Part shown: positions 1 through 64,000 of the stretch, piece by piece
How the letters are laid out: every line of letters starts with the position of its first letter
Position numbering within the stretch: the stretch's first letter is position 1
Source of the DNA: Actinomyces radicidentis
GTDB lineage: Bacteria > Actinomycetota > Actinomycetes > Actinomycetales > Actinomycetaceae
NCBI RefSeq assembly: GCF_001553565.1
Contig: NZ_CP014228.1
Span: forward strand, 1,922,001-1,986,000
DNA length: 64,000 nt
Direction: 5' to 3'
The notes under the pieces: model-generated
What the model was told of the DNA's origin: nothing
Database searches by the model: none
Seen by the model: only the letters and a program-made list of their open reading frames with translations
Program-made: the position numbers and the translations under genes

Positions 1-524
1 CCGGGGCGCAGGGCGTTCACGTCGATGGGGCGGCCCTCGAGGTGGGTGCGGACCTGGACGTGGGCGTCCTTGCGGCGCAGGGAGCCGGCCGGGCGGGGCA
101 CGTTGAAGGAGAGGTAGCCGTCGTCGACGACGCGGCCGATGCGCTTGAGGACCTCGGCCTCCGCCTCGAGGGCGGCCCCGGTGGCGTCGTCGCGCGCCTC
201 GAGGACCTCCCAGTGGCGGCCCTTGGTGTCGATGACGCCGACGACGTGCAGCTCGGGGGACTCCTCCTGCGGCAGCGCGAGCTTGGCGGCGTCGAGCCCG
301 GGCACGGCGACGCCGGCCATCGCGGCCAGGGCGAGGGCGCTGCGGTCGCGGGGGAGCGCGGTCGGCTGCTTCGCCTTCTCGGAGCGTTCGCCGGTACCGG
401 TGCCGGTGCCGGTGCCGGTGCTCGGCGCGTCCCGCGCCGAGCGGGCGTCGTCGACGGACACCCGCTCGGCGTCCTGCTCGTCGGTCGGTGCGGCGGGGGC
501 GTTCTCGAAGGGGGGCTGCGACAT
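1..524 (-). CDS. Putative phosphotransferase-like (APH-fold) protein, N-terminal part
   Basis: The gene runs off the left edge; about 174 N-terminal residues are visible, starting at the ATG at 522-524. The first ~60 residues are low-complexity and include a Gly-Thr run encoded by a ggtgcc-type hexamer repeat (about 390-420). The conserved part then begins with LALAAMAGVAVPGLD, followed by a VVGVIDTKGRHWEVLEA segment and LEGRPIDVNALRPG. This pattern resembles actinobacterial aminoglycoside-phosphotransferase-fold proteins often encoded beside uvrD2-type helicases. The catalytic part lies outside the window, so the function is inferred from the N-terminus only. It is transcribed divergently from the Tad operon. 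Confidence 0.5.
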   Translation of the reverse strand, partial: MSQPPFENAPAAPTDEQDAERVSVDDARSARDAPSTGTGTGTGTGERSEKAKQPTALPRDRSALALAAMAGVAVPGLDAAKLALPQEESPELHVVGVIDTKGRHWEVLEARDDATGAALEAEAEVLKRIGRVVDDGYLSFNVPRPAGSLRRKDAHVQVRTHLEGRPIDVNALRP

Positions 525-674
525 GCCCCCAACGGTAGGGGAGGAGGCTGAAAGGTCGCCGTCGGCGCGCCCCGACGACGTGCGTCGCGCGCACCACCCT
601 GAGGGAGCCCCGTGCCCGGCCTGCGGATCCGGGGCCCCGGTGCGGTTCCGTCGGCGCCCGCATCCGCCGCAGCG

Positions 675-683
675 TTATCCACA
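675..683 (+). promoter_or_regulatory. DnaA-box-like 9-mer
   Basis: TTATCCACA matches the bacterial DnaA-box consensus TTATNCACA exactly. It lies about 136 bp before tadA in AT-poorer surroundings. Only one box is seen, so this is not an origin. A regulatory DnaA site or a chance match are both possible. Confidence 0.35.
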
Positions 684-730
684 GGAAGTACTCAGGCCCT
701 CGCGGCGTGACACTCCTGTGACCTAGCCTC

Positions 731-770
731 GCTGTGCGGCCCCACTCATCGGCGCGTGGGGCCGCACAGC
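731..770 (+). promoter_or_regulatory. Perfect hairpin at the expected 5' end of the Tad mRNA
   Basis: Arms 731-745 and 756-770 are perfect 15-bp inverted repeats around a 10-nt loop. The hairpin begins about where transcription from the TAGCCT element at 724-729 would start and ends 48 bp before the tadA ATG. It could be a 5' stabilising stem, an attenuator or a protein operator. Confidence 0.5.
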
Positions 771-818
771 CAGGAACCGCGCCGTTCCCGACCGCACCCC
801 ACCCATCCCGAGGACCCC

Positions 819-2105
819 ATGGACGCAGCCGCCCTGCTGCACACCGAGATCCGCGAGCTCGTCCGGCGCCGCGGCATCGACCCGCTCCACGACGTCGACA
901 CCCTCGAGGCGCTCGTCGACGAGGCGAGCGTCGACTACCTGCGCCGCGCAGACGCGGGCCTCGTCCCGCCGCTCGCCGACCCCGACGCCGCCGGCGCGCA
1001 GGCGGTCGACGCCCTCGCCGGCGTCGGCCCCCTCCAGCGCTACCTCGACGACGACTCCATCGAGGAGGTCTGGGTCAACGGCCCCGGCCGCGTCTTCGTG
1101 GCCCGCTCCGGTCGCCCCGAGCTCACCACGACGATCCTCGAGGACGAGGACCTGCGCGTCCTCGTCGAGCGCATGCTCCGCGCGAGCGGACGCCGCCTCG
1201 ACCTGTCCAGTCCCTTCGTCGACGCCCAGCTGCCTGGCGGTGAGCGGCTCCATGTCGCCATCCCGCCCATCACCTCGAGTCACTGGGCCGTCAACATCCG
1301 CAAGCACACGGCCCGCGCCTCGCGGACGACGGATCTGGTCCGGATGGGCTCGCTGACCTCCCGAGCCGCCGCCTTCCTCGACGCCTCCGTCCAGGCCGGT
1401 CTCAACATCCTCGTCAGCGGGGCCACGCAGGCCGGCAAGACGACCATGGTCCGTGCTCTGGCCGGCGCGATCCCGGCGGGTCAGCGAGTCATCACCTGCG
1501 AGGAGGTCTTCGAGCTCTCCCTGCGCAACAGGGACTGCGTCGCCATGCAGACGCGCCCCGCGAACCTGGAGGGCGTCGGCGAGATCACCCTGCGCCGCCT
1601 CGTCAAGGAGGCCCTGCGCATGCGCCCGGACCGCCTCATCATCGGCGAGGTCCGCGAGGCCGAGGCCCTCGACATGCTCATCGCGGCGAACTCCGGCCTG
1701 CCGGCCATGTCGACGCTCCACGCCAACTCCGCCCGCGAGGCCGTCATCAAGATCTGCACCCTCCCGCTCCTCGCGGGCGAGAACGTGTCCTCGGCCTTCG
1801 TCGTCCCGACCGTCGCCGGCGCCATCGACCTCGTCGTCCACCTCGACCTCGACTCCCGCGGGCACCGTCAGGTCCGCGAGATCGCCAGCCTGTCGGGCCG
1901 CGTCGAGAACGGCGTCGTCGAGCTCGCCGACCTCTTCCGCCGCGACGGCGCCGGCCAGCTCGTGCGCGGTCCCGGCATGCCTCCGGACCCCGAGCGCTAC
2001 GCCCGTGCCGGCCACGACCTCGCCGAGCTCCTCGGCACCGCTGCCCGCCGCATGGACGCGGACGTTGGCCGGTCGGACGACGACGCCCGCCGGAGGTGGG
2101 AGTGA
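819..2105 (+). CDS. tadA: Tad pilus assembly ATPase TadA/CpaF
   Basis: This is a 428-aa cytoplasmic secretion ATPase of the VirB11/CpaF family, which powers Flp pilus assembly. Walker A (GATQAGKT) lies at about residues 201-208 and the acidic Walker-B/His-box region (RPDRLIIGEVRE, then STLHANS) follows at about 269-310. The N-terminal half shows the usual IEEVWVNGPGRVFV segment. The ATG at 819 was chosen because AGGA precedes it and an upstream GTG gives only an atypical extension. It is the first gene of the Tad operon, and its stop overlaps the tadB start by one base. The match to the family is strong across the full length. Confidence 0.95.
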   Translation: MDAAALLHTEIRELVRRRGIDPLHDVDTLEALVDEASVDYLRRADAGLVPPLADPDAAGAQAVDALAGVGPLQRYLDDDSIEEVWVNGPGRVFVARSGRPELTTTILEDEDLRVLVERMLRASGRRLDLSSPFVDAQLPGGERLHVAIPPITSSHWAVNIRKHTARASRTTDLVRMGSLTSRAAAFLDASVQAGLNILVSGATQAGKTTMVRALAGAIPAGQRVITCEEVFELSLRNRDCVAMQTRPANLEGVGEITLRRLVKEALRMRPDRLIIGEVREAEALDMLIAANSGLPAMSTLHANSAREAVIKICTLPLLAGENVSSAFVVPTVAGAIDLVVHLDLDSRGHRQVREIASLSGRVENGVVELADLFRRDGAGQLVRGPGMPPDPERYARAGHDLAELLGTAARRMDADVGRSDDDARRRWE

Positions 2106-2956
2106 TGGGCGCCCTCGCCGGTCTCCTGCTCGGCCTCGGCCTCGTGCTGACCTGGCTCGCCCTCACGACGGAGCCGCCCCGGTGGCGTTCCGAGCGCTCC
2201 CGCCGGCTCGCGGACCTCCTCGTCCAGGCGGGCGCCGGGCGCACCAGCCCGACGGTCTTCGTCGTCGGCTGCGCGGCTCTCGGCGTCGTTCTCGCCCTGG
2301 TCTTCCTCGGCCTGTCCGGCGCCTGGCCGATCGCCCTCGCCTTCGGCGTCATCGCGGGCTCGGGCCCCTTCGTCCTCGTCTCCTCCCGGGCGCGGACGCG
2401 CAGGACCCGGCTGCGCGAGGTCTGGCCCGAGGCCGTCGACACCCTCGTCTCCGGCGTCCGCGCCGGCATGAGCCTTCCCGAGGCTCTGTCCAACCTGGGC
2501 GAGCGCGGCCCGGAGGCGGTCCGCTCCGAGTTCCAGGCCTTCGCGGCTGACTACGCCGCCACGGCCCGCTTCGACCACTGCCTCGACCGCCTCAAGGCCC
2601 GCTTCGCGGACCCTGTCGCGGACCGGATCGTCGAGGCGCTGCGACTCGCGCACGAGGTCGGCGGTACGGACCTCGGCGTCCTCCTGCGCTCGCTCTCGCG
2701 GATGCTGCGCGAGGACATGCGCACTCGCGGAGAGCTCGAGGCGCGGCAGTCCTGGACCGTCAACGGCGCGAAGGTTGCCGTCGCCGCTCCGTGGCTCGTC
2801 CTCGCCCTCCTCTCCACGAGGCCCCAGGCCGCTGCCGCCTACGCCACCACCTCGGGCGCGATCGTCCTCGCGGTCGGCGGGCTGGCGAGCGTCCTCGCCT
2901 ACCGGCTCATGCTGCGGCTCGGGCGCCTCCCCGAGGAGGAGCGGGTGCTGCGATGA
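2105..2956 (+). CDS. tadB: Tad pilus inner-membrane platform protein TadB (T2SS F family)
   Basis: A 283-aa integral membrane protein with N-terminal hydrophobic segments, a cytoplasmic helical T2SSF domain (GVRAGMSLPEAL...EVGGTDLGVLLRSLSRMLRED) and C-terminal membrane helices. With TadC it forms the platform on which the TadA ATPase acts. The ATG at 2105 overlaps the tadA stop and the end overlaps tadC as ATGA, so translation is probably coupled. Family assignment rests on the F-domain pattern and its position between tadA and tadC. Confidence 0.93.
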   Translation: MGALAGLLLGLGLVLTWLALTTEPPRWRSERSRRLADLLVQAGAGRTSPTVFVVGCAALGVVLALVFLGLSGAWPIALAFGVIAGSGPFVLVSSRARTRRTRLREVWPEAVDTLVSGVRAGMSLPEALSNLGERGPEAVRSEFQAFAADYAATARFDHCLDRLKARFADPVADRIVEALRLAHEVGGTDLGVLLRSLSRMLREDMRTRGELEARQSWTVNGAKVAVAAPWLVLALLSTRPQAAAAYATTSGAIVLAVGGLASVLAYRLMLRLGRLPEEERVLR

Positions 2957-3885
2957 GTCCCCAGGTCCTCGGCCCGCTCGCCGGGCTTCTCGCCGCGCTC
3001 GGCTTGCTCGGCGTGCTCGACGCGGCTCGTCGTCGTCGTCCGACGCTCCTCAGCCGCGTCGCCCCCTACGTCCACGACCGCCCTCGTACCTCCTCACTCC
3101 TCAGCCCTGCGGCTCCGTCGGGGGACGGACGCACGGTCACCGGCCTGCTCCTCGCCGCGGTCGCCGCCTCGGGGCACCTGCTCGAGGGCCTGGGTTCCTC
3201 CGCCGAGTCGGTCCGCACCCGCCTACGCCGCTCGGGCTCCCGCCTCACCTACGAGGAGCTGCGCGTCCAGCAGCTCCTGTGGGCCGGCTGCGGTCTCACG
3301 GCGGCTGTGGCGGTCGGGTTGCTCGCCGCGATCGTCCGCCCGGTCAACGTGCCGGTCCTCGTCGTCGGGGCGCTCGTGGCGGCGGTCGCCGGCGCTGCGG
3401 CTCGCGACTGGTGGCTCACCCGTTCCGTCACCGAGCGTCAGCGGCGGATCGAGGCGCAGCTGCCCGACGTCGTCGAGCTCCTAGCCCTCGTCGTCGGAGC
3501 CGGTCAGGGGCCGGTCGCCGCCATCGAGCGCGTCGTCGCGATCGGCCGTGGCGACCTCGTCGACGAGCTCGCCATCACGCTCGCCGACGTCCGCTCCGGA
3601 ACCGTTCTCACAACGGCCCTCCTCCACCTCGAGGACCGCGTCGAGTCCCTGCACGTCACCCGCCTGTCCGAGGCGATCGCCGTCGCCCTCGAGCGCGGCA
3701 CGCCGCTCGCCGACGTCCTGCACTCGCAGGCCGCCGACGCCCGCGAGGCCTCGCGCCGCGCCCTCATGGAGGAGGGCGGCAAGCGCGAGATCGCGCAGAT
3801 GGTCCCCGTCGTCTTCCTCGTCCTTCCCATCACCGTCGTCTTCGCCCTCTTCCCCGGCCTCTTCGTCCTGCGTCTCGGCCTGTGA
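2953..3885 (+). CDS. tadC: Tad pilus inner-membrane platform protein TadC (T2SS F family)
   Basis: A 310-aa membrane protein paralogous to TadB. It has an N-terminal hydrophobic helix, two central helices (about residues 110-150), a T2SSF cytoplasmic domain (LPDVVELLALVVGAGQGPVAAIERV...ALERGTPLADVLHSQAADA) and a C-terminal hydrophobic segment (VPVVFLVLPITVVFALFPG). Its ATG lies inside the tadB stop (ATGA). It is expected to pair with TadB in the pilus platform. Confidence 0.93.
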   Translation: MSPQVLGPLAGLLAALGLLGVLDAARRRRPTLLSRVAPYVHDRPRTSSLLSPAAPSGDGRTVTGLLLAAVAASGHLLEGLGSSAESVRTRLRRSGSRLTYEELRVQQLLWAGCGLTAAVAVGLLAAIVRPVNVPVLVVGALVAAVAGAAARDWWLTRSVTERQRRIEAQLPDVVELLALVVGAGQGPVAAIERVVAIGRGDLVDELAITLADVRSGTVLTTALLHLEDRVESLHVTRLSEAIAVALERGTPLADVLHSQAADAREASRRALMEEGGKREIAQMVPVVFLVLPITVVFALFPGLFVLRLGL

Positions 3886-3944
3886 GCCGGTTCCACCATC
3901 AGCCCACCAACCGCCACCCACCCCACCCCGGAAGGAATCCCGCC

Positions 3945-4163
3945 ATGCGCACCACCGCCGTCCTCGCCCGCCTCCGCCGACAGCTCGCCGACCTGGCCGA
4001 CCGCGCCTCTCTCGCCCTCTCCTCCGAGCGCGGCGACGTCCCGGGCTGGGTCCTCGTCACGCTCATGACCGCCGGCCTCGTCGTCGCGCTGTGGGCGGTC
4101 GCAGGGCCCGCGCTCACCCAGGTCTTCACCGACGCCATCGCCAAGGTCACCGGTGCCATCTGA
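3945..4163 (+). CDS. flp: Flp-type pilin subunit
   Basis: A 72-aa protein with a positively charged N-terminus and one C-terminal hydrophobic segment (about residues 33-57, GWVLVTLMTAGLVVALWAV). This is the layout of actinobacterial Flp/DUF4244-like pilins, which form the Tad fibre. A strong ribosome binding site (GGAAGGA) precedes the ATG. A canonical prepilin cleavage motif (G followed by E at +5) is not clear: RGDVPGW is the nearest candidate. The position after tadC supports the call. Confidence 0.82.
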   Translation: MRTTAVLARLRRQLADLADRASLALSSERGDVPGWVLVTLMTAGLVVALWAVAGPALTQVFTDAIAKVTGAI

Positions 4164-4686
4164 GATCCGTCCGACGAGCCGGCGCGTCCTCGTACAGCCT
4201 CGTCGTCGCGCGGACGCGCTGGAGCGCCGATCGTCCCCGCACGGCGAGCGGCCCGGCCGGACCGGGCACGAGGGCCTGCGCGGCCGACTGCTCGTCGAGG
4301 AGGGATCCGCCGTCGTCGACTTCGTCCTGGTCGGTGTCCTCGTCATCGCCGTCGCCCTCGCGATCCTGCAGCTCGCCCTCGGCCTCCACGTCCGCAACGT
4401 CCTCACCGACGCGGCGGGCGAAGGGGCGCGCCGCGCCGCCCTCGTCGGGGGTACCGAGGCCGAGGCGGAGCAGCGCGTCCGCGACCTCACCGGGACCGCG
4501 CTCACCGAGGGCTATGTCGAGTCTGTGACGGTCAGCCGCTCCAGCTCCGACGGCGTCGCCGTCGTCCAGGTCGACGTCACCGCGCCGGTCCCGGTCCTGG
4601 GACTCCTCGGCCCCGGCGGCACCCTCCACGTGACCGGCCACGCCGTCGACGAGGCAGGGCTCGTACCCGCGGGGGCGCTGCCGTGA
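4153..4686 (+). CDS. TadE-like pseudopilin
   Basis: A 177-aa protein with an unusually long basic N-terminus followed by EEGSAVVDFVLVGVLVIAVA, the typical TadE acidic residue plus hydrophobic helix (about residues 49-75). A periplasmic/extracellular β-rich domain follows. GTG at 4153 is the only available in-frame start, and it overlaps the flp gene by 11 bp. TadE proteins are minor pseudopilins needed for pilus biogenesis. The odd basic extension might mean translation begins at a non-canonical codon further in. Confidence 0.8.
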   Translation: MPSEIRPTSRRVLVQPRRRADALERRSSPHGERPGRTGHEGLRGRLLVEEGSAVVDFVLVGVLVIAVALAILQLALGLHVRNVLTDAAGEGARRAALVGGTEAEAEQRVRDLTGTALTEGYVESVTVSRSSSDGVAVVQVDVTAPVPVLGLLGPGGTLHVTGHAVDEAGLVPAGALP

Positions 4687-5165
4687 TCGCCGAGCCTCCC
4701 GGAGCGTCGGTACCTCCGACGGCGGGCGCCAGCGCGGTTTCGCGATCGCTGCTCCGCCTCCGCGACGAGGCGGGGAACGCCCCCGTCGAGTTCATCGGCT
4801 GGGTGCTCGTCCTCGTCGCCCCGGTCCTGTACCTCCTCGTCACGCTCTCCCAGGTGCAGGCGACCTCCTTCGCCGTCGCCTCGGCGGCCGACGCCGCGGC
4901 CCGGGTCCTCGCCGTCGAGACCGGTGATGCCGCCCAGGCGCATGCCCGCACCGCCGTCGCGCTCGCGCTCGAGGACCAGCACGTCGACGTGGACCCGACG
5001 GCGGCGCTGACCACGAGCTGCACGGCCGCCGGTTGCGACGAGGGCGTCGTCGTGCGCGTCGAGGCGGGCGTCGACCTGCCCGGACTGGCCTCGCTCGGCC
5101 TGGGGCGCGATGTCGTCGTCCTCGACGCCTCGCGGCGCGTCACGCTCGCCGGAGCGGACCAGTGA
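4683..5165 (+). CDS. TadE/TadF-like pseudopilin
   Basis: A 160-aa protein with a TadE-like N-terminus (DEAGNAPVEFIGWVLVLVAPVLYLL, about residues 29-55): an acidic residue before a hydrophobic helix, then a small exported domain with a CTAAGC cysteine pair. The GTG start is embedded in the previous stop (GTGA). It is a second minor pseudopilin of the Tad system. Confidence 0.82.
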   Translation: MIAEPPGASVPPTAGASAVSRSLLRLRDEAGNAPVEFIGWVLVLVAPVLYLLVTLSQVQATSFAVASAADAAARVLAVETGDAAQAHARTAVALALEDQHVDVDPTAALTTSCTAAGCDEGVVVRVEAGVDLPGLASLGLGRDVVVLDASRRVTLAGADQ

Positions 5166-5701
5166 CCCCCGCGCCCGCCTCGCGACCGGCTCGGCTCCTG
5201 CGGCGCCTGCGGACCGAGGAGGACGGCCAGACGCTCCTGCTCGGGCTCGGCCTCATGGTCGTGGTCCTCGCCCTCATCCTCGTCGTCGCCTCGGCGACCT
5301 CCGTCTACCTCGACCTCAAGCGCCTCACGTCGATGGCGGACCAGACGGCGGCCGCCGCGGCGCAGAGCGTCGATGAGGCGGCCTACTACGCCCGCGGCTC
5401 GACCGGGGCCGCGGGGTCCTCCGGTGGTGCCGACGCGTCCGGCTCGGCCGGCGCGGGCTCCGCGCTCGTCCTCAGTGACACCGGCGTCCGAGCCGCAGCC
5501 GTCGACCACCTCGCGGGGGAGGAGGTCTCGGGCGGGCTGTCGGACCTCACCCTCACGCGCGCCACCGCACCCGACGGCACGACCGCCGTCGTCACCCTGA
5601 GCGCGCACTCGCAGCCGCCGTTCCTGCCCTGGGGGATCGTCCCCTCCGACGGCTTCACCATCACGGCGACCGGGTCCGCGCGCGGTGCCACGTCCCAGTG
5701 A
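5162..5701 (+). CDS. TadG-like / Rv3660-neighbourhood secreted pilus protein
   Basis: A 179-aa protein starting at a GTG embedded in the previous stop. TEEDGQTLLLGLGLMVVVLALILVVAS (about residues 20-45) is the helix of TadG-like or actinobacterial 'helicase/secretion neighbourhood TadE-like' proteins. A Gly/Ser/Ala-rich linker at about 80-100 follows and then a small exported domain. It is the last gene of the operon, upstream of a strong terminator. Confidence 0.8.
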   Translation: MTPAPASRPARLLRRLRTEEDGQTLLLGLGLMVVVLALILVVASATSVYLDLKRLTSMADQTAAAAAQSVDEAAYYARGSTGAAGSSGGADASGSAGAGSALVLSDTGVRAAAVDHLAGEEVSGGLSDLTLTRATAPDGTTAVVTLSAHSQPPFLPWGIVPSDGFTITATGSARGATSQ

Positions 5702-5835
5702 CACCGACGCCCGCAGCATGTGCTGAATCGTGCGAGGAGCGGCCACCTGGCCGCTCCGCGGGACGAGCTCACCGGCCCTGGCTCCAGGCGGGAGGTCACG
5801 AATGAGCGGCCCAGCCCACGCCTCCGAGCACGACG

Positions 5836-5871
5836 ACGGGGCCCGTCCACCTCTCGGCGGACGGGCCCCGT
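5836..5871. terminator. Bidirectional terminator hairpin between the Tad operon and the CBU_0592-family gene
   Basis: A perfect 13-bp stem (5836-5848 with 5859-5871) and 10-nt loop lie between convergent genes ending at 5701 and 5934. There is no U-tract. The gap 5702-5933 shows nothing else that I recognise. Confidence 0.75.
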
Positions 5872-5933
5872 GCCTGCTTCGTACGCGGCTGCTGCCGGTG
5901 ACGTGCTCACCCGCGGCGGCGCCGCGAGGAGCG

Positions 5934-6305
5934 TCAGGCCTCGATGAGGGAGAGCTCGGCGAGCTCGGCCGTGGCGACGGCGCCGCGGCGGGAACGGGCA
6001 GCGGCGCGGCGCGCGGCCATCTCCTCGCGGCGCTTGCGGGCCAGCTGCGCGATGTACGCGCGCTTGACCGTGAAGAGGATGGTGATCCCGACGAAGAGGT
6101 AGAAGACGTTGGAGATCGCGCTCGGCCAGGCGCCGGTGTAGGCGCAGTTGGTCATGAGGAGGATGGAGCCCGTGATGTTGAGGGCCTGGTACTTGAGGGA
6201 GTCGCCGGCGATGCGGTTCCTCGAGATGAGGAAGTAGCCGAAGAGGAACTCTGCGGCACCGACCCAGCCGCCGATGGAGATGATGGTTGCGAGCACGTCG
6301 TTCAT
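5934..6305 (-). CDS. CBU_0592-family small membrane protein
   Basis: A 123-aa protein with three hydrophobic helices in the first ~80 residues and a basic C-terminal tail. The motif FGYFLISRNRIAGDSLKYQALNI, followed by GS-LL and an FYLFVGI helix, matches the CBU_0592-type membrane domain of unknown function. The ATG at 6303-6305 starts the hydrophobic domain directly; an upstream ATG would add only an unconserved basic stretch. It is divergent from the LysR gene, which might regulate it. Confidence 0.75.
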   Translation of the reverse strand: MNDVLATIISIGGWVGAAEFLFGYFLISRNRIAGDSLKYQALNITGSILLMTNCAYTGAWPSAISNVFYLFVGITILFTVKRAYIAQLARKRREEMAARRAAARSRRGAVATAELAELSLIEA

Positions 6306-6389
6306 GGCTCGAATACTTCCCCGCCGGTAGGTGCACTTCAATCGCAGGTCTCTGCAGCCGGTGTGAAGGAAATCTGAAATACTCGGCCC
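6306..6389. promoter_or_regulatory. Shared divergent promoter region with a possible LysR-box
   Basis: This 84-bp region lies between divergent starts and is the expected place for LysR binding. A small inverted repeat (6344-6347 GCAG, 6352-6355 CTGC) and the outer pair cttca (6336-6340) and tgaag (6364-6368) are visible. No clean T-N11-A box was fixed, so the operator position is tentative. Confidence 0.35.
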
Positions 6390-7301
6390 GTGGATGTCTC
6401 ACCTCACAGGCTCAGCGTGCTGCTCGCCGTCCACCGCGCCGGCGGCATCGTCGCAGCCGCGGAATCCCAGCACCTGTCGCCCTCCGCCGTCTCCCAGCAG
6501 ATCAAGCTGCTCGAGAAGGAGGCGCGCGCCCGTGTGATCGACAGAACACCGCGCGGGGCCGTCCTCACCGACGCCGGACGCGTGCTCGTCGAGACCGCCG
6601 AGCGCATCGAGGAGGAGCTCGCCACCGCACGCCGCGAGCTCGCCCGCATCGACGACTCCACCCTCACCGGACGCGTCATCATCGCCTCCTTCTCCACCGC
6701 CATCCGCGCGGTGCTCCTCCCGATGCTCGCCACGATCCACGAGTCCCACCCCGGCCTCGACGTCTACATCGAGGAGGGGGAGGAGCGCCCCAGCCTCGCG
6801 CGCCTGCGCCGCGGCGAGATCGACCTCGTCCTCCTCGAGCGCGACTCCCACACCCTGCCGCCCGCGCCGCGCGGCCTCGCCGACGTCCCCCTCCTCGACG
6901 AGTCCTGGCTCGTCGTCGTGCCGCCCGACCAGCCGATGCCGTCGACCCTCGCCGACCTCGTGCGCGCCACCTGGATCGACCTCGACCACGACACCGCCGG
7001 CGCCTTCGCCCTCACACGCCTCTCGCGGCAGATCGGCACCCCGCTCACGCTCCACCACCGCGCCTACGACTACGACGTCGTCCTCGCCATGGTGAACCAG
7101 GGCCTCGGCTACGCCCTCCTGCCCGAGCTCGCCGTGCGCTCCTCCAGCCTGCCCGACGGCGTCTCCATCGCCCGCCTGCCCGGGCTCGGCACGCGCCAGC
7201 TCGCCGTCCGCCACCGCGCCGTGCGCGGCGAGCCCGGACCGGCGACCCGCGCCGTCCTCGACGTCCTCCTCGAGCAGGCGGCGGGACTCGACCTCGGCTG
7301 A
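6390..7301 (+). CDS. LysR-family transcriptional regulator
   Basis: A 303-aa regulator. The N-terminal winged helix-turn-helix spans about residues 5-65 (LAVHRAGGIVAAAESQHLSPSAVSQQIKLLEKE) and the periplasmic-binding-like effector domain about 90-295. The GTG at 6390 gives the usual LysR start close to the HTH. The ligand cannot be read from the sequence. The divergent CBU_0592-type membrane gene is the most likely local target. Confidence 0.92.
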   Translation: MDVSPHRLSVLLAVHRAGGIVAAAESQHLSPSAVSQQIKLLEKEARARVIDRTPRGAVLTDAGRVLVETAERIEEELATARRELARIDDSTLTGRVIIASFSTAIRAVLLPMLATIHESHPGLDVYIEEGEERPSLARLRRGEIDLVLLERDSHTLPPAPRGLADVPLLDESWLVVVPPDQPMPSTLADLVRATWIDLDHDTAGAFALTRLSRQIGTPLTLHHRAYDYDVVLAMVNQGLGYALLPELAVRSSSLPDGVSIARLPGLGTRQLAVRHRAVRGEPGPATRAVLDVLLEQAAGLDLG

Positions 7302-7458
7302 GGCGCCCTCGGGGCTCTCGGGCTAGCTCGAGCCAGGGCGCGCCTGGTCGGATGCTCCCGGATCCGGGCGCGCTCCGGTCCCGCCCCGGCGCCGACGGCG
7401 TGACCAGCCTCCCGCCGTCGTCGGCCGCCCGCCCCGGGGGAGCGGCGGGCCCCTGCCG

Positions 7459-7464
7459 TAGAGT
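7459..7464 (+). promoter_or_regulatory. -10 element for a leaderless prfB transcript
   Basis: TAGAGT lies exactly 6 nt before the GTG of prfB and no Shine-Dalgarno sequence is present. Transcription would begin at the start codon. Confidence 0.55.
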
Positions 7465-7470
7465 GGCCCC

Positions 7471-8592
7471 GTGGCCACAGACTTCCCCGCAGAGATCGAA
7501 CGACTCCGACACACCCACGCGTCCATCGCGGCGGTGACCGACCCGGAGGTGCTGCGCGCCCGGATCGCCGAGCTCAGCGAGCAGGCCGCCGCCCCCGACC
7601 TGTGGGACGACCCCGACGCCGCCCAGGTCGTCACCTCCAACCTCTCCCACGCGCAGGCCGACCTCAAGCGCGTCGAGGACCTCGGCAGCCGCATCGACGA
7701 CCTCGAGGCCATGGTCGAGATGGCGGGCGAGGAGACCGGCGAGGACGCCGACGAGCTCCTCGACGAGGCAGAGAAGGACCTCGGCTCCATCTCCAAGGAC
7801 CTCTCCGAGCTCGAGATCCGCACGCTCCTGTCCGGCGAGTACGACCCGCGCGACGCCGTCGTCACCATCCGCTCCGGCGCCGGCGGCGTCGACGCCGCGG
7901 ACTTCGCCGAGATGCTCCTGCGCATGTACACGCGCTGGGCCGAGCGCCACGAGTACCCGGTCAAGATCCTCAACACCTCCTACGCGGAGGAGGCCGGCCT
8001 CAAGTCCGTCACCTTCGAGGTCCACGCGCCCTACGCCTACGGCACCCTCTCCGTCGAGGGCGGCACCCACCGCCTCGTGCGCATCAGCCCCTTCGACAAC
8101 CAGGGCCGCCGTCAGACCTCCTTCGCCGCCGTCGAGGTCATCCCGCTCATCGAGTCGACCGACCACATCGAGATCCCCGAGACGGACATCCGCATCGACG
8201 TCTTCCGCTCCTCGGGACCCGGCGGCCAGTCCGTCAACACGACGGACTCCGCCGTCCGCATCACCCACCTGCCCACCGGCCTCGTGGTCTCCATGCAGGA
8301 CGAGAAGTCGCAGATCCAGAACCGCGCCGCCGCCATGCGCGTCCTCCAGTCCCGCCTGCTCCTGCTCAAGCAGCAGGAGGAGGACGCGAAGAAGAAGGAG
8401 CTCGCGGGCGACGTCAAGGCCTCCTGGGGGGACCAGATGCGCTCCTACGTCCTCAACCCGTACCAGATGGTCAAGGATCTGCGCACCAGCTTCGAGGTCG
8501 GCAACCCGGACTCCGTCTTCGACGGCGACATCGACGGCTTCATCGACGCCGGCATCCGCTGGCGCAAGCAGGAGGAGCAGGCCGAGGACTGA
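7471..8592 (+). CDS. prfB: Peptide chain release factor 2
   Basis: A 373-aa class I release factor that recognises UGA/UAA codons. The codon-recognition SPF tripeptide is at residues 206-208 and the peptidyl-hydrolysis GGQ at 251-253 ([16 protein letters not shown]). The gene is one uninterrupted frame: the programmed +1 frameshift (in-frame UGA near codon 26) used in many bacteria for RF2 autoregulation is absent. GTG at 7471 fits the family N-terminus. It is not followed by the ftsEX-smpB genes seen beside prfB in many actinobacteria. Confidence 0.97.
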
Positions 8593-8834
8593 TCCCCGCC
8601 CGGCTCCGGCGAGCCCTCCGGGGCCGTGCGGCAGGACTCCGACGCGGCCGTCGCCCACCCGGGTGGCGGCCGCGTCGTCGTCCGGTGTGGACGTCGCCGT
8701 GTCCAGAGGTCGCGGCTTCGACGTCGCGTCACCGTCGGGTTCCGCGTGATCGCGCGGCCCGCGCCCCGCAGCGTCGCTTGGGCTCAGGCCGATCCCGCGA
8801 GTTCTGGACTGGAGCCCGGTCCTTCGCGCACGAC

Positions 8835-8876
8835 GACGGCACCGGCCGCCTCCCCAGGGAGACGGCCGGCGCCGTC
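8835..8876. terminator. Bidirectional terminator between prfB and ettA
   Basis: A 20-bp stem with two mismatches (8835-8854 with 8857-8876) lies between convergent prfB and ettA. The rest of the gap 8593-8929 holds the repeat pair at 8881-8921 and nothing else I can support. Confidence 0.65.
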
Positions 8877-8880
8877 GGTG

Positions 8881-8921
8881 CTCACGATGTCCCGATCTCG
8901 AGGTCAGGATGTCCCGATCTC
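8881..8921 (-). repeat. Two copies of a 22-bp-period intergenic repeat
   Basis: Units at 8881-8899 (17/19 match) and 8903-8921 (exact) share the core GTCAGGATGTCCCGATCTC, with starts 22 bp apart. The exact inverse occurs at 29735-29753. The copies lie just after the ettA stop (8930), at a convergent gene junction. Function is unknown. Confidence 0.8.
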
Positions 8922-8929
8922 GGCGGGGC

Positions 8930-10612
8930 TCAGTCGCGCGTGAGCTTGCGGTAGGTGACGCGGTGCGGGCGGGCGGCGTCGGCACCGAGGCGGGCCACCT
9001 TGTTCTCCTCGTAGGAGGCGAAGTTCCCCTCGAACCAGTACCAGCTGGCCGGGTTCTCCTCCGTGCCCTCCCACGCGAGGATGTGCGTCGCGACGCGGTC
9101 GAGGAACCAGCGGTCGTGGGTGATGACCACGGCGCAGCCGGGGAACTCGAGGAGCGCGTTCTCCAGGGACCCGAGGGTCTCGGTGTCGAGGTCGTTCGTC
9201 GGCTCGTCCAGGAGGATGAGGTTGCCGCCCTGCTTGAGCGTGAGGGCCAGGTTGAGGCGGTTGCGCTCACCACCGGAGAGGACGCCGGCCGGCTTCTGCT
9301 GGTCCGGGCCCTTGAAGCCGAAGGACGCGACGTAGGCGCGCGACGGCATCTCGACCTGACCGACCTGGATGTAGTCCAGCCCGTCGGAGACGACCTCCCA
9401 CAGGGTCTTGTTCGGATCGATGCCCTCACGGCCCTGGTCGACGTACGAGAGCTTGACGGTCTGACCGACCTTGAGCTCGCCGCCGTCGAGGGGCTCGAGG
9501 CCCACGATCGTCTTGAACAGGGTCGACTTGCCGACGCCGTTGGGGCCGACGACGCCGACGATGCCGTTGCGGGGCAGCGTGAAGGACAGGTCGTCGATGA
9601 GGGTGCGGCCGTCGAAGCCCTTGTTGAGGTGGCTGGCCTCGAGGACCACGTTGCCCAGACGCGGGCCCGGCGGGATCTGGATCTCCTCGAAGTCGAGCTT
9701 GCGGGTCTTCTCGGCCTCCGCGGCCATCTCCTCGTAGCGGGCGAGGCGGGCCTTCGACTTCGTCTGGCGGCCCTTGGCGGAGGAGCGGACCCACTCGAGC
9801 TCGTCCTTGAGGCGCTTGGCGAGCCTGGCGTCCTTCTTGCCCTGGACCTCGAGGCGCTTCTCCTTGGTCTCGAGGTAGGTCGAGTAGTTGCCCTCGTAGG
9901 GGTAGAGGTGACCGCGGTCGACCTCGGCGATCCACTCGGCCACGTGGTCGAGGAAGTACCGGTCGTGGGTGACCGCGATGACGGCGCCCTTGTAGGACTT
10001 GAGGTGCTGCTCGAGCCAGAGGACGGACTCGGCGTCGAGGTGGTTCGTGGGCTCGTCGAGGAGGAGAAGGTCGGGCGCCTCGAGGAGGAGCTTGCACAGC
10101 GCGACGCGGCGGCGCTCACCACCGGAGAGGTTCCTGACCTCCGCGTCCGGCGGCGGGCAGCGCAGGGCGTCCATCGCCTGCTCGAGCTGGGAGTCGAGGT
10201 CCCAGGCGTCGGCGGCGTCGATCTCCGTCTGGAGCTTGCCCATCTCCTCCATGAGGGCGTCGAAGTCCGCGTCCGGGTCCGCCATGGCGGCGGAGATCTC
10301 GTTGAAGCGGTCGAGCTTGCCCTTGATCTCGGCGACGCCCTCCTCGACGTTGCCGAGGACCGTCTTCTCCTCGTTGAGCGGGGGCTCCTGCATGAGGATG
10401 CCGACGCTGTAGCCGGGGGAGAGGCGGGCCTCGCCGTTCGAGGGCTGGTCGATGCCGGCCATGATCTTGAGGATCGAGGACTTGCCGGCGCCGTTGGGGC
10501 CGACCATGCCGATCTTGGCGCCCGGGAGGAACGCCATGGTGACGTCGTCGAGGATGACCTTGTCGCCGTGCGCCTTGCGCGCCTTGATCATCTGGTAGAT
10601 GTACTCAGCCAC
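8930..10612 (-). CDS. ettA: Energy-dependent translational throttle protein EttA (ABC-F)
   Basis: A 560-aa soluble ABC-F protein with two ATPase domains and no membrane segments. EttA binds the ribosomal E site and gates entry into elongation according to the ADP/ATP ratio. Walker A motifs are at about residues 38-46 (GPNGAGKSS) and 354-362 (GPNGVGKST). LSGGE signatures and LLLLDEPTNHLD / LILLDEPTNDLD Walker B motifs are present in both halves. The linker rich in K/R/E between the domains (about 240-310) and full-length match fit EttA rather than Uup or resistance ABC-Fs. Start is GTG at 10612. Confidence 0.96.
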   Translation of the reverse strand: MAEYIYQMIKARKAHGDKVILDDVTMAFLPGAKIGMVGPNGAGKSSILKIMAGIDQPSNGEARLSPGYSVGILMQEPPLNEEKTVLGNVEEGVAEIKGKLDRFNEISAAMADPDADFDALMEEMGKLQTEIDAADAWDLDSQLEQAMDALRCPPPDAEVRNLSGGERRRVALCKLLLEAPDLLLLDEPTNHLDAESVLWLEQHLKSYKGAVIAVTHDRYFLDHVAEWIAEVDRGHLYPYEGNYSTYLETKEKRLEVQGKKDARLAKRLKDELEWVRSSAKGRQTKSKARLARYEEMAAEAEKTRKLDFEEIQIPPGPRLGNVVLEASHLNKGFDGRTLIDDLSFTLPRNGIVGVVGPNGVGKSTLFKTIVGLEPLDGGELKVGQTVKLSYVDQGREGIDPNKTLWEVVSDGLDYIQVGQVEMPSRAYVASFGFKGPDQQKPAGVLSGGERNRLNLALTLKQGGNLILLDEPTNDLDTETLGSLENALLEFPGCAVVITHDRWFLDRVATHILAWEGTEENPASWYWFEGNFASYEENKVARLGADAARPHRVTYRKLTRD

Positions 10613-10779
10613 TGCCTTGCTGCGCCTTTCGTCAGGGTGTGAGCGTGTGCTTCAGCGCGCCGACGGCGGGCCTGCCCGGCCGTGCGCGCACCGCGGCCCA
10701 GCCTACGGGAGCCGCCACCGAGTGGCGACGCCGCCCGCCCGTGAACCGGTGCACGCCGCCGCCAGCGAGTCCCGCCCGT

Positions 10780-11766
10780 TCAGCGCTGCTCCGGGTCGGG
10801 GATCGCGGTGCCGTCGTCGCCCTCGGCGACGCGGATCTCCCAGTCGCCGCTGCCCTTGGACGTCGCGGTGGGGACGCGGACCATGCCCTCCTGGGCGATG
10901 GTGGAGACGAGGCGGCCCTGCGAGTCGAAGACCTCGGCGCGCGCCATGGCGCGGCCGCCGGAGGAGGAGTGGGAGTCCTGGACGAAGAGCAGCCAGTCGC
11001 CCGCGTCGACGTCACGGTGGAACCACTGCGCGTGATCCAGGGTCGCCAGGCTCATCCCCTCGGTCCGCCAGGACAGGCCGCGGCTGCGCAGCGCCGGCTC
11101 GAGCATGACCTGGTCGCACATGTAGGCCAGCAGCGCCCGGTGCACGGTCTGCGAGGCCCCCTCGGGCACTCGTCCGCGGGCCCGGGCCCACAGGCACTGG
11201 CGGTCGGCGTGTTCCGCGGCCGGCCGCAGGTAGATGTTCCCCTCGACGTGCCGCAGGTCGAAGGCGGCGGTCCGGCCGAGGAACTTGGCGACCGGGTGGT
11301 CGACGGCCCGGAAGATCTCGAGCGCGCTCGTGAGCTCCTCGGGGCGCGGCACGTCCGGCGCGGTCGTCTGGACGTCCTCGCCGTCCTGCGTCTCCTGGAA
11401 GGAGGAGATCATCTGGAGGATGACGCGGTCGTCCTGGGAGACGGTCGTGCGGCGCTGGGAGAAGGAGCGCCCGTCGCGCAGGTCCTCGACGTCGAAGCGG
11501 ATCGGCTCGTCCGGCTTGCCGCCGCGCATGAAGTAGGCGTGGACGGAGTGGGGCAGCCGCTCCTCGAGGCCCGCGTCGCGCAGCGTCGCCGCCGCGGCGA
11601 GGAGCCCCTGGGCGACGACCTGGCCGCCGTAGACGCGGCCGGAGAGCTGGGGGAGGGAGGTGCCCGTGAGAGCGCCCTCCCCGTCCGCCGGCGCGAGGGC
11701 CAGGATCCGGGTGACGGAGCCGAGCGGCTCCTCGCTGGCCGGCGGGACGGGGAAGGGTGTGGTCAC
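10780..11766 (-). CDS. tesB: Acyl-CoA thioesterase II (TesB-like)
   Basis: A 328-aa double hot-dog thioesterase that hydrolyses acyl-CoA to free acid and CoA. The first hot-dog contains RVYGGQVVAQGLLAA and HSVHAYFMRGG. The second contains LDHAQWFHRDVDAGDWLLFVQDSHSSSGGRAMARAEVFDSQGRLV, typical of TesB. The GTG start overlaps the ptsI stop (GTGA), so the two are translationally coupled although no metabolic link is obvious. In vivo substrate is unknown. Confidence 0.9.
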   Translation of the reverse strand: MTTPFPVPPASEEPLGSVTRILALAPADGEGALTGTSLPQLSGRVYGGQVVAQGLLAAAATLRDAGLEERLPHSVHAYFMRGGKPDEPIRFDVEDLRDGRSFSQRRTTVSQDDRVILQMISSFQETQDGEDVQTTAPDVPRPEELTSALEIFRAVDHPVAKFLGRTAAFDLRHVEGNIYLRPAAEHADRQCLWARARGRVPEGASQTVHRALLAYMCDQVMLEPALRSRGLSWRTEGMSLATLDHAQWFHRDVDAGDWLLFVQDSHSSSGGRAMARAEVFDSQGRLVSTIAQEGMVRVPTATSKGSGDWEIRVAEGDDGTAIPDPEQR

Positions 11767-13457
11767 AGACCGAGCTCCTCGAGGATCGGCAGCTCGGCGC
11801 GGACGGCCTCGCGGGCCGCCTCGGCGGTGGGCTGGGCGATGGCGAGCTCGGCGAGGCGCTTGGCGTCGGCGAGGTCGACGGACTTCATGACGGCGTCGAC
11901 GTCCGGCAGGGCGCGGGCCGTCATGGACAGGCTGGCGACGCCGAGGCCCACGAGGACGACGGCGAGCGCCGGGTCTGCGGCGGCCTCGCCGCAGACGCCC
12001 ACGGGGCGGCCGTGCGGGGCGGCGCCGTCGCAGGCGGCCTTGATGAGGCGCAGGACGGCCGGCTGCCACGCGGTGGACAGGTCCGCCAGCGAGGAGAGGA
12101 GGCGGTCCGCCGCCATGACGTACTGGGTGAGGTCGTTCGTGCCGATCGAGGCGAAGTCGGCGTGCTCGAACATCTTGTCGGCCATGAGGGCGGCCGAGGG
12201 GACCTCGATCATCATGCCGGCCGTCTTGAGGCCGTAGGTGCGGGCCTTGTCCGTGAAGGCCCTGGCCTCCTCGGTCGTCGAGATCATCGGGGCCATGACC
12301 CACACCTTGGCGTCGGTCTCCGCCTCGGCCTTGGCGAGCGCCTCGAGCTGGTGCTCGAGGACCTCGGGGTCGCGGCGGGTGGTGCGGTAGGCGCGCACGC
12401 CGAGGGCCGGGTTGGCCTCGGTGGCGTCCGTGAGGAAGGGCAGGGGCTTGTCGGCGCCGGCGTCGAGGGTGCGGACGACGACCTTCTTGCCGGGAAAGGC
12501 CTCGAGGACGCCGCGGTAGGCCTCCACCTGGGCCTCGACGGTGGGCTCCTCGGGCTGGTCGAGGAAGCAGAACTCGGTGCGGAACAGGCCCACGCCCATG
12601 GCGCCCGCCTCGGCGGCGGCGCGGGCGCCGGCGGCGTCGCCGACGTTGGCGAGAAGCTGGACCTCGTGGCCGTCCTTCGTGGCGCCGTCGCCGTTGAAGA
12701 CGCGGACGCGGTTGGCGAGCTCGCGGGCGCGGCGCAGCTCGTCCTCGCTCGGGTTGAGCGTGATGGTGCCCTTGGTGCCGTCGACGAGGACGATGTCGCC
12801 GTCGCTGAGCCGGTCGGTCACGGCGGTGCCGGCACCGACGATGGCGGGCAGGCCGAGTGCGCGGGCGAGAATCGCGGTGTGGGAGGTCGGACCGCCCTCG
12901 GAGGTGATGAAGGCGATGACCTTCTCCGGGTCGAGGAGGGCGGTGTCCGCCGGCGCGAGGTCCTCGGCGACGAGGATGAAGGGCTCAGGCAGGCGCGGGA
13001 TGCCGGGCATGGGGGAGTCGGTGAGCACGGCGACGATGCGGTCGCGGACGTCCTGGACGTCCCTGGTGCGCTCGGCCATGTACCCGCCGAGGGACTCGAG
13101 CATGGAGGCCAGCGATCCGGCGGCCTCCCACACGGCGCGCTCGGGGACGAGGCGGCGCTCCTTGACCATGGCCTGGGCGGAGGAGGTGAGGGTGGGGTCC
13201 GCCGCCATCTGGGCGGTGGTCTCCAGGAGGGTGCGGCCCTCGCCCTTGGCCTCGGCGGCGGAGAGCTCGAGGCCCTTCTTCACCGTCTGCGCGGCCTCGG
13301 CGATGCGCTCGCACTCGGTCTCGACGTCGGCCTCGGCGGGCAGGGTGGCGACGGCGGGCTCGGAGATGCCGGGCGCCATGCGGGCCACGGGGCCGGCGAC
13401 GAGTCCGGGGCTGACGCCGATGCCGTTCAGGGAGGTGGTGTTGTCGTCGGTGGCCAT
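11763..13457 (-). CDS. ptsI: Phosphoenolpyruvate-protein phosphotransferase (PTS enzyme I)
   Basis: A 564-aa cytoplasmic enzyme I, which takes phosphate from PEP and passes it to HPr, the first step of all PTS sugar uptake. The phosphorylated histidine is His193 in GGPTSHTAILARALG. The C-terminal PEP-binding barrel has GVGLFRTEFCFLDQ, MIEVPSAALMAD, SIGTNDLTQY and the active-site Cys in GVCGEAAAD (about residue 487). It is divergent from a single-domain EIIB gene. No HPr gene was found in the window. Confidence 0.97.
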   Translation of the reverse strand: MATDDNTTSLNGIGVSPGLVAGPVARMAPGISEPAVATLPAEADVETECERIAEAAQTVKKGLELSAAEAKGEGRTLLETTAQMAADPTLTSSAQAMVKERRLVPERAVWEAAGSLASMLESLGGYMAERTRDVQDVRDRIVAVLTDSPMPGIPRLPEPFILVAEDLAPADTALLDPEKVIAFITSEGGPTSHTAILARALGLPAIVGAGTAVTDRLSDGDIVLVDGTKGTITLNPSEDELRRARELANRVRVFNGDGATKDGHEVQLLANVGDAAGARAAAEAGAMGVGLFRTEFCFLDQPEEPTVEAQVEAYRGVLEAFPGKKVVVRTLDAGADKPLPFLTDATEANPALGVRAYRTTRRDPEVLEHQLEALAKAEAETDAKVWVMAPMISTTEEARAFTDKARTYGLKTAGMMIEVPSAALMADKMFEHADFASIGTNDLTQYVMAADRLLSSLADLSTAWQPAVLRLIKAACDGAAPHGRPVGVCGEAAADPALAVVLVGLGVASLSMTARALPDVDAVMKSVDLADAKRLAELAIAQPTAEAAREAVRAELPILEELGL

Positions 13458-13824
13458 GAGTGCTCCTCAGCGCTGATGGAGGGCGGGTGTCACGGGTCAT
13501 TGTGCACGGAATGCGCCCACGATGAGGGCTTTCAGCCGCTGATGAACCACGTTGGACACAAGGGTGCGGAACCGCGTCCGCCGGCGCGCGGACGGGCTGC
13601 GGCCCGCCCCTGACCTGCGAGGACGCCGCCCCGTCTCCCGGGACCCCGCCGACCCGGTCGCGGGACGGCCCGTGCCGTGCGGCGCGGCGAGCCTCGGGGG
13701 CCCGCCGTCCAGGGACCAACGGGGGCGACCCCCGCCACACTCATGGGATAAAGTGACGCCGAACACGAAGACCATCATGGGCGGCACCGCGCGCTTCGCC
13801 GGTGCGGAAGAGAGGACGAGTCAG
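13458..13824. other. Divergent intergenic region between ptsI and the lone EIIB gene
   Basis: The 367-bp gap must hold promoters for both genes. A TAAAGT hexamer at 13749-13754 could be a -10 for the EIIB gene, without a matching -35. A CACAAT hexamer on the minus strand near 13500 is a weak candidate for ptsI. No DasR-type box was found here and no coding sequence is supported. Confidence 0.5.
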
Positions 13825-14055
13825 ATGACCACTGCCGCTGAGATCCTTGCCGGGCTGGGCGGGCGCGACAACGTCACGGACCTGGAGCCGTGCATCACCC
13901 GCCTGCGCGTCGAGGTCGTGGACCAGGAGAAGGTCGACGAGGAGGCCCTCCGCTCGGCGGGCGCCTTCGGCGTCGTCCGCTCGGGCCGTGTCGTCCAGGT
14001 CGTCGTCGGCCCCGTCGCCGACGCCCTGGCCAACGAGATCTCCAAGTCCGAGTGA
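13825..14055 (+). CDS. Single-domain PTS EIIB component (glucose/GlcNAc superfamily)
   Basis: A 76-aa free-standing EIIB that carries phosphate from EIIA to sugar bound in an EIIC. The phosphorylated residue is Cys23 in LEPCITRLRVEV, followed by the usual SAGAFGVV...VQVVVGP pattern. AGAGGAC precedes the ATG. It is a paralogue of the EIIB at 17147-17377. It is divergent from ptsI and has no EIIC beside it, so its partner permease is uncertain; the GlcNAc-type EIIC at 18.6 kb is one candidate. Confidence 0.9.
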   Translation: MTTAAEILAGLGGRDNVTDLEPCITRLRVEVVDQEKVDEEALRSAGAFGVVRSGRVVQVVVGPVADALANEISKSE

Positions 14056-14099
14056 CGCGAGCGCCGTCGTCCACTTCGACGACGGCGGACACCGGCGAG

Positions 14100-14138
14100 G
14101 AACGGTCCCGACCCCCGTCATGGGGGCCGGGACCGTTC
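14100..14138 (+). terminator. Terminator after the lone EIIB gene
   Basis: A 17-bp stem with one mismatch (14100-14116 with 14122-14138) and a 5-nt loop lie 45 bp after the EIIB stop. Apart from this and the palindrome at 14283-14293, the gap 14056-14439 shows nothing supported. Confidence 0.7.
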
Positions 14139-14282
14139 GCGTGCCGGCAGCGGTGTCCGTGGGAGCCGGCGGCACGGAGCGCGGTGGCTCGGAGCGCGGG
14201 GCTGGGGCCGGCCTGCGCCGCCGGTGCGGGCGACCGCTCCCGCAGGGGCGGCGGCTGGCATCCGGCCGCGACGTATGAAACC

Positions 14283-14293
14283 CTTGCAGCAAG
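14283..14293. promoter_or_regulatory. CTTGCAG-type palindrome upstream of malQ
   Basis: CTTGCAGCAAG is an 11-bp palindrome 146 bp before malQ. CTTGCAG repeats are reported as the recognition motif of the LacI-family regulator MalR/Reg1 at streptomycete maltose and amylase promoters. By analogy it may be a maltose-regulator operator. Only one copy was noticed. Confidence 0.4.
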
Positions 14294-14439
14294 AAGTGGA
14301 TCCGCCCCGCGCGGCCGCCAAGGTCGGCGAGCCCGTCCCGGAGGAGCCCCTTCGTCAGCACAGCGGTGCGGAGCCGGCGACGGCGCCGCACCGGAACAGC
14401 CCTCGCGCCCGCGCGCGACAGAGTGCAAGGTCGAGACCC

Positions 14440-16608
14440 ATGACCCAGCCCACCACCACCCACGAGCCCGCCGGCGAGCGACTCCGCGCCCTCGCCGAGG
14501 CCCACGGCGTCCTCACCGAGTACTGGGACTTCCACGGCAACCTCGCCTCCCCGTCGCGCCAGACCCTCACGGCCGTCCTCGGCGCCCTCGGCGTCCCCGC
14601 AGTCACCGACGAGGAGATCGAGTCCTCCCTCCGCGAGGTCGAGCTCGCCCCCTGGCGCCGCGCCCTGCCCCAGACCGTCGTCGTCCGCGGCGGCGTCACC
14701 AGCCCCGTCGTCGTCCACTGCCCTGACGGCGCCGCCGTCACCGTCACCGCCGAGCTCGAGGACGGCACCCGCCGCGGCCTCGCCCAGGGCGAGGACGGGA
14801 CCCCCGCCCGCGACGTCGACGGCACCTGGACCGGCCAGGCCACCTTCCTCATCCCCGACGACCTCCCGCTCGGATGGCACGAGCTCGTCGCCGAGGTCGG
14901 CCCGGCCCAGGGTCGCGGGGCGAGCACCTGCCGCGTGCCGCTCGCCGTCACCCCCGACCGCCTCGAGCTGCCCGCCGCCCTCGGTGAGCGCGGCTGGGGC
15001 GCCATGGCCCAGCTCTACTCCGTGCGCTCGCGCGGCTCCTGGGGCGTCGGCGACGCCGACGACCTCACGGAGCTCGTCTCCTTCCTCGGCGACGAGGGAG
15101 CTGACTTCCTCCTCATCAACCCCCTCCACGCCGCAGAGCCGACCGGCGCGATGACGCCGTCGCCCTACCTGCCGGTGACGCGACGCTTCGTCAACCCGAT
15201 CTACATCCGCCCCGAGAACGTCCCCGAGGTCGCCCGCCTCTCCGGCCCCAAGCGCTCCCTCGTCCAGTGGGCCTTCGAGGAGGTCGCCGAGCAGGACCTC
15301 TCCAGCGCCCCCATCGACCGCGACGCCGCCTGGAAGGCCAAGCGCGAGGCCCTCGAGGTCGTCTTCGACGCCGGTCGCTCCCGCGCCCGCCAACGCGACC
15401 TCGACCGCTTCCGCGCCGAGCAGGGCGAGGGACTCGAGCGCTTCGCCCTGTGGTCCGCCCTCACGGAGAAGTACGGCGCCGGCGCCGAGTGGCCCGAGGA
15501 GCTGCGTGACCCCGCGAGCCCGGCGGTCGCCGCCCAGGCCCGCGAGCTGGAGGACCGCATCGACTTCTACGCCTGGCTCCAGTGGGTCGTCGACGAGCAG
15601 CTCGGCCGCGCCCAGGCCGAGGCCGTCGCCTCCGGCATGGCCCTCGGCGTCATGGACGACCTCGCCGTCGGCGTCCACCCGCGCGGCGCCGACGTCTGGT
15701 CCGACCCCGAGGCCTTCGCCCAGGGCATCGAGGTCGGCGCCCCGCCGGACATGTACAACCAGCTCGGCCAGAACTGGTCCCAGCGCCCCTGGAGCCCCAC
15801 CCACCTCGCCGAGACGGCCTACGCGCCCCTGCGTGACATGGCCCGCACGGCGCTCCGCCACGCCGGCGCGCTGCGCGTCGACCACGTCATCGGCCTGTTC
15901 CGCCTGTGGTGGATCCCCGCCGGCATGGGCGCGCACGAGGGCGCCTACGTCCGCTACGACCACGAGGCCATGGTCGGCGTCGTGCTCCTCGAGGCCCACC
16001 GCGCCGGCGCCGTCATCATCGGCGAGGACCTCGGCACCGTCGAGCCGTGGGTGCGCGACTACCTCGCCAGCCGCGGCGTGCTCGGCACCTCCGTCCTCTG
16101 GTTCGAGAACCAGGAGGACGGCTGGCCGCGCTACCCCGACGCCTACCGCCGGATGTCGCTCGCGACCGTCACCACCCACGACCTGCCGCCGACCGCCGGG
16201 TACCTCGCCGACGAGCACGTCGACCTGCGCGAGCGCCTCGGCCTGCTCACCGAGCCCGTCGAGCAGGTGCGCGCCGAGGCCCGCATCGAGCGCGAGCGCA
16301 TGCTGGCCCGCCTGCGCGAGCACGGCCTCCTCGGCGACGAGCCCTCCGAGCGCGAGATCGTCGAGGCCCTCCACCGCTACGTCCTGCGCACCCCCGCCGT
16401 GCTCACGGCCGTCGCGCTCGTGGACGGCGTCGGCGAGCGCCGTGCGCAGAACCAGCCCGGCACGGACCAGGAGTACCCGAACTGGAAGATGCCGCTGACC
16501 GACTCGGCGGGCGACGTCGTCCTCGTCGAGGACCTGCCCGCCAACGCCCGCCTCGAGTCCCTCCTCGCCGCCGTCCGCGACGAGGTCGGCCAGGACCGGC
16601 GCGCCTGA
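14440..16608 (+). CDS. malQ: 4-alpha-glucanotransferase (amylomaltase)
   Basis: A 722-aa GH77 enzyme that transfers maltosyl/glucan units between maltodextrins in the cytoplasm. Recognisable parts are YWDFHGNL near the N-terminus, a β-rich N-terminal region to about residue 175, then the barrel: GSWGVGDADDL, NPLHA, ALRVDHVIGLFRLWWIP (nucleophile Asp), IIGEDLGTVEPWVRDYL (acid/base Glu) and TTHDLPPTAGYL. The ATG at 14440 has AAGG upstream and gives the family N-terminus; an earlier in-frame ATG would add an unconserved basic stretch. It stands alone, convergent with the EIIBA pair. Confidence 0.95.
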   Translation: MTQPTTTHEPAGERLRALAEAHGVLTEYWDFHGNLASPSRQTLTAVLGALGVPAVTDEEIESSLREVELAPWRRALPQTVVVRGGVTSPVVVHCPDGAAVTVTAELEDGTRRGLAQGEDGTPARDVDGTWTGQATFLIPDDLPLGWHELVAEVGPAQGRGASTCRVPLAVTPDRLELPAALGERGWGAMAQLYSVRSRGSWGVGDADDLTELVSFLGDEGADFLLINPLHAAEPTGAMTPSPYLPVTRRFVNPIYIRPENVPEVARLSGPKRSLVQWAFEEVAEQDLSSAPIDRDAAWKAKREALEVVFDAGRSRARQRDLDRFRAEQGEGLERFALWSALTEKYGAGAEWPEELRDPASPAVAAQARELEDRIDFYAWLQWVVDEQLGRAQAEAVASGMALGVMDDLAVGVHPRGADVWSDPEAFAQGIEVGAPPDMYNQLGQNWSQRPWSPTHLAETAYAPLRDMARTALRHAGALRVDHVIGLFRLWWIPAGMGAHEGAYVRYDHEAMVGVVLLEAHRAGAVIIGEDLGTVEPWVRDYLASRGVLGTSVLWFENQEDGWPRYPDAYRRMSLATVTTHDLPPTAGYLADEHVDLRERLGLLTEPVEQVRAEARIERERMLARLREHGLLGDEPSEREIVEALHRYVLRTPAVLTAVALVDGVGERRAQNQPGTDQEYPNWKMPLTDSAGDVVLVEDLPANARLESLLAAVRDEVGQDRRA

Positions 16609-16694
16609 CCGGCCGGTGACCGGGGCGCCGCACCCCGCCCTTCGGAGTGCTGCGGTACTCGGCGCGGGAGCGGACCCGCGGCGGGCCGGTGGGG

Positions 16695-17150
16695 TCAGCC
16701 CCAGCTGAGGACCTCGTCGCCCTGCTGGACCGCGCCCGTGGCGGTGACGGCGACCTCCTCCTCGGCGGCGTCGAGCGCGATGACCGGCACCACCGGGCTC
16801 AGGCCGTGGTCGGCGACGTCGGACGGGTTCCAGGTGACGATCGCGTCGCCGGCGGCGACCCGGTCCCCGTCCCCGACGTGGACGGTGAAGCCCTCGCCCT
16901 TGAGGCCGACCGTGTCGAGCCCGAGGTGGACGAGGACGCCGCGACCGTCGTCGACGGCGATGACGAAGGCGTGCGGGTGGACCTTGGCGACCGTGCCCGC
17001 GACCGGGGCGACGGCCGTGACCTCGCCCGCGGAGCGGTCCGGCTCGATGGCGGTGCCCGGGCCGACGAAGCGACCCGCGAAGACCTGGTCGGGGACCTGC
17101 TCGAGGTCGATGACCGTCCCGGCGAGGGGCGCCTGGACGGTCAGGCTCAT
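16695..17150 (-). CDS. crr: PTS EIIA component (Crr-like)
   Basis: A 151-aa free-standing glucose-family EIIA that relays phosphate from HPr to EIIB. Active-site histidines are His75 in GVLVHLGLDTVGL (phosphorylated) and His60 in KVHPHAFVIA. The APLAGTVIDL and GTVAKVHPHA strands are typical. The ATG overlaps the stop of the upstream EIIB (ATGA), so both form one unit under the dre-like operator at 17481-17496. It parallels the separate Crr of Streptomyces. Confidence 0.93.
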   Translation of the reverse strand: MSLTVQAPLAGTVIDLEQVPDQVFAGRFVGPGTAIEPDRSAGEVTAVAPVAGTVAKVHPHAFVIAVDDGRGVLVHLGLDTVGLKGEGFTVHVGDGDRVAAGDAIVTWNPSDVADHGLSPVVPVIALDAAEEEVAVTATGAVQQGDEVLSWG

Positions 17151-17377
17151 CGCAGGTCCTCGATGTCCTCGGCGATGGTGTCGGCGTTGGGGCCGACGAC
17201 GACCTGGATCGTGTCGCCGACGGTGACGACGCCGTGCGCGCCGGTCGCCTTGAGCGCGGCCTCGTCGACGAGGGAGGAGTCCTCGACCTCGCAGCGCAGA
17301 CGGGTGATGCAGGGCTCGATCTCGACGATGTTGTCGAAGCCGCCGAGAGCGTCGACGATCTGCTGGGCCTGGGACAT
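17147..17377 (-). CDS. Single-domain PTS EIIB component (NagF-like)
   Basis: A 76-aa EIIB with phosphorylated Cys23 in IEPCITRLRCEV. First gene of a coupled EIIB-EIIA pair. Its neighbours are a DasR-like regulator and a GlcNAc-type EIIC, an arrangement like the nagF/crr/nagE2 GlcNAc PTS of Streptomyces, where each domain is a separate protein. A GGAGGA ribosome binding site precedes the ATG. Confidence 0.92.
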   Translation of the reverse strand: MSQAQQIVDALGGFDNIVEIEPCITRLRCEVEDSSLVDEAALKATGAHGVVTVGDTIQVVVGPNADTIAEDIEDLR

Positions 17378-17480
17378 GGTGTCCTCCTTGATCGGCCGGC
17401 GTGAACCGGGTTGGTGCGGCCCTCCGCCGTCTCCTGGTCGGAGGGTGGGGGCGTCGCTGCGCCCCGCCAGGTGGCGGACC

Positions 17481-17496
17481 AGTGGTCCATACCAGT
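17481..17496. promoter_or_regulatory. DasR-responsive element (dre)-like operator
   Basis: Read on the minus strand the site is ACTGGTATGGACCACT. The Streptomyces DasR consensus is ACTGGTCTAGACCACT, so both 6-bp arms match exactly and only the centre differs. Overlapping ACCA/TGGT half-sites extend from 17478 to 17502, including a second palindrome ATACCA-GT-TGGTAT (17489-17502). It lies 104 bp before the EIIB start. Confidence 0.75.
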
Positions 17497-17536
17497 TGGT
17501 ATCGTAATGGATCGAAGGCCGCTGTAAAGCGCGGCG

Positions 17537-18310
17537 CTAGGCGCCCGGCCTCCGTCGCGGCGGGGGCGGCGCCGCCACCGGCACCCACAGCTTGTAGCGG
17601 TCGGCCCGGTACAGGGAGCGCGAGTAGTCGACGGCGAGGTCCCCGTGGAAGGTGCGCCGCGTGATCTCCAGGGCCGGGGCCCTCACGGGCACGCCGAGGA
17701 GCGCGGCCTCCTCCGGGGTGGCGGCGTGCCCCTCGATGACGTCCTCGCCCCACTCGGGCGCGAGGCCCGCCTCCGTGAGCGCCGCGTAGACGGAGAAGGT
17801 CGGTTCGCCGTCGAGCAGCGCCGGGACGAGGGCCGCCGGGATCCAGTTCTCCTCGACGGCGATGGGGGAGGCGTCGGCGGTGAGGAGGCGCCGCAGGTGG
17901 TGCACCTTGGCGGCCGCCTCCAGCTCGAGCGCCTCGGCCACCGACGGGGGCGCCGGCTCCGTGCGCGCGATGAGCAGGACGGCACCGGGATTCATCCCGC
18001 GGCGCCGCATCTCCTCGGTGAAGGAGGTGAGGCGGACCTGGAGGTCGGTCTTGGGCGGTGCGACGAAGGTGCCCTTGCCCTGGTGCCGGCGGAGCACCCC
18101 GTCGACGACGAGGGTGTCGACCGCCTGGCGGACCGTGGAGCGGGAGACGGAGAAGCGCTCGCAGAGCTCCCTCTCGGACGGGATCGGAGCGCCGACGGCG
18201 AGCCCGCCCTCGATGAGGGCGAGCAGGTGCTCGCGCACGGCGGCGTACTTCGTGGTGCCCGGTACCGCAGGGGCGGTGCCGGGGGCTCGGGTGGGGCGGG
18301 ATCGGCTCAT
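17537..18310 (-). CDS. GntR/HutC-family regulator, DasR-like
   Basis: A 257-aa regulator. A GntR winged helix (about residues 20-88: VREHLLALIEGGLAVGAPIPSERELCERFSVSRSTVRQAV...GKGTFVA) is followed by a UTRA effector domain (about 95-245) ending in DYSRSLYRADRYKLWV, close to the end of Streptomyces DasR. DasR responds to glucosamine-6-phosphate and represses chitin/GlcNAc uptake genes. Its place between the EIIBA and EIIC genes, with dre-like boxes before both, supports the same role. Confidence 0.88.
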   Translation of the reverse strand: MSRSRPTRAPGTAPAVPGTTKYAAVREHLLALIEGGLAVGAPIPSERELCERFSVSRSTVRQAVDTLVVDGVLRRHQGKGTFVAPPKTDLQVRLTSFTEEMRRRGMNPGAVLLIARTEPAPPSVAEALELEAAAKVHHLRRLLTADASPIAVEENWIPAALVPALLDGEPTFSVYAALTEAGLAPEWGEDVIEGHAATPEEAALLGVPVRAPALEITRRTFHGDLAVDYSRSLYRADRYKLWVPVAAPPPPRRRPGA

Positions 18311-18458
18311 GGCTGGCGATGGGGCTGAGGGGCTGCGGGACGGCCGGGGCTGTCCCGGCCGGTGGTCCGGTCATCCCCGCCCCTAGTGTGCCGCACCCGC
18401 TCCGGGCTGCGCGACGCTCATCGCGCGTGACCGCGGTGAAACGTCGTGGTCGTGTCGC

Positions 18459-18509
18459 TTGACACCACTCAGCGCGTCGGCTTTCCTGGGGCCACTGGTC
18501 CGGACATGT
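18459..18509 (+). promoter_or_regulatory. Promoter with dre-like box upstream of the EIIC gene
   Basis: A perfect -35 TTGACA (18459-18464) is followed 17 bp later by a weak -10 (TTTCCT, 18482-18487). Just downstream, 18494-18509 (ACTGGTCCGGACATGT) matches the left arm of the DasR box fully and the right arm partly. Binding there would block transcription start or clearance. A GTGGTC half-site is also present at 18362-18367, closer to the divergent regulator gene. Confidence 0.5.
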
Positions 18510-18597
18510 GCGACCCGGCACGTCTCCGCCAGGGATCCCCATGACACCACAGGGCCGTGGCGCCGACGCCGCGGCCCTCCTGACCCAGGAGGACCTC

Positions 18598-19944
<1,347 letters not shown>

Positions 19945-19999
19945 GGCGCCCGTCGCCGACGGCCTTACCGCGGTGCGGCTCGGCACGAGCCCACCGTCT

Positions 20000-20052
20000 G
20001 GACGCGACGGCGCCCCGCCTCCCTCGATGGGAGGCGGGGCGCCGTCGCGTCC
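20000..20052. terminator. Bidirectional terminator between nagE and pepN
   Basis: A perfect 24-bp stem (20000-20023 with 20029-20052) and 5-nt loop lie between convergent genes ending at 19944 and 20082. It is the longest perfect stem noticed in the window. Confidence 0.85.
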
Positions 20053-20081
20053 GCGGCCGCTCGCGCGGCCGTGGTGCGGGC

Positions 20082-22655
20082 TCAGGCCTTCTGCGTCTCG
20101 CGGGCCTCGCGGGCCTGGACCGTGGCGACGCGGCGAGTGTCGTCGAGGTTCTCGATGACGATGCGGCGGAAGGCGGCCGGGGCGTCCTCGTGGGAGGCGA
20201 GCCAGCCCTCGAGGGCGCCGGCCGGGTCGAGGTCGGGCAGGCCGACGGTCGCCGTGGACCACAGGGAGACGAGGAGGTTCTCGGCCATGTGGAAGGTGCG
20301 GGACTCCCAGATGGCGTCCGCGCTGCGGACGTACTCCGCGACGTAGGGCGCGAGCAGCTCGGGGGCGCGGCGGGCCTCGATGAAGCCGCGCAGGACCTTG
20401 ACCTGGGTCTCGTTGGGCATGTCGGCGTCCTCGACGAGCGCGCGCCAGGTGGCGGCCTTCGCCTCGGCGGTCGGGACGGAGGCGCGGGCCTGGGCGGCGC
20501 GCTCGCGGCCCGTGGTGGTGCGGTCGTGCTGCTCCTCGGAGGCGATCTCCTCCTCCCCGGCGACGCCGGCGGCGACGAGACCGGTGAGGAGCTCCCAGCG
20601 CATGTCGGCGTCGACGGCGAGGCCCTCGAGGGCGGCGTCGCCGGTGAGCCAGCCGCGCACGGCGTCGGTCTGCGCGTCGGTGACGGCGTTGGCGGCCACG
20701 GCGCGGGCCAGCTGGAGCTGCTTGTCGCTCTCCGGCTCGGCGGCGCGCGCGAGGGAGAGCAGCGAGTCCGCCGTGCCCGGCAGCGCGGCCGCACGGGCGG
20801 CCGGCGTCAGGTAGAAGGTGACGATGCTCGTGATCTTGGCGAGCAGGCCCTGGATGACGGAGGAGTGCGTCTCGACCTCGAGGGCGGCCAGCGCCGCGTC
20901 GAGGAAGCGAGAGGCGGCGAGCTCGCCGTCGCGGACCATGTCCCAGGCGGAGGCCAGGACGATGGAGCGCGGCAGGGAGTCGGCGAACTCGGCGACGTGC
21001 TCGAGGCCCGTGCTCAGCGAGGCCTGGTCGAGGCGGACCTTGGCGTAGGTGAGGTCGTCGTCGTTGAGGACGATGACGTCGGCGCGCCGGGTGCCCACGA
21101 GCTCGGGGACCTCGGTGCGCTCGCCGTCGATGTCGAGCTCGACCCGACCGGTGCGCGTGATGGCGCCGTCGGCCAGCGAGTAGGAACCGATGGCGGCGCG
21201 GTGCGGGCGCAGGGAGGCGGGGGAGCCCTCCGGGACCGTCTGGATGACGGCGGCGGAGGTGATGACGCCCTCGGAGTCCGTCTCGATCTCGGTGGACAGG
21301 ACGGTGACGCCGGCCTCCTGGAGCCAGACGCGCGTCCACGCCGACAGGTCGCGCCCGGAGGCCTTCTCGAGCTCGGCGAGCAGGTCCGCGAGCGTGGCGT
21401 TGGCGTAGGCGTGGGCGGCCAGGTACGAGGCGATGCCCGTGAAGAAGTTCTCGCGGCCCACGTAGGCGACGAGCGCGGTGAGGACGGAGGCGCCCTTGGC
21501 GTACGTGATGCCGTCGAAGTTGACCTCGACGTCGTGCAGGTCGTTGATGTCCGCGGCGATCGGGTGGGTGGAGGAGAGCTGGTCCTGGTTGTAGGCCCAG
21601 TTCTTCTCCAGCGTCTGGAAGGTGGTCCAGGCGTCGGTGAAGCGGGAGGTCTCCGCGGTCGCCAGGGTGGAGGTGTACTCGGCGAAGGACTCGTTGAGCC
21701 ACAGGTCGTTCCACCACTTCATGGTGACCATGTCGCCGAACCACATGTGGGCGAGCTCGTGGAGGATGGTGACGACGCGGCGCTCGACGCGGGCCTCGAC
21801 GGGGCGCGAGCGGAAGATGTAGTCGTCGCGGTGGGTCACGCAGCCGACGTTCTCCATGGCGCCCGCGTTGAACTCGGGCACGAAGATCTGGTCGTACTTG
21901 CTGAAGGCGTAGTTCGTGCCGAAGAGCTCCTCGTAGTAGGCGAAGCCCTTCTTGGTGATGTCGAGGATCTCCTCGGAGTCCATGTGCTCCAGGAGGGAGG
22001 CGCGGCAGTAGGTGCCCAGCGGGATGACGCGGCCGTCCTTGGCGCGGTACTCGTCGGTGGCGCCCTTGTAGGGGCCGGCGACGATCGCGGTGAGGTAGGA
22101 GGAGATCCGCTCGGTGGGGGCGAAGGCGAAGACCCGCTTGCCGTCCTCAGCGGTGGGCTCCGGGGTGGGGGAGTTGGAGAAGACGGTCCAGCCCTCGGAG
22201 GCGGTGACGGTGAAGGTGAAGGAGGCCTTGAGGTCGGGCTGCTCGAAGACCGTGTAGACGCGGCGGGAGTCGGGCACCTCGAACTGGGAGTAGAGGTAGG
22301 TCTCGCCGTCGGCGGGATCGGTGAAGCGGTGGAGGCCCTCGCCGGTGTGCATGTAGGCGCAGTCGGCGACGACGGTCAGCTCGTTGGACTCCTCGAGGTC
22401 CGCCAGGACGATGCGGGAGTCGACGAAGACCTCGGAGGGGTCGAGTTCGGCGCCGTTGAGGGTGATGCGGTGGACCGCGGGCGCGATGAGGTCGATGAAG
22501 GTCGTGGCGCCGGGGGTGGCGGTGAAGCGGGCTGTTGTCGTCGACCGGAAGGTCTCCTCGCCGGTGGTGAGGTCGAGGGCGACGTCGTAGCTCTCGGCGG
22601 ACACGAGGTCGGCGCGGGTCGCCGCCTCCACGCGGGTCAGGTTCTGACCGGGCAT
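20082..22655 (-). CDS. pepN: Aminopeptidase N (M1 family)
   Basis: An 857-aa cytosolic zinc aminopeptidase that removes N-terminal residues from peptides. The exopeptidase motif GAMEN is at about residues 265-269 and the zinc site HELAH at about 299-303, followed by the downstream Glu in NESFAEY. Length and the C-terminal ERAP1-like helical region fit actinobacterial PepN. The ATG at 22653-22655 is preceded by AGGAG. It stands alone, convergent with nagE. Confidence 0.96.
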   Translation of the reverse strand: MPGQNLTRVEAATRADLVSAESYDVALDLTTGEETFRSTTTARFTATPGATTFIDLIAPAVHRITLNGAELDPSEVFVDSRIVLADLEESNELTVVADCAYMHTGEGLHRFTDPADGETYLYSQFEVPDSRRVYTVFEQPDLKASFTFTVTASEGWTVFSNSPTPEPTAEDGKRVFAFAPTERISSYLTAIVAGPYKGATDEYRAKDGRVIPLGTYCRASLLEHMDSEEILDITKKGFAYYEELFGTNYAFSKYDQIFVPEFNAGAMENVGCVTHRDDYIFRSRPVEARVERRVVTILHELAHMWFGDMVTMKWWNDLWLNESFAEYTSTLATAETSRFTDAWTTFQTLEKNWAYNQDQLSSTHPIAADINDLHDVEVNFDGITYAKGASVLTALVAYVGRENFFTGIASYLAAHAYANATLADLLAELEKASGRDLSAWTRVWLQEAGVTVLSTEIETDSEGVITSAAVIQTVPEGSPASLRPHRAAIGSYSLADGAITRTGRVELDIDGERTEVPELVGTRRADVIVLNDDDLTYAKVRLDQASLSTGLEHVAEFADSLPRSIVLASAWDMVRDGELAASRFLDAALAALEVETHSSVIQGLLAKITSIVTFYLTPAARAAALPGTADSLLSLARAAEPESDKQLQLARAVAANAVTDAQTDAVRGWLTGDAALEGLAVDADMRWELLTGLVAAGVAGEEEIASEEQHDRTTTGRERAAQARASVPTAEAKAATWRALVEDADMPNETQVKVLRGFIEARRAPELLAPYVAEYVRSADAIWESRTFHMAENLLVSLWSTATVGLPDLDPAGALEGWLASHEDAPAAFRRIVIENLDDTRRVATVQAREARETQKA

Positions 22656-22968
22656 GTGTGTGCTCCTAGGGGTCGGTGGAACGGGGTGCAGCCCCTGGCT
22701 GCGCCCGCGACCGACGAGGGTGCCGACGGTGCGCGGGCAGACGTGCGGCCCATCCTCTCACCGGGGAGAGCTGAGCGTGACGTCTCAGGGGCCGGGAGAG
22801 CCCGCTGGAGGCGGCAGTCCGGTCAAGGTCGGCGCCCGCGGGCCGCTCGGCCGGGGTCACGGGACCGTCGTGCAGGTGCCGGGCGCGTCACCGTGCTGGG
22901 CCAGCACGGCGCGGGTGTCCGCGGCGCCCGGGCGGGCGGTGGTTCGGTCGAGGTCGACTCCACCGGCG
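22656..22968. other. Intergenic region between the LAHTG protein gene and pepN
   Basis: This 313-bp gap is upstream of pepN and downstream of the LAHTG gene, both leftward. A 9-bp hairpin (22891-22899 with 22901-22909) may end the LAHTG transcript. No coding sequence with a plausible product was seen. Confidence 0.5.
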
Positions 22969-23706
22969 TCAGGAGCGGCGCGCGCGCCACGCGAGGAAGA
23001 CGCCGACGATGAGGATCCCGACGGCGCTGATCGCCACGGGGACGACGGCCGCACCGGTGTGCGCGAGCGTCCGCCGGTGGGCCGTCGCCGCCGTCGTGCG
23101 GTGAGCGGGGGCGGCGGCCGGACGGGCCTGCTCGGCCGTGCCCGTCGAGACCTGCTCGCTCGTCGCCGTGCCGCCCGTGGCCGGGCCCGTCGTGGTGCCC
23201 ACGGCGCTGCCGGACGTCGTGGTCGTCGTCGGGTCCGTGGCGCCGGCGACGGCGTCGGTGCTCATGAGGACGGGCACGAGCGCCGTCGAGTGCTGGCCCT
23301 GGTAGCCGTCGCAGGAGACGCCGAGCGTCCAGCTCGACGCCGCCGGGTCGGAGACCTTCCACGCGGTGACCTGCGCGGCGACGTCGATCGTGGTGGACCA
23401 GGTCCCGTCGGAGGCGGTGGAGGCGATCTCGCCGTCGCCGACCGGCATCCGCGTGTCATTGGGGTAGAGGATCCAGTGCACCGTCGAGGGCTGCTCGGTG
23501 CAACCGCTCGCACTCACCTGCACGGAGGTGGAGGCGGGGTCGAGGACGAGCGTGGTGCCGTCGGGGGAGGTGCCCCCCGAGGCGTTGACGGTGATCGGCG
23601 TGGAGCCGTCACCCGAGTAGGTGGCGGCGCTCGCTGCCGTGGCGGTCGCGGGCAGCAGGGCGAGGGCGGGGAGGGTGATCGCGGCAGCGAGACGGACGGC
23701 GCGCAT
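22969..23706 (-). CDS. Secreted LAXTG (LAHTG) cell-wall-anchored protein
   Basis: A 245-aa exported protein. A signal peptide covers about residues 1-28 (MRAVRLAAAITLPALALLPA). The mature part starts with a β-rich region containing a Cys pair (about residues 69 and 133). A Thr/Ser/Gly/Pro-rich stalk follows at about 155-210. The C-terminus has LAHTG at about 214-218, a hydrophobic helix and the basic tail WRARRS. LAXTG is the motif recognised by class E sortases in high-GC actinobacteria. No sortase is nearby. The function of the exposed domain is not recognised. Confidence 0.8.
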   Translation of the reverse strand: MRAVRLAAAITLPALALLPATATAASAATYSGDGSTPITVNASGGTSPDGTTLVLDPASTSVQVSASGCTEQPSTVHWILYPNDTRMPVGDGEIASTASDGTWSTTIDVAAQVTAWKVSDPAASSWTLGVSCDGYQGQHSTALVPVLMSTDAVAGATDPTTTTTSGSAVGTTTGPATGGTATSEQVSTGTAEQARPAAAPAHRTTAATAHRRTLAHTGAAVVPVAISAVGILIVGVFLAWRARRS

Positions 23707-23881
23707 GGGGTCCTCCAAGGAGAGGTCGGTCCTGGTCGGGGAGTGACCGAGGGCACATCTGTGGTGCGGTGGCCGGGCCCTTCCCGGGGCCCGAACCGCC
23801 GTTGGAAGAAGTGTGGATCCCACGCCGATCCGACGGATCCTCCGCCACGACGGACGTGCGCGCCGGCGCGTCCTCCAGTGA

Positions 23882-23919
23882 GACGGGGCCCCTCATCCGC
23901 AAGGATGAGGGGCCCCGTC
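23882..23919 (-). terminator. Terminator after the M13 peptidase gene
   Basis: A perfect 17-bp stem (23882-23898 with 23903-23919) closed by a GCAA tetraloop lies 18 bp after the M13 peptidase stop. Confidence 0.85.
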
Positions 23920-23937
23920 AGCGGTCGCTCGAGGCGC

Positions 23938-26061
23938 TCACCAGATCGTCACGCGCTCCTCGGGGGCGAGCCACAGACCGTCCTGGGGCGTCGTCCCGAA
24001 GGCCTCGTGGAAGGCGTCCACGTTGCGCACGATCCCGTTGCAGCGGAACTCGCCCGGCGAGTGCGGGTCGATCGTCAGCAGCAGCTCGGCGTAGTCCTCG
24101 CGGTTCTTCCCGCGCCAGATCCGCGCCCAGGAGTAGAAGAAGCGCTCCAGCGCCGTCAGGCCGTCGACGACCGGGGCGTCCGCGAAGGACTCGACGCCCT
24201 CGCGGTGCAGCGCCAGGGCGTAGGCCTTGAGCGCGATCCCGAGGCCGCCCAGGTCGCCGATGTTCTCGCCGATGGTAAGGGCGCCGTTGACGTGCGGGAC
24301 CTCGGACAGGTCGGTGCCCTCGCGCTCGGCGCGCTCCACGAGCGCCGTCGGCTGGAAGGCGTCGTACTGGGCGATGAGCGCGGCCGTGCGCGCTGTGAAG
24401 GCCTCGCGGTCCTCCTCGGTCCACCAGTCCGTCACCTTGCCGCGCCCGTCGAAGGTCGAGCCCTGGTCGTCGAATCCGTGGCCGATCTCGTGGCCGATGA
24501 CGGCGCCGATGCCCGCGTAGTTGACGGCCGCGTCCGCCTCCGGGTCGAAGAAGGGCGGCTGCAGGATCGCGGCCGGGAAGACGACCTCGTTCATCGTCGG
24601 GTTGTAGTAGGCGTTGACCGTCTGCGGCGTCATGTGCCACTCGGCCCGGTCCACCGGGGAGCCGAGCTTGCGCAGAGCGCGGGCCAGCTCGAAGAGCTCG
24701 ACGCTGCGCACCGAGGCGACCACGTCCCCGGGGGTGACGACGACGTCGGAGTAGTCGCGCCACGTGTCCGGGTAACCGATCTTCGGGGTGAACTGGGACA
24801 GCTTCTCCAGGGCGCGTTCGCGCGTGGCCGGGCCCATCCAGCTCAGCGAGGAGATCGAGCGACGGTAGGCCTCGATGAGGTCGGCGACGAGCCTCTCCAT
24901 CTCGGCCTTGTACGACGGCGGGAAGTGACGGGCCACGTAGAGCTCGCCGAGGGCCTCGCCGAGTGTGCCCTCGATGAGGCCGACGCCGCGCTTCCAGCGG
25001 GCGCGCAGCTCGTCGACGCCCTGGAGGCGCTTGGAGTAGAAGTCGAAGTTCGCGGCCACGAAGTCGCCGGACAGGAGCGTCGCGCGGCCGTGCACCGTGT
25101 GCCACAGCGCCCAGGCGCGCAGGTCCTCGAGCTCGGCGTCGGCCCAGACGCCCGCTGCGTGGCCGACGTAGTCGGGCTGCTCGACGATCGACTCGTCCAG
25201 GAGCCCGCGCAGGCCCGTGCCCGTGGCCTCGGCGGCCGAGGCGATGCCCTCGCGCCACGCCTCCCACGGGAAGCCCTCGCCCGACGCGGTGAGCTCGCCC
25301 CAGGTCATCGGGTTGTTCATCTTCTCGATGTCGCGGCAGGCGACGCGGTCCCAGTGGCCCTTCGCGATGAGGGTCTCCAGGGCCATGACGCGCGCGGCGA
25401 GGTCCTCCGCAGCGGTGCCGAGGCGCTCGTCGAGGCCGGCGAGGGCGAGCACCCGGGCGAGGTGCGCGACGTAGGCATCGCGCAGGTCCGCCTGGGACTC
25501 CTCGCGGTAGTAGGACTCGTCGGGCAGACCGAGGCCGTCCTGGCCGAACCACGTCGTGTAGCGGTCGGGGTCGTTGAGGTCCACCTCGACGTCGACGCCG
25601 AAGGGGCCGGTGAAGCCGGCGGGCACGCCGGCGCCGATCGCGCGGGCGAGCTCCTCCTTCGTCGAGGCGGCGAGCAGCGGGACGAGCTCCGGCTCGAGCG
25701 GCGAGTACCCGAGGGCCTCGACGGCCTCCTCGTCGACGAAGGAGGCGTACAGGGCGCCGATCTTCTCCGACGGCGTCGTCGGAGTCCCGGCGGCGCCGGA
25801 GGCGGACCAGCCGGCCGCGGCCTCCTCGAGGATCTCGCGGCAGGCGGCCTCGGCGGCGTCCCTCAGCAGGACGAAGGAGCCGAAGCCGGGGCGGTCGGCG
25901 GGGATGACGGCGTCGCGCAGCCACGCGCCGTTGACGTGGCGGAAGAGGTCGTCCTGGGGGCGGACGGAGGCGTCGGCGGCGTCGGTCTCGTAGACGCCGG
26001 CGAGGACGGCGCCCGCGGGCGCCGAGGACCCGGAGGACGCGGTGGAGGAGGTGTCTGTCAT
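23938..26061 (-). CDS. pepO: M13-family metallopeptidase (neprilysin/PepO-like)
   Basis: A 707-aa zinc endopeptidase of the neprilysin/ECE family. An M13_N helical region (about residues 30-440) precedes the catalytic domain with VIGHEIGHGFDDQGSTFDGRG (zinc His524 and His528, catalytic Glu525) and GENIGDLGGL (third zinc ligand Glu). A NAYYNPTMNEVVFPAAILQPPFF substrate-binding segment precedes these. No signal peptide is seen, so it is probably cytoplasmic. The chosen ATG (26059-26061) has TAGCGT 7 nt upstream, which favours a leaderless mRNA over the longer upstream start. Confidence 0.95.
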   Translation of the reverse strand: MTDTSSTASSGSSAPAGAVLAGVYETDAADASVRPQDDLFRHVNGAWLRDAVIPADRPGFGSFVLLRDAAEAACREILEEAAAGWSASGAAGTPTTPSEKIGALYASFVDEEAVEALGYSPLEPELVPLLAASTKEELARAIGAGVPAGFTGPFGVDVEVDLNDPDRYTTWFGQDGLGLPDESYYREESQADLRDAYVAHLARVLALAGLDERLGTAAEDLAARVMALETLIAKGHWDRVACRDIEKMNNPMTWGELTASGEGFPWEAWREGIASAAEATGTGLRGLLDESIVEQPDYVGHAAGVWADAELEDLRAWALWHTVHGRATLLSGDFVAANFDFYSKRLQGVDELRARWKRGVGLIEGTLGEALGELYVARHFPPSYKAEMERLVADLIEAYRRSISSLSWMGPATRERALEKLSQFTPKIGYPDTWRDYSDVVVTPGDVVASVRSVELFELARALRKLGSPVDRAEWHMTPQTVNAYYNPTMNEVVFPAAILQPPFFDPEADAAVNYAGIGAVIGHEIGHGFDDQGSTFDGRGKVTDWWTEEDREAFTARTAALIAQYDAFQPTALVERAEREGTDLSEVPHVNGALTIGENIGDLGGLGIALKAYALALHREGVESFADAPVVDGLTALERFFYSWARIWRGKNREDYAELLLTIDPHSPGEFRCNGIVRNVDAFHEAFGTTPQDGLWLAPEERVTIW

Positions 26062-26068
26062 GGGGACA

Positions 26069-26074
26069 ACGCTA
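26069..26074 (-). promoter_or_regulatory. -10 element for a leaderless M13-peptidase transcript
   Basis: TAGCGT (minus strand) ends 7 nt before the ATG at 26061 and no ribosome binding site is present. Confidence 0.55.
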
Positions 26075-26133
26075 GCCGGAGCCCGCGCGCACACGCGTGC
26101 GCCGGCGGGACGCCCGCCCCGTTTCGCGTGAGG

Positions 26134-26139
26134 CACAAT
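26134..26139 (+). promoter_or_regulatory. -10 element for a leaderless rpiB transcript
   Basis: CACAAT ends 7 nt before the rpiB ATG and there is no Shine-Dalgarno sequence between them. Confidence 0.5.
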
Positions 26140-26146
26140 CGGCTCC

Positions 26147-26608
26147 ATGCGCATCCACATCGCCTCCGACCATGCCGGCTACGAGCTCAAGAGCGCCCTC
26201 ATCGAGCACCTCAGCGCTGAGGGGCACGAGGTCGTCGACCACGGCGCACTGACCTACGACCCCCAGGACGACTACCCGTCCTACTGCATCGAGGCCGCCG
26301 AGGCCGTCGTCGCCGACCCGGGCAGCCTCGGCGTCGTCATCGGCGGCTCCGGCAACGGCGAGCAGATCGCCGCCAACGCCGTCGACGGCGTCCGCGCCGC
26401 CCTCGCCTGGAACGAGGACACCGCCCGCCTGGCGCGTCAGCACAACGACGCCAACGTCGTCGCCGTCGGCGCCCGCATGCACACGATCGAGGAGGCCGTC
26501 CACCTCGTCGACCTCTACGTCGCCGAGCCCTTCAGCGAGGACGCCCGCCACCAGCGCCGCATCGACCAGGTCGCCGAATACGAGCGCCGCGCCCACCACG
26601 GCGCCTGA
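26147..26608 (+). CDS. rpiB: Ribose-5-phosphate isomerase B
   Basis: A 153-aa RpiB/LacAB-family enzyme interconverting ribose-5-phosphate and ribulose-5-phosphate. It begins MRIHIASDHAGYELK (phosphate-binding His region) and carries GGSGNGEQIAANAVDGVRAAL. As in mycobacterial RpiB, the catalytic Cys of the E. coli enzyme is replaced by Glu in GNGEQ. DARHQRRIDQVAEYE closes the protein. The short gap to the divergent M13 gene holds both promoters. Confidence 0.95.
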   Translation: MRIHIASDHAGYELKSALIEHLSAEGHEVVDHGALTYDPQDDYPSYCIEAAEAVVADPGSLGVVIGGSGNGEQIAANAVDGVRAALAWNEDTARLARQHNDANVVAVGARMHTIEEAVHLVDLYVAEPFSEDARHQRRIDQVAEYERRAHHGA

Positions 26609-26723
26609 CGCGCCCGTGAGCGTCTGAGCGACCCGTCACCCAGGGTGCGCTCGTCCCCTCCCTCCCGCCGCCCGCGCGGGCCCTGGTCACCCCGTCGCCC
26701 ACGCGGGCGGTAGCGTCGAGGCC

Positions 26724-27722
26724 ATGCCCGAAGGCCACACCGTCCACCGACTCGCCGCCGCCCTCGCCGAGCTCTACGGGGGCGAGAGGATGCACGCCGC
26801 CTCCCCGCAGGGGCGCTTCGCCGACGGCGCCGCCCGCCTGGACGGCCAGGTCCTCCTCGGCGCCCAGGCCCACGGCAAGCACCTCTTCGTGCCCTTCGCC
26901 CCCGAGCCGGACGTCCCCCTCGAGGACGAGGCCGTCACCTGGCTGCGCGTCCACCTGGGCCTGTACGGCTCGTGGACCTTCGACGGCGACTCCGCCTTCA
27001 CCGCGCCCCACTCGATCGGCGCGCCCCGGCGGCGCGTCGGCGAGCGGGGCGAGCACGCCCTGTCCCACGGCGGGGGCTCCGCCCTGTCCGGACTCGCCGG
27101 CGGCGACGGCGGCGACGGCGGCGACGGTGCGGCCCCCGCCCCGACACCGGGGGAGTGGGAGCCGCCCGAGCCCCGGGGCGCGGTCCGCCTCCGGCTCGCG
27201 AGCGAGCACGGCGTCGCCGACCTCACCGGGCCCGCCGCCTGCGAGCTCCTCGACGCCGACGGCGTCGCCGCCGTGCGCCGCCGCCTCGGCCCGGACCCGC
27301 TGCGCGGGGACGGGGACCGCGAGGTCTTCGTGGCCGCCGTGCGACGCCGCCGCAAGGCCGTCGGCGAGCTCCTCATGGACCAGTCCGTCCTCGCCGGCGT
27401 CGGCAACATCTACCGGGCCGAGACGCTCTTCCGCACCGGGATCAGCCCCTTCCGTGCCGGCAACCGGGTGAGCGAGGAGCGTCTGCGCGCCGTCTGGGAC
27501 GACCTCGTGCCCCTCATGGAGTACGGCGTCGCCACCGGCTTCATCACCACCGTCGACCTCGACGACGTCCCCGAGCCGCTGCCCGAGGGCGACGAGGAGG
27601 CCGGCCGCTGGTACACGTACCACCGCACCGACCGCCCCTGCCTGCGCTGCGGCACCCCGATCCGCGAGAAGGAGGTCGCCGGACGGCGCCTCTTCTGGTG
27701 CCCCTCGTGCCAGGCGCGGTGA
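26724..27722 (+). CDS. Fpg/Nei-family DNA glycosylase/AP lyase (Nei2-like)
   Basis: A 332-aa base-excision-repair enzyme. The N-terminal Pro2-Glu3 catalytic pair is in MPEGHTVHR, a signature of the Nei subgroup. The H2TH region includes LLMDQSVLAGVGNIYRAETLF and the C-terminal zinc finger is CLRCGTPI...RLFWCPSCQ. A Gly/Asp-rich low-complexity insertion (about residues 115-145) is not typical. TAGCGT lies 7 nt before the ATG, so the transcript is probably leaderless. It starts a three-gene unit with the next two genes by GTGA and ATGA overlaps. Confidence 0.92.
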   Translation: MPEGHTVHRLAAALAELYGGERMHAASPQGRFADGAARLDGQVLLGAQAHGKHLFVPFAPEPDVPLEDEAVTWLRVHLGLYGSWTFDGDSAFTAPHSIGAPRRRVGERGEHALSHGGGSALSGLAGGDGGDGGDGAAPAPTPGEWEPPEPRGAVRLRLASEHGVADLTGPAACELLDADGVAAVRRRLGPDPLRGDGDREVFVAAVRRRRKAVGELLMDQSVLAGVGNIYRAETLFRTGISPFRAGNRVSEERLRAVWDDLVPLMEYGVATGFITTVDLDDVPEPLPEGDEEAGRWYTYHRTDRPCLRCGTPIREKEVAGRRLFWCPSCQAR

Positions 27723-28408
27723 GCGCAGTGCGCGACGCGACGCACACGACCGGGATCGACGGGGCGGCCGCGCGCTTCCTCACGGTCGGGCACTCGAACC
27801 TCGAGCTCGAGGACTTCCTCGCGATGCTCACCGAGGCGGGCGTCACCGACGTCGTCGACGTGCGCCGCCTGCCCGGCTCGCGCAAGTACCCCTGGTTCGA
27901 CCAGGACCCCCTGCGCGAGTCGCTCGCCGGAGCCGGGATCGGCTACCACTACCTCGTGGTGCTCACAGGGCGCCGGCCCCGCCAGAAGGACGTCGACCCG
28001 GCGCTCAACGCCTTCTGGGAGAACCAGTCCTTCCACAACTACGCCGACTACGCGCTCGGCGCGGAGTTCGCCGACGGGCTCGCCGAGCTGCGCACCGGCT
28101 TCGGGGCGCGCCCGGCGGTCATGTGCTCCGAGGCCGTGTGGTGGCGCTGCCACCGCCGCCTCATCGCCGACCGCCTGCTGGCCGCCGGCGAGGACGTCCG
28201 CCACCTCATGGGGCCGGGCAAGGAGGCTCGCGCGACCCTCACCCGCGGCGCCGTCGTCGGGCAGGGCGGGAGGGTCACCTACCCGGCCGCCGACCGAGCC
28301 GCGTGCCGCGGTCCGCCCGGAGCCGTCGGCCCGTGGCACCGCCCGCCCGGCCGATCCGCTGATGGCCGCCGGACCGGGGCGGGCGTCGTCGGTAGCCTTC
28401 GGGCATGA
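27719..28408 (+). CDS. DUF488-family protein
   Basis: A 229-aa protein of unknown function. FLTVGHSNLELEDFLAMLTEAGVTDVVDVRR and MCSEAVWWRCHRRLIADRLL (Cys and His residues) are the two halves of the DUF488 signature. The C-terminal ~45 residues are low-complexity and Pro/Arg-rich and may not fold. The GTG start is embedded in the stop of the Nei-like gene, suggesting a link to DNA repair, but this is only positional. Confidence 0.85.
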   Translation: MSAVRDATHTTGIDGAAARFLTVGHSNLELEDFLAMLTEAGVTDVVDVRRLPGSRKYPWFDQDPLRESLAGAGIGYHYLVVLTGRRPRQKDVDPALNAFWENQSFHNYADYALGAEFADGLAELRTGFGARPAVMCSEAVWWRCHRRLIADRLLAAGEDVRHLMGPGKEARATLTRGAVVGQGGRVTYPAADRAACRGPPGAVGPWHRPPGRSADGRRTGAGVVGSLRA

Positions 28409-29736
28409 GCACCGCGCCCCGTCTCGTCTCCGGCCCCTGGTCCGCCGCCACCGCCGGCCTCCTCACCCGCGACCACCGGGTCGCCGTCCCCTTCGACCGC
28501 TCCGGCGCCGGCGACCGCTTCCCGGACGGGAGCGCCGTGGGCTCTGAGACCATCACCGTGTACGCGCGCGAGGTGGTCCGTCTCTGCGACGCCGACGGCG
28601 CCCCCGAGGACGGCCCCGCCCCGGACCGCCCGTGGCTCGTCTTCCTCCAGGGCGGCCCCGGCTGCGAGTCCCCGCGCCCCTCCGCCGACGGCGGCGCCGG
28701 CTGGCTCGGCGCCGTCCTCGAGCACTACCGCGTCCTCCTCCTCGACCAGCGCGGCACGGGGGCCTCCACGCCGGTCGACCGCGCCGACCTCGGAGGCGAC
28801 GCCGCCGGCACGGCCCGCCTGCTCATCCACCTGCGCGCCGACGAGATCGTCGAGGACTGCGAGGACCTGCGCCGCGCCCTCGGCGTCGACCGCTGGAGCC
28901 TGCTCGGCCAGTCCTTCGGCGGCTTCTGCGTCACCCGCTACCTGTCCGCCCACGCCGGCTCCCTCGAGACCGTCTACCTCACCGGCGGGCTGCCCGCCGT
29001 CGGCCACTCGGTCGACGAGGCCTACGCCCTCACTTACGAGGCGATGCGCCTCAAGAGCGAGGACTTCTACTCGCGCTACCCGGCCGACCGCGACCGGGTG
29101 GCCGCGCTCATGGAGGCCGCGGCCCGCGGCGAGGTCCGCACCGCCGCCGGCGACGTCGTCGGCCCCACCCGCCTGCGCGGCCTCGGCTCGACGCTCGGAG
29201 CGAGCGGCGGGATCGACGCCCTCCACCACCTCCTCGAGCGGGACCCGGCCTCGTGGGCCTTCCGCTACGACCTCGGAGCGATGCTGCCCTTCGGCGGCCG
29301 CAACCCGCTCTACGCCGTCATCCACGAGTCCTGCTGGGCCGACGGCGGCGCCACCCCCTGGGCCGCCGAGCGAGTCAGGCCGACCGCCTTCGACAACGAC
29401 CCGACGCTGCTCACCGGCGAGCACGTCACCCGCGACTCCTTCGCCGAGGACTCGACGCTGCGCCCGTGGCGGGAGGTCGCGGAGATCCTCGCCGAGCACG
29501 AGTGGCCTCGGCTCTACGACGAGGCCGCGCTGCGGGTTGCGAACGTACCCGGGGCGGCCGCGGTGTACGCCCGGGACGTCTACGTCCCGATGACGACGAG
29601 CCTGGAGACCGCCTCGCTCATGCCGCGGCTGCGGACCTGGGTGACGAGCGAGTACGAGCACAACGGCTCGAGCGCCAGCGGGGGAGCAGTCTTCCGCCGC
29701 CTCCGCCACCTCGCCGCCGGCGCCCTCATCCGCTGA
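28405..29736 (+). CDS. pip: Proline iminopeptidase-like alpha/beta hydrolase
   Basis: A 443-aa S33-family hydrolase that probably releases N-terminal proline. LVFLQGGPGCESPRP is the oxyanion region, VLLLDQRGTGASTPVD follows, and the nucleophile is Ser170 in LGQSFGGFCV. C-terminal Asp and His candidates are in YVPMTTSLETA and TWVTSEYEHNG. The ATG overlaps the DUF488 stop, yet TAGCCT lies exactly 6 nt upstream, so it may also be transcribed from its own leaderless promoter. Its stop codon lies at the edge of the first repeat unit. Confidence 0.87.
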   Translation: MSTAPRLVSGPWSAATAGLLTRDHRVAVPFDRSGAGDRFPDGSAVGSETITVYAREVVRLCDADGAPEDGPAPDRPWLVFLQGGPGCESPRPSADGGAGWLGAVLEHYRVLLLDQRGTGASTPVDRADLGGDAAGTARLLIHLRADEIVEDCEDLRRALGVDRWSLLGQSFGGFCVTRYLSAHAGSLETVYLTGGLPAVGHSVDEAYALTYEAMRLKSEDFYSRYPADRDRVAALMEAAARGEVRTAAGDVVGPTRLRGLGSTLGASGGIDALHHLLERDPASWAFRYDLGAMLPFGGRNPLYAVIHESCWADGGATPWAAERVRPTAFDNDPTLLTGEHVTRDSFAEDSTLRPWREVAEILAEHEWPRLYDEAALRVANVPGAAAVYARDVYVPMTTSLETASLMPRLRTWVTSEYEHNGSSASGGAVFRRLRHLAAGALIR

Positions 29737-29866
29737 GATCGGGACATCCTGACGTCCAGATCGGGACATCCTGACGCTGAGATCGGGACGTGCCGGCGGT
29801 GGTGCCGGCACGTCCCGATCTCGCGGTTCAGATCTCCCGATCTCGAGGTCAACGTGTCCCGATCTC
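29735..29866. repeat. Cluster of 22-bp-period repeats in both orientations
   Basis: Forward units start at 29735, 29757 and 29779, exactly 22 bp apart (core GAGATCGGGACATCCTGAC; the third is only partly conserved). Inverted units lie at 29827-29845 (about 15/19) and 29848-29866 (about 16/19). The same element occurs at 8881-8921. It fills the gap between the convergent pip and cysE genes. Confidence 0.85.
29779..29822. terminator. Perfect hairpin built from inverted repeat units
   Basis: A perfect 19-bp stem (29779-29797 with 29804-29822) and 6-nt loop. The outer 11 bp of each arm belong to the repeat core. It lies between convergent pip and cysE and probably terminates both. Confidence 0.8.
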
Positions 29867-29878
29867 GGTGAGGGCTCG

Positions 29879-30457
29879 TCAGATGTAGATGGTCGGGTCG
29901 AGCATGAGCTCGGGGTCGACGCGCGGGTCGCGCACGCGCGCCGGGACGCCCACGCCCACGTGGTCGGCCGGCAGGTTCTTCACCAGCACGGCGTTCGCGC
30001 CGATCTTCGCGCCGTCCTCCACCGTCACCGGGCCGAGCACCTTCGCGCCCGTCCCGATCTGGACGTTGTTGCCGATGGTGGGGTGGCGCTTGCCGGGGTT
30101 CATCGACACGCCTCCGAGGGTGACGCCGTGGAAGATGAGGACGTCGTCGCCGACCTCCGCCGTCTCCCCGATGACGACGCCCATGCCGTGGTCGATGAAG
30201 AGCCGGTCCCCGATCTTCGCCGCCGGGTGGATCTCGATGCCGGTGGCGCTCCGGGCGGCCTGGGACAGGGCTCGCGCCGCGAAGGTGTGCCCGTTGCTCC
30301 AGAGCTTGTGGGCGGCGCGGTAGGCCCACAAGGCGTGCACGCCCGGGTAGAGGAGCGCGACCTCGGCGCTCGACCGCGCCGCGGGGTCCCGCTTGCGGGC
30401 GGTGGCGAGGTCCTCGCGGGCGAGGTCGAGGAAGGACCGGTTCTTCTTCTGGGGCAT
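29879..30457 (-). CDS. cysE: Serine O-acetyltransferase
   Basis: A 192-aa enzyme making O-acetylserine from serine and acetyl-CoA, the substrate of CysK. The left-handed β-helix hexapeptide repeats run from about residue 72 ([44 protein letters not shown]) to about 165, with catalytic His residues in [12 protein letters not shown] and IFHGVTLGG. The short N-terminal helical region makes it an EpsC/short-type SAT. AGGAG precedes the ATG. It lies downstream of cysK on the same strand, separated by a terminator. Confidence 0.95.
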
Positions 30458-30521
30458 GTGCTCCTCCTGAACGTCCCCGGCCTCCGGCCGGTGCGGGTTG
30501 CGAGACCTGCTGCGCGAACGT

Positions 30522-30559
30522 CGACGGCGGTGCTCCTGTTCCCAGGAGCACCGCCGTCG
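30522..30559 (-). terminator. Terminator hairpin between cysK and cysE
   Basis: A perfect 17-bp stem (30522-30538 with 30543-30559) and 4-nt TTCC loop directly follow cysK. Read-through would be needed for cotranscription with cysE, so cysE may have a separate promoter. Confidence 0.8.
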
Positions 30560-30605
30560 GTCTCAGCGCCTCAGGGACGGCGGCCGAGACTCGCGCAGGA
30601 GAACC

Positions 30606-31532
30606 TCAGTTGAGGTACTCGGAGTACAGGGGGGTGGACAGGTAGCGCTCGCCGGTGTCGGGGAGGACCGTGACGATGGTCTTGCCCTCGAGCTCGGGAC
30701 GCTGGGACAGCTGGTCCGCGGCGGCCAGGGCGGCACCGGAGGAGATGCCCACAAGGAGGCCCTCCTCCTTCGCGGTGCGGCGGGCGTAGACGAGCGCGTC
30801 GTCGGAGGTGATGTGGAGCAGCTCGTCCCAGACGGACTGGTCGAGCACGTCCGGCACCACGTTCGGGCCGAGGCCCTGGATCTTGTGCGGTCCGGCGTTG
30901 CCCTCGGAGAGCAGCGGGGACTCGGCCGGCTCGACGCCGTAGACCTTGACGCCGGGGACCTGCTCGCGCAGGACCTGGCCGACGCCGGTGAGGGTGCCGC
31001 CGGTGCCGATGCCGGCGACGAAGACGTCGACCTTGCCGTCGGTGGCCTCGAGGATCTCGCGGGCGGTGGTCTCGCGGTGGACGCGCGGGTTGGCCTCGTT
31101 GGTGAACTGGGAGGCGAGGATCGAGTTCGGCGTGGCCGCCTGGATCTCCTCGGCCTTCTTGACGGCCCCGGCGACGCCGCCCTCGGAGGTGAGGACGAGC
31201 TCGGCGCCGAAGGCGCGCATGATCGCGCGGCGCTCCTTGGACATGGTCTCGGGCATCGTGATGATGACCTTGTAGCCGAGGGCCGCACCGACCATCGACA
31301 GGCCGACGCCGGTGTTGCCGGAGGTGGCCTCGATGATGGTGCCGCCGGGCTTGAGGGCGCCGGACTCCTCCGCCGCGCGGACGATGGACAGGGCGATGCG
31401 GTCCTTGACGGAGCCGGCGGGCTCGAAGGCCTCGACCTTCGCCAGGACGGTGGCGGGGCCGGAGATGACGCGGTTGATCTTGACGAGCGGGGTGCCGCCG
31501 ACGGCCTCGGTGATGTCGTTCAGGTAAGCCAT
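30606..31532 (-). CDS. cysK: Cysteine synthase A (O-acetylserine sulfhydrylase)
   Basis: A 308-aa PLP enzyme forming cysteine from O-acetylserine and sulfide. The PLP lysine is in EPAGSVKDRIALSIV (about residue 44), the substrate loop in ATSGNTGVGLS (about 71) and the phosphate-binding loop in GIGTGGTLTGVG (about 178). The ATG at 31530-31532 gives the family start AYLNDITEAVGGTPL; the longer upstream frame is not conserved. It is preceded by a 270-nt leader with a cysteine-rich upstream peptide. Confidence 0.96.
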   Translation of the reverse strand: MAYLNDITEAVGGTPLVKINRVISGPATVLAKVEAFEPAGSVKDRIALSIVRAAEESGALKPGGTIIEATSGNTGVGLSMVGAALGYKVIITMPETMSKERRAIMRAFGAELVLTSEGGVAGAVKKAEEIQAATPNSILASQFTNEANPRVHRETTAREILEATDGKVDVFVAGIGTGGTLTGVGQVLREQVPGVKVYGVEPAESPLLSEGNAGPHKIQGLGPNVVPDVLDQSVWDELLHITSDDALVYARRTAKEEGLLVGISSGAALAAADQLSQRPELEGKTIVTVLPDTGERYLSTPLYSEYLN

Positions 31533-31802
31533 GATGAGTCTCCTCGTGGATGATCCCGGTGCGGCTGCGGGCGGCGGCCGCTGGGCTGGTGATTGAGGTG
31601 GTCCGGTGCCGGCCCGGTGGGGTCCGGCGCTGACGGATCGCGTCCGTCGGTGCGTGGGCGGGTGGGAGACGGTCGGGCGCCGCCTGCGTCTGCTGGGAGC
31701 CAGAGAACGGTCAGGGCCTGGTGCGGAGGACCGGGGGTGCGTCCCACCCCGAGCGCCGGGCATGCGCGCAGCGACGCGCGCACAGTGTCAAGGCCAGGCG
31801 CC
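31533..31802 (-). promoter_or_regulatory. cysK leader region with hairpins after the Cys-rich peptide
   Basis: This 270-nt stretch runs from the leader peptide stop to cysK. Right after the peptide stop are a 7-bp hairpin (31763-31782, arms TGCGCGC/GCGCGCA) and a 6-bp hairpin (31735-31751, GGGGTG/CACCCC). Such structures are where ribosome position on the leader peptide could change termination or access to downstream RNA. A TTGACA occurs on the minus strand near 31786-31791, but no -10 follows at 17 bp. Confidence 0.45.
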
Positions 31803-31859
31803 CTATCGACACTGACAGCAGGAGCAGGACATCGCACGCATGAGGCTCGTAGCCATCAT
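31803..31859 (-). CDS. Cysteine-rich leader peptide upstream of cysK
   Basis: An 18-residue peptide, MMATSLMRAMSCSCCQCR, followed by TAG. Four of its last seven residues are cysteine (TGC, TGC, TGT, TGT). A good ribosome binding site (GAGGAG, then CACCCC) precedes the ATG. Poly-Cys upstream peptides that sense cysteine supply through ribosome pausing have been reported in mycobacteria, and streptomycetes carry similar leader peptides before sulfur genes. The position before cysK makes a cysteine-responsive role likely. Translation and mechanism here are inferred. Confidence 0.8.
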   Translation of the reverse strand: MMATSLMRAMSCSCCQCR

Positions 31860-32011
31860 GGGGTGCTCCTCTCCGCTGGAGGCCGCCGCGGTGGCGACCC
31901 GTCGCGGGAAGGTTAGCGCCGACGTCGTGGCGGACGTCAAGTTCCCGCGGCGAGGGTCACACCCTGAGACGGGAGGCGGGCGCCCGACGGCGGGGCCGGG
32001 TGGGAGCGTCG

Positions 32012-32734
32012 TCAGGCGGGAAGCTCGATGACCCGGGAGCCCGCGGGCTCCGGTGCGGCCGCGCCCTGGGTGAGCTGCGCGACCACCTCCGCGAGCAGGG
32101 CCGCGTCGTCGGCGTCCCCGGTGGTGACGAGGACGACGGCGTGGGTGGCGCCCCAGATCGTCTCCTCGACGTCGATCCCGCCGCCCGCGCCGCCGGAGAG
32201 CCCGCGCAGCTCCGCCTCGAGGCGGCCGGCGTCGGCGACCGGCACGCGCACGTCCCACAGGTCGCGCGCGGCGACCCGGACCCGCCCCGCGGCCTCGAGG
32301 GCCTGGGCCGCGGCCTCGGAGTAGGCGCGCACGAGCCCGCCGGTGCCGAGCAGGGTCCCGCCGAAGTAGCGGGTGACGACGACGGTGGTCGCGGTGAGGC
32401 CGCTGCCGCGCAGGACCTCGAGGATGGGCTGGCCCGCCGTGCCCGACGGCTCGCCGTCGTCGCTGGAGCGCTCGATCGGCTGGGCGCCGTCGACGGGCAC
32501 CGTGAAGGCGGAGCAGTGGTGGCGCGCCTCCGGGTGGGCGGACCGGACCGCGGCGATGAAGGCGCGGGCCTCCTCCTCGGTGTCGGTGCGGGCGGCGCGG
32601 GCGAGGAAGTGGGAGCGCTTGACCTCGAGGTCGGTCTCGGGCTGTTCCCCGCGTGCCAGCGCGAGGCGGGCTGCGGGCGCGGTCCCGGGGCCGGCGGCAC
32701 CGGTGGGGGAGGGGCTGGAGTCGGGCTGCGGCAT
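32012..32734 (-). CDS. IMPACT/YigZ-family protein
   Basis: A 240-aa protein. The UPF0029 signature region HHCSAFTVP...[21 protein letters not shown], followed by [23 protein letters not shown] (about residues 90-150), is characteristic of YigZ/IMPACT. A variable N-terminus and a DUF1949-like C-terminal half follow. In eukaryotes IMPACT regulates Gcn2; the bacterial role is unknown. The region between it and the cysK leader peptide (31860-32011) shows no gene. Confidence 0.9.
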
Positions 32735-32883
32735 GAGGGCATGATGGCAGGCCCCGACGGGACTGATCTCACACGGCGGCCGACGCGCCCGGGGTGGAAG
32801 GGGCTTGGCCGGAGTCGTTATGGTGTCCCTCGGTCCAGTTTCCGTTGGATCGAACGATCCCCAGACTTGAGAGGAGCGGGCTC

Positions 32884-33048
32884 ATGGCAGTGCCGAAGCG
32901 GAAGATGTCCCGCAGCAACACCCGTAACCGCCGGTCGCAGTGGAAGGCCGAGCTCACCGAGCTCAACACCATCCGCGTCGCTGGCCGCGAGATCACCGTG
33001 CCCCGCCGCCTGGCGAAGGCCTACAAGACCGGTCTCATCGAGCACTGA
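32884..33048 (+). CDS. rpmF: 50S ribosomal protein L32 (zinc-free form)
   Basis: A 54-aa protein beginning [23 protein letters not shown], the L32 N-terminus. It has no cysteine, so it is the zinc-independent (C-minus) form like the mycobacterial protein ([16 protein letters not shown] end). GAGAGGAG precedes the ATG. A 14-bp palindrome-like element GGATCG-AA-CGATCC lies at 32847-32860 in the leader. It ends in a small hairpin and is followed by tRNA genes. Confidence 0.95.
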
Positions 33049-33057
33049 TCTTGTGGT

Positions 33058-33075
33058 GGGTCGAGTGATCGACCC
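33058..33075 (+). terminator. Short hairpin after rpmF
   Basis: A 7-bp stem GGGTCGA/TCGACCC with a GTGA loop lies directly between rpmF and tRNA-Gly. Weak for a terminator; it may be a processing signal. Confidence 0.45.
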
Positions 33076-33082
33076 TCCGTAC

Positions 33083-33153
33083 GCGGGTGTAGCTCAATGG
33101 TAGAGCCTCTGCCTTCCAAGCAGATTGCGCGGGTTCGATTCCCGTCACCCGCT
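33083..33153 (+). tRNA. tRNA-Gly (UCC anticodon)
   Basis: The acceptor stem GCGGGTG pairs with CACCCGC (33146-33152). The D arm is AGCTCAATGGTAGAGC. The anticodon stem CTGCC/GCAG frames TTCCAA with anticodon TCC, and GGGTTCGATTCCC forms the T arm. CCA is not encoded. Confidence 0.95.
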
Positions 33154-33157
33154 CGGT

Positions 33158-33205
33158 GATCGAGTGAGGCCGTCGTCGGATGTCCGACGACGGCCTCACT
33201 CGATC
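33158..33205. terminator. Perfect 23-bp inverted repeat between the two tRNA genes
   Basis: Arms 33158-33180 and 33183-33205 are perfectly complementary around a 2-nt centre. It fills almost all of the space between tRNA-Gly and tRNA-Pro, ending 2 bp before the latter. It probably terminates the tRNA-Gly transcript or guides processing. Confidence 0.75.
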
Positions 33206-33207
33206 CA

Positions 33208-33284
33208 CGGGGTATAGCGCAGCTTGGTAGCGCGCCTGCTTTGGGAGCAGGAGATCGTGGGTTCAAATCCCGCTACCCCGACCA
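33208..33284 (+). tRNA. tRNA-Pro (UGG anticodon)
   Basis: The acceptor stem CGGGGTA pairs with TACCCCG (33274-33280). The D arm is GCGCAGCTTGGTAGCGC. The anticodon loop TTTGGGA gives anticodon TGG, with stem CCTGC/GCAGG. The T arm is GTGGGTTCAAATCCCGC. CCA is encoded at 33282-33284. Confidence 0.95.
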
Positions 33285-33468
33285 TCGCCCCGGGGTGGGG
33301 CTGTCGCGATCTGCATGGGTCGCGCTCGGTGCCTCGTTGAGGGCGTCTGAACCGATGCGACGACGCTCTCGTGCTCGTTGCATCCCGCGGCCCCGTGCCC
33401 GTTCCATACAGAGCCTGTCACCATTGCCTCGGCGTTCCCTACTGGCCTCGCCCGCGTAGCCTGCGGCC

Positions 33469-33759
33469 GTGCCCTCCTACCGCTCCATCCTCACCATCGG
33501 CGCTCTCCACCCCGGCCGCGGCCCGCAGGCCGTCGAGGACGCCGCCCGCGCCGCCGTCACCGAGACGACGACGCTCGAGTCCTTCCAGGTCGACGTCGTC
33601 TCCGGCGAGCCGCGCGTGGCCGTCCGCTTCACCGGCGCCGACGACGGCGAGGCCCGCGAGGTCCACGCGCGCACGTCCGCCGCGGTGCGCGAGGTCGCCT
33701 CAGCGCCCCGCGCCGTCCTCGCCAAGGTCGTCTCCGGGCGGAGCGTCCCGATCATCTGA
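33469..33759 (+). CDS. Small conserved-looking protein of unknown function
   Basis: A 96-aa protein with a GTG start and TAGCCT exactly 6 nt upstream, fitting a leaderless transcript. It is soluble and has no recognised motif. The pattern of β-strand/helix alternation (YRSILTIGALHPGRGPQAVEDAARAAV...ESFQVDVVSGEPRVAVRFTG) suggests a small α/β fold. Codon bias supports it as a real gene. It lies between tRNA-Pro and trigger factor. Confidence 0.65.
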   Translation: MPSYRSILTIGALHPGRGPQAVEDAARAAVTETTTLESFQVDVVSGEPRVAVRFTGADDGEAREVHARTSAAVREVASAPRAVLAKVVSGRSVPII

Positions 33760-33842
33760 ACCGCCGCGCGGCGGGCGCCGTCGCGGCGCAGCGCCCTGGA
33801 CGCCCGCTGTGCCCCGTCTCATTTTCCGGGTGGCGCCGCCCT

Positions 33843-33857
33843 TGCCATAAGATGGCA
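33843..33857 (+). promoter_or_regulatory. Inverted repeat overlapping a -10-like hexamer before tig
   Basis: TGCCAT-AAG-ATGGCA (33843-33857) contains TAAGAT (33848-33853), a good -10. A matching -35 is not clear. Transcription from here would give a leader of about 90 nt. A dyad on the -10 suggests a repressor or activator site. Confidence 0.4.
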
Positions 33858-33946
33858 CGGATTGACGCCGCACAGGGGCGTCGGCCGGGAGGCTCCGTGA
33901 GCGTCCCGCGCGAACACCAGCCACTCGTATATCGGAGTACACCCTC

Positions 33947-35302
33947 GTGAAGAGCACTGTCGAGAACATCGACCCCGCGCGCATCAAGCTGACCGTCGAG
34001 GTCCCGTACGAGGAGCTCAAGCCGAGCCTCGACGCCGCTTACCAGGAGATCGGCTCCCAGATCCAGGTCCCGGGCTTCCGCCGCGGTCACGTCCCGACCC
34101 AGGTCATCGACCAGCGCGTCGGTCGCGGTGCGGTCATCCAGGAGGCCGTCAACGACAAGCTCCCCGACTTCTACCGCGACGCCCTCGCCGAGGCCGACCG
34201 CGTCCCGATGGCGCAGCCCTCCGTCGAGGTCACCGAGCTCCCCAACGTCACCGGCGCCCAGGGCGGCCAGCTCGCCTTCACCGCCGAGGTCACCGTCCGC
34301 CCCGAGATCGAGCTCCCCGAGCTCTCCGGCCTCAAGGTCACGGTCGACCCGATCACCGTCTCCGACGAGGACGTCGAGACCGAGCTCGAGAACCTCCGCG
34401 CCCGCTTCGGCTCCCTCAAGTCCGTCAAGCGCAAGGCCAAGACTGGCGACTTCGTCACCATCGACCTCAAGGCCGTCATCGACGGCGAGGAGGTCGACTC
34501 CGTGTCCGGCGTCTCCTACGAGATCGGCAAGGGCAACATGCTCAAGGGCCTGGACACCGCCCTGCGCGGCCTCCACTCCGAGGAGACCGCCACCTTCACC
34601 ACGAAGCTCGCCGGCGGCGAGCACGAGGGTGAGGAGGCCGAGGTCACCGTCACCGCCCAGTCCGTCAAGCAGCGCGAGCTCCCCGACGCCGACGACGACT
34701 TCGCCCAGATGGCCTCCGAGTTCGACACGATCGACGAGCTCAAGGAGGACCTGCGCAAGCAGGCCGGCGAGCGCAAGGAGGCCGACCAGGCCGTCGCCGC
34801 CCGTGACGCCCTGCTCGAGCAGCTCCGCGACGCCGTCAAGGTCGAGGCCCCGGCCGACGTCGTCGAGGACCAGGTCAAGCAGCACCTCCAGGTCGAGGGC
34901 AAGGAGGAGAACGACCCCCACGCCGAGGAGATCCGCGAGGAGATGGAGACCGGCGTCCGCGACCAGATCATCCTCGACGTCCTCGCCGAGAAGCTCGAGG
35001 TGGGCGTCAACCAGGATGAGCTCATCGAGTTCCTCATCCAGACCGCGCAGCAGTACGGCATGGAGCCCGGCCAGTTCATGCAGGGCGCCCAGCAGGCCGG
35101 TCAGATCCCGGCCTTCGTCTCCGAGATCGCCCGCAACAAGTCCCTCGCCATGGCCCTGCGCCAGGTCGAGGTCAAGGACACCGACGGCAACGACGTCGAC
35201 CTCACCGAGTACATCGGCTCCGACGAGCTCGACGCGCAGGACGCCGTCGACGCCGTCGAGGAGGCCGCCGCTGCCGCCGCCGAGGAGACCGAGGAGGCCT
35301 GA
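33947..35302 (+). CDS. tig: Trigger factor (ribosome-associated chaperone)
   Basis: A 451-aa ribosome-bound chaperone/prolyl isomerase. The ribosome-binding N-terminal domain includes the signature VPGFRRGHVPTQVI (about residues 42-55). The FKBP-like PPIase domain covers about 155-240 (TGDFVTIDLKAVIDG...YEIGKGNMLKGLDTAL). The C-terminal helical chaperone domain is followed by an acidic Ala/Glu tail. It starts with GTG and precedes clpP1-clpP2-clpX after an intervening cupin gene, the common tig-clpPX neighbourhood. Confidence 0.97.
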   Translation: MKSTVENIDPARIKLTVEVPYEELKPSLDAAYQEIGSQIQVPGFRRGHVPTQVIDQRVGRGAVIQEAVNDKLPDFYRDALAEADRVPMAQPSVEVTELPNVTGAQGGQLAFTAEVTVRPEIELPELSGLKVTVDPITVSDEDVETELENLRARFGSLKSVKRKAKTGDFVTIDLKAVIDGEEVDSVSGVSYEIGKGNMLKGLDTALRGLHSEETATFTTKLAGGEHEGEEAEVTVTAQSVKQRELPDADDDFAQMASEFDTIDELKEDLRKQAGERKEADQAVAARDALLEQLRDAVKVEAPADVVEDQVKQHLQVEGKEENDPHAEEIREEMETGVRDQIILDVLAEKLEVGVNQDELIEFLIQTAQQYGMEPGQFMQGAQQAGQIPAFVSEIARNKSLAMALRQVEVKDTDGNDVDLTEYIGSDELDAQDAVDAVEEAAAAAAEETEEA

Positions 35303-35352
35303 GTCCCCCCCGATTCCGACGAGACGGCGCGAGCCGTCGACCGGTCGCACGT

Positions 35353-35392
35353 GAGAGCGGGCCGCCACCCCACGGGGTGGCGGCCCGCTCTC
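35353..35392. terminator. Bidirectional terminator between tig and the cupin gene
   Basis: A perfect 19-bp stem (35353-35371 with 35374-35392) with a 2-nt centre lies between convergent genes. Confidence 0.8.
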
Positions 35393-35464
35393 CTGAGTGC
35401 GCAGGCGGCGGCGCGACGGGCGCGGCCCGGACGGGTGGCCTCGCCCGCGGGCCGGCCCGGGTGC

Positions 35465-35839
35465 TCAGAGCGTCTCGGCCGGCCTCGGCTGGTCGGCGCC
35501 GAGCCGGTCCACGTTGACGAGCACGAGCTGGAGCCTGGAGGGCTCCACGGCCGCGAGGTCGTGCTTCGTGCCCGGGGCGACGTAGACGACGTCGCCGGGC
35601 GCCAGGCGCTCGGTGCGGCCGTCCACGGTGAAGTCGAGGGAGCCCTCGAGGAGGGTGACGATGAGGGCCTTGGGGGAGGAGTGGTCCGGGACGCGCTCGC
35701 CGGCCGCGAGGAGGAGCTGCAGGGCGCGCAGCGCCTCGTTGTTGGTGACGACGCTCGTGGCGCGGCCCTCCGCGGGGATCGGCGCCTTCGCGTTGACCCC
35801 GAGGGAGAAGGTGGACTGGGCGGCGGACGTGACGGGCAC
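35465..35839 (-). CDS. Cupin-domain protein
   Basis: A 124-aa single-domain cupin. LAAGERVPDHSSPKALIVTLLEGSLDF matches cupin motif 1 and LAPGDVVYVAPGTKHDL motif 2, with His residues that could bind metal. GTG at 35839 was chosen because AGGAGG lies 5 nt upstream; an ATG 24 bp earlier has no such site. Substrate and role are unknown. It interrupts the tig-clpP neighbourhood on the opposite strand. Confidence 0.85.
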   Translation of the reverse strand: MPVTSAAQSTFSLGVNAKAPIPAEGRATSVVTNNEALRALQLLLAAGERVPDHSSPKALIVTLLEGSLDFTVDGRTERLAPGDVVYVAPGTKHDLAAVEPSRLQLVLVNVDRLGADQPRPAETL

Positions 35840-36003
35840 GGTGACCTCCTGAGTGACCAGCATTAGATCTGGGTGCGGACGTGATAATTCCCTGTCAGCG
35901 TATGCCGCCCGACCGGCGCCGGCCAGGTGCTTCCCGAGCTCGCGTCAGGCCGTGAGCGAAAAGGGCTCAGGTCCGGGCATGGGCGCCCTGCACCCCGCGT
36001 TAG

Positions 36004-36017
36004 CGTTGGCGACAACG
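36004..36017. promoter_or_regulatory. Small dyad overlapping the putative clpP1 promoter
   Basis: CGTTG-GCGA-CAACG (36004-36017) overlaps a TAGCGT -10-like hexamer (36001-36006). In other actinobacteria clpP1P2 is controlled by ClgR; this dyad only loosely resembles such sites, so the link is speculative. Confidence 0.3.
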
Positions 36018-36034
36018 AACACGAGAGGACTGAC

Positions 36035-36679
36035 GTGAGCGAGCACATCACGCCCCAGACGTCGGCGGTCGCCGCCCCGACGGCCGCGGACCCCGGCCCC
36101 GCCGGACTCGGCCTGACCGACTCCATCTACAACCGCCTCCTCAAGGAGCGCATCATCTGGCTCGGCTCCGAGGTGCGTGACGACAACGCCAACGCCATCT
36201 GCGCCCAGATGCTGCTGCTCGCCGCCGAGGACCCTGAGCGGGACATCTACCTGTACATCAACAGCCCCGGCGGCTCCGTCACCGCCGGCATGGCCATCTA
36301 CGACACGATGGAGTACGTCCAGCCCGACGTCGTCACCGTCGCCACAGGCATGGCCTCCTCGATGGGCCAGTTCCTCCTGTCCGCGGGCGCCAAGGGCAAG
36401 CGCTACCTCACCCCCCACACCCGCGTCCTCATGCACCAGCCCTCCGGTGGCGCGGGCGGCTCCGCCACGGACATCCGCATCAACGCCGACCTCATCATCA
36501 AGATGAAGCAGGAGCTCGCGGAGATCACCGCAGCCAACACCGGGCACACGGTGGAGGAGATCATCAAGGACTCTGACCGCGACCACTGGTTCAGCGCCAC
36601 CGAGGCCCTCGAGTACGGCTTCGTCGACCACATCATCCGCTCCAGCCGCGAGCTGACGGACGAGAACGGAGAGAACTGA
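36035..36679 (+). CDS. clpP1: ATP-dependent Clp protease proteolytic subunit ClpP1
   Basis: A 214-aa serine protease subunit. The catalytic Ser109 is in [12 protein letters not shown] and His134 in VLMHQPSGG, with Asp further on. The oxyanion/handle segment [16 protein letters not shown] is conserved. GTG at 36035 with GAGAGGAC upstream is preferred to the longer frame. It is followed 1 bp later by clpP2. In actinobacteria the two ClpP types form a mixed tetradecamer. Confidence 0.96.
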
Positions 36680-36680
36680 C

Positions 36681-37388
36681 ATGACGAGCTCTCGCCCCTA
36701 CTTCGACGCCATGGCCCGTCAGGTCGAGGGCGCTGCCGCGGCCCCCGGCGGCATCGCCCCGGCCTCCCCGGTGTCGCGCTACATCATGCCGCAGTTCGAG
36801 GAGCGCACCGCCTACGGCTTCAAGCGCCAGGACGCCTACTCCAAGCTCTTCGAGGACCGCATCATCTTCCTGGGCGTCCAGGTCGACGACGCCTCGGCCG
36901 ACGACATCATGGCCCAGCTCCTCGTCCTCGAGGCGCAGGATCCCGACGGCCTCATCACGATGTACATCAACAGCCCCGGTGGCTCCTTCACCGCGCTGAC
37001 CGCCATCTACGACACGATGCAGTACATCAAGCCGCAGGTGCAGACGGTCTGCCTCGGCCAGGCCGCCTCGGCCGCCGCCGTCCTGCTCGCCGCCGGCAGC
37101 GAGGGAAAGCGCCTCGCCCTGCCCAACGCCCGCATCCTCATCCACCAGCCCGCGATGGAGGGCATGCAGGGACAGGCCTCCGACATCGAGATCGTCGCCA
37201 ACGAGATCGACCGCATGCGCGGCTGGCTCGAGGAGACCCTCGCGGCCCACACCGGCCAGAGCGTCGAGAAGGTCCACGCCGACCTCGAGCGCGGCAAGAT
37301 CCTCACCGCGCAGGCCGCCAAGGAGTACGGCCTCGTCGACCAGGTCCTCGCCTCGCGCAAGACCCCGCGCTCGCCCCACTCCGCCTGA
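36681..37388 (+). CDS. clpP2: ATP-dependent Clp protease proteolytic subunit ClpP2
   Basis: A 235-aa second ClpP subunit. Catalytic Ser130 is in [15 protein letters not shown] and His155 in [15 protein letters not shown](A)AA rather than SSMG marks it as the ClpP2 type. It begins one base after the clpP1 stop, so they are cotranscribed. A terminator hairpin follows, so clpX has its own transcript or depends on read-through. Confidence 0.96.
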
Positions 37389-37718
37389 CGGAGCGCCGCG
37401 CCCGAGCCTGCATCGAGCGTCACGGAGCCCGACGCCGCAGCCGCCGCTGCGCCGTCGGGCTCCATCGCGTCCGGGGAGCGTGGTCACGTGGGCCCGGCAC
37501 GGACGGGGCGGCCCCTCGCCCCTGTCAGCCCTGTGCGGCCGGGAGCCTGCCCGCCTGCCCGGCCGCGCCGCCGTCGCCTGTGAGCCAGCGCTCGGGCGCT
37601 GTTCGCCTTGCGCCGCAATCCAGCGGCGCGCCCGGGTGCCGCGCCGGTCCCGCACCCGTAGGGTGGTGCCGTCCCGCCGGGGAGACCGGACGGGACCGGA
37701 CGGAAACGGGGGATCCAG
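37389..37718. other. Intergenic region between clpP2 and clpX
   Basis: The 330-bp gap contains the clpP2 terminator (37424-37463). TAGGGT at 37659-37664 could be a -10 for clpX, with a transcript start about 50 nt before the GTG. No coding sequence is supported. Confidence 0.55.
37424..37463 (+). terminator. Terminator after clpP2
   Basis: An 18-bp stem with one mismatch (37424-37441 with 37446-37463) and a CGCC loop lies 36 bp after the clpP2 stop. Confidence 0.7.
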
Positions 37719-39016
<1,298 letters not shown>

Positions 39017-39020
<4 letters not shown>

Positions 39021-39355
39021 GCCCCGAGTCCCGCTTCGAGTCCGTCGAGCGCGAGGTCCCCGGCGTCCCGGCCGAGCTCGCCGCCTACCGCTCGACGATC
39101 GACAACCTCGACGCCGCCCTCGTCCACCTGCTCGCCGAGCGCTTCCGCTGCACCCAGCAGGTCGGCGTCCTCAAGGCCGAGCTCGACCTGCCCGCCTCGG
39201 ACCCCGGACGCGAGGAGCGCCAGGTGGCGCGCCTGCGGGCGCTGGCGGAGGACTCGGGCCTCGACCCCGTCTTCGCCGAGAAGTTCTTCGCCTTCATCGT
39301 CGAGGAGGTCATCCGCCACCACGAGGCGATCCGCGAGGAGCGGGTGGACGGCTGA
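39017..39355 (+). CDS. Chorismate mutase (AroQ type)
   Basis: A 112-aa all-helical chorismate mutase converting chorismate to prephenate for Phe/Tyr synthesis. [47 protein letters not shown] carries the AroQ pattern: N-terminal Arg, Ile-Asp, Leu-Leu and Lys residues lining the active site. The ATG overlaps the clpX stop. Coupling to clpX is common among actinobacteria and has no known functional reason. Confidence 0.9.
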
Positions 39356-39388
39356 ACCGGGGCCGGCGGGGTCCCCTGGAGCACGACG

Positions 39389-39426
39389 GCGTCGGGGTCG
39401 GAGCCACGTGGCTCCGACCCCGACGC
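39389..39426. terminator. Bidirectional terminator between chorismate mutase and fadD genes
   Basis: A perfect 38-nt palindrome (19 bp per arm, 39389-39407 with 39408-39426) lies between convergent genes ending at 39355 and 39444. Confidence 0.8.
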
Positions 39427-39443
39427 GCGCCCGTGGGGCGGGG

Positions 39444-41438
39444 TCAGCCCTGCTTCGCGGCGCCCGCCGGCACCCGCTCGTAGAGGGCGTCGATCGTGGA
39501 GGCGAAGCGTTCCTGGGCCTCGGCCCGGCGCACCTTGAGCGACGGCGTGAGCAGGCCGTTGGAGACCGTGAAGTCCGTCGGCAGGATCGTGAAGGTGCGG
39601 ATCGACTCCGCGCGCGAGACCGCCTCGTTGGCGCGTGCGACGGCCCGCTCGAGGGCCTCGCGGACGCGCCGGTCCCCGGCCGCCTGGACCGGATTGAGGT
39701 TCTCGATCCCGTGGGACGACAGCCACAGGGGCAGCATCTCCGCGTCCAGGGTGACGAGCGCGCCGATGCACGGACGGTTGTCGCCGACGACGAGCACCTG
39801 GCTCACGAGCGGGTGACCGCGCAGGCGGTCCTCGAGGACGGCCGGGGCGACGTTCTTGCCGCCAGCCGTCACGATGAGCTCCTTCTTGCGACCGGTGATC
39901 CGCAGGAAGCCCTCGCCGTCGAAGTTGCCGATGTCGCCGGTGCGCAGCCAGGGCCCGGCCTCCGGGTCGCGGACCGCCGAGACGCCCTCGGCCTCGTCGC
40001 CGCCATCGGAGTCCGTGAAGGTCTCGGCGGTCGCCTCCTCGTTGCCGTGGTAGCCGCGGAAGACGCCGATGCCGCGCACGAGCACCTCGCCGTCGTCGGC
40101 CAGGCGCACCGAGGTGCCCGGCAGCGGCAGGCCGACCGAACCGACGAGCGTGGCCCCGGGCGTGTTGACGGTGCAGGGCGCCGCGGTCTCGGTGAGGCCG
40201 TAGCCCTCGAGGACCGTGATGCCGGCGCCGCGGTAGAAGTGGCCGAGGCGCTCGCCCAGCGGACCGCCGCCGGAGATGACCTGGCGGACCTTGCCGCCCA
40301 GGATCCGGCGCAGGGTCGCGAAGACGAGGCGGTCGAAGGCAGCGTGCTGGGCGCGCAGCGCGCGCGAGGGGCCCAGGGGCGTGTCGAGGGCGCGCGAGTA
40401 GGCGATCGCCGTCTTGGCCGCCATGCGGAAGACCTTCTGCTTAGCGCCCGCCGAGCGGGCGTCGGCGGCGTTGTAGATCTTCTCGAAGACGCGCGGGACG
40501 GCCAGCACGAAGGTCGGCTGGAAGGTCTCGAGGTCCCCCATGAGGTTCTTGACGTCCGGCGCGTGACCCATGACGCCGGCGGGGGAGCAGACGATCGCGA
40601 CCTGCACGAAGCGCGCCAGGACGTGCGCGAGCGGGAGGAACAGGAGGGTGCGCACGTCGTCGCCGTGGAGGACCTCGGGCAGGTAGGCGGAGGTGTTGAC
40701 GGCGAGGTGGACGAGGTTGGCGTGGGTGATCTCCGCGCCCTTGGGGCGGCCCGTCGTGCCGGAGGTGTAGACGATCGTCGCGAGGTCGGTGGCGGTGACG
40801 GTGCTGGTGCGCCGGTCCAGCTCGCCCGGCGCGACATCACGGCCGTCGGCGATGAGTCCGGTGAGGGCGTCGGAGGCGAGGCACTCGACGGCAAGGTCGG
40901 CCAGCTCGGGGACCGTGTCGCGCAGCGCCGTCATCATGAGCTCGAGCTGCTCGTTCTCGACGACGACGAGTCGGACGTCCGCGTCGGTGAGGATCCACCT
41001 CGCCTGCTCGGGGGAGGAGGTCTCGTAGACGGGAACGACGACGAGGCCGGCCTCCCAGGCGGCGAAGTCGAGCAGGGTCCACTCGTAGGAGGTGTGGGAC
41101 ATGATGCCGATGCGGTCGCCCGGCTCGAGGCCGCGGGCGACGAGGCCGGCGGCGACCTCGCGCACCTCGTCGCGGAACGCTGCGGCGCTTACCTCCCGCC
41201 AGCGGCGGCCGAGGGAGGCCTTCCGGGCGATGAGGGGCTTGTCGGGCGCGCGCCGGACGCGGTCGGCCAGGGCCCACGAGGTCGTCATCGTGCGCTCGAG
41301 GGGGACGAGGAGGCGCGTGGTGAACTCGCGGGCCACCGTCGTGTCGGGCCGGTAGGCGCCGCCCGCCGGCGCCCCGGTCGCGTCGTCGTCGCGCGCGGGC
41401 AGGTCGTGGTCATCCGGGGTGCTGGGCTGGGTGCTCAT
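39444..41438 (-). CDS. Long-chain fatty acid--CoA ligase, FadD15-like (copy 1)
   Basis: A 664-aa AMP-binding enzyme that activates fatty acids to acyl-CoA. Motifs are ATP-binding IVYTSGTTGRPKGAEITHAN, VFEKIYNAADARS, EGYGLTET, WLRTGDIG and GRKKELIVTAGGKNVAP. The last two with SHTSYEWTLLDFAAWEAG mark the FadD15/AMP-forming long-chain clade. A variable acidic N-terminus precedes the domain; ATG at 41436-41438 was chosen over a longer in-frame extension. It is divergent from the LuxR gene and paralogous to the gene at 44337-46256. Confidence 0.9.
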   Translation of the reverse strand: MSTQPSTPDDHDLPARDDDATGAPAGGAYRPDTTVAREFTTRLLVPLERTMTTSWALADRVRRAPDKPLIARKASLGRRWREVSAAAFRDEVREVAAGLVARGLEPGDRIGIMSHTSYEWTLLDFAAWEAGLVVVPVYETSSPEQARWILTDADVRLVVVENEQLELMMTALRDTVPELADLAVECLASDALTGLIADGRDVAPGELDRRTSTVTATDLATIVYTSGTTGRPKGAEITHANLVHLAVNTSAYLPEVLHGDDVRTLLFLPLAHVLARFVQVAIVCSPAGVMGHAPDVKNLMGDLETFQPTFVLAVPRVFEKIYNAADARSAGAKQKVFRMAAKTAIAYSRALDTPLGPSRALRAQHAAFDRLVFATLRRILGGKVRQVISGGGPLGERLGHFYRGAGITVLEGYGLTETAAPCTVNTPGATLVGSVGLPLPGTSVRLADDGEVLVRGIGVFRGYHGNEEATAETFTDSDGGDEAEGVSAVRDPEAGPWLRTGDIGNFDGEGFLRITGRKKELIVTAGGKNVAPAVLEDRLRGHPLVSQVLVVGDNRPCIGALVTLDAEMLPLWLSSHGIENLNPVQAAGDRRVREALERAVARANEAVSRAESIRTFTILPTDFTVSNGLLTPSLKVRRAEAQERFASTIDALYERVPAGAAKQG

Positions 41439-41559
41439 GGGGCGATTGTGCGTGACGCGCTGCGCACCCGCACCGTGCGACGCGTCCTGAAGCCGTGAGC
41501 CGTCCCTGTGGTTCGATACAAGTCGCGTGCCGCAGGGAGGCCTGAGGGCGTTATCCATT

Positions 41560-41595
41560 AGAAATCTTGATATACAAGAGGATTTCTCATAAGAT
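41560..41595 (+). promoter_or_regulatory. AT-rich promoter with dyad, upstream of the LuxR-type gene
   Basis: TTGATA (41567-41572), a 17-bp spacer and TAAGAT (41590-41595) form the best -35/-10 pair seen in the window. Inverted repeat AGAAATC (41560-41566) / GATTTCT (41581-41587) straddles the -35 and spacer, as an operator would. The surrounding ~80 bp are far more AT-rich than the rest. A 12-bp palindrome CCGGTCGACCGG (41610-41621) follows in the leader. Confidence 0.75.
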
Positions 41596-41676
41596 ACTAG
41601 CAGTCATATCCGGTCGACCGGGGCGCCGAGCCTTACCGGTCGAGAGGCGCGCCACGGCGCCGGAGGTCAGGAACGC

Positions 41677-44226
41677 ATGTCAACAACGCTGGACCGCGTC
41701 GTCGGGGTCGTCGCACCGCGCCTCGCGGACCTCCTCGCGGAGGGCGAGACCGCCATCCTCCACGCGCCCCACGAGTTCGCCCCCATCGAGATCGGCGAGG
41801 CGGCCCTCGAGCTCCTCGACCGCGGAGAGCCGCGCGACCGCTACGACGTGCGCAAGGCGGCGGACGTCCTCAGGCTCATGCCGCTCCTCGTGCGCCGCAA
41901 GCCCATCTTCCTCACCTGGGACGAGCACCTCGTGATGGAGCAGAGCGCCGTCGGCCGCCTCGTCTCCCAGATCATCGACTCGGCCGGCGTCATGCCCCCC
42001 GTCCTCGCCGTCGTCGAGGTCGACATCGCCGTCCCCGACGTCTACGTGCCCTTCGACCTCAACCTCTCGCAGTCCGTGCTCGTGCTCAGCCCCGCCGACA
42101 TCGTCGAGGTGGGCGGCGGCGAGATCCCGCCGCTCGTCGCGCGCCGCATCCACCAGGCCACCGGCGGCGTGCCGCGACTCGTCGCGGCCGCCGTCGAGGA
42201 CGCGCTCTCGATCGGCCCCAGCGCCATCATCGAGGCCGTCCGCCCCACCTCCGCGGGCCTCGGAACGGCCGCGGGCGGGGACTCCGACGCCGGCGAGCTC
42301 GTCCAGGTCTCCCGCGCGTGGGCCGAGCGCCTCATGCCCCAGTACGCCGACGACGAGCTCATGCAGCTGCACGCCTGGCTCATCCCGCTCCACGCCCGCG
42401 GGCTCGCCGCCCTCGCCGGCTCCGTCCTCGGGAGGCCCGTCACCCCCGCCGAGGTCAGGAGCTGCCACGACGCCGGAGCCTTCGTCTCCACGGCCCCAGG
42501 CCTGCCCCGCGCCCTGCCCACGACGCTCGCCCGGGCCCTCGCCGCCGTCAGCTCGGAGCAGGACGCCCTCGCCGCCCGGTCGATGCGGCGCGCGGTCAGC
42601 CGAGCGGCCGCCGAGGAGGGCAACGAGCTCACCCCGCTCGAGCGGATCTGGCTCCTCACCTCCATCTCCGCGTGGGCCGGGCTCAACGGAGTCCTCGGTC
42701 GCAAGATGGTCCACCTGGTCCTGCTCTCCGGCACCCAGCTCGCCGAGCTCGCCCAGTACTGGCCCGAGCAGATCCCGCAGGAGTGGGAGTATCTGGCCGC
42801 TGCGACCTCCTTCGCCGACGGCAGCTGGCTCACGGGGCACCGCCAGCTCCCGCTCCCGTGGCTGGAGCTCATGTACCTCTTCAACGCCGAGGACCCCGCC
42901 GGACGCGGCGACGACGCGCAGATCGTCCTCGACCACCTCGTCCGCGGCGTGGCGCAGGCGCAGTCCCCGGACATCGAGGAGGTCCGCGCCGCCGTCGTCG
43001 CGGGGCACGAGATGCTGCGCCGCCTCACCTCCGAGAGCCACCACCGGCTCGTCGACCCCGCCGCGCCGCCCTCCTTCTCCCGTCCCAAGGCGGCCCTCGT
43101 CTGCTACGCCCTCCTCGGGCAGGCGGACGCCTACCTGTCCATCGCGCGACTCGGCTCCGCGCAGGAGTGCGTCAACGAGGCGACGGCGCTCGCGGGCGCC
43201 GCCAACCTCGACGCCTACTCCGCGCCCTCGCTCATGGCCGGTCTCACCGCCCGCAGCGCCGTCCTCGCCGCCAAGGCCGGCGTCCACGACCGCGCCGCCC
43301 ACTTCCTCGGCCAGTACGAGGAGGTCGTCGCCGTCACCGCCTCCCGGGACACCGAGCCCGAGCAGATCATCAGCATCTCGCGCCGCTACCGCGACGACTG
43401 GCACCGCCTCGGCTCCGACGCCGTCGACGTGCTCGAGCCCTCCGACGTCGAGATCTCCGTCGTTCCCCAGTACCTGCCGCTCGAGGTCGAGGCGGAGGGG
43501 CTCTCCCTCCTCCTCGCGCGCGGTCCCGTCGTCGCCTCGCAGTGGCTCAAGGCCTTCCTCGCCCGCGCCCGCTGGATCAACCTGCTGTCCTGGGAGTGGT
43601 GGTCCCTCCACGCGACGCTCGCGATGATCGAGGTGCGGCAGGGCAACTCCGAGGCCGCCCAGCGCTGGGTCGAGGGCGGCACCCTGCCGGAGTCGATGTC
43701 GCTCGTCATCCGCGCCGGCATCGAGCTCAACAACGGCAACGCCGAGCAGGCCAACCAGCTCGCCGACCGCGCCGCCGCCCTGCCGGACACGCCCGAGCGC
43801 TGGCGACTGGCCGCCTACGGCGTCAAGATCGCGACGATGGCCGCCACCCGCGACCTCGAGAACGGCACCGAGCTCCTCGCCCGTCTGCCCCAGTGGCGCA
43901 CCTCGCTGTCCGTCGTCGCCCTGCTCCCGGCCGCCGGCCGCCGGGCCGTCGTCGACCAGCTCGGCGAGGAGTACGCCGACGTCCCGGGGCTGCGGCTCGA
44001 CGACGCCGCGCCCGTGCGCCGCGAGCCCGCGGAGATCGAGCTGACCCCGCGGCAGATGGACGTCCTGCGCGGCCTCGAGGCCGGCAAGACCGCCTCCGAG
44101 ATCGCCGACGACCTCGTCCTGGGCCGCGAGACCATCCGGACCACCACCAAGGCGCTCTACAAGCGGCTCGGCGTGCACTCGAAGGCCTCGGCGCTCCAGG
44201 TCGCCCGCTCCGTCGGTCTCATCTGA
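41677..44226 (+). CDS. Large LuxR-family (MalT/LAL-like) transcriptional regulator
   Basis: An 849-aa protein with a C-terminal LuxR helix-turn-helix (about residues 785-849: LTPRQMDVLRGLEAGKTASEIADDLVLGRETIRTTTKALYKRLGVHSKASAL). The centre is helical and TPR-like (about 380-760). The N-terminal ~270 residues look like the ATPase region of MalT/LAL regulators (RRKPIFLTWDEHL, PRLVAAAVEDAL), but no Walker A P-loop is visible, so ATP-dependent switching may be lost. A ribosome binding site (GGAGG) is 13 nt upstream. It is flanked by two FadD genes; targets unknown. Confidence 0.85.
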   Translation: MSTTLDRVVGVVAPRLADLLAEGETAILHAPHEFAPIEIGEAALELLDRGEPRDRYDVRKAADVLRLMPLLVRRKPIFLTWDEHLVMEQSAVGRLVSQIIDSAGVMPPVLAVVEVDIAVPDVYVPFDLNLSQSVLVLSPADIVEVGGGEIPPLVARRIHQATGGVPRLVAAAVEDALSIGPSAIIEAVRPTSAGLGTAAGGDSDAGELVQVSRAWAERLMPQYADDELMQLHAWLIPLHARGLAALAGSVLGRPVTPAEVRSCHDAGAFVSTAPGLPRALPTTLARALAAVSSEQDALAARSMRRAVSRAAAEEGNELTPLERIWLLTSISAWAGLNGVLGRKMVHLVLLSGTQLAELAQYWPEQIPQEWEYLAAATSFADGSWLTGHRQLPLPWLELMYLFNAEDPAGRGDDAQIVLDHLVRGVAQAQSPDIEEVRAAVVAGHEMLRRLTSESHHRLVDPAAPPSFSRPKAALVCYALLGQADAYLSIARLGSAQECVNEATALAGAANLDAYSAPSLMAGLTARSAVLAAKAGVHDRAAHFLGQYEEVVAVTASRDTEPEQIISISRRYRDDWHRLGSDAVDVLEPSDVEISVVPQYLPLEVEAEGLSLLLARGPVVASQWLKAFLARARWINLLSWEWWSLHATLAMIEVRQGNSEAAQRWVEGGTLPESMSLVIRAGIELNNGNAEQANQLADRAAALPDTPERWRLAAYGVKIATMAATRDLENGTELLARLPQWRTSLSVVALLPAAGRRAVVDQLGEEYADVPGLRLDDAAPVRREPAEIELTPRQMDVLRGLEAGKTASEIADDLVLGRETIRTTTKALYKRLGVHSKASALQVARSVGLI

Positions 44227-44336
44227 GGCGAGGCGCCGCACAGTCCGCGCCTGTGTCCGGTGCTGGGGCCGGACGCTCCGCCGGGCCGCCGGCACCCCTT
44301 CCGCGCCCCGCCGTCGTCGGAGCTCCCAGGGGCGCC

Positions 44337-46256
44337 TCAGGCGTCCGTCGGGCCCTTCCGCGTCGTCTTGTAGATGTCGGCGATGGCGTCCGCGTGCGCC
44401 TTCATGACCTCCCCGCGCTTGACCTTGAGCGAGGGCGTGAGCAGCCCGTTCGCCTCGGTGAAGTCGGTCGTGAGGACGCGGTAGGAGCGGATCGACTCGG
44501 CGCGGGAGACCGCCCGGTTCGTGCGGGCGATGGCGCGGTCGAGGGCCGCGAGCACCTGCGGGTTGCGGGAGGCCTCGACGACGTCCATGGCCGGCAGGCC
44601 GTGGTTGGCGAGCCACTGGGGAAGCATCTCCTTGTCCAGCGTGATGAGCGCGCCGATGAAGGGCTCGCCGTCGCCGACCACCATGACCTGGCTGACGAGC
44701 GGGTGGCCGCGCAGACGGTCCTCGAGGATCGTCGGGGCGACGTTCTTGCCGCCGGCGGTGACGATGAGCTCCTTCTTGCGGCCGGTGATCCTGATCCAGC
44801 CCTCCTCGTCGATGGAGCCGATGTCGCCGGTGCGGAACCAGCCGTCCTCCGTGAAGGACTCGGCGTTCGCCTCCGGGTTGTTCCGGTAGCGGGCGAACAG
44901 GGAGATGCCCTTGAGCTCGATCTCCCCGGACTCGCCGACGCGCGCGGACACGCCGCACACCGGCGGGCCGACGGTGCCGATCTTGTTGAGGGTGTCGAGG
45001 TTGACGCTGGCGGGGCCGATCGTCTCGGTGAGGCCGTAGCCCTCAAGGATGTTGATGCCGATGCCGCGGTAGAAGTGCCCGAGGCGCTCGCCGAGCGGGC
45101 CGCCTCCGGAGATCGCGTACTTGGCGTTCGGGCCGAGCAGATCGCGGATCTGGTGGAAGACGAGGCGGTCGGCCACGGCGTGCGCGGTGCGCAGCTGGAG
45201 GGACGGCCCGGCCTCGGTGTCCAGGGCGCGGGAGTACTGGATGGCGACCTTGGCGGCCCAGCGGAAGGTCTTGAGCCTCGCGCCCGAGCCGGCCTTGGCG
45301 TCCGCGGCGTTGTAGATCTTCTCCATGACGCGGGGGACCGCGAGGACGTAGGAGGGGCCGAAGGCCTGGAGGTCCGGCAGGAGGGTCTTCGCGTCCGGGG
45401 TGTGGCCGAGGACGCCGTCGCCCGCGACGGAGACGAGCTCGAGGAGGCGCGCGTAGACGTGCGCGAGCGGGAGGAACAGCAGGATGCGGACGTGCTCGCC
45501 GGTGAGGACGTTGGGCAGCCAGCGCACGCCGTTCCAGGCCAGTCCGGCGCCGTTGTTGTGGGTGAGCTCAACGCCCTTGGGACGGCCCGTCGTGCCCGAG
45601 GTGTAGACGATCGAGTACGTGTCCGAGCCGCGCACGGCGTCGCGGCGGGCCTCGAGCTCCTCACGGGCCACGCCGTCGCCGGCGGAGACGATCGTGGTGA
45701 GGGCGTCGCGGTCCAGGGAGAGGACCTCGGTGGGGGCGGCGTCCGGGTGGGAGGAGCCGAAGGAGGCGACGGCGCTGCGGACGACCTCGGCGAGGGCGGT
45801 GGTCTCGGCGACGACGAGGCGCAGGCCGCCGTCCTCGAGGATCCACTCGATCTGGTCCGCGGAGTCCGTCTCGTAGACGGGGACCGAGACGAGGCCCGCG
45901 GTGGCGATCGCGAAGTCGAGGAGGGTCCACTCGTAAGAGGTGTGCGCCATGACGCCGACGGTCTCGCCCGCCTGGAGCCCCATGCCCATGAGGCCCGCGG
46001 CGACGCGGTCGACGTCGTCGAGGAAGGCCTCGGCGGTGACCTTGACCCACTGGTTGCCGAGCGGGGACTTGCGCTCGATGAGGGTGGAGCGGGGGGCGCG
46101 GGCGACGCGGTCGGTCAGCAGCCACGGGACGGTCATCGTCTCGTCGGGCTCACGGGTGATCGGCCCGGTGGTGACGCCGTTCTCGACGAGGGGGCGCTGA
46201 TGGTCCGGGAGGGTGCTCGCACTGAGGTGGGGGGCTTCTGCGCTGCGGGGGGTCAC
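44337..46256 (-). CDS. Long-chain fatty acid--CoA ligase, FadD15-like (copy 2)
   Basis: A 639-aa paralogue of the ligase at 39444-41438, with IVYTSGTTGRPKGVELTHNN, RVMEKIYNAADAK, EGYGLTETIGPASVN, FRTGDIG and GRKKELIVTAGGKNVAP. GTG at 46256 is preferred because GAGAAT lies 6 nt upstream (leaderless pattern) and it gives an N-terminus comparable to the other copy; an ATG at about 46133 is an alternative. It is convergent with the LuxR gene. Substrate range is unknown. Confidence 0.88.
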   Translation of the reverse strand: MTPRSAEAPHLSASTLPDHQRPLVENGVTTGPITREPDETMTVPWLLTDRVARAPRSTLIERKSPLGNQWVKVTAEAFLDDVDRVAAGLMGMGLQAGETVGVMAHTSYEWTLLDFAIATAGLVSVPVYETDSADQIEWILEDGGLRLVVAETTALAEVVRSAVASFGSSHPDAAPTEVLSLDRDALTTIVSAGDGVAREELEARRDAVRGSDTYSIVYTSGTTGRPKGVELTHNNGAGLAWNGVRWLPNVLTGEHVRILLFLPLAHVYARLLELVSVAGDGVLGHTPDAKTLLPDLQAFGPSYVLAVPRVMEKIYNAADAKAGSGARLKTFRWAAKVAIQYSRALDTEAGPSLQLRTAHAVADRLVFHQIRDLLGPNAKYAISGGGPLGERLGHFYRGIGINILEGYGLTETIGPASVNLDTLNKIGTVGPPVCGVSARVGESGEIELKGISLFARYRNNPEANAESFTEDGWFRTGDIGSIDEEGWIRITGRKKELIVTAGGKNVAPTILEDRLRGHPLVSQVMVVGDGEPFIGALITLDKEMLPQWLANHGLPAMDVVEASRNPQVLAALDRAIARTNRAVSRAESIRSYRVLTTDFTEANGLLTPSLKVKRGEVMKAHADAIADIYKTTRKGPTDA

Positions 46257-46435
46257 TCCGGCATTCTCCCAGGCGGTGGGCCGTTTCCAGGATCCAGGGC
46301 TCCGAGAGACCCCCCTCGCCGCTTTGGAGTAAACCACAGGCGAGGGTGCTTCGCGGCGGTAGCAATCCACGGGCGGGTGGGTAAGGGGTCCCCCACCGCG
46401 GGCCCTTCAGTCCGTGCCGTGTGCGTCCCGTCGAC

Positions 46436-46469
46436 GGCCTCCGGAACGCGGTGGCCTCCTGAACGCGGT
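46436..46469. repeat. 17-bp tandem direct repeat
   Basis: GGCCTCCGGAACGCGGT (46436-46452) is followed immediately by GGCCTCCTGAACGCGGT (46453-46469), 16/17 identical. It leads into the inverted repeat. Confidence 0.8.
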
Positions 46470-46543
46470 CGACCGCCTGTGCACCGCTCGACCGTCCGAT
46501 TTCCGGGAATCAGACGGTCGGCTGGTGCACAGACGGTCGACCG
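46466..46543 (-). terminator. Long imperfect inverted repeat after valS
   Basis: Arms 46466-46504 and 46505-46543 pair over most of 39 positions, including exact blocks of 10, 9 and 8 bp (for example CGGTCGACCG and CTGTGCACC). It starts 17 bp after the valS stop and probably terminates it. Confidence 0.65.
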
Positions 46544-46559
46544 GGGTGATGGGCCGGGA

Positions 46560-49358
46560 TCAGGCCTTCTTCTTCGGGTTCTCGCCGAGCTCGACGGCGG
46601 TGACGACGACCGGCGCGGCGGCCTCCTCGCCCTCGGCGGGGGCGGCCGAGGCGGCCGCGACGTCGAAGGGACCGGTCACCTTGGCGGCCTCGGTGAGGTC
46701 GGCGCGGACCGCCTCGACGGCGGTGTCCAGGCCCTCGGCGACGGACAGGGACACCGAGAGGATCGGCGTCTTCTGGCTCGTCTTGGCCTCCGACTTCACC
46801 TTGCGCAGCGCGGCGAGCGCGAGGCCCGCGTGGGCGACGAGCTCCGGGTCGGCGTCGTCGGCGGCGGCGCGCAGGCCGTCCTCCGTCGGCCACGGGCTGC
46901 GGTGGACCGAGCCGGTGCGGTACCAGGACCACACCTCCTCGGTGACGAAGGGGAGGAAGGGGGCGAAGAGGCGGACGAAGGTGTCCACCGCGATCGCGAG
47001 CGTCGCGCGGGCCGAGCGGACGGCCGCGGCGTCGTGCGTGCCCTCGAAGTCGTTGGCGCGCTCCTTGACGAGCTCGATGTAGTCGTCGCAGAAGGTCCAG
47101 AAGAACGACTCCGTGGCCTCCAGGGCGCGGGCGTGCTCGAACTTCTCGAAGGACGCGGTGGCCGTCTCGACGACCTCGGCCAGCGCCGCGAGGACGGCGC
47201 GGTCGATGGGCTCGGTGACGGCGGACGGGTCGAGCTCGGGGGCGGGGACGGCGGCGAGGGCCGCCTCGTCGACGTCCCACGGGATCCCCATGGACAGGGC
47301 GAACTTGGAGGCGTTGAGGACCTTGATGGCCAGGCGGCGGCCGATCTTGATCTGCGTCTCCTCGAAGGCCGGGTCGAGGCCGAGGCGCGCTGAGGCGGCC
47401 CAATAGCGCACGGCGTCGGAGCCGTACTGGTCGAGCAGGCCCTTCGGGGTGACGACGTTGCCCTTGGACTTGGACATCTTCTTGTGGTCCTTGTCGAGGA
47501 TCCAGCCGGAGATGCCGGCGTGCTTCCACGGCAGGGCGCCGAACTCGAGGTTCGCGCGCACCACGGAGGAGAAGAGCCAGGTGCGGATGATGTCCTGGCC
47601 CTGGGGGCGCAGGTCCATCGGGTAGACGCGGTGGAAGAGGTCCTCGTCCTCGAGCCAGCCGGAGACGAGCTGCGGGGACAGGGAGGAGGTGGCCCAGGTG
47701 TCCATGATGTCGAGCTCACCGACGAAGCCGCCCGGGACGCCGCGCTGGTCCTCGGTGTAGCCGGGGGCGGTGTCGGAGGAGGGGTCGACCGGGAGGGCGG
47801 ACTCCTCGGGCGTGATGATGGCGTCGTAGTCGGGCTGGCCCTCGGCGTCGACCTTGTACCAGAGCGGGAAGGGGACGCCGAAGAAGCGCTGGCGGGAGAC
47901 GAGCCAGTCGTTGTTGAGGCCCTTGACCCAGTTCTCGTAGCGCACGCGCATGAAGTCGGGGTGCCACTCGAGGGCCTCGCCTCGCTCGAGGAGCTCGGCG
48001 CCCAGGTCCTTGCCGGAGGCCGGGTTGGTCCAGGGCTTGCCGCCGTTGCGGATGTACCACTGGCGGGAGGTGACGATCTCGAGGGGCTTGTCGCCCTTCT
48101 CGAAGAAGTTCGTCTGGCGCAGGGTCTTCGTGGGCTCGCCGCGCATCTCGCCGGTCTCGGCGAGTCTGCTGACCAGGGCCTCGCGGGCGGAGAAGGTGGT
48201 CTTGCCGGCCATCGCCTCGTACATGGCGATGCCGTCGGCGTCGGTGATCCACTCCGGGACCTCGGTCTCGAGGCGGCCGTCCTTGCGCAGGATGGCGCGC
48301 AGCGGGAGGTCCAGGTCGCGCCACCAGTCGATGTCGGTCGTGTCGCCGAAGGTGCAGCACATGGCGATGCCGGCGCCCTTGTCCATCTCCGCCTCGGGGT
48401 GGGGGAGGACCGGGACCTCGACCCCGAAGACCGGGGAGGCGACGGTGGTGCCGAACAGCGGCTTGAAGCGCTCGTCGTCGGGGTGGGCGATGAGGGCCAC
48501 GCAGGCGGGCAGGAGCTCGGGGCGGGTGGTCTCGATGCAGATGTCCGCGGTGCCGGCGGGTCCCTCCTCGATGGGGGCGCCCGCGGCCTTCGCCTTCGCG
48601 GCGGCGTCGGCGTCGACGACGTGGAAGCCGAGGCGGTGGTAGAAGCCCGGGTACTCGCGGGACTCGAGCTCGGCCTGGGCGACGGCGGTCTGGAAGGTGA
48701 CGTCCCACAGGCCCGGGGCGGCGGCCTGGTAGGCCTCGCCGCGGGCGAGGTTGCGCAGGAAGGCGGCCTGGGCGACCTTGCGGGCGCGCACGCCAATGGT
48801 CTGGTAGTTCTGCTTCCAGTCCACGGAGAGGCCGAGCTGGCGCCACAGGGCCTCGAACTGGGCCTCGTCCTCGACGGTGAGGCGCTCGCAGAGCTCGACG
48901 AAGTTGCGGCGGGAGATCGGCTTCTGGTCGCGGGCCTTGATGGACTTGCCCTCGCCGCCGACCTGGGTGGGCTCGAAGTCGGGGTCGTAGGGGAGGGGCG
49001 GGTCGCAGCGGACGCCGAAGTAGTTCTGGACGCGGCGCTCGGTGGGCAGGCCGTTGTCGTCCCAGCCCATCGGGTAGAAGACGGACTTGCCGCGCATGCG
49101 CTGGTAGCGGGCGACGGTGTCCGTGTGCGTGTAGGAGAAGACGTGGCCCACGTGGAGGGATCCGGAGACCGTGGGCGGCGGGGTGTCGATGGAGAAGACC
49201 TCGTGGCGCTCGGCGGAGCGGTCGAAGGCGTAGGTGCCGTCCTCCTCCCAGCGCTCGCCCCAGGCGGCCTCGAGGCCGTCGGCGCTGACCTTGTCGGGGA
49301 CGCGCGGCGAGTGCGTCTCGGAGGGGACGAAGCGGGGGGACTGCTCGGATCCAGACAT
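46560..49358 (-). CDS. valS: Valine--tRNA ligase
   Basis: A 932-aa class Ia synthetase charging tRNA-Val. The HIGH motif is HVGH at 69-72 (TVSGSLHVGHVFSYTH) and KMSKS at about 626-630 (KKMSKSKGNVV). The CP1 editing domain and the anticodon-binding domain are present. The C-terminal coiled coil of E. coli-type ValRS is not seen; the end (KVKSEAKTSQKTPI...ENPKKKA) resembles the archaeal-like ValRS clade. ATG at 49356-49358; CAGAAT 7 nt upstream suggests a leaderless start. Confidence 0.95.
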   Translation of the reverse strand: MSGSEQSPRFVPSETHSPRVPDKVSADGLEAAWGERWEEDGTYAFDRSAERHEVFSIDTPPPTVSGSLHVGHVFSYTHTDTVARYQRMRGKSVFYPMGWDDNGLPTERRVQNYFGVRCDPPLPYDPDFEPTQVGGEGKSIKARDQKPISRRNFVELCERLTVEDEAQFEALWRQLGLSVDWKQNYQTIGVRARKVAQAAFLRNLARGEAYQAAAPGLWDVTFQTAVAQAELESREYPGFYHRLGFHVVDADAAAKAKAAGAPIEEGPAGTADICIETTRPELLPACVALIAHPDDERFKPLFGTTVASPVFGVEVPVLPHPEAEMDKGAGIAMCCTFGDTTDIDWWRDLDLPLRAILRKDGRLETEVPEWITDADGIAMYEAMAGKTTFSAREALVSRLAETGEMRGEPTKTLRQTNFFEKGDKPLEIVTSRQWYIRNGGKPWTNPASGKDLGAELLERGEALEWHPDFMRVRYENWVKGLNNDWLVSRQRFFGVPFPLWYKVDAEGQPDYDAIITPEESALPVDPSSDTAPGYTEDQRGVPGGFVGELDIMDTWATSSLSPQLVSGWLEDEDLFHRVYPMDLRPQGQDIIRTWLFSSVVRANLEFGALPWKHAGISGWILDKDHKKMSKSKGNVVTPKGLLDQYGSDAVRYWAASARLGLDPAFEETQIKIGRRLAIKVLNASKFALSMGIPWDVDEAALAAVPAPELDPSAVTEPIDRAVLAALAEVVETATASFEKFEHARALEATESFFWTFCDDYIELVKERANDFEGTHDAAAVRSARATLAIAVDTFVRLFAPFLPFVTEEVWSWYRTGSVHRSPWPTEDGLRAAADDADPELVAHAGLALAALRKVKSEAKTSQKTPILSVSLSVAEGLDTAVEAVRADLTEAAKVTGPFDVAAASAAPAEGEEAAAPVVVTAVELGENPKKKA

Positions 49359-49433
49359 GCCCCCGATTCTGTCATGGGAGCGGGGCGTCTCCCCGGGCCG
49401 CCGGGCAGTCCGCCTGTGAGGTGGGCTACGGGG

Positions 49434-50093
49434 GTGGAGACTCTTCCAAGCTGGGAGCATCGGAGCGGTGGCCGGTACGAGCTGGGGTTGACGCACGACG
49501 TGATCTCGGGATCGACTGCCGACATGTCTGATCGAGAAGCGGCGTTGGCTTCCGAGACCGCCCTGTTCCCCGACGTCGTCGAGCTCGCCGCCGACGCCGG
49601 GCCCGCGCAGGAGAAGGTGCTCCTCGTGCTGGGTGCCGGAGGCTGGGCGTCCGACCGGCCGGAACACGCTCTCCGTCTCGTCCCGATCGTGACGGAGGAG
49701 CTGTGGGCGGTGTACGAGCGAGAGCGCGTACTCGTTGAGGAGCCCTTCGGGGCCGGTCCGGCACAGGTCGCCGCGATGATCGACGTCCTGAGGAAGCGGG
49801 CTCATGACCTGGGGCTCGCGATGCTGCTCGGAACGGTGGGCGAGGAGCCCGTAGCCGCGGTGGGCTACTTCGAGGTTCCGGGCCATCCAGGCTGCGTCCG
49901 TCTCCAGGAGGTGGACGTCTTCCCTCGCTACCAGGGACGCGGCCACGGCAATGACCTCATGGCGGCCGTCACGGTGCGACTGCGGACGGCGGGCTTGTCG
50001 CCCATCCTCATCGGTGCGGACGAGGACGACTGGCCCCTCGCCTGGTACCGGAGGCACGGCTTCGACGACGTCTGCAGGGTGGCGGCTCGCTAG
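49434..50093 (+). CDS. GNAT-family acetyltransferase-like protein
   Basis: A 219-aa protein. The acetyl-CoA-binding core is LQEVDVFPRYQGRGHGNDLMAAVTVRLRTAG (motif A, R/Q-x-x-G-x-G/A), followed by WYRRHGFDDV. The N-terminal half contains WEHRSGGRYELGLTHDVISG, which reads as coding. GTG at 49434 is used; GTG at 49416 and ATG at 49524 are alternatives. Codon use differs from neighbours (more GAT, GAA, CGA, TTG, GTA), suggesting acquisition. Substrate unknown. Confidence 0.72.
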   Translation: METLPSWEHRSGGRYELGLTHDVISGSTADMSDREAALASETALFPDVVELAADAGPAQEKVLLVLGAGGWASDRPEHALRLVPIVTEELWAVYERERVLVEEPFGAGPAQVAAMIDVLRKRAHDLGLAMLLGTVGEEPVAAVGYFEVPGHPGCVRLQEVDVFPRYQGRGHGNDLMAAVTVRLRTAGLSPILIGADEDDWPLAWYRRHGFDDVCRVAAR

Positions 50094-50212
50094 ACCGGCA
50101 ACGCGCCGACGCCGGGCTGCAGCGGATCGCGGTCCCCATCCTGCTCAGTGCGACGTCGGCGTCTCCGTCGGCCCAGCCGGGTCCCGTGCGGCCGCCGGCG
50201 GTCACAGGATCG

Positions 50213-51127
50213 TCAGGCTGCGAGCGCCTTGACCAGCACCGTCGGTGCGGGGCGGCCGGCGGCCGCGTGAGTGCAGGGCTCGGTGGAGTCCGCGTAGCCC
50301 AGGCACCGGTAGAAGTCGCAGACCTCGAGGTTGGAGGCGCTAACTGCGAGCAGCACCTCGGACCGGCCCTGCGCCGCGGCGACGGACTCCACCGCGGCCA
50401 CGAGCGCCGAGCCGATGCCCTGGCCCTCGGCCTCCGGCCGGACCGCCAGACCGCGCAGGACGAGGCGGTCGCCCTCGACGACGTGCATGACGCAGCCGAC
50501 GACCCGGCCGTCGCGCTCGGCGACGAAGCCGCTGCCCTCGGCGAGGCGCGTCTCGAGGTCGCCGACCGTCGTGCGCCACCACGTCGACTCCCGGCTCATC
50601 GCTGTGGAGAACATGACGTCGAGGATCGCGGGGCAGTCCGCCCGGGTCGCGGGTCGCAGTGATGCGGCCGGCTCGAGGCGGCAGGTGTAGCGCCGGGTCC
50701 CGGGCCAGCGCGGGTCGACGGGGCCCGGCCCCGTGCCGAAGCCCAGCCGCCGGTAGAAGCCGATCGCGTCGTCGTCGGTCTCGGCGTGAACCGCTGAGCC
50801 GGGGTGGCGACGGCGGAGGGCGTCGATGAGGCGGCTCGCAAGCCCTTCGTGCTGGTGCTCCTCGAGGACGGCGAGGTACTCGAGCACGACGTCCTCGCCG
50901 ACGGCACGAGGAGCGCGGTACGCCGCGAGGGCGAGCGGCTGGGAGGTACGGCCGTCCGTCTCGTTGCCGACGACGAGGGTGGTGAGGTCGGGCAGGTCGT
51001 CGTGGATGACGCGCTCGAGCCGCTCGCCGTCGTGACCGCTGGCGAGGTGCATGAGTCGGTGCACGGGCTCGCCCTCGAGCTCGTCGGGCGTGACGGGCCG
51101 GACGGGACGCTCCTTGGGGCCCGTCAT
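50213..51127 (-). CDS. Protein with two GNAT acetyltransferase domains
   Basis: A 304-aa tandem GNAT. The first core is VLEYLAVLEEHQHEGLASRLIDALRRRHPG...AIGFYRRLGFG (about residues 75-125). The second is LRGLAVRPEAEGQGIGSALVAAVESVAAAQG...VCDFYRCLGYA (about 220-275). The ATG overlaps the stop of the RelE-like toxin (ATGA), placing it in the toxin-antitoxin operon. It might modify the toxin, its target or an unrelated small molecule; nothing in the sequence decides. Confidence 0.88.
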   Translation of the reverse strand: MTGPKERPVRPVTPDELEGEPVHRLMHLASGHDGERLERVIHDDLPDLTTLVVGNETDGRTSQPLALAAYRAPRAVGEDVVLEYLAVLEEHQHEGLASRLIDALRRRHPGSAVHAETDDDAIGFYRRLGFGTGPGPVDPRWPGTRRYTCRLEPAASLRPATRADCPAILDVMFSTAMSRESTWWRTTVGDLETRLAEGSGFVAERDGRVVGCVMHVVEGDRLVLRGLAVRPEAEGQGIGSALVAAVESVAAAQGRSEVLLAVSASNLEVCDFYRCLGYADSTEPCTHAAAGRPAPTVLVKALAA

Positions 51128-51390
51128 GCGTCGTAGACGCTCGAGCGGTGTCCGAGATCGAGGGCGACGATGACGAGGTCGCCGCGGCGGATGTCCAGGA
51201 TGACGCGGTAGTCCCCGACCCGGAGTCGCCACAAGGCGGTGAGCGGCCCACTCAGCGCCTTGCACGAGGTCGTGGGGTCGTCGAGTGATCTCAACCTCTC
51301 GATGTCCTCGAACACGCGGCGTGCGACGGGCCTGTCGAGCGTGCGCATCGCCTTCGCGGCGCGCGGCGTGTACTCGACGCGCCAGGTCAT
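51124..51390 (-). CDS. RelE/ParE-family toxin
   Basis: An 88-aa toxin of the RelE superfamily: MTWRVEYTPRAAKAMRTLDRPVARRVFEDIERL, then LWRLRVGDYRVILDIRRGDLVIVALDLGHRSSVY. Arg residues in LWRLRVGDYRV and the C-terminal HRSSVY fit RelE ribonucleases that cleave mRNA on ribosomes. It overlaps the antitoxin upstream and the double GNAT gene downstream, both by 4 bp. Confidence 0.92.
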   Translation of the reverse strand: MTWRVEYTPRAAKAMRTLDRPVARRVFEDIERLRSLDDPTTSCKALSGPLTALWRLRVGDYRVILDIRRGDLVIVALDLGHRSSVYDA

Positions 51391-51617
51391 GAGAAGAGCT
51401 CGGTCGCGAGATCCTCGGCGCTCACGGTCTCGAGGTCGCCGCGCCTGGCGGCCTCGGCCTCGCGCTGGAGGGAGTAGGCGTACTCGAGGTCGTCGAGGTG
51501 CTCCGCCAGCGCCTCGCGCACGTAGAACGCGGCAGGTCGGTTCGTCGAGGAGCTGAGGGCGTCGAGGCGCTCCTTGATCTCGGAGTCGACGCGGACGCTC
51601 AGCACGGCTGTAGACAT
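51387..51617 (-). CDS. RelB/RHH-type antitoxin
   Basis: A 76-aa antitoxin with an N-terminal ribbon-helix-helix (STAVLSVRVDSEIKERLDALSSSTNRPAAFYVREALAEHL) for DNA binding and an acidic C-terminus (LETVSAEDLATELFS) that should wrap the toxin. The ATG sits inside an operator-like dyad and 6 nt after a TAGCCT hexamer, so it is probably leaderless and autorepressed. Ends overlap the toxin start. Confidence 0.92.
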   Translation of the reverse strand: MSTAVLSVRVDSEIKERLDALSSSTNRPAAFYVREALAEHLDDLEYAYSLQREAEAARRGDLETVSAEDLATELFS

Positions 51618-51629
51618 GTATACAGGCTA
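51608..51629 (-). promoter_or_regulatory. Leaderless promoter and operator of the toxin-antitoxin operon
   Basis: On the minus strand TAGCCT (51629-51624) ends 6 nt before the antitoxin ATG. A dyad CTGTA-N8-TACAG (51608-51625) overlaps the promoter end and start codon, including GTATAC. Binding of the RHH antitoxin there would block both transcription and the 5' end of the message. Confidence 0.65.
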
Positions 51630-51678
51630 GATGGAGCGGCGTGCCTCATCAAGAGGCGGGTGGAGCACGCGGCCTCCC

Positions 51679-52527
51679 TCAGGCGCCGAGCTCGCGGTCG
51701 CGGGCGACGGTCGCCTTGAAGGCGTCGATGACGGCGGTGGAGAAGCCCGCCCGCTCCATGGCGACGACGCCGGCGACCGTCGTCCCTCCGGGGGAGCAGA
51801 CGGCGTCGACGAGGTCCGCCGGGGTACGGCCAGAGCCGGTCTCGGCGCGCTTCGCGGCCTCGGCCTGGACCGTGAGCGCCGAGCCGACGACGGCCTGCGC
51901 GACCATCTCGACCGCCTGCGCCTTCGAGATGCCGCCGAGGACGCCGGCGCGTGAGAGGGCGTCGATGAACGCGAAGACGAAGGCGGGGGAGGAACCCGCC
52001 AGGCCGATGAAGGCCGAGAAGTCCTTCTCCGCGATGACGGCGGTGCGGCCGACGGCGTCCATGAGTCCCTGCGCGGTGGCGAGGTCCTCCGCGGAGGCCT
52101 CGGTGCCGGCGGCCAGGGCCGTCATCGACTGGCCGACGGCGGCCGCCATGTTCGGCATGACGCGCACGACCCGCGCGCCGTCGGGGAGGAGGGACTCGAG
52201 GCGCTCGAGCGTGAGGCCGGCGGCCAGCGAGACGACGAGCGGCTTCGCCTCGGCCAGCGGACCGGCGAGCTCCGCGGCGACCTCGGGGATGACGTGGGGC
52301 TTGACGCCGAGGACGACGACGTCGCTGCGGCTCACGAGGTCCGCGGCGTCGTCCACCGCCTCGACCCGCTCGTCGTCGAGCTCCTCGGCGAGGTGGGAGG
52401 CCGACTCGTGGGCGCTCGTGAGGAGGAAGGTCGCGGCGTCCTCGCCGGAGGTGAACCCGGCCTCGACCGCTCCGCGCACGATCGCGCCCGCCATGTTGCC
52501 CGCACCGATGAATCCGAAGGTCGTCAT
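51679..52527 (-). CDS. proC: Pyrroline-5-carboxylate reductase
   Basis: A 282-aa NAD(P)H enzyme reducing pyrroline-5-carboxylate to proline. The N-terminal Rossmann motif is FGFIGAGNMAGAIVRGAV. LGVKPHVIPEVAAEL, RVMPNMAAAVGQSMTAL and the C-terminal dimer domain with AGSSPAFVFAFIDAL and SPGGTTVAGV are diagnostic. TAGCCT lies 6 nt before the ATG, so the transcript is probably leaderless. Related by pathway to the ornithine cyclodeaminase at 54.1 kb. Confidence 0.96.
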   Translation of the reverse strand: MTTFGFIGAGNMAGAIVRGAVEAGFTSGEDAATFLLTSAHESASHLAEELDDERVEAVDDAADLVSRSDVVVLGVKPHVIPEVAAELAGPLAEAKPLVVSLAAGLTLERLESLLPDGARVVRVMPNMAAAVGQSMTALAAGTEASAEDLATAQGLMDAVGRTAVIAEKDFSAFIGLAGSSPAFVFAFIDALSRAGVLGGISKAQAVEMVAQAVVGSALTVQAEAAKRAETGSGRTPADLVDAVCSPGGTTVAGVVAMERAGFSTAVIDAFKATVARDRELGA

Positions 52528-52588
52528 GCGGCCAGGCTACCGGCGGACGCTCCGGCGCGGGCGGTGGCGGCGTGGGAGAGTGCCGCCC

Positions 52589-53242
52589 ATGAGCCCCGCC
52601 CCCGAGCAGCCCGTCGTCATCCCCGCCGTCCCCGGATCCCGTCCGGCCTCCGCCGCGCCCGCCTCTTCCAGCGCCGACGGCGGCGCCCGGTCCCCGGCCG
52701 TCCTGGCCGACGCCGTCGACGTCCTCACCTCCTGGGCCCCGGCCGACGACGAGCAGGAGGCGCTGCGACGCCGCTACCTCACCGAGCTCGAGGCTCACGG
52801 CTCCGACGCCCTCCGCAAGGGTGCCCGTCCCGTCCACCTCACGGCGAGCCTCGTCGTCCTCGACGAGCTGCTCGAGCACGTCCTCCTCACCTTCCACCGC
52901 AAGGCGCGCATGTGGCTCCAGTTCGGCGGGCACGTCGAGGCCGACGACCCGACGCTCGTCGAGGCGGCGCTGCGCGAGGGGCGCGAGGAGTCCGGGATCG
53001 ACCTCACGGGAGCCCGCCCCGTCCCGGCCGGGCTCGACGCGCACCTCCTCGGCGGCGGCTTCACCGCCTGCCGCGAGCACCTCGACGTGCGCTTCGCCGT
53101 CGCCGTCCCCCAACAGGAACCCGTCGTGAGCGAGGAGAGCCTCGACGTCGCCTGGTGGCCCATCGACGACCTGCCCGATCCTGTCGGCCCGGACGTCCCC
53201 GCGCTGCTCGCCCGCGCCGTCGCCGTGTGCCTCGGCGCCTGA
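52589..53242 (+). CDS. Nudix hydrolase
   Basis: A 217-aa protein whose Nudix box (GGHVEADDPTLVEAALREGREESGI, about residues 112-136; key REGREES) binds metal and cleaves nucleoside diphosphate-X bonds. HLTASLVVLDE and TFHRKARMWLQFGGH precede it, as in the dNTP/ADP-ribose subgroup found beside actinobacterial genes. GAGAGT 7 nt before the ATG suggests leaderless expression. Substrate unknown. Confidence 0.88.
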   Translation: MSPAPEQPVVIPAVPGSRPASAAPASSSADGGARSPAVLADAVDVLTSWAPADDEQEALRRRYLTELEAHGSDALRKGARPVHLTASLVVLDELLEHVLLTFHRKARMWLQFGGHVEADDPTLVEAALREGREESGIDLTGARPVPAGLDAHLLGGGFTACREHLDVRFAVAVPQQEPVVSEESLDVAWWPIDDLPDPVGPDVPALLARAVAVCLGA

Positions 53243-53274
53243 GGAGTGCCTGCTCTCCGCCGATGGGCCCTGGT

Positions 53275-53347
53275 CGCAAACCGTGACGCTCTTGGCAAAC
53301 CATGGCGCCGTCGCCGTCATGGTTTGCCGAGAGCGTCACACTTTGCG
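53275..53347. terminator. Long hairpin between the Nudix and Lrp genes
   Basis: Arms 53275-53307 and 53315-53347 are complementary at all but four of about 33 positions, with a 7-nt loop. It lies between convergent genes ending at 53242 and 53422, with nothing else in the gap. Confidence 0.75.
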
Positions 53348-53421
53348 ATGGGGAGGGGGAGATGGTGGGCGATGGCGAGTCGCGGGGTGTCGAGCGCTGA
53401 GCCGTCGGACCGCCCGCCGCC

Positions 53422-53862
53422 TCACATGAGCACGCTGCGCAGCAGCAGGCTCGTCTCGGAGCGGTGGACACCCTCGATCTCGCGGATCCGCGACAGCGTC
53501 CGGTCCACGTCCGCGAGCGTGGAGACGGTGAGCTCGGCGATGAGGTCCCACTCGCCGTTCGTCGCGTGCAGGCCCGTCACCTCCGGCATCCCGCGCAGCA
53601 GCTCGATGGCGCTGCGCATGTTGCGCCCCTCGATCGCCAGGTGGCTGATGGCCCGGATGGCGCCCTCATCCGCCTCCTCGGCCAGCACCACCGTGTAGCC
53701 GAGGATGACGCCCGCCGACTCGAGACGATCGAGGCGCTTCGTCACCGTCGTCCGCGTGACGCCGAGCGTCCGGGCTAGCTCGGCGACGGGGGCGCGGCCG
53801 TTCGTGCGCAGCGCCGAGATGAGGCGGCGGTCGAGGTCGTCGAGCGGGTCGTTCTCCGTCAT
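53422..53862 (-). CDS. Lrp/AsnC-family transcriptional regulator
   Basis: A 146-aa regulator. The N-terminal HTH covers about residues 8-55 (LDDLDRRLISALRTNGRAPVAELARTLGVTRTTVTKRLDRLESAGVI) and the RAM ligand-binding/oligomerisation domain about 65-142. It is divergent from ornithine cyclodeaminase, which it probably controls in response to an amino acid. A 10-bp dyad overlaps its own promoter. Confidence 0.93.
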   Translation of the reverse strand: MTENDPLDDLDRRLISALRTNGRAPVAELARTLGVTRTTVTKRLDRLESAGVILGYTVVLAEEADEGAIRAISHLAIEGRNMRSAIELLRGMPEVTGLHATNGEWDLIAELTVSTLADVDRTLSRIREIEGVHRSETSLLLRSVLM

Positions 53863-53868
53863 GGATCA

Positions 53869-53895
53869 CAGTGTGCACCAGGGGTGTGCACACTG
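53869..53895. promoter_or_regulatory. Operator-like inverted repeat in the Lrp-ocd intergenic region
   Basis: CAGTGTGCAC (53869-53878) and GTGCACACTG (53886-53895) form a perfect 10-bp dyad with a 7-nt spacer. It starts 7 bp before the Lrp ATG, where binding would repress Lrp itself. Confidence 0.65.
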
Positions 53896-53930
53896 CGGAG
53901 TCGATGAGCAGAAAATGCGCGGCACGCTCA

Positions 53931-53960
53931 TTGTCGGTGCATATCGACCCCTCCTACCGT
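53931..53960 (+). promoter_or_regulatory. Candidate promoter for ocd
   Basis: TTGTCG (53931-53936), 18-bp spacer and TACCGT (53955-53960). The transcript would have a leader of about 150 nt before the ocd ATG. Confidence 0.45.
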
Positions 53961-54117
53961 GGCCTGCGGACGCGAGGGGGCGACGACGCCCCGACCTGCG
54001 GCCGGTGCGCTGCCGGCCCGTCGGTCCACCCGGGGGAGCGCCACCCGCGCTCCCAGACCACCGCCCTCGGCGCCGACACCCGGCGCCGGCAGAGAAGACA
54101 GAGCAGAGGAGCTCCGC

Positions 54118-55134
54118 ATGCGCTTCGTCGACGTCCCCCACATGGTGTCCTGGATCAACGAGTCCGGCCCCGAGAACGTCATCGCCGGCATGATCGACGT
54201 GATGGAGAAGGACTTCCGACGCTGGGACGCCTTCGAGCTCCGCCCGCGGATCGCCTCCCACTCCCGCGACGGCGTCATCGAGCTCATGCCCACCTCCGAC
54301 GGCGAGACCTACGGCTTCAAGTTCGTCAACGGGCACCCCTCCAACCCCGTCCGCGGCTTCCAGACCGTCACCGCCTTCGGCGTCCTCGCCGACGTCCACA
54401 ACGGCTACCCGCGCATGATCGCCGAGATGACGCTCCTCACCGCCCTGCGCACGGCCGCCACCTCCGGCATGGTGACCCGCCTCCTGGCCCGCAAGGACGC
54501 GAAGCGCCTCGCCGTCATCGGCGCCGGCTCCCAGAGCGAGTTCCAGGTCCTCGCCAACCGCGCCGTCCGCCCCATCGAGACCGTCACCGCCTACGACGTC
54601 GACCGCGCCGCCTCCGAGAAGCTCCAGCGCAACCTCGCCCGCTACGGCATCGACGTGCGCATCGCCGACTCCGCCTCCGAGGCCGTCCGCGACGCCGACA
54701 TCATCACCACCTGCACCGCCGACAAGCGAAACGCCATCGTCCTCACCAAGGAGGACATCCGCCCCGGCGTCCACATCAACGCCATCGGCGGCGACTGCCC
54801 CGGCAAGACCGAGCTCGACGCCGAGATCCTCGACATGGGACCCGTCTTCACCGAGCACACCCCTCAGACGCGTATCGAGGGCGAGATCCAGGCCAAGGAC
54901 GCCGACTACCCCGTCATCGAGCTCTGGGAGGTCCTCTCCGGTCTCAAGCCCGGCCGCGAGAGCGACGAGCAGGTCACCATCTACGACGGCGTCGGCTTCG
55001 CCATCGAGGACTTCGTGGGCCTGACCTACCTCGACGGCGTCCTCACCGCCCCTGGCGGCGAGCGGTTCTACGACGACGTCGACCTCATCGCCGCCCCCGA
55101 GGACCCGAAGGACCTCTTCGCGCTCCTCGGCTGA
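54118..55134 (+). CDS. ocd: Ornithine cyclodeaminase
   Basis: A 338-aa member of the ornithine cyclodeaminase/μ-crystallin family, converting ornithine to proline and ammonia. RLAVIGAGSQSEFQVLANRAV (about residues 128-147) is the Rossmann NAD site, and INAIGGDCPGKTELDAEIL carries the catalytic Asp region. N-terminal substrate residues are in FRRWDAFELRPRIASHSRDGVIELMPTSDG. AGAGGAG precedes the ATG. The divergent Lrp regulator supports an amino-acid catabolic role. Confidence 0.93.
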   Translation: MRFVDVPHMVSWINESGPENVIAGMIDVMEKDFRRWDAFELRPRIASHSRDGVIELMPTSDGETYGFKFVNGHPSNPVRGFQTVTAFGVLADVHNGYPRMIAEMTLLTALRTAATSGMVTRLLARKDAKRLAVIGAGSQSEFQVLANRAVRPIETVTAYDVDRAASEKLQRNLARYGIDVRIADSASEAVRDADIITTCTADKRNAIVLTKEDIRPGVHINAIGGDCPGKTELDAEILDMGPVFTEHTPQTRIEGEIQAKDADYPVIELWEVLSGLKPGRESDEQVTIYDGVGFAIEDFVGLTYLDGVLTAPGGERFYDDVDLIAAPEDPKDLFALLG

Positions 55135-55231
55135 GCTCCGGCCCGCCCGGTTTGTCCGTGGAGCGTGAGATCGGTGTGACCGCTGCGCCTGGAACGGGCG
55201 CCCGGGACGGCGTTCCGCCCACCGCCCGGGC

Positions 55232-56701
55232 TCAGCCCAGGACGGCCCAGCCGAGCGGAGGCAGGACGACGCCGTCGCGCTCGGGGCGCGGGTGCGGCAG
55301 GTCGTGCGCCGCGGAGAGCACCTCGTGGTGCCCGGCGCTCGGCAGCCAGACCTCCGTCTCCTCCAGGCTCAGCACCAGCACCACCTCGCGCGGGGTCCCC
55401 TCCGGGACGTCCCAGGCGGCGCCCTCGCGCTCGCGGACCCGCAGCGCCATGACCGTGTTGTCGAGGTGCAGCGTCTCGTAGGAGGCGTCGTGGAGCCACG
55501 GCAGTCGGCGCCGCAGCGCGATGAGCTCCTGGTGCAGGTGGCGCGCCCCCGCGCCGGCGTCGCCGAGCTCCGCGGGGCTCGCCGGGAGCTCGGGGCGGAT
55601 CGCGTCGTCGCCGCCGAGCCGCTCCTCCTTGACCGCCTGCCAGCCCTCCTCATCGCCGTAGTAGATCGCCGGTGTGCCCGGCAGCGTCATGAGGAGCGCG
55701 AGGGCGTGCCCGGCCAGGCGCGGGTCGCCCACCTGCGAGGCGATGCGGGACGTGTCATGGTTCCCGACGAAGGTGTACGGGATGAAGGTGTCCAGCAGCT
55801 CGGCGCCGCGCTGCAGCGTCCAGTCGAGCTCGTAGAAGTTGGCCTCCGCGAGCGAGTGCCACACCGACTGCCACAGCTCGTACTGGGTCACGGCGTTCAT
55901 CCCGGAGGCGCGCACGATCGCGGCGTAGTCGCCGTGGATGACCTCGCCGAGCACGTAGACCTCGGGGAAGCGCTCGCGCACGCGGGGCAGGACCCGCGTC
56001 CAGAAGCCGGGGTCGACGGCGTAGGCGGCGTCGAGGCGCCACCCGTCCACGCCCCGCTCGCACCAGGTGGTCATGACCTCGGTGACGAGCTCGGCGACGG
56101 CGTCGGAGCCGTGGTCGAGCTCGGGCAGCCAGTCCTGACCCTCGAAGCGCGCGTAGTCGGCCGGGGCGGTCCCGGGCGTCCAGCCCGCGGCGTCGTCGGC
56201 CCAGGTGAGGCGGTACATGGCGGCCTCGGGGGAGTCCGGGCCCGTACTGGCGAGACCGGCGAAGGCCGGGTAGTCGAGGCCCGTGTGGTTGAAGACGCCG
56301 TCGAGGACGACGCGCACGCCCTTCTCGTGGGCGGCCGCGATGAGGTCGGTGAGGTCGTCGTTCGTGCCGAGGCGCGGGTCGACGCGGTGGTAGTCGAGCG
56401 TGTCGTAGCCGTGGGACATGGAGTCGAAGACCGGGCCGAGGAGGAGGACGTTGCAGCCCAGGTCGACGAGCCGGTCCAGCCAGGCGATGAGGCGGCGCAG
56501 GCGGTGCTCGCCGGCGATCGCGCCGGCCGGCGTCGACGCGTCGTCGGGGTCTCCCTCCGGCCGCAGCGCCGGCGCGCCGACGGCGCCGAGCGGCATGACG
56601 TGCCAGACGATGGCGTGGCGCACCCAGTCCGGCTCGGGGACCCTCACCGCCGTCCGGCTGCTGTCCGGTTCGGGGGTCTGGATGGCGGCGTCGGCACTCA
56701 T
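55232..56701 (-). CDS. GH13-family alpha-glycosidase (alpha-amylase-like)
   Basis: A 489-aa (β/α)8 glycosidase. Conserved regions are VVLDGVFNHTG, GWRLDAAYA (nucleophile Asp, about residue 222), VLGEVIHGDY (acid/base Glu, about 252) and FVGNHDTSRI (Asp, about 314), with PAIYYGDEEG. No signal peptide, so cytoplasmic. Likely acts on maltodextrin or related α-glucosides, but the exact specificity is unresolved. TATCCT 6 nt before the ATG suggests a leaderless transcript. Confidence 0.88.
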   Translation of the reverse strand: MSADAAIQTPEPDSSRTAVRVPEPDWVRHAIVWHVMPLGAVGAPALRPEGDPDDASTPAGAIAGEHRLRRLIAWLDRLVDLGCNVLLLGPVFDSMSHGYDTLDYHRVDPRLGTNDDLTDLIAAAHEKGVRVVLDGVFNHTGLDYPAFAGLASTGPDSPEAAMYRLTWADDAAGWTPGTAPADYARFEGQDWLPELDHGSDAVAELVTEVMTTWCERGVDGWRLDAAYAVDPGFWTRVLPRVRERFPEVYVLGEVIHGDYAAIVRASGMNAVTQYELWQSVWHSLAEANFYELDWTLQRGAELLDTFIPYTFVGNHDTSRIASQVGDPRLAGHALALLMTLPGTPAIYYGDEEGWQAVKEERLGGDDAIRPELPASPAELGDAGAGARHLHQELIALRRRLPWLHDASYETLHLDNTVMALRVREREGAAWDVPEGTPREVVLVLSLEETEVWLPSAGHHEVLSAAHDLPHPRPERDGVVLPPLGWAVLG

Positions 56702-56718
56702 GGGACGAGGATAGGGGT
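56702..56718. promoter_or_regulatory. 17-bp divergent start region of the GH13 and SDR genes
   Basis: The two start codons are only 17 bp apart. TATCCT (minus strand 56713-56708) is the likely -10 for the GH13 gene and GAGGAT (56707-56712) a weaker one for the SDR gene, each 6 nt from its start codon. The two elements overlap, so the promoters should interfere. Confidence 0.5.
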
Positions 56719-57516
56719 ATGACTCCGACTACTGATGCCGCACAGTCCGCCTCCTCCGCCCCGTCCTCCCACGGCGTCGCCCGCCGCGCCGTCGTCACCG
56801 GCGCCTCCACCGGCATCGGCGCTGCCACCGTCCGCCTCCTGCGCGCCCACGGCTGGGAGGTCGTCGCCACCGCGCGGCGCGCCGAGCGCCTCGAGGACCT
56901 TGCGGAGAAGACCGGCGCCGCGTGGGTCGCCGCGGACCTGCAGGAGCAGGACGACGTCGACCGCCTCGCCTCCGAGGTCCTGGCCGCCGGCCCCGTCGAC
57001 GCGGTCGTCAACGTCGCCGGCGGGGCGCTCGGCACCGACCCGGTCGCCGAGGGCGAGGTCGAGGAGTGGGCCACCATGTACGACCGCAACGTGCTCGCCA
57101 CGCTGCGCGTCACCCAGGCCTTCCTGCCGGGCCTGCGCGAGCGCGGGGGAGACGTCCTCCTCCTCACCTCCACCGCCGCCCACGACACCTACCCGGGCGG
57201 GGGCGGCTACGTCGCCGCCAAGCACGGCGAGCGCATCATCGCCAACACCCTGCGCGTCGAGCTCGTCGGCGAGCCGGTCCGCGTCATCGAGATCGCGCCG
57301 GGCATGGTGGAGACCGAGGAGTTCTCCCTCAACCGCTTCCACGGCGACCAGGCCAAGGCGGACGCGGTCTACGAGGGCGTCGAGAACCCGCTCACCGCCG
57401 AGGACGTCGCCGACTGCGTCGTGTGGACCCTCGAGCGCCCGAGCCACGTCAACATCGACTCCCTCATCGTGCGCCCGCGCGCTCAGGCCTCGAACACGGT
57501 CGTCGCGCGCGACTGA
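56719..57516 (+). CDS. Short-chain dehydrogenase/reductase
   Basis: A 265-aa classical SDR. The nucleotide-binding TGASTGIGAATVRLL is at about residues 27-41, the NVAGG segment at about 98-102 and the catalytic Ser...Tyr-x-x-x-Lys at LLLTSTAAHD and GYVAAKHGE (about 152 and 168-172). It ends close to YdfG/serine-dehydrogenase-type SDRs (VRVIEIAPGMVETEEF, HVNIDSLIVRP). Substrate is not determined. Confidence 0.9.
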   Translation: MTPTTDAAQSASSAPSSHGVARRAVVTGASTGIGAATVRLLRAHGWEVVATARRAERLEDLAEKTGAAWVAADLQEQDDVDRLASEVLAAGPVDAVVNVAGGALGTDPVAEGEVEEWATMYDRNVLATLRVTQAFLPGLRERGGDVLLLTSTAAHDTYPGGGGYVAAKHGERIIANTLRVELVGEPVRVIEIAPGMVETEEFSLNRFHGDQAKADAVYEGVENPLTAEDVADCVVWTLERPSHVNIDSLIVRPRAQASNTVVARD

Positions 57517-57683
57517 CGAGGGGCCGGTGGGGCGCACGACGAGACCGGCGCCCCGCCGCCCGGCGCGGTGCCTGCTCTCATACCCTGCGCACAGGCCCGG
57601 CACCAGGCAGGCTCAGCACGCCTCCGTAGCGTCTCTCGCATCCACCCCGGAAGCGCCGGGGCCGAGCAGGAGGCAGGACGCGC

Positions 57684-58112
57684 ATGAGCGACGCCAGGTG
57701 GTCCGCGAGCAGCGGCTCCCACGAGACCGACGGAACTGAGGAGGCCTCCGCCGCCGACCGCACCCAGCGGATCGACCGCCTCGAGGCCGACGACGGCGTC
57801 GCGGCGACGCAGTCCCTGCCCGCCACCGGGACGACCTCGCACGGAGCGGCGTCCGGCGCCGCCAACCCCTTCCAGCCCGAGACGGCGCCCACCGCGTGGA
57901 GCGCCGAGACCGGCTCCGCCTACCGGGCGCAGCGCGTCGACGCCGTCGGCACCCCGCAGGAGACCACCGCGAGCGCCGCGGCAGCCCCCGCCGCCGGTGC
58001 CGCGGCCGCGGCCCTCCCCGCCCAGGGCGCCGCGCGTCCTCCGGGACGCGCGGCGCTCGTGTTTGCGAACCAGGGTTCCGGCGTGTGTACTGGGTCACGT
58101 TCCCGCGAGTGA
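57684..58112 (+). CDS. Low-complexity hypothetical protein
   Basis: A 142-aa Ala/Ser/Thr/Gly-rich protein. AGGAGG lies upstream of the ATG and the codon bias of the first ~110 residues is that of real genes here. The hydrophilic N-terminal half has acidic residues and no motif. The last ~30 residues overlap a perfect hairpin (58027-58056) and the probable treC promoter, so the true C-terminus may be different, for example after an unseen frameshift. No homologue is recognised. Confidence 0.5.
   Translation: MSDARWSASSGSHETDGTEEASAADRTQRIDRLEADDGVAATQSLPATGTTSHGAASGAANPFQPETAPTAWSAETGSAYRAQRVDAVGTPQETTASAAAAPAAGAAAAALPAQGAARPPGRAALVFANQGSGVCTGSRSRE
58027..58056 (+). terminator. Perfect hairpin within the end of the hypothetical gene
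   Basis: A 13-bp perfect stem (58027-58039 with 58044-58056) with a TCCG loop. It resembles the other terminators but lies inside the reading frame of the preceding gene. Confidence 0.6.
58063..58091 (+). promoter_or_regulatory. Candidate promoter for treC and the PTS gene
   Basis: TTGCGA (58063-58068), a 17-bp spacer and TGTACT (58086-58091) lie about 45 bp before treC, directly after the hairpin. Confidence 0.5.
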
Positions 58113-58136
58113 CGCGGGCCCTGACACGGAGAGCGC

Positions 58137-59936
58137 ATGAGCACCCACGGCTTCCACGACGCGGTCGTCTACCAGGTCTACCCCAAGTCCTTCAAGGACT
58201 CCGACGGTGACGGCGTCGGCGACCTGCGCGGCATCATCGAGAAGGTCCCCTACATCGCCTCCCTCGGCGTCGACTACGTCTGGCTCAACCCCTTCTTCCC
58301 CTCGCCGGGTCACGACAACGGCTACGACGTCTCCGACTACTGCGCCATCGACCCCGCCATGGGCACGATGGAGGACTTCGACGAGCTCGTCGCCGCCCTC
58401 GCCGAGCACGGCATCAGCCCCATGCTCGACATGGTCCTCAACCACGTCTCCACCGAGCACGAGTGGTTCCAGCGCGCCCTGGCCGGGGAGCAGCGCTACC
58501 GCGACTACTTCTACATCCGCCCCGTCAAGCCCGACGGCTCCCTCCCGACCAACTGGGTGAGCAAGTTCGGCGGGCCCGCCTGGGCGCCCTTCACCGGGGC
58601 CCGCGCCGTCGACCCCGGGGCCTCACGCCAGGCCGTCGTCGGCGCCGACGAGGCCGCTGCCGGACCGTCCGAGGACGCCCCCGCCGAGTACTACCTGCAC
58701 CTCTACGACCCCACCCAGGCCGACCTCGACTGGCACAACCCCGAGGTCCGCGAGGAGGCCGCGAAGGTCGTCAACTTCTGGCGCTCCCACGGTGTGCGCG
58801 CCTTCCGCTTCGACGTCATCAACGTCATCGGCAAGACCGAGCCCCTCGCCGACGCCCCCGCCGGCACCGACGACCGCAGGGTCTACACCGACGGCCCCCT
58901 CGTCCACGAGCTCATCCGCGGCCTCAACGAGGCCAGCTTCGGCCAGGACCCCGACTCCGTCACCGTCGGAGAGATGTCCTCGACCTCCATCGAGGCCTGC
59001 GTGGGCTACAGCCGCCCGGAGAACCACGAGCTCTCCATGGTCTTCAACTTCCACCACCTCAAGGTCGACTACGAGAACGGGCAGAAGTGGAGCCTCATGG
59101 CCCCCGACGTCCCCGCCCTCAAGCACCTCCTCAACGACTGGTCCCTCGGCCTCCAGGACGGCGGCGGCTGGAACGCCCTGTTCTGGAACAACCACGACCA
59201 GCCCCGCGCCGTCGACCGCTTCGGCGACGTCGAGCGCTACCGCTACGAGTCCGCCACCATGCTCGCCACCGCCATCCACCTCCTGCGCGGCACGCCCTAC
59301 GTCTACATGGGCGAGGAGATCGGCATGACCGACCCGCAGTACACCTCCATCGGCGACTACGTCGACGTCGAGGCCCGCAACGCCTACACCGCCCTCATCG
59401 CCGCCGGCGAGGACGAGGCCACCGCCTTCCGTACCGTCCACGCCAAGGCCCGCGACAACGCCCGCACCCCCATGCAGTGGACCGCCGGGGAGGGGGCCGG
59501 CTTCACCACCGGCACCCCCTGGCTCCGCCCCACCAACCAGGAGCTCATCAACGTCGAGTCCGAGGAGGCCGAGGGGCGGATCCTGCCCTACTACAAGCGC
59601 CTCATCGCCCTGCGCAAGCAGTTCCCCGTCATCTCCGAGGGCCTCTACGAGCCCTGGGTGCTCGAGGACCCCGACGTCCTCGCCTACCTGCGCCGCGAGA
59701 CCGGTCCCGACGGCGAGCCCGCTCCCGGCGGCGCCGCCGTCCTCGTCCTGTGCTCCTTCCGGGACCACAAGACCACCGTCCCGGTCCCCGCCGAGCTCGC
59801 CGGGGGCGACGTCCTCGTCGCCAACCGCCCCGAGCTCCGCCCCGCCTCCTACGCCGAGCACCCGCTCGACGCCACGGTCACCCTCGCGCCCTTCGAGGCG
59901 CTCGCCCTGGCCGTCAACCTCCCCACCACGCTCTGA
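58137..59936 (+). CDS. treC: Trehalose-6-phosphate hydrolase (alpha,alpha-phosphotrehalase)
   Basis: A 599-aa cytoplasmic GH13 enzyme splitting trehalose-6-phosphate into glucose and glucose-6-phosphate. Catalytic residues are Asp226 (AFRFDVINVIGK), Glu279 (TVGEMSS) and Asp354 (NNHDQPRAVDRFGD). LSMVFNFHHLKVDYENGQKW and RTPMQW are typical of TreC rather than sucrose/maltose enzymes. An insertion (about residues 150-180, GASRQAVVGADEAAA region) lengthens it. It is 11 bp upstream of a PTS permease gene, in one operon. Confidence 0.88.
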   Translation: MSTHGFHDAVVYQVYPKSFKDSDGDGVGDLRGIIEKVPYIASLGVDYVWLNPFFPSPGHDNGYDVSDYCAIDPAMGTMEDFDELVAALAEHGISPMLDMVLNHVSTEHEWFQRALAGEQRYRDYFYIRPVKPDGSLPTNWVSKFGGPAWAPFTGARAVDPGASRQAVVGADEAAAGPSEDAPAEYYLHLYDPTQADLDWHNPEVREEAAKVVNFWRSHGVRAFRFDVINVIGKTEPLADAPAGTDDRRVYTDGPLVHELIRGLNEASFGQDPDSVTVGEMSSTSIEACVGYSRPENHELSMVFNFHHLKVDYENGQKWSLMAPDVPALKHLLNDWSLGLQDGGGWNALFWNNHDQPRAVDRFGDVERYRYESATMLATAIHLLRGTPYVYMGEEIGMTDPQYTSIGDYVDVEARNAYTALIAAGEDEATAFRTVHAKARDNARTPMQWTAGEGAGFTTGTPWLRPTNQELINVESEEAEGRILPYYKRLIALRKQFPVISEGLYEPWVLEDPDVLAYLRRETGPDGEPAPGGAAVLVLCSFRDHKTTVPVPAELAGGDVLVANRPELRPASYAEHPLDATVTLAPFEALALAVNLPTTL

Positions 59937-59947
59937 GAGGAGCACCC

Positions 59948-62026
59948 ATGTCCCCCACCACGCAGGCGGCCCTCGTCGCCCCGGTGACCGGCGAGGTCAT
60001 CCCCCTCGCCGACGTCGCCGACCCCGTCTTCTCCTCCGGCGCCCTCGGCGAGGGCTACGGCGTCAGGCCCACCGGCGACGGCGCCGTCCACGTCCTCGCG
60101 CCGGTCACCGGCGAGGTCACCATGGTGGCCGGCACCGGCCACGCCCTCGGCTTCCTCACCGACGACGGCCTCGAGGTCCTCCTCCACCTCGGCGTCGACA
60201 CCGTCGAGCTCGAGGGTCGCCCCTTCGACCTCATCCCGACGGTCGGCGACCGCGTGAGCGCCGGCGACGACCTCGGCACGATGGACCTCGCCCAGGTCGC
60301 CCGCGCCGGCAAGGACACGACCGCCATCGTCGCCGTCACCAACTCCGCCAAGGAGGTCGCCTCCACCGAGCTCACGAGCGGCGCCGTCGAGGCGGGCGCG
60401 CAGGCGATCGTCCTCACCCGCACCGGGCGGCAGGGCGCCGTCGCCGCCGCCGCGGGCGGCACGGACATGGCCATCGCCGGCTCCGGGGCGGTGTCGAGCC
60501 CCGCCAAGGGCGCCGACGACGGCCTCACCGGCTTCGACGCCACCGCGCGCGACATCATCGCCGGGATCGGCGGCGCCGGGAACGTCAGCAGCGTCATCCA
60601 CTGCATCACCCGCGTGCGCTTCTACCTCAAGGACGACTCGATCCCGGACGACGCCGTCGTCGCCGACATCGACGGCGTCATCGACGTCGCCCGCGCCGGA
60701 GGCCAGTACCAGGTCGTCATCGGCCCCGACGTCAACGACGTCTACGACGCCGTCGTCAAGCAGCTCCCCTCCAGGGCCGGCGACGAGGACGACGCCGCCG
60801 CGGCCGCCCCCAAGGAGCGCCCCACGAGCGCCTGGGGCTGGGTCAAGTACGGCTTCTCCGAGCTCATCGGCGTCATCACCGGCTCCATGATCCCGGTCAT
60901 CGGCGTGCTCGCCGCCTCCGGCATCCTCAAGGGCGTCCTCGCCCTGCTCACCCAGTTCGACGTCGTCTCCACCGGCACGTCGACCTACACCCTCATCGCG
61001 GCCATGGCCGACTCGATGTTCTACTTCCTGCCGATCATCATCGGCTTCACCTCGGCCCGGCGCCTGGGCGCCGACCCGATCATCGTCGCCATCATCGGCG
61101 GGGTCCTCGCCTACCCGAGCGTCGTCCAGCTGGCCAACCCCGACGCCGAGGGCTACAACGTCGTCGCCACCGTGGGGCGCACCGTCTTCAACGCCGACTT
61201 CTTCGGCATCCCCGTCTCGCTGCCGGAGGGCAACGCCTACGCCTACTCGATCTTCCCGATCATCGTGGCCGCCTGGCTCGCCTCGAGGATCGAGCCCTGG
61301 CTCAAGAAGCGCATCCCGGCGGTGGTCCGCATGATCTTCGCGCCGCTGCTCGAGATCTTCATCGTCTCCACCCTGGTCCTGGTCATCTTCGGCCCCATCG
61401 TCATGACGATCTCCGGCGCCATCGCCTCGGCCATCAGCTGGATCCTCTCGCTGTCCTACCCGATCGCCGGACTCGTCATCGGCGCCTTCTACCAGTGCCT
61501 CGTCATCTTCGGCCTGCACTGGGCGGTCATCCCGATCATCTCGCAGCAGATCTCCGACCCCGGCTACTCGCCGCTCAACGCCATCGTCTCCGCCTCGATG
61601 ATCGCCCAGGGCGGCGGCGCGCTCGCCCTGTGGGTCAAGGCCAAGAGCCCGAAGATCAAGCAGATGGCCGGTCCGGCCACCATCTCCGCCCTGTGCGGCG
61701 TCACCGAGCCCGCCATGTACGGCCTCAACCTCAAGTACGGCCGCGTCTTCATCACGTCCTCGATCGGCGGCGCCGTCGGCGGCCTGCTCACCGGTCTGTT
61801 CGACGTCAACATGTGGGGCTTCACCGGCGGCCTCGTCGGCTTCCCGTCCTTCGTCAACCCCGACGGGATCGACGGCTCCTTCACCGGGTTCTGGATCGCC
61901 TCCCTCGTGACCCTCGCCGTGTCCTTCGCGTGCACCTACTTCTTCGGCTTCAAGGAGTCGGACTTCGACCAGGAGAAGAAGGTCGAGAAGGTCCGCCTCG
62001 GCAGCCGCGAGCCCGTCGCCCGCTGA
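59948..62026 (+). CDS. PTS trehalose/β-glucoside-type EIIABC permease (domain order A-B-C)
   Basis: A 692-aa fused permease. EIIA is N-terminal (about 1-165; His80 in VLLHLGVDTVEL, His65), EIIB next (about 195-270; Cys219 in VIHCITRVRFYLK), then EIIC with about ten membrane segments (about 290-680; VTGSMIPVIGVLAASGILK, GVTEPAMYGLNLKYG). Most β-glucoside/trehalose/sucrose permeases have order B-C-A. Placement after treC suggests trehalose as substrate; the ABC order is unusual. GAGAGGAG precedes the ATG. Confidence 0.92.
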   Translation: MSPTTQAALVAPVTGEVIPLADVADPVFSSGALGEGYGVRPTGDGAVHVLAPVTGEVTMVAGTGHALGFLTDDGLEVLLHLGVDTVELEGRPFDLIPTVGDRVSAGDDLGTMDLAQVARAGKDTTAIVAVTNSAKEVASTELTSGAVEAGAQAIVLTRTGRQGAVAAAAGGTDMAIAGSGAVSSPAKGADDGLTGFDATARDIIAGIGGAGNVSSVIHCITRVRFYLKDDSIPDDAVVADIDGVIDVARAGGQYQVVIGPDVNDVYDAVVKQLPSRAGDEDDAAAAAPKERPTSAWGWVKYGFSELIGVITGSMIPVIGVLAASGILKGVLALLTQFDVVSTGTSTYTLIAAMADSMFYFLPIIIGFTSARRLGADPIIVAIIGGVLAYPSVVQLANPDAEGYNVVATVGRTVFNADFFGIPVSLPEGNAYAYSIFPIIVAAWLASRIEPWLKKRIPAVVRMIFAPLLEIFIVSTLVLVIFGPIVMTISGAIASAISWILSLSYPIAGLVIGAFYQCLVIFGLHWAVIPIISQQISDPGYSPLNAIVSASMIAQGGGALALWVKAKSPKIKQMAGPATISALCGVTEPAMYGLNLKYGRVFITSSIGGAVGGLLTGLFDVNMWGFTGGLVGFPSFVNPDGIDGSFTGFWIASLVTLAVSFACTYFFGFKESDFDQEKKVEKVRLGSREPVAR

Positions 62027-62055
62027 GCCGCGGCCCGGACCGCTCCGCGGAGCAC

Positions 62056-62090
62056 GAGCGCCCTCTCCCCGTCCTGGGGAGCGGGCGCTC
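62056..62090 (+). terminator. Terminator of the treC-PTS operon
   Basis: A 15-bp stem with one mismatch (62056-62070 with 62076-62090) and a GTCCT loop lies 30 bp after the stop. Confidence 0.75.
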
Positions 62091-62147
62091 CCGCGCTGCG
62101 CGACGGCCGGGCCGGGCCGAGGAGGACGCGCCCGGGAGACGGGCGGC

Positions 62148-62849
62148 TCAGACGGGCTCGTCGGTCGGCTCGACCTGCTCGAGGTAGCGGCGCACGACGA
62201 CGTCGGCGAGCGAGTGGTGGTGCCCGATGGGCGGGGCGACGATCTCGGCGCCGGCCCCGTGCAGCGCGCGCGAGAAGTGCCCCTCGGCCAGGAGGTAGGT
62301 GGCCAGGGCGACCACCTCGGCGCCCTCGTCATGGAGCTCGCGGACGGCCGCGCGGACGCTCGGGTCCGCGGCGGAGAGGAAGGCCGCGCGCGTCGGCACT
62401 CCGGTCATCGCCTCGACGGCGCGGGCCGCCTCCCTCGCCTCGGCGACGCCGGAGGTGCGGCGGGTCCCCGCGGCGGCCAGCACGACGGCGTCGACCTCCT
62501 GCCAGTCGGCGCCCTCCGTGACGAGCTGCTCGGTGAGTCGCTCCACGACGCCGGAGAGCAGGTCCGGCTCCGGCCCGAGGTGGCGGGTGACCGTCCCGGA
62601 GCCGTGCGCCGTGACGAGGCTCGGGAGGTCGTGCTCGACGTGGTAGCCGCCCCCGAGGAAGAAGGGGACGACGACGGGGTCGACGGCCCCGTCGAGCGCG
62701 TCCGGGGCGCTCGGGGAGGAGAACTCGACGTAGCCGTGGCGGACCTCGACGCCCGGGAGGAGGCGGGCGACGTCGTCGGCGACGAGGGGCAGGAGGGGCT
62801 CGGCCCCCGGTGCCCTCGTGCCGTGCGCGATGAGGACGAGACGGTTCAT
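62148..62849 (-). CDS. Sirohydrochlorin chelatase (CbiX/SirB-like)
   Basis: A 233-aa two-lobed chelatase that inserts Fe or Co into sirohydrochlorin, making siroheme or a cobalamin precursor. The N-terminal LVLIAHGTRAPGAE (metal-binding His9), PFFLGGGYHVEHDLP in lobe one and YLLAEGHFSRALH in lobe two are characteristic. With the CobA-like gene upstream, siroheme for sulfite/nitrite reductase is the likely product. Metal preference cannot be read. Confidence 0.88.
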   Translation of the reverse strand: MNRLVLIAHGTRAPGAEPLLPLVADDVARLLPGVEVRHGYVEFSSPSAPDALDGAVDPVVVPFFLGGGYHVEHDLPSLVTAHGSGTVTRHLGPEPDLLSGVVERLTEQLVTEGADWQEVDAVVLAAAGTRRTSGVAEAREAARAVEAMTGVPTRAAFLSAADPSVRAAVRELHDEGAEVVALATYLLAEGHFSRALHGAGAEIVAPPIGHHHSLADVVVRRYLEQVEPTDEPV

Positions 62850-62861
62850 GCGCGCACCCTC

Positions 62862-63866
62862 TCACGCGACCGTTTCAGGCAGGGGTGCCCTCCGTCCCGG
62901 TGAGACGCGTTCGACGTCGGGGTGCTCCGCGGCGCGCGGTTGCGGGCTCGGGGCCGGGTGGGCGGCGCGGCTCGCCCCGGCCCGGTGGGCCGCGTCGAGC
63001 AGGAGGCGCTCATGGCGCCACCTGCGTACCGACACGGCCACGAGGAGGAGCCAGACGGGCACCACCGCGGCGAGGACGGCGAGGGTCGCCGTGCTCCCGA
63101 TCCCGAGGGCGCTGAGCACCTTCGCCAGGTTCGTCAGGATGATGAGGCCCCCCACCGCGGAGCCGAGGACCTGTCCGGGGAGTCGCGAGACGAGCCAGGC
63201 GGCGAGCGGCGCGGCCGCCATCCCGCCCACGAGGAGCGCCGCGACGACGGTGACCGGGATCCCCGAGTGCCCGAGCCCCAGCAGGAAGCCGAGCGACGCG
63301 GCCACGGAGACGATGAACTGTGAGGTGTCGACGCTGCCGACGACGGTCCTGGGCGCCGTCTTGCCGGCCGTGAGGAGCGTCGTCGTGGCCACCGGTCCCC
63401 AGCCGCCGCCGCCCGTGGCGTCGACAAGGCCGGCGATGAGGCCCAGGGGCGCGGTGAAGCGCGCGCCGTGCCCGCTGCGCCGGGCGGTGGTCCCCGCCGG
63501 CGGCCTCAGCGTGAAGCGCAGGAGCACGTAGACGCCGAGCGCCAGGAGGATGGACGAGGTGATCGGGGTGGCCGCGCTGGTGGACAGGTGGCTCAGGGCT
63601 GTCGCGCCGATGAAGGCGCCGACGGCCCCGGGGCCGCCCAGCCGGGCGACGAGGCGCCAGTCCGTGTTGCCGAGGCGGTGGTGGGCGGAGCCGACGACGA
63701 GGGAGGTCCCGATCTCGGCCAGGTGCACGGACGCGGAGGTCAGCGCGGGCGACAGCCCCGTCAGGAGGAGGAAGGAGGACGAGAGGACCCCGTATCCCAT
63801 GCCGAGGGAGCCGTCGACGAGCTGGGCGACGAATCCGACGAGGACGAGGAGGAGAAGGTGGCGCAC
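62862..63866 (-). CDS. TauE/SafE-family sulfite exporter-like membrane protein
   Basis: A 334-aa protein with eight or more hydrophobic segments. The paired repeats VGFVAQLVDGSLGMGYGVLSSSFLL (N-terminal half) and LGLIAGLVDATGGGGWGPVATTTLL (C-terminal half) are the TauE/SafE signature, with D-G-x-G-G-type motifs. A Pro/Arg-rich tail follows. It starts with GTG and lies between the CobA-like and chelatase genes on the same strand, which suggests sulfite or sulfonate handling linked to sulfur assimilation. Confidence 0.88.
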   Translation of the reverse strand: MRHLLLLVLVGFVAQLVDGSLGMGYGVLSSSFLLLTGLSPALTSASVHLAEIGTSLVVGSAHHRLGNTDWRLVARLGGPGAVGAFIGATALSHLSTSAATPITSSILLALGVYVLLRFTLRPPAGTTARRSGHGARFTAPLGLIAGLVDATGGGGWGPVATTTLLTAGKTAPRTVVGSVDTSQFIVSVAASLGFLLGLGHSGIPVTVVAALLVGGMAAAPLAAWLVSRLPGQVLGSAVGGLIILTNLAKVLSALGIGSTATLAVLAAVVPVWLLLVAVSVRRWRHERLLLDAAHRAGASRAAHPAPSPQPRAAEHPDVERVSPGRRAPLPETVA

Positions 63867-63888
63867 GGTGACTCCGGTTCAGGGGCGG

Positions 63889-63908
63889 GAGCCCCCGTCC
63901 GGGGGCTC
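63889..63908 (-). terminator. Terminator-like hairpin after the CobA-like gene
   Basis: A perfect 8-bp stem (63889-63896 with 63901-63908) with a GTCC loop directly follows the CobA-like stop. It may reduce read-through into the TauE gene. Confidence 0.55.
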
Positions 63909-64000
63909 TCAGGGGTGTGGAACGGTGCGCGAGCCCCAGGCGGGGCTCACGGTGACGACGTCGCCGATGACGATGACCGCTGGCGCGGTGACACCGACCT
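63909..64000 (-). CDS. cobA: Uroporphyrinogen-III C-methyltransferase (CobA-like), C-terminal end
   Basis: Only 29 C-terminal residues are in the window, the rest lying past the right edge. They read GVTAPAVIVIGDVVTVSPAW, the closing strand of SUMT/CobA enzymes, which methylate uroporphyrinogen III to precorrin-2. The siroheme-forming chelatase downstream supports the call. Identification rests on a short segment plus context. Confidence 0.7.
   Translation of the reverse strand, partial: VGVTAPAVIVIGDVVTVSPAWGSRTVPHP

Follow-up and report, generated by a model that had tools for sequence, protein, structure and literature searches.

Does the short cysteine-rich reading frame in front of cysK, the cysteine synthase gene of Actinomyces radicidentis, control that gene, and if so, which part of its RNA would sense cysteine? 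The question came from an initial annotation of the window, a stretch of 64,000 nucleotides (contig NZ_CP014228.1 of assembly GCF_001553565.1, positions 1,922,001 to 1,986,000), which had read the frame as a leader peptide at which ribosomes stall when cysteine is low. The overall reading of a Cys-rich leader controlling cysK was supported by the sequence comparisons described here, and ribosome stalling at low cysteine would be the way in which cysK expression is raised.

The leader frame and its locus

An 18-codon frame with a ribosome binding site was confirmed on the minus strand, running from an ATG at 31859-31857 to a TAG at 31805-31803 (Table 1). As annotated, four of its final seven codons are Cys, the C-terminus reads ...SCSCCQCR, and the stop codon lies 270 nt before cysK, whose ATG is at 31532 rather than 31533, the start coordinate having been off by one. 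Cys codons in nine window genes were UGC in 12 of 12 cases. The nearest named cysK loci were 15 Actinomyces records, 14 with 83-88% protein identity and A. vulturis (L044) with 68%. In all 15 named Actinomyces loci, cysE follows cysK.

The motif TTGACN-N16-19-TANNNT matched once in the whole 64-kb window, against 0.13 matches expected, and this match is the predicted leader promoter. A match with equal spacing was present in 29 of the 47 Actinomyces loci carrying the hairpin described below, the other 18 giving no match, and a separate sigma-70 promoter scan found no promoter at the leader. The predicted -10 element ends 51 nt upstream of the leader ATG, and the frame has a Shine-Dalgarno sequence and a predicted 5' UTR. 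This refines the initial annotation, which had pointed to mycobacterial frames, since those are leaderless. The window peptide, padded with X, matched no family in NCBIfam, and longer leader peptides of relatives gave no match either (seven in NCBIfam, five in Pfam), profile HMMs being weak on peptides of such lengths.

Table 1. Features of the cysK leader and the genes behind it (positions within the window)
Feature	Position	Strand	Basis or remark
Leader peptide frame MMATSLMRAMSCSCCQCR	31803..31859	minus	18 codons + TAG, read from sequence
Shine-Dalgarno GGAGAGGAG of leader frame	31866..31874	minus	read from sequence
Predicted promoter TTGACG-N19-TAACCT	31910..31940	minus	consensus match only
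Penultimate codon UGU (Cys), proposed sensing codon	31809..31811	minus	
Conserved hairpin element, 5' base = G of stop codon	31751..31803	minus	covariation, fold
C-rich stretch between hairpin and cysK	31533..31750	minus	includes cysK Shine-Dalgarno GAGGAG, 31545-31540
cysK, cysteine synthase A	30606..31532	minus	TIGR01139, 419 bits (cutoff 351)
cysE, serine O-acetyltransferase	29879..30457	minus, behind cysK	TIGR01172, 233 bits (cutoff 211)

The hairpin behind the leader stop codon

The genus search covered 49 Actinomyces genomes, that of the window included, of which 48 gave a strong cysK match; the 49th (G037), which is 89% complete, gave none. The upstream frame had at least three Cys among its last 12 residues in 41 of the 48 cysK loci, and in six further loci (L007, L008, L011, L014, L017, L018) the leader ended with two Cys, as CxxC[R/L]. 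These counts, like all those over relatives, refer to species, which are not independent events. The peptide approximates M..VM[R/C]xMS..CCxC[R/L] in most of the genus. Its Cys codons off the penultimate position comprised 113 TGC and 29 TGT, a switching expected of a translated frame. Directly behind the Cys-ending frame, a hairpin was found in 47 of the 48 loci. Neither Cys frame nor hairpin was detected upstream of cysK in L122 (genome G047), the one remaining locus of the 48, or in L264 (genome G477), though close relatives of each carry both.

Two small hairpins had been noted behind the stop codon in the window. Structure was indeed found there, but both proved to be arms of a single nested hairpin. 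This conserved, stop-anchored element consists of the stems P1 (31803-31797/31757-31751), P2 (31795-31793/31761-31759) and P3 (31783-31776/31769-31762). The Actinomyces consensus is (G/A)GCGCC(A/U)GGC, internal loop, GUGCGCGC-loop-GCGCGCAU, GCC, GGCGCUC. A strict pattern of the hairpin matched once each in 41 of the 49 genus genomes and not at all when read backwards, and the covariance model R1 matched the window at 31812-31750. The sequence CAUGYGYG (Met-Arg/Cys codons, around VM[R/C]xMS), which can pair with the 3' arm of P3, is kept in most Actinomyces leaders and in this genus only.

The window hairpin folds with -33 kcal/mol at a z-score of -1.67, and 14 of 200 shuffles folded as well, so that the proof of the hairpin lies in its conservation and not in energy alone. 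It also formed within the fold of the entire 376-nt leader, and three relatives folded alongside the window gave stronger z-scores of -3.8, -5.1 and -5.6. Forty distinct Actinomyces sequences (repeats and L127 left out) were aligned with MAFFT; 99.6% of the cells were paired and both sides had changed at four of the 18 pairs, all of them in P3, a number reached by none of 500 shuffles. When 53 sequences were aligned to the model, both-side changes were found at 12 of the 18 pairs (57 cells), against at most 9 cells in slid versions and with none of 500 shuffles reaching it; this alignment is fitted to the structure, favours divergent rows and contains two opposite-strand matches. It took in 17 of the 47 Actinomyces loci, divergent ones included, together with 16 of 19 and 18 of 18 loci of two sets from the family. 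A mismatch-free stem of at least seven pairs from the G of the stop codon was present in 43 of 47 Actinomyces loci, in 19 of 19 and 14 of 18 loci of the family sets and in 16 of 16 Cellulomonadaceae loci, compared with 7-12% of shuffles. A chance Cys-rich frame without function, which one short frame taken alone, in a GC-rich genome and with a weak fold z-score, might have suggested, was refuted by this conservation and covariation, and its probability is next to nil.

Within the hairpin, P1 varied least. The loop strands and the base of P3 (GUGCG/CGCAU) were also largely conserved in sequence across the genera of the family, as might be the case if the hairpin bound a protein or a small molecule, with the leader peptide merely tuning it. 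In the Cellulomonadaceae set, however, the interior of the hairpin differs while P1, the UGU codon and the stop stay, and Rfam 15 holds no family for the element, the three matches up to E 10 in 31400-32100 being far below the gathering score and none of them on the element. Such a binding site is improbable in our judgement.

The hairpin led back to cysK when it was searched for without that gene, as all 49 matches fetched from other genera, apart from the weak or second ones described below, lie upstream of cysK and follow a Cys-ending frame. On 151 family genomes, a pattern tolerating either UGU or UGC was used; most of its matches look like chance, and the 19 chosen by eye in other genera as resembling the element all lie before cysK with a frame whose penultimate codon is Cys. 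A covariance model built from Actinomyces alone matched 73 of 200 family genomes at E 0.01 or better, a rough figure that includes some chance matches, and all 18 best-in-genome matches fetched from further genera (28-50 bits) lie between a Cys frame and cysK. The order-level pattern matched in 25 of 347 genomes, with 12 of 12 fetched matches preceding cysK behind a Cys-ending frame. These distribution counts are rough since patterns and model overlook variants. At class level, a pattern that misses variants matched in 25 of 394 genomes, where the stretches beyond the window's own look like chance by eye.

None of the eight weak or second model matches that were fetched (25-32 bits) lies before cysK. 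They were a candidate second copy in the genome (27 bits, G000:2863870, L239), the best match of G467 (L240) and six more weak or second matches of 26-32 bits (L270-L275), of which L272 (31.8 bits) comes from another genus. With such matches reaching about 32 bits, bits alone cannot tell true copies from chance near 30. L270 (G003:C4:71261-71298) and L271 (G004:C1:2393762-2393799) represent a similar GC-rich hairpin in two Actinomyces genomes, without Cys frame or cysK, which is perhaps an ordinary terminator.

The protein-similarity set comprised 65 cysK loci of other genera (L045-L110 without L060), of which 17 combined a frame carrying two or more Cys near its end with a stem of seven or more pairs from the stop G. 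These 17 were from Cellulomonas, Isoptericola, Sanguibacter, Flavimobilis, Georgenia and uncultured Cellulomonadaceae, and the same test found none among the loci named Agromyces, Leifsonia, Cryobacterium, Nocardioides and Rothia. Two Cellulosimicrobium loci (L074, L079) and one of Oerskovia (L088) had a Cys-rich frame before cysK without a stop-anchored hairpin, and may use a different output mechanism. Another locus, from an Actinomycetales MAG (L046), had before cysK a one-Cys leader ending GRCR, below the two-Cys threshold, and then a stop-anchored stem. The check proposed in the initial annotation, conservation of the Cys codons upstream of cysK in relatives, thus came out in its favour, with frame, Cys codons and cysK link kept throughout the genus and also in other families.

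The UGU codon and its distance from the hairpin

Two codons ahead of the stop slot, UGU stood in 100 of 100 loci from four sets, whereas the remaining Cys codons of the same leaders were 195 UGC and 69 UGU. L044 (identical to L127) and L063 (its stretch identical to L185) were left out of this set. The 47 Actinomyces loci of the count had been located by the hairpin alone, and the searches tolerant of UGC (the Cellulomonadaceae set and 25 order-level matches) yielded no codon but UGU beside the hairpin; a bias toward UGU is possible in the 19 pattern matches, which were chosen by eye, and in the 18 model matches, which came from a model containing UGU. One Cys-x-stop frame with UGC at the penultimate place was seen, in the Oerskovia locus L088, and it has no hairpin.

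The first base of the hairpin is the G of the UAG stop. This stop was lost in five loci (L119, L221, L230, L236, L238), which have CAG or AAG in the UAG slot, so that translation ends five codons on, inside the hairpin. The distance between UGU and hairpin was unchanged in all five, indicating that this spacing survives loss of the stop. In three other loci (L123, L126, L231), UGA follows immediately after UGU. A second in-frame stop five codons past the leader stop, inside the hairpin, was observed in 28 of the 100 loci (31803-31770 in the window, and relatives), compared with two and three loci having a stop within six codons in the other two frames.

Upstream Cys codons were not supported as the main sensor, because the number of Cys varies and the leader of L184 has a single Cys, namely UGU. 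We propose that the conserved sensor is this one UGU two codons ahead of the stop slot, rather than the number of Cys codons to which the initial annotation had drawn attention. As a reason for the UGU rule, base pairing between the UGU region and the interior of the hairpin (GACAC) was considered. The observed and shuffled pairings were 6.17 and 5.17 in Actinomyces and 5.38 and 4.77 in Cellulomonadaceae, with no excess in the two family sets, and this pairing does not explain all groups. The Cys motifs conserved within the genus might also reflect an action of the peptide itself, such as a metal or redox role for its Cys-rich sequence. Its length and N-terminal sequence vary between genera, however, L184 manages with one Cys, and such a peptide would have no need for a Cys fixed as UGU at a set distance from the hairpin; we give this explanation hardly any credence.

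Proposed mechanism and related systems

We read the element, with its frame, UGU codon, hairpin, fixed spacing and link to cysK, as probably an attenuator of the cysK-cysE operon that is mediated by the ribosome and responds to cysteine. A ribosome would translate the short leader and, when Cys-tRNA is scarce, wait with the penultimate UGU in its A site. There it would physically cover the base of the hairpin, which would not form, and RNA polymerase would proceed into cysK. When cysteine is plentiful, the ribosome would terminate and leave, the hairpin would form and expression would be cut. A ribosome covers about 12 nt beyond the A site, as known from toeprint practice, and with UGU in the A site this reach would correspond to the first four or five pairs of P1. 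With 30 nt around UGU blocked in the fold model, predicted pairing in the 5' arm of P1 fell from 0.89 to 0.06 in the 47 Actinomyces loci and from 0.99 to 0.14 in 16 other loci, a decrease that follows largely from geometry. The hairpin should be out of reach for a ribosome held at an upstream Cys codon, in agreement with the last Cys alone being fixed and with the one-Cys leader of L184. This limited reach also counts against the attenuator reading, as do the three loci with a Cys frame but no stop-anchored hairpin (L074, L079, L088) and the two with neither (L122, L264).

The output would most likely be transcription termination. In L190 (genome G442), the hairpin is followed by six U in the canonical layout of a terminator, which favours this output, and L190 is the only locus with six T in a row. 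Behind the hairpin, no U-tract was found in the window, and 91 of 100 loci had at most two T in the next 8 nt. A scan of 213 family genomes for the hairpin with T4 or more behind it found G442 only, the five other matches being other sequences by eye.

The U-tract missing from most loci would also suit Rho-dependent attenuation, in which the hairpin pauses RNA polymerase, Rho loads on the C-rich leader behind it and terminates transcription, and a stalled ribosome prevents the pause. Rho acting on the C-rich stretch is the main alternative for the output. The C and G fractions behind the hairpin were 0.44 and 0.26 in the 47 Actinomyces loci and 0.51 and 0.28 in the Cellulomonadaceae set, compared with the less skewed 0.38 and 0.33, and 0.37 and 0.35, of an upstream control stretch. 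Rho was also proposed for mycobacterial cys leaders in the available text of Seliverstov 2005 (PMC1262725). C richness is a weak sign, however, and the stretch between hairpin and cysK is about 40 nt in L236 and L238; we hold Rho to be an unlikely agent here.

The alternative of translational attenuation, in which the ribosome binding site of cysK stays masked by leader structure until a stalled ribosome frees it, was examined by fold prediction. This type of control is reported for mycobacterial cysteine leaders, as relayed in the available text of citing papers, the hairpin lies close to cysK in some relatives, and the predicted access of the cysK Shine-Dalgarno sequence in the window rose slightly, from 0.37 to 0.45. 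Against this, the median change with a stalled ribosome was +0.006 over the 47 loci and +0.009 over the 16, exceeding +0.1 in four and one loci and falling below -0.1 in two and one, respectively, and the hairpin is 110-279 nt from cysK in Actinomyces. By fold prediction only, unmasking of the cysK Shine-Dalgarno sequence was not supported in general, and translational attenuation appears quite unlikely.

No regular antiterminator was found among the sets examined. The longest pairing between the leader and the 3' half of the hairpin, observed and shuffled, was 8.15 and 6.36 in Actinomyces, 6.11 and 6.14, and 5.89 and 5.69, in the family sets, and 7.06 and 6.44 in Cellulomonadaceae. In L015, by eye, the 3' arm of P3 has changed without a matching change in the leader, which bears on the idea of an antiterminator formed by CAUGYGYG and that arm. 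We tentatively suggest, as a possibility rather than an expectation, that one wobble-read UGU at a fixed distance from a stop-nested hairpin may be the whole cysteine sensor, working by steric occlusion with no antiterminator and, in most species, with a hairpin that terminates despite lacking a U-tract, and would thus represent a minimal class of attenuator in one actinobacterial order.

In transcription attenuators of the trp type, regulatory codons in a leader peptide control the hairpin that follows; actinobacterial examples appear in the available text of Seliverstov 2005 (PMC1262725). The element shares with these the codons of the regulated amino acid in the leader and a GC-rich hairpin, and differs in that no conserved antiterminator was found and a U-tract is usually missing. 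For mycobacteria, Canestrari et al. 2020 reportedly described leaderless polycysteine short ORFs, which respond to cysteine and act on translation, and the same work may predict cysteine leaders widely in actinomycetes. That such polycysteine frames are cysteine-responsive is stated in the available text of papers citing it. The likeness lies in a frame with Cys codons before cysteine genes and in the stalling model. The mycobacterial frames are leaderless, whereas the present leader has a Shine-Dalgarno sequence, a predicted 5' UTR and a stop-anchored hairpin, with no general predicted Shine-Dalgarno unmasking; it was not classed with the mycobacterial polycysteine type because a leaderless start was not found.

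The uORFC-8-2 motif before cysS of Rhodobacterales, as described in the available text of its report (PMC8632094), carries its Cys codons in tandem within the first stem, most of them UGC, and has a U run in all cases. It resembles the present element in combining a leader frame containing Cys codons with conserved stems. As far as that text describes it, it differs in gene and phylum, the invariant UGU here lying ahead of the stem and a U run being mostly missing. The similar leaders that the initial annotation had placed before streptomycete sulfur genes were not borne out for S. lividans, none of whose eight leader peptides is called cysteine-dependent in the available text of that study (PMC8079986). 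The available text of Seliverstov 2005 (PMC1262725) predicts cysteine leader peptides for cys operons of Mycobacterium and P. acnes and for the B. longum gene cbs, in each case upstream; A. naeslundii is in its genome list and no Actinomyces cysteine leader is named. The Mycobacterium cys regions, according to the same text, had no conserved hairpins able to terminate, and other parts of an attenuator were missing (PMC1262725). The present leader agrees with those actinobacterial leaders in being a short frame that precedes a cysteine gene and has Cys codons close to its stop, and differs from the Mycobacterium cases by the covarying hairpin starting at the stop and the invariant UGU. No published report of this stop-anchored cysK element was found in the open-access literature searched, nor in Rfam 15.

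The pair of frame and hairpin before cysK, judged from sequence, is most likely a cysteine-starvation switch kept in many related bacteria. In part of one actinobacterial order, it supplies a conserved RNA part of the kind reported missing from cysteine leaders in 2005. It suggests that a single codon in a set position is the sensor, so that a direct test is possible by exchanging UGU for UGC or altering the codon spacing, and it offers a natural set of hairpins without U-tract for studying termination in GC-rich bacteria. The covariance model can be used to annotate cysK leaders overlooked by gene callers. As a kind, the actinobacterial cysteine leader peptide is already known; what is new is the conserved stop-anchored hairpin together with the invariant UGU.
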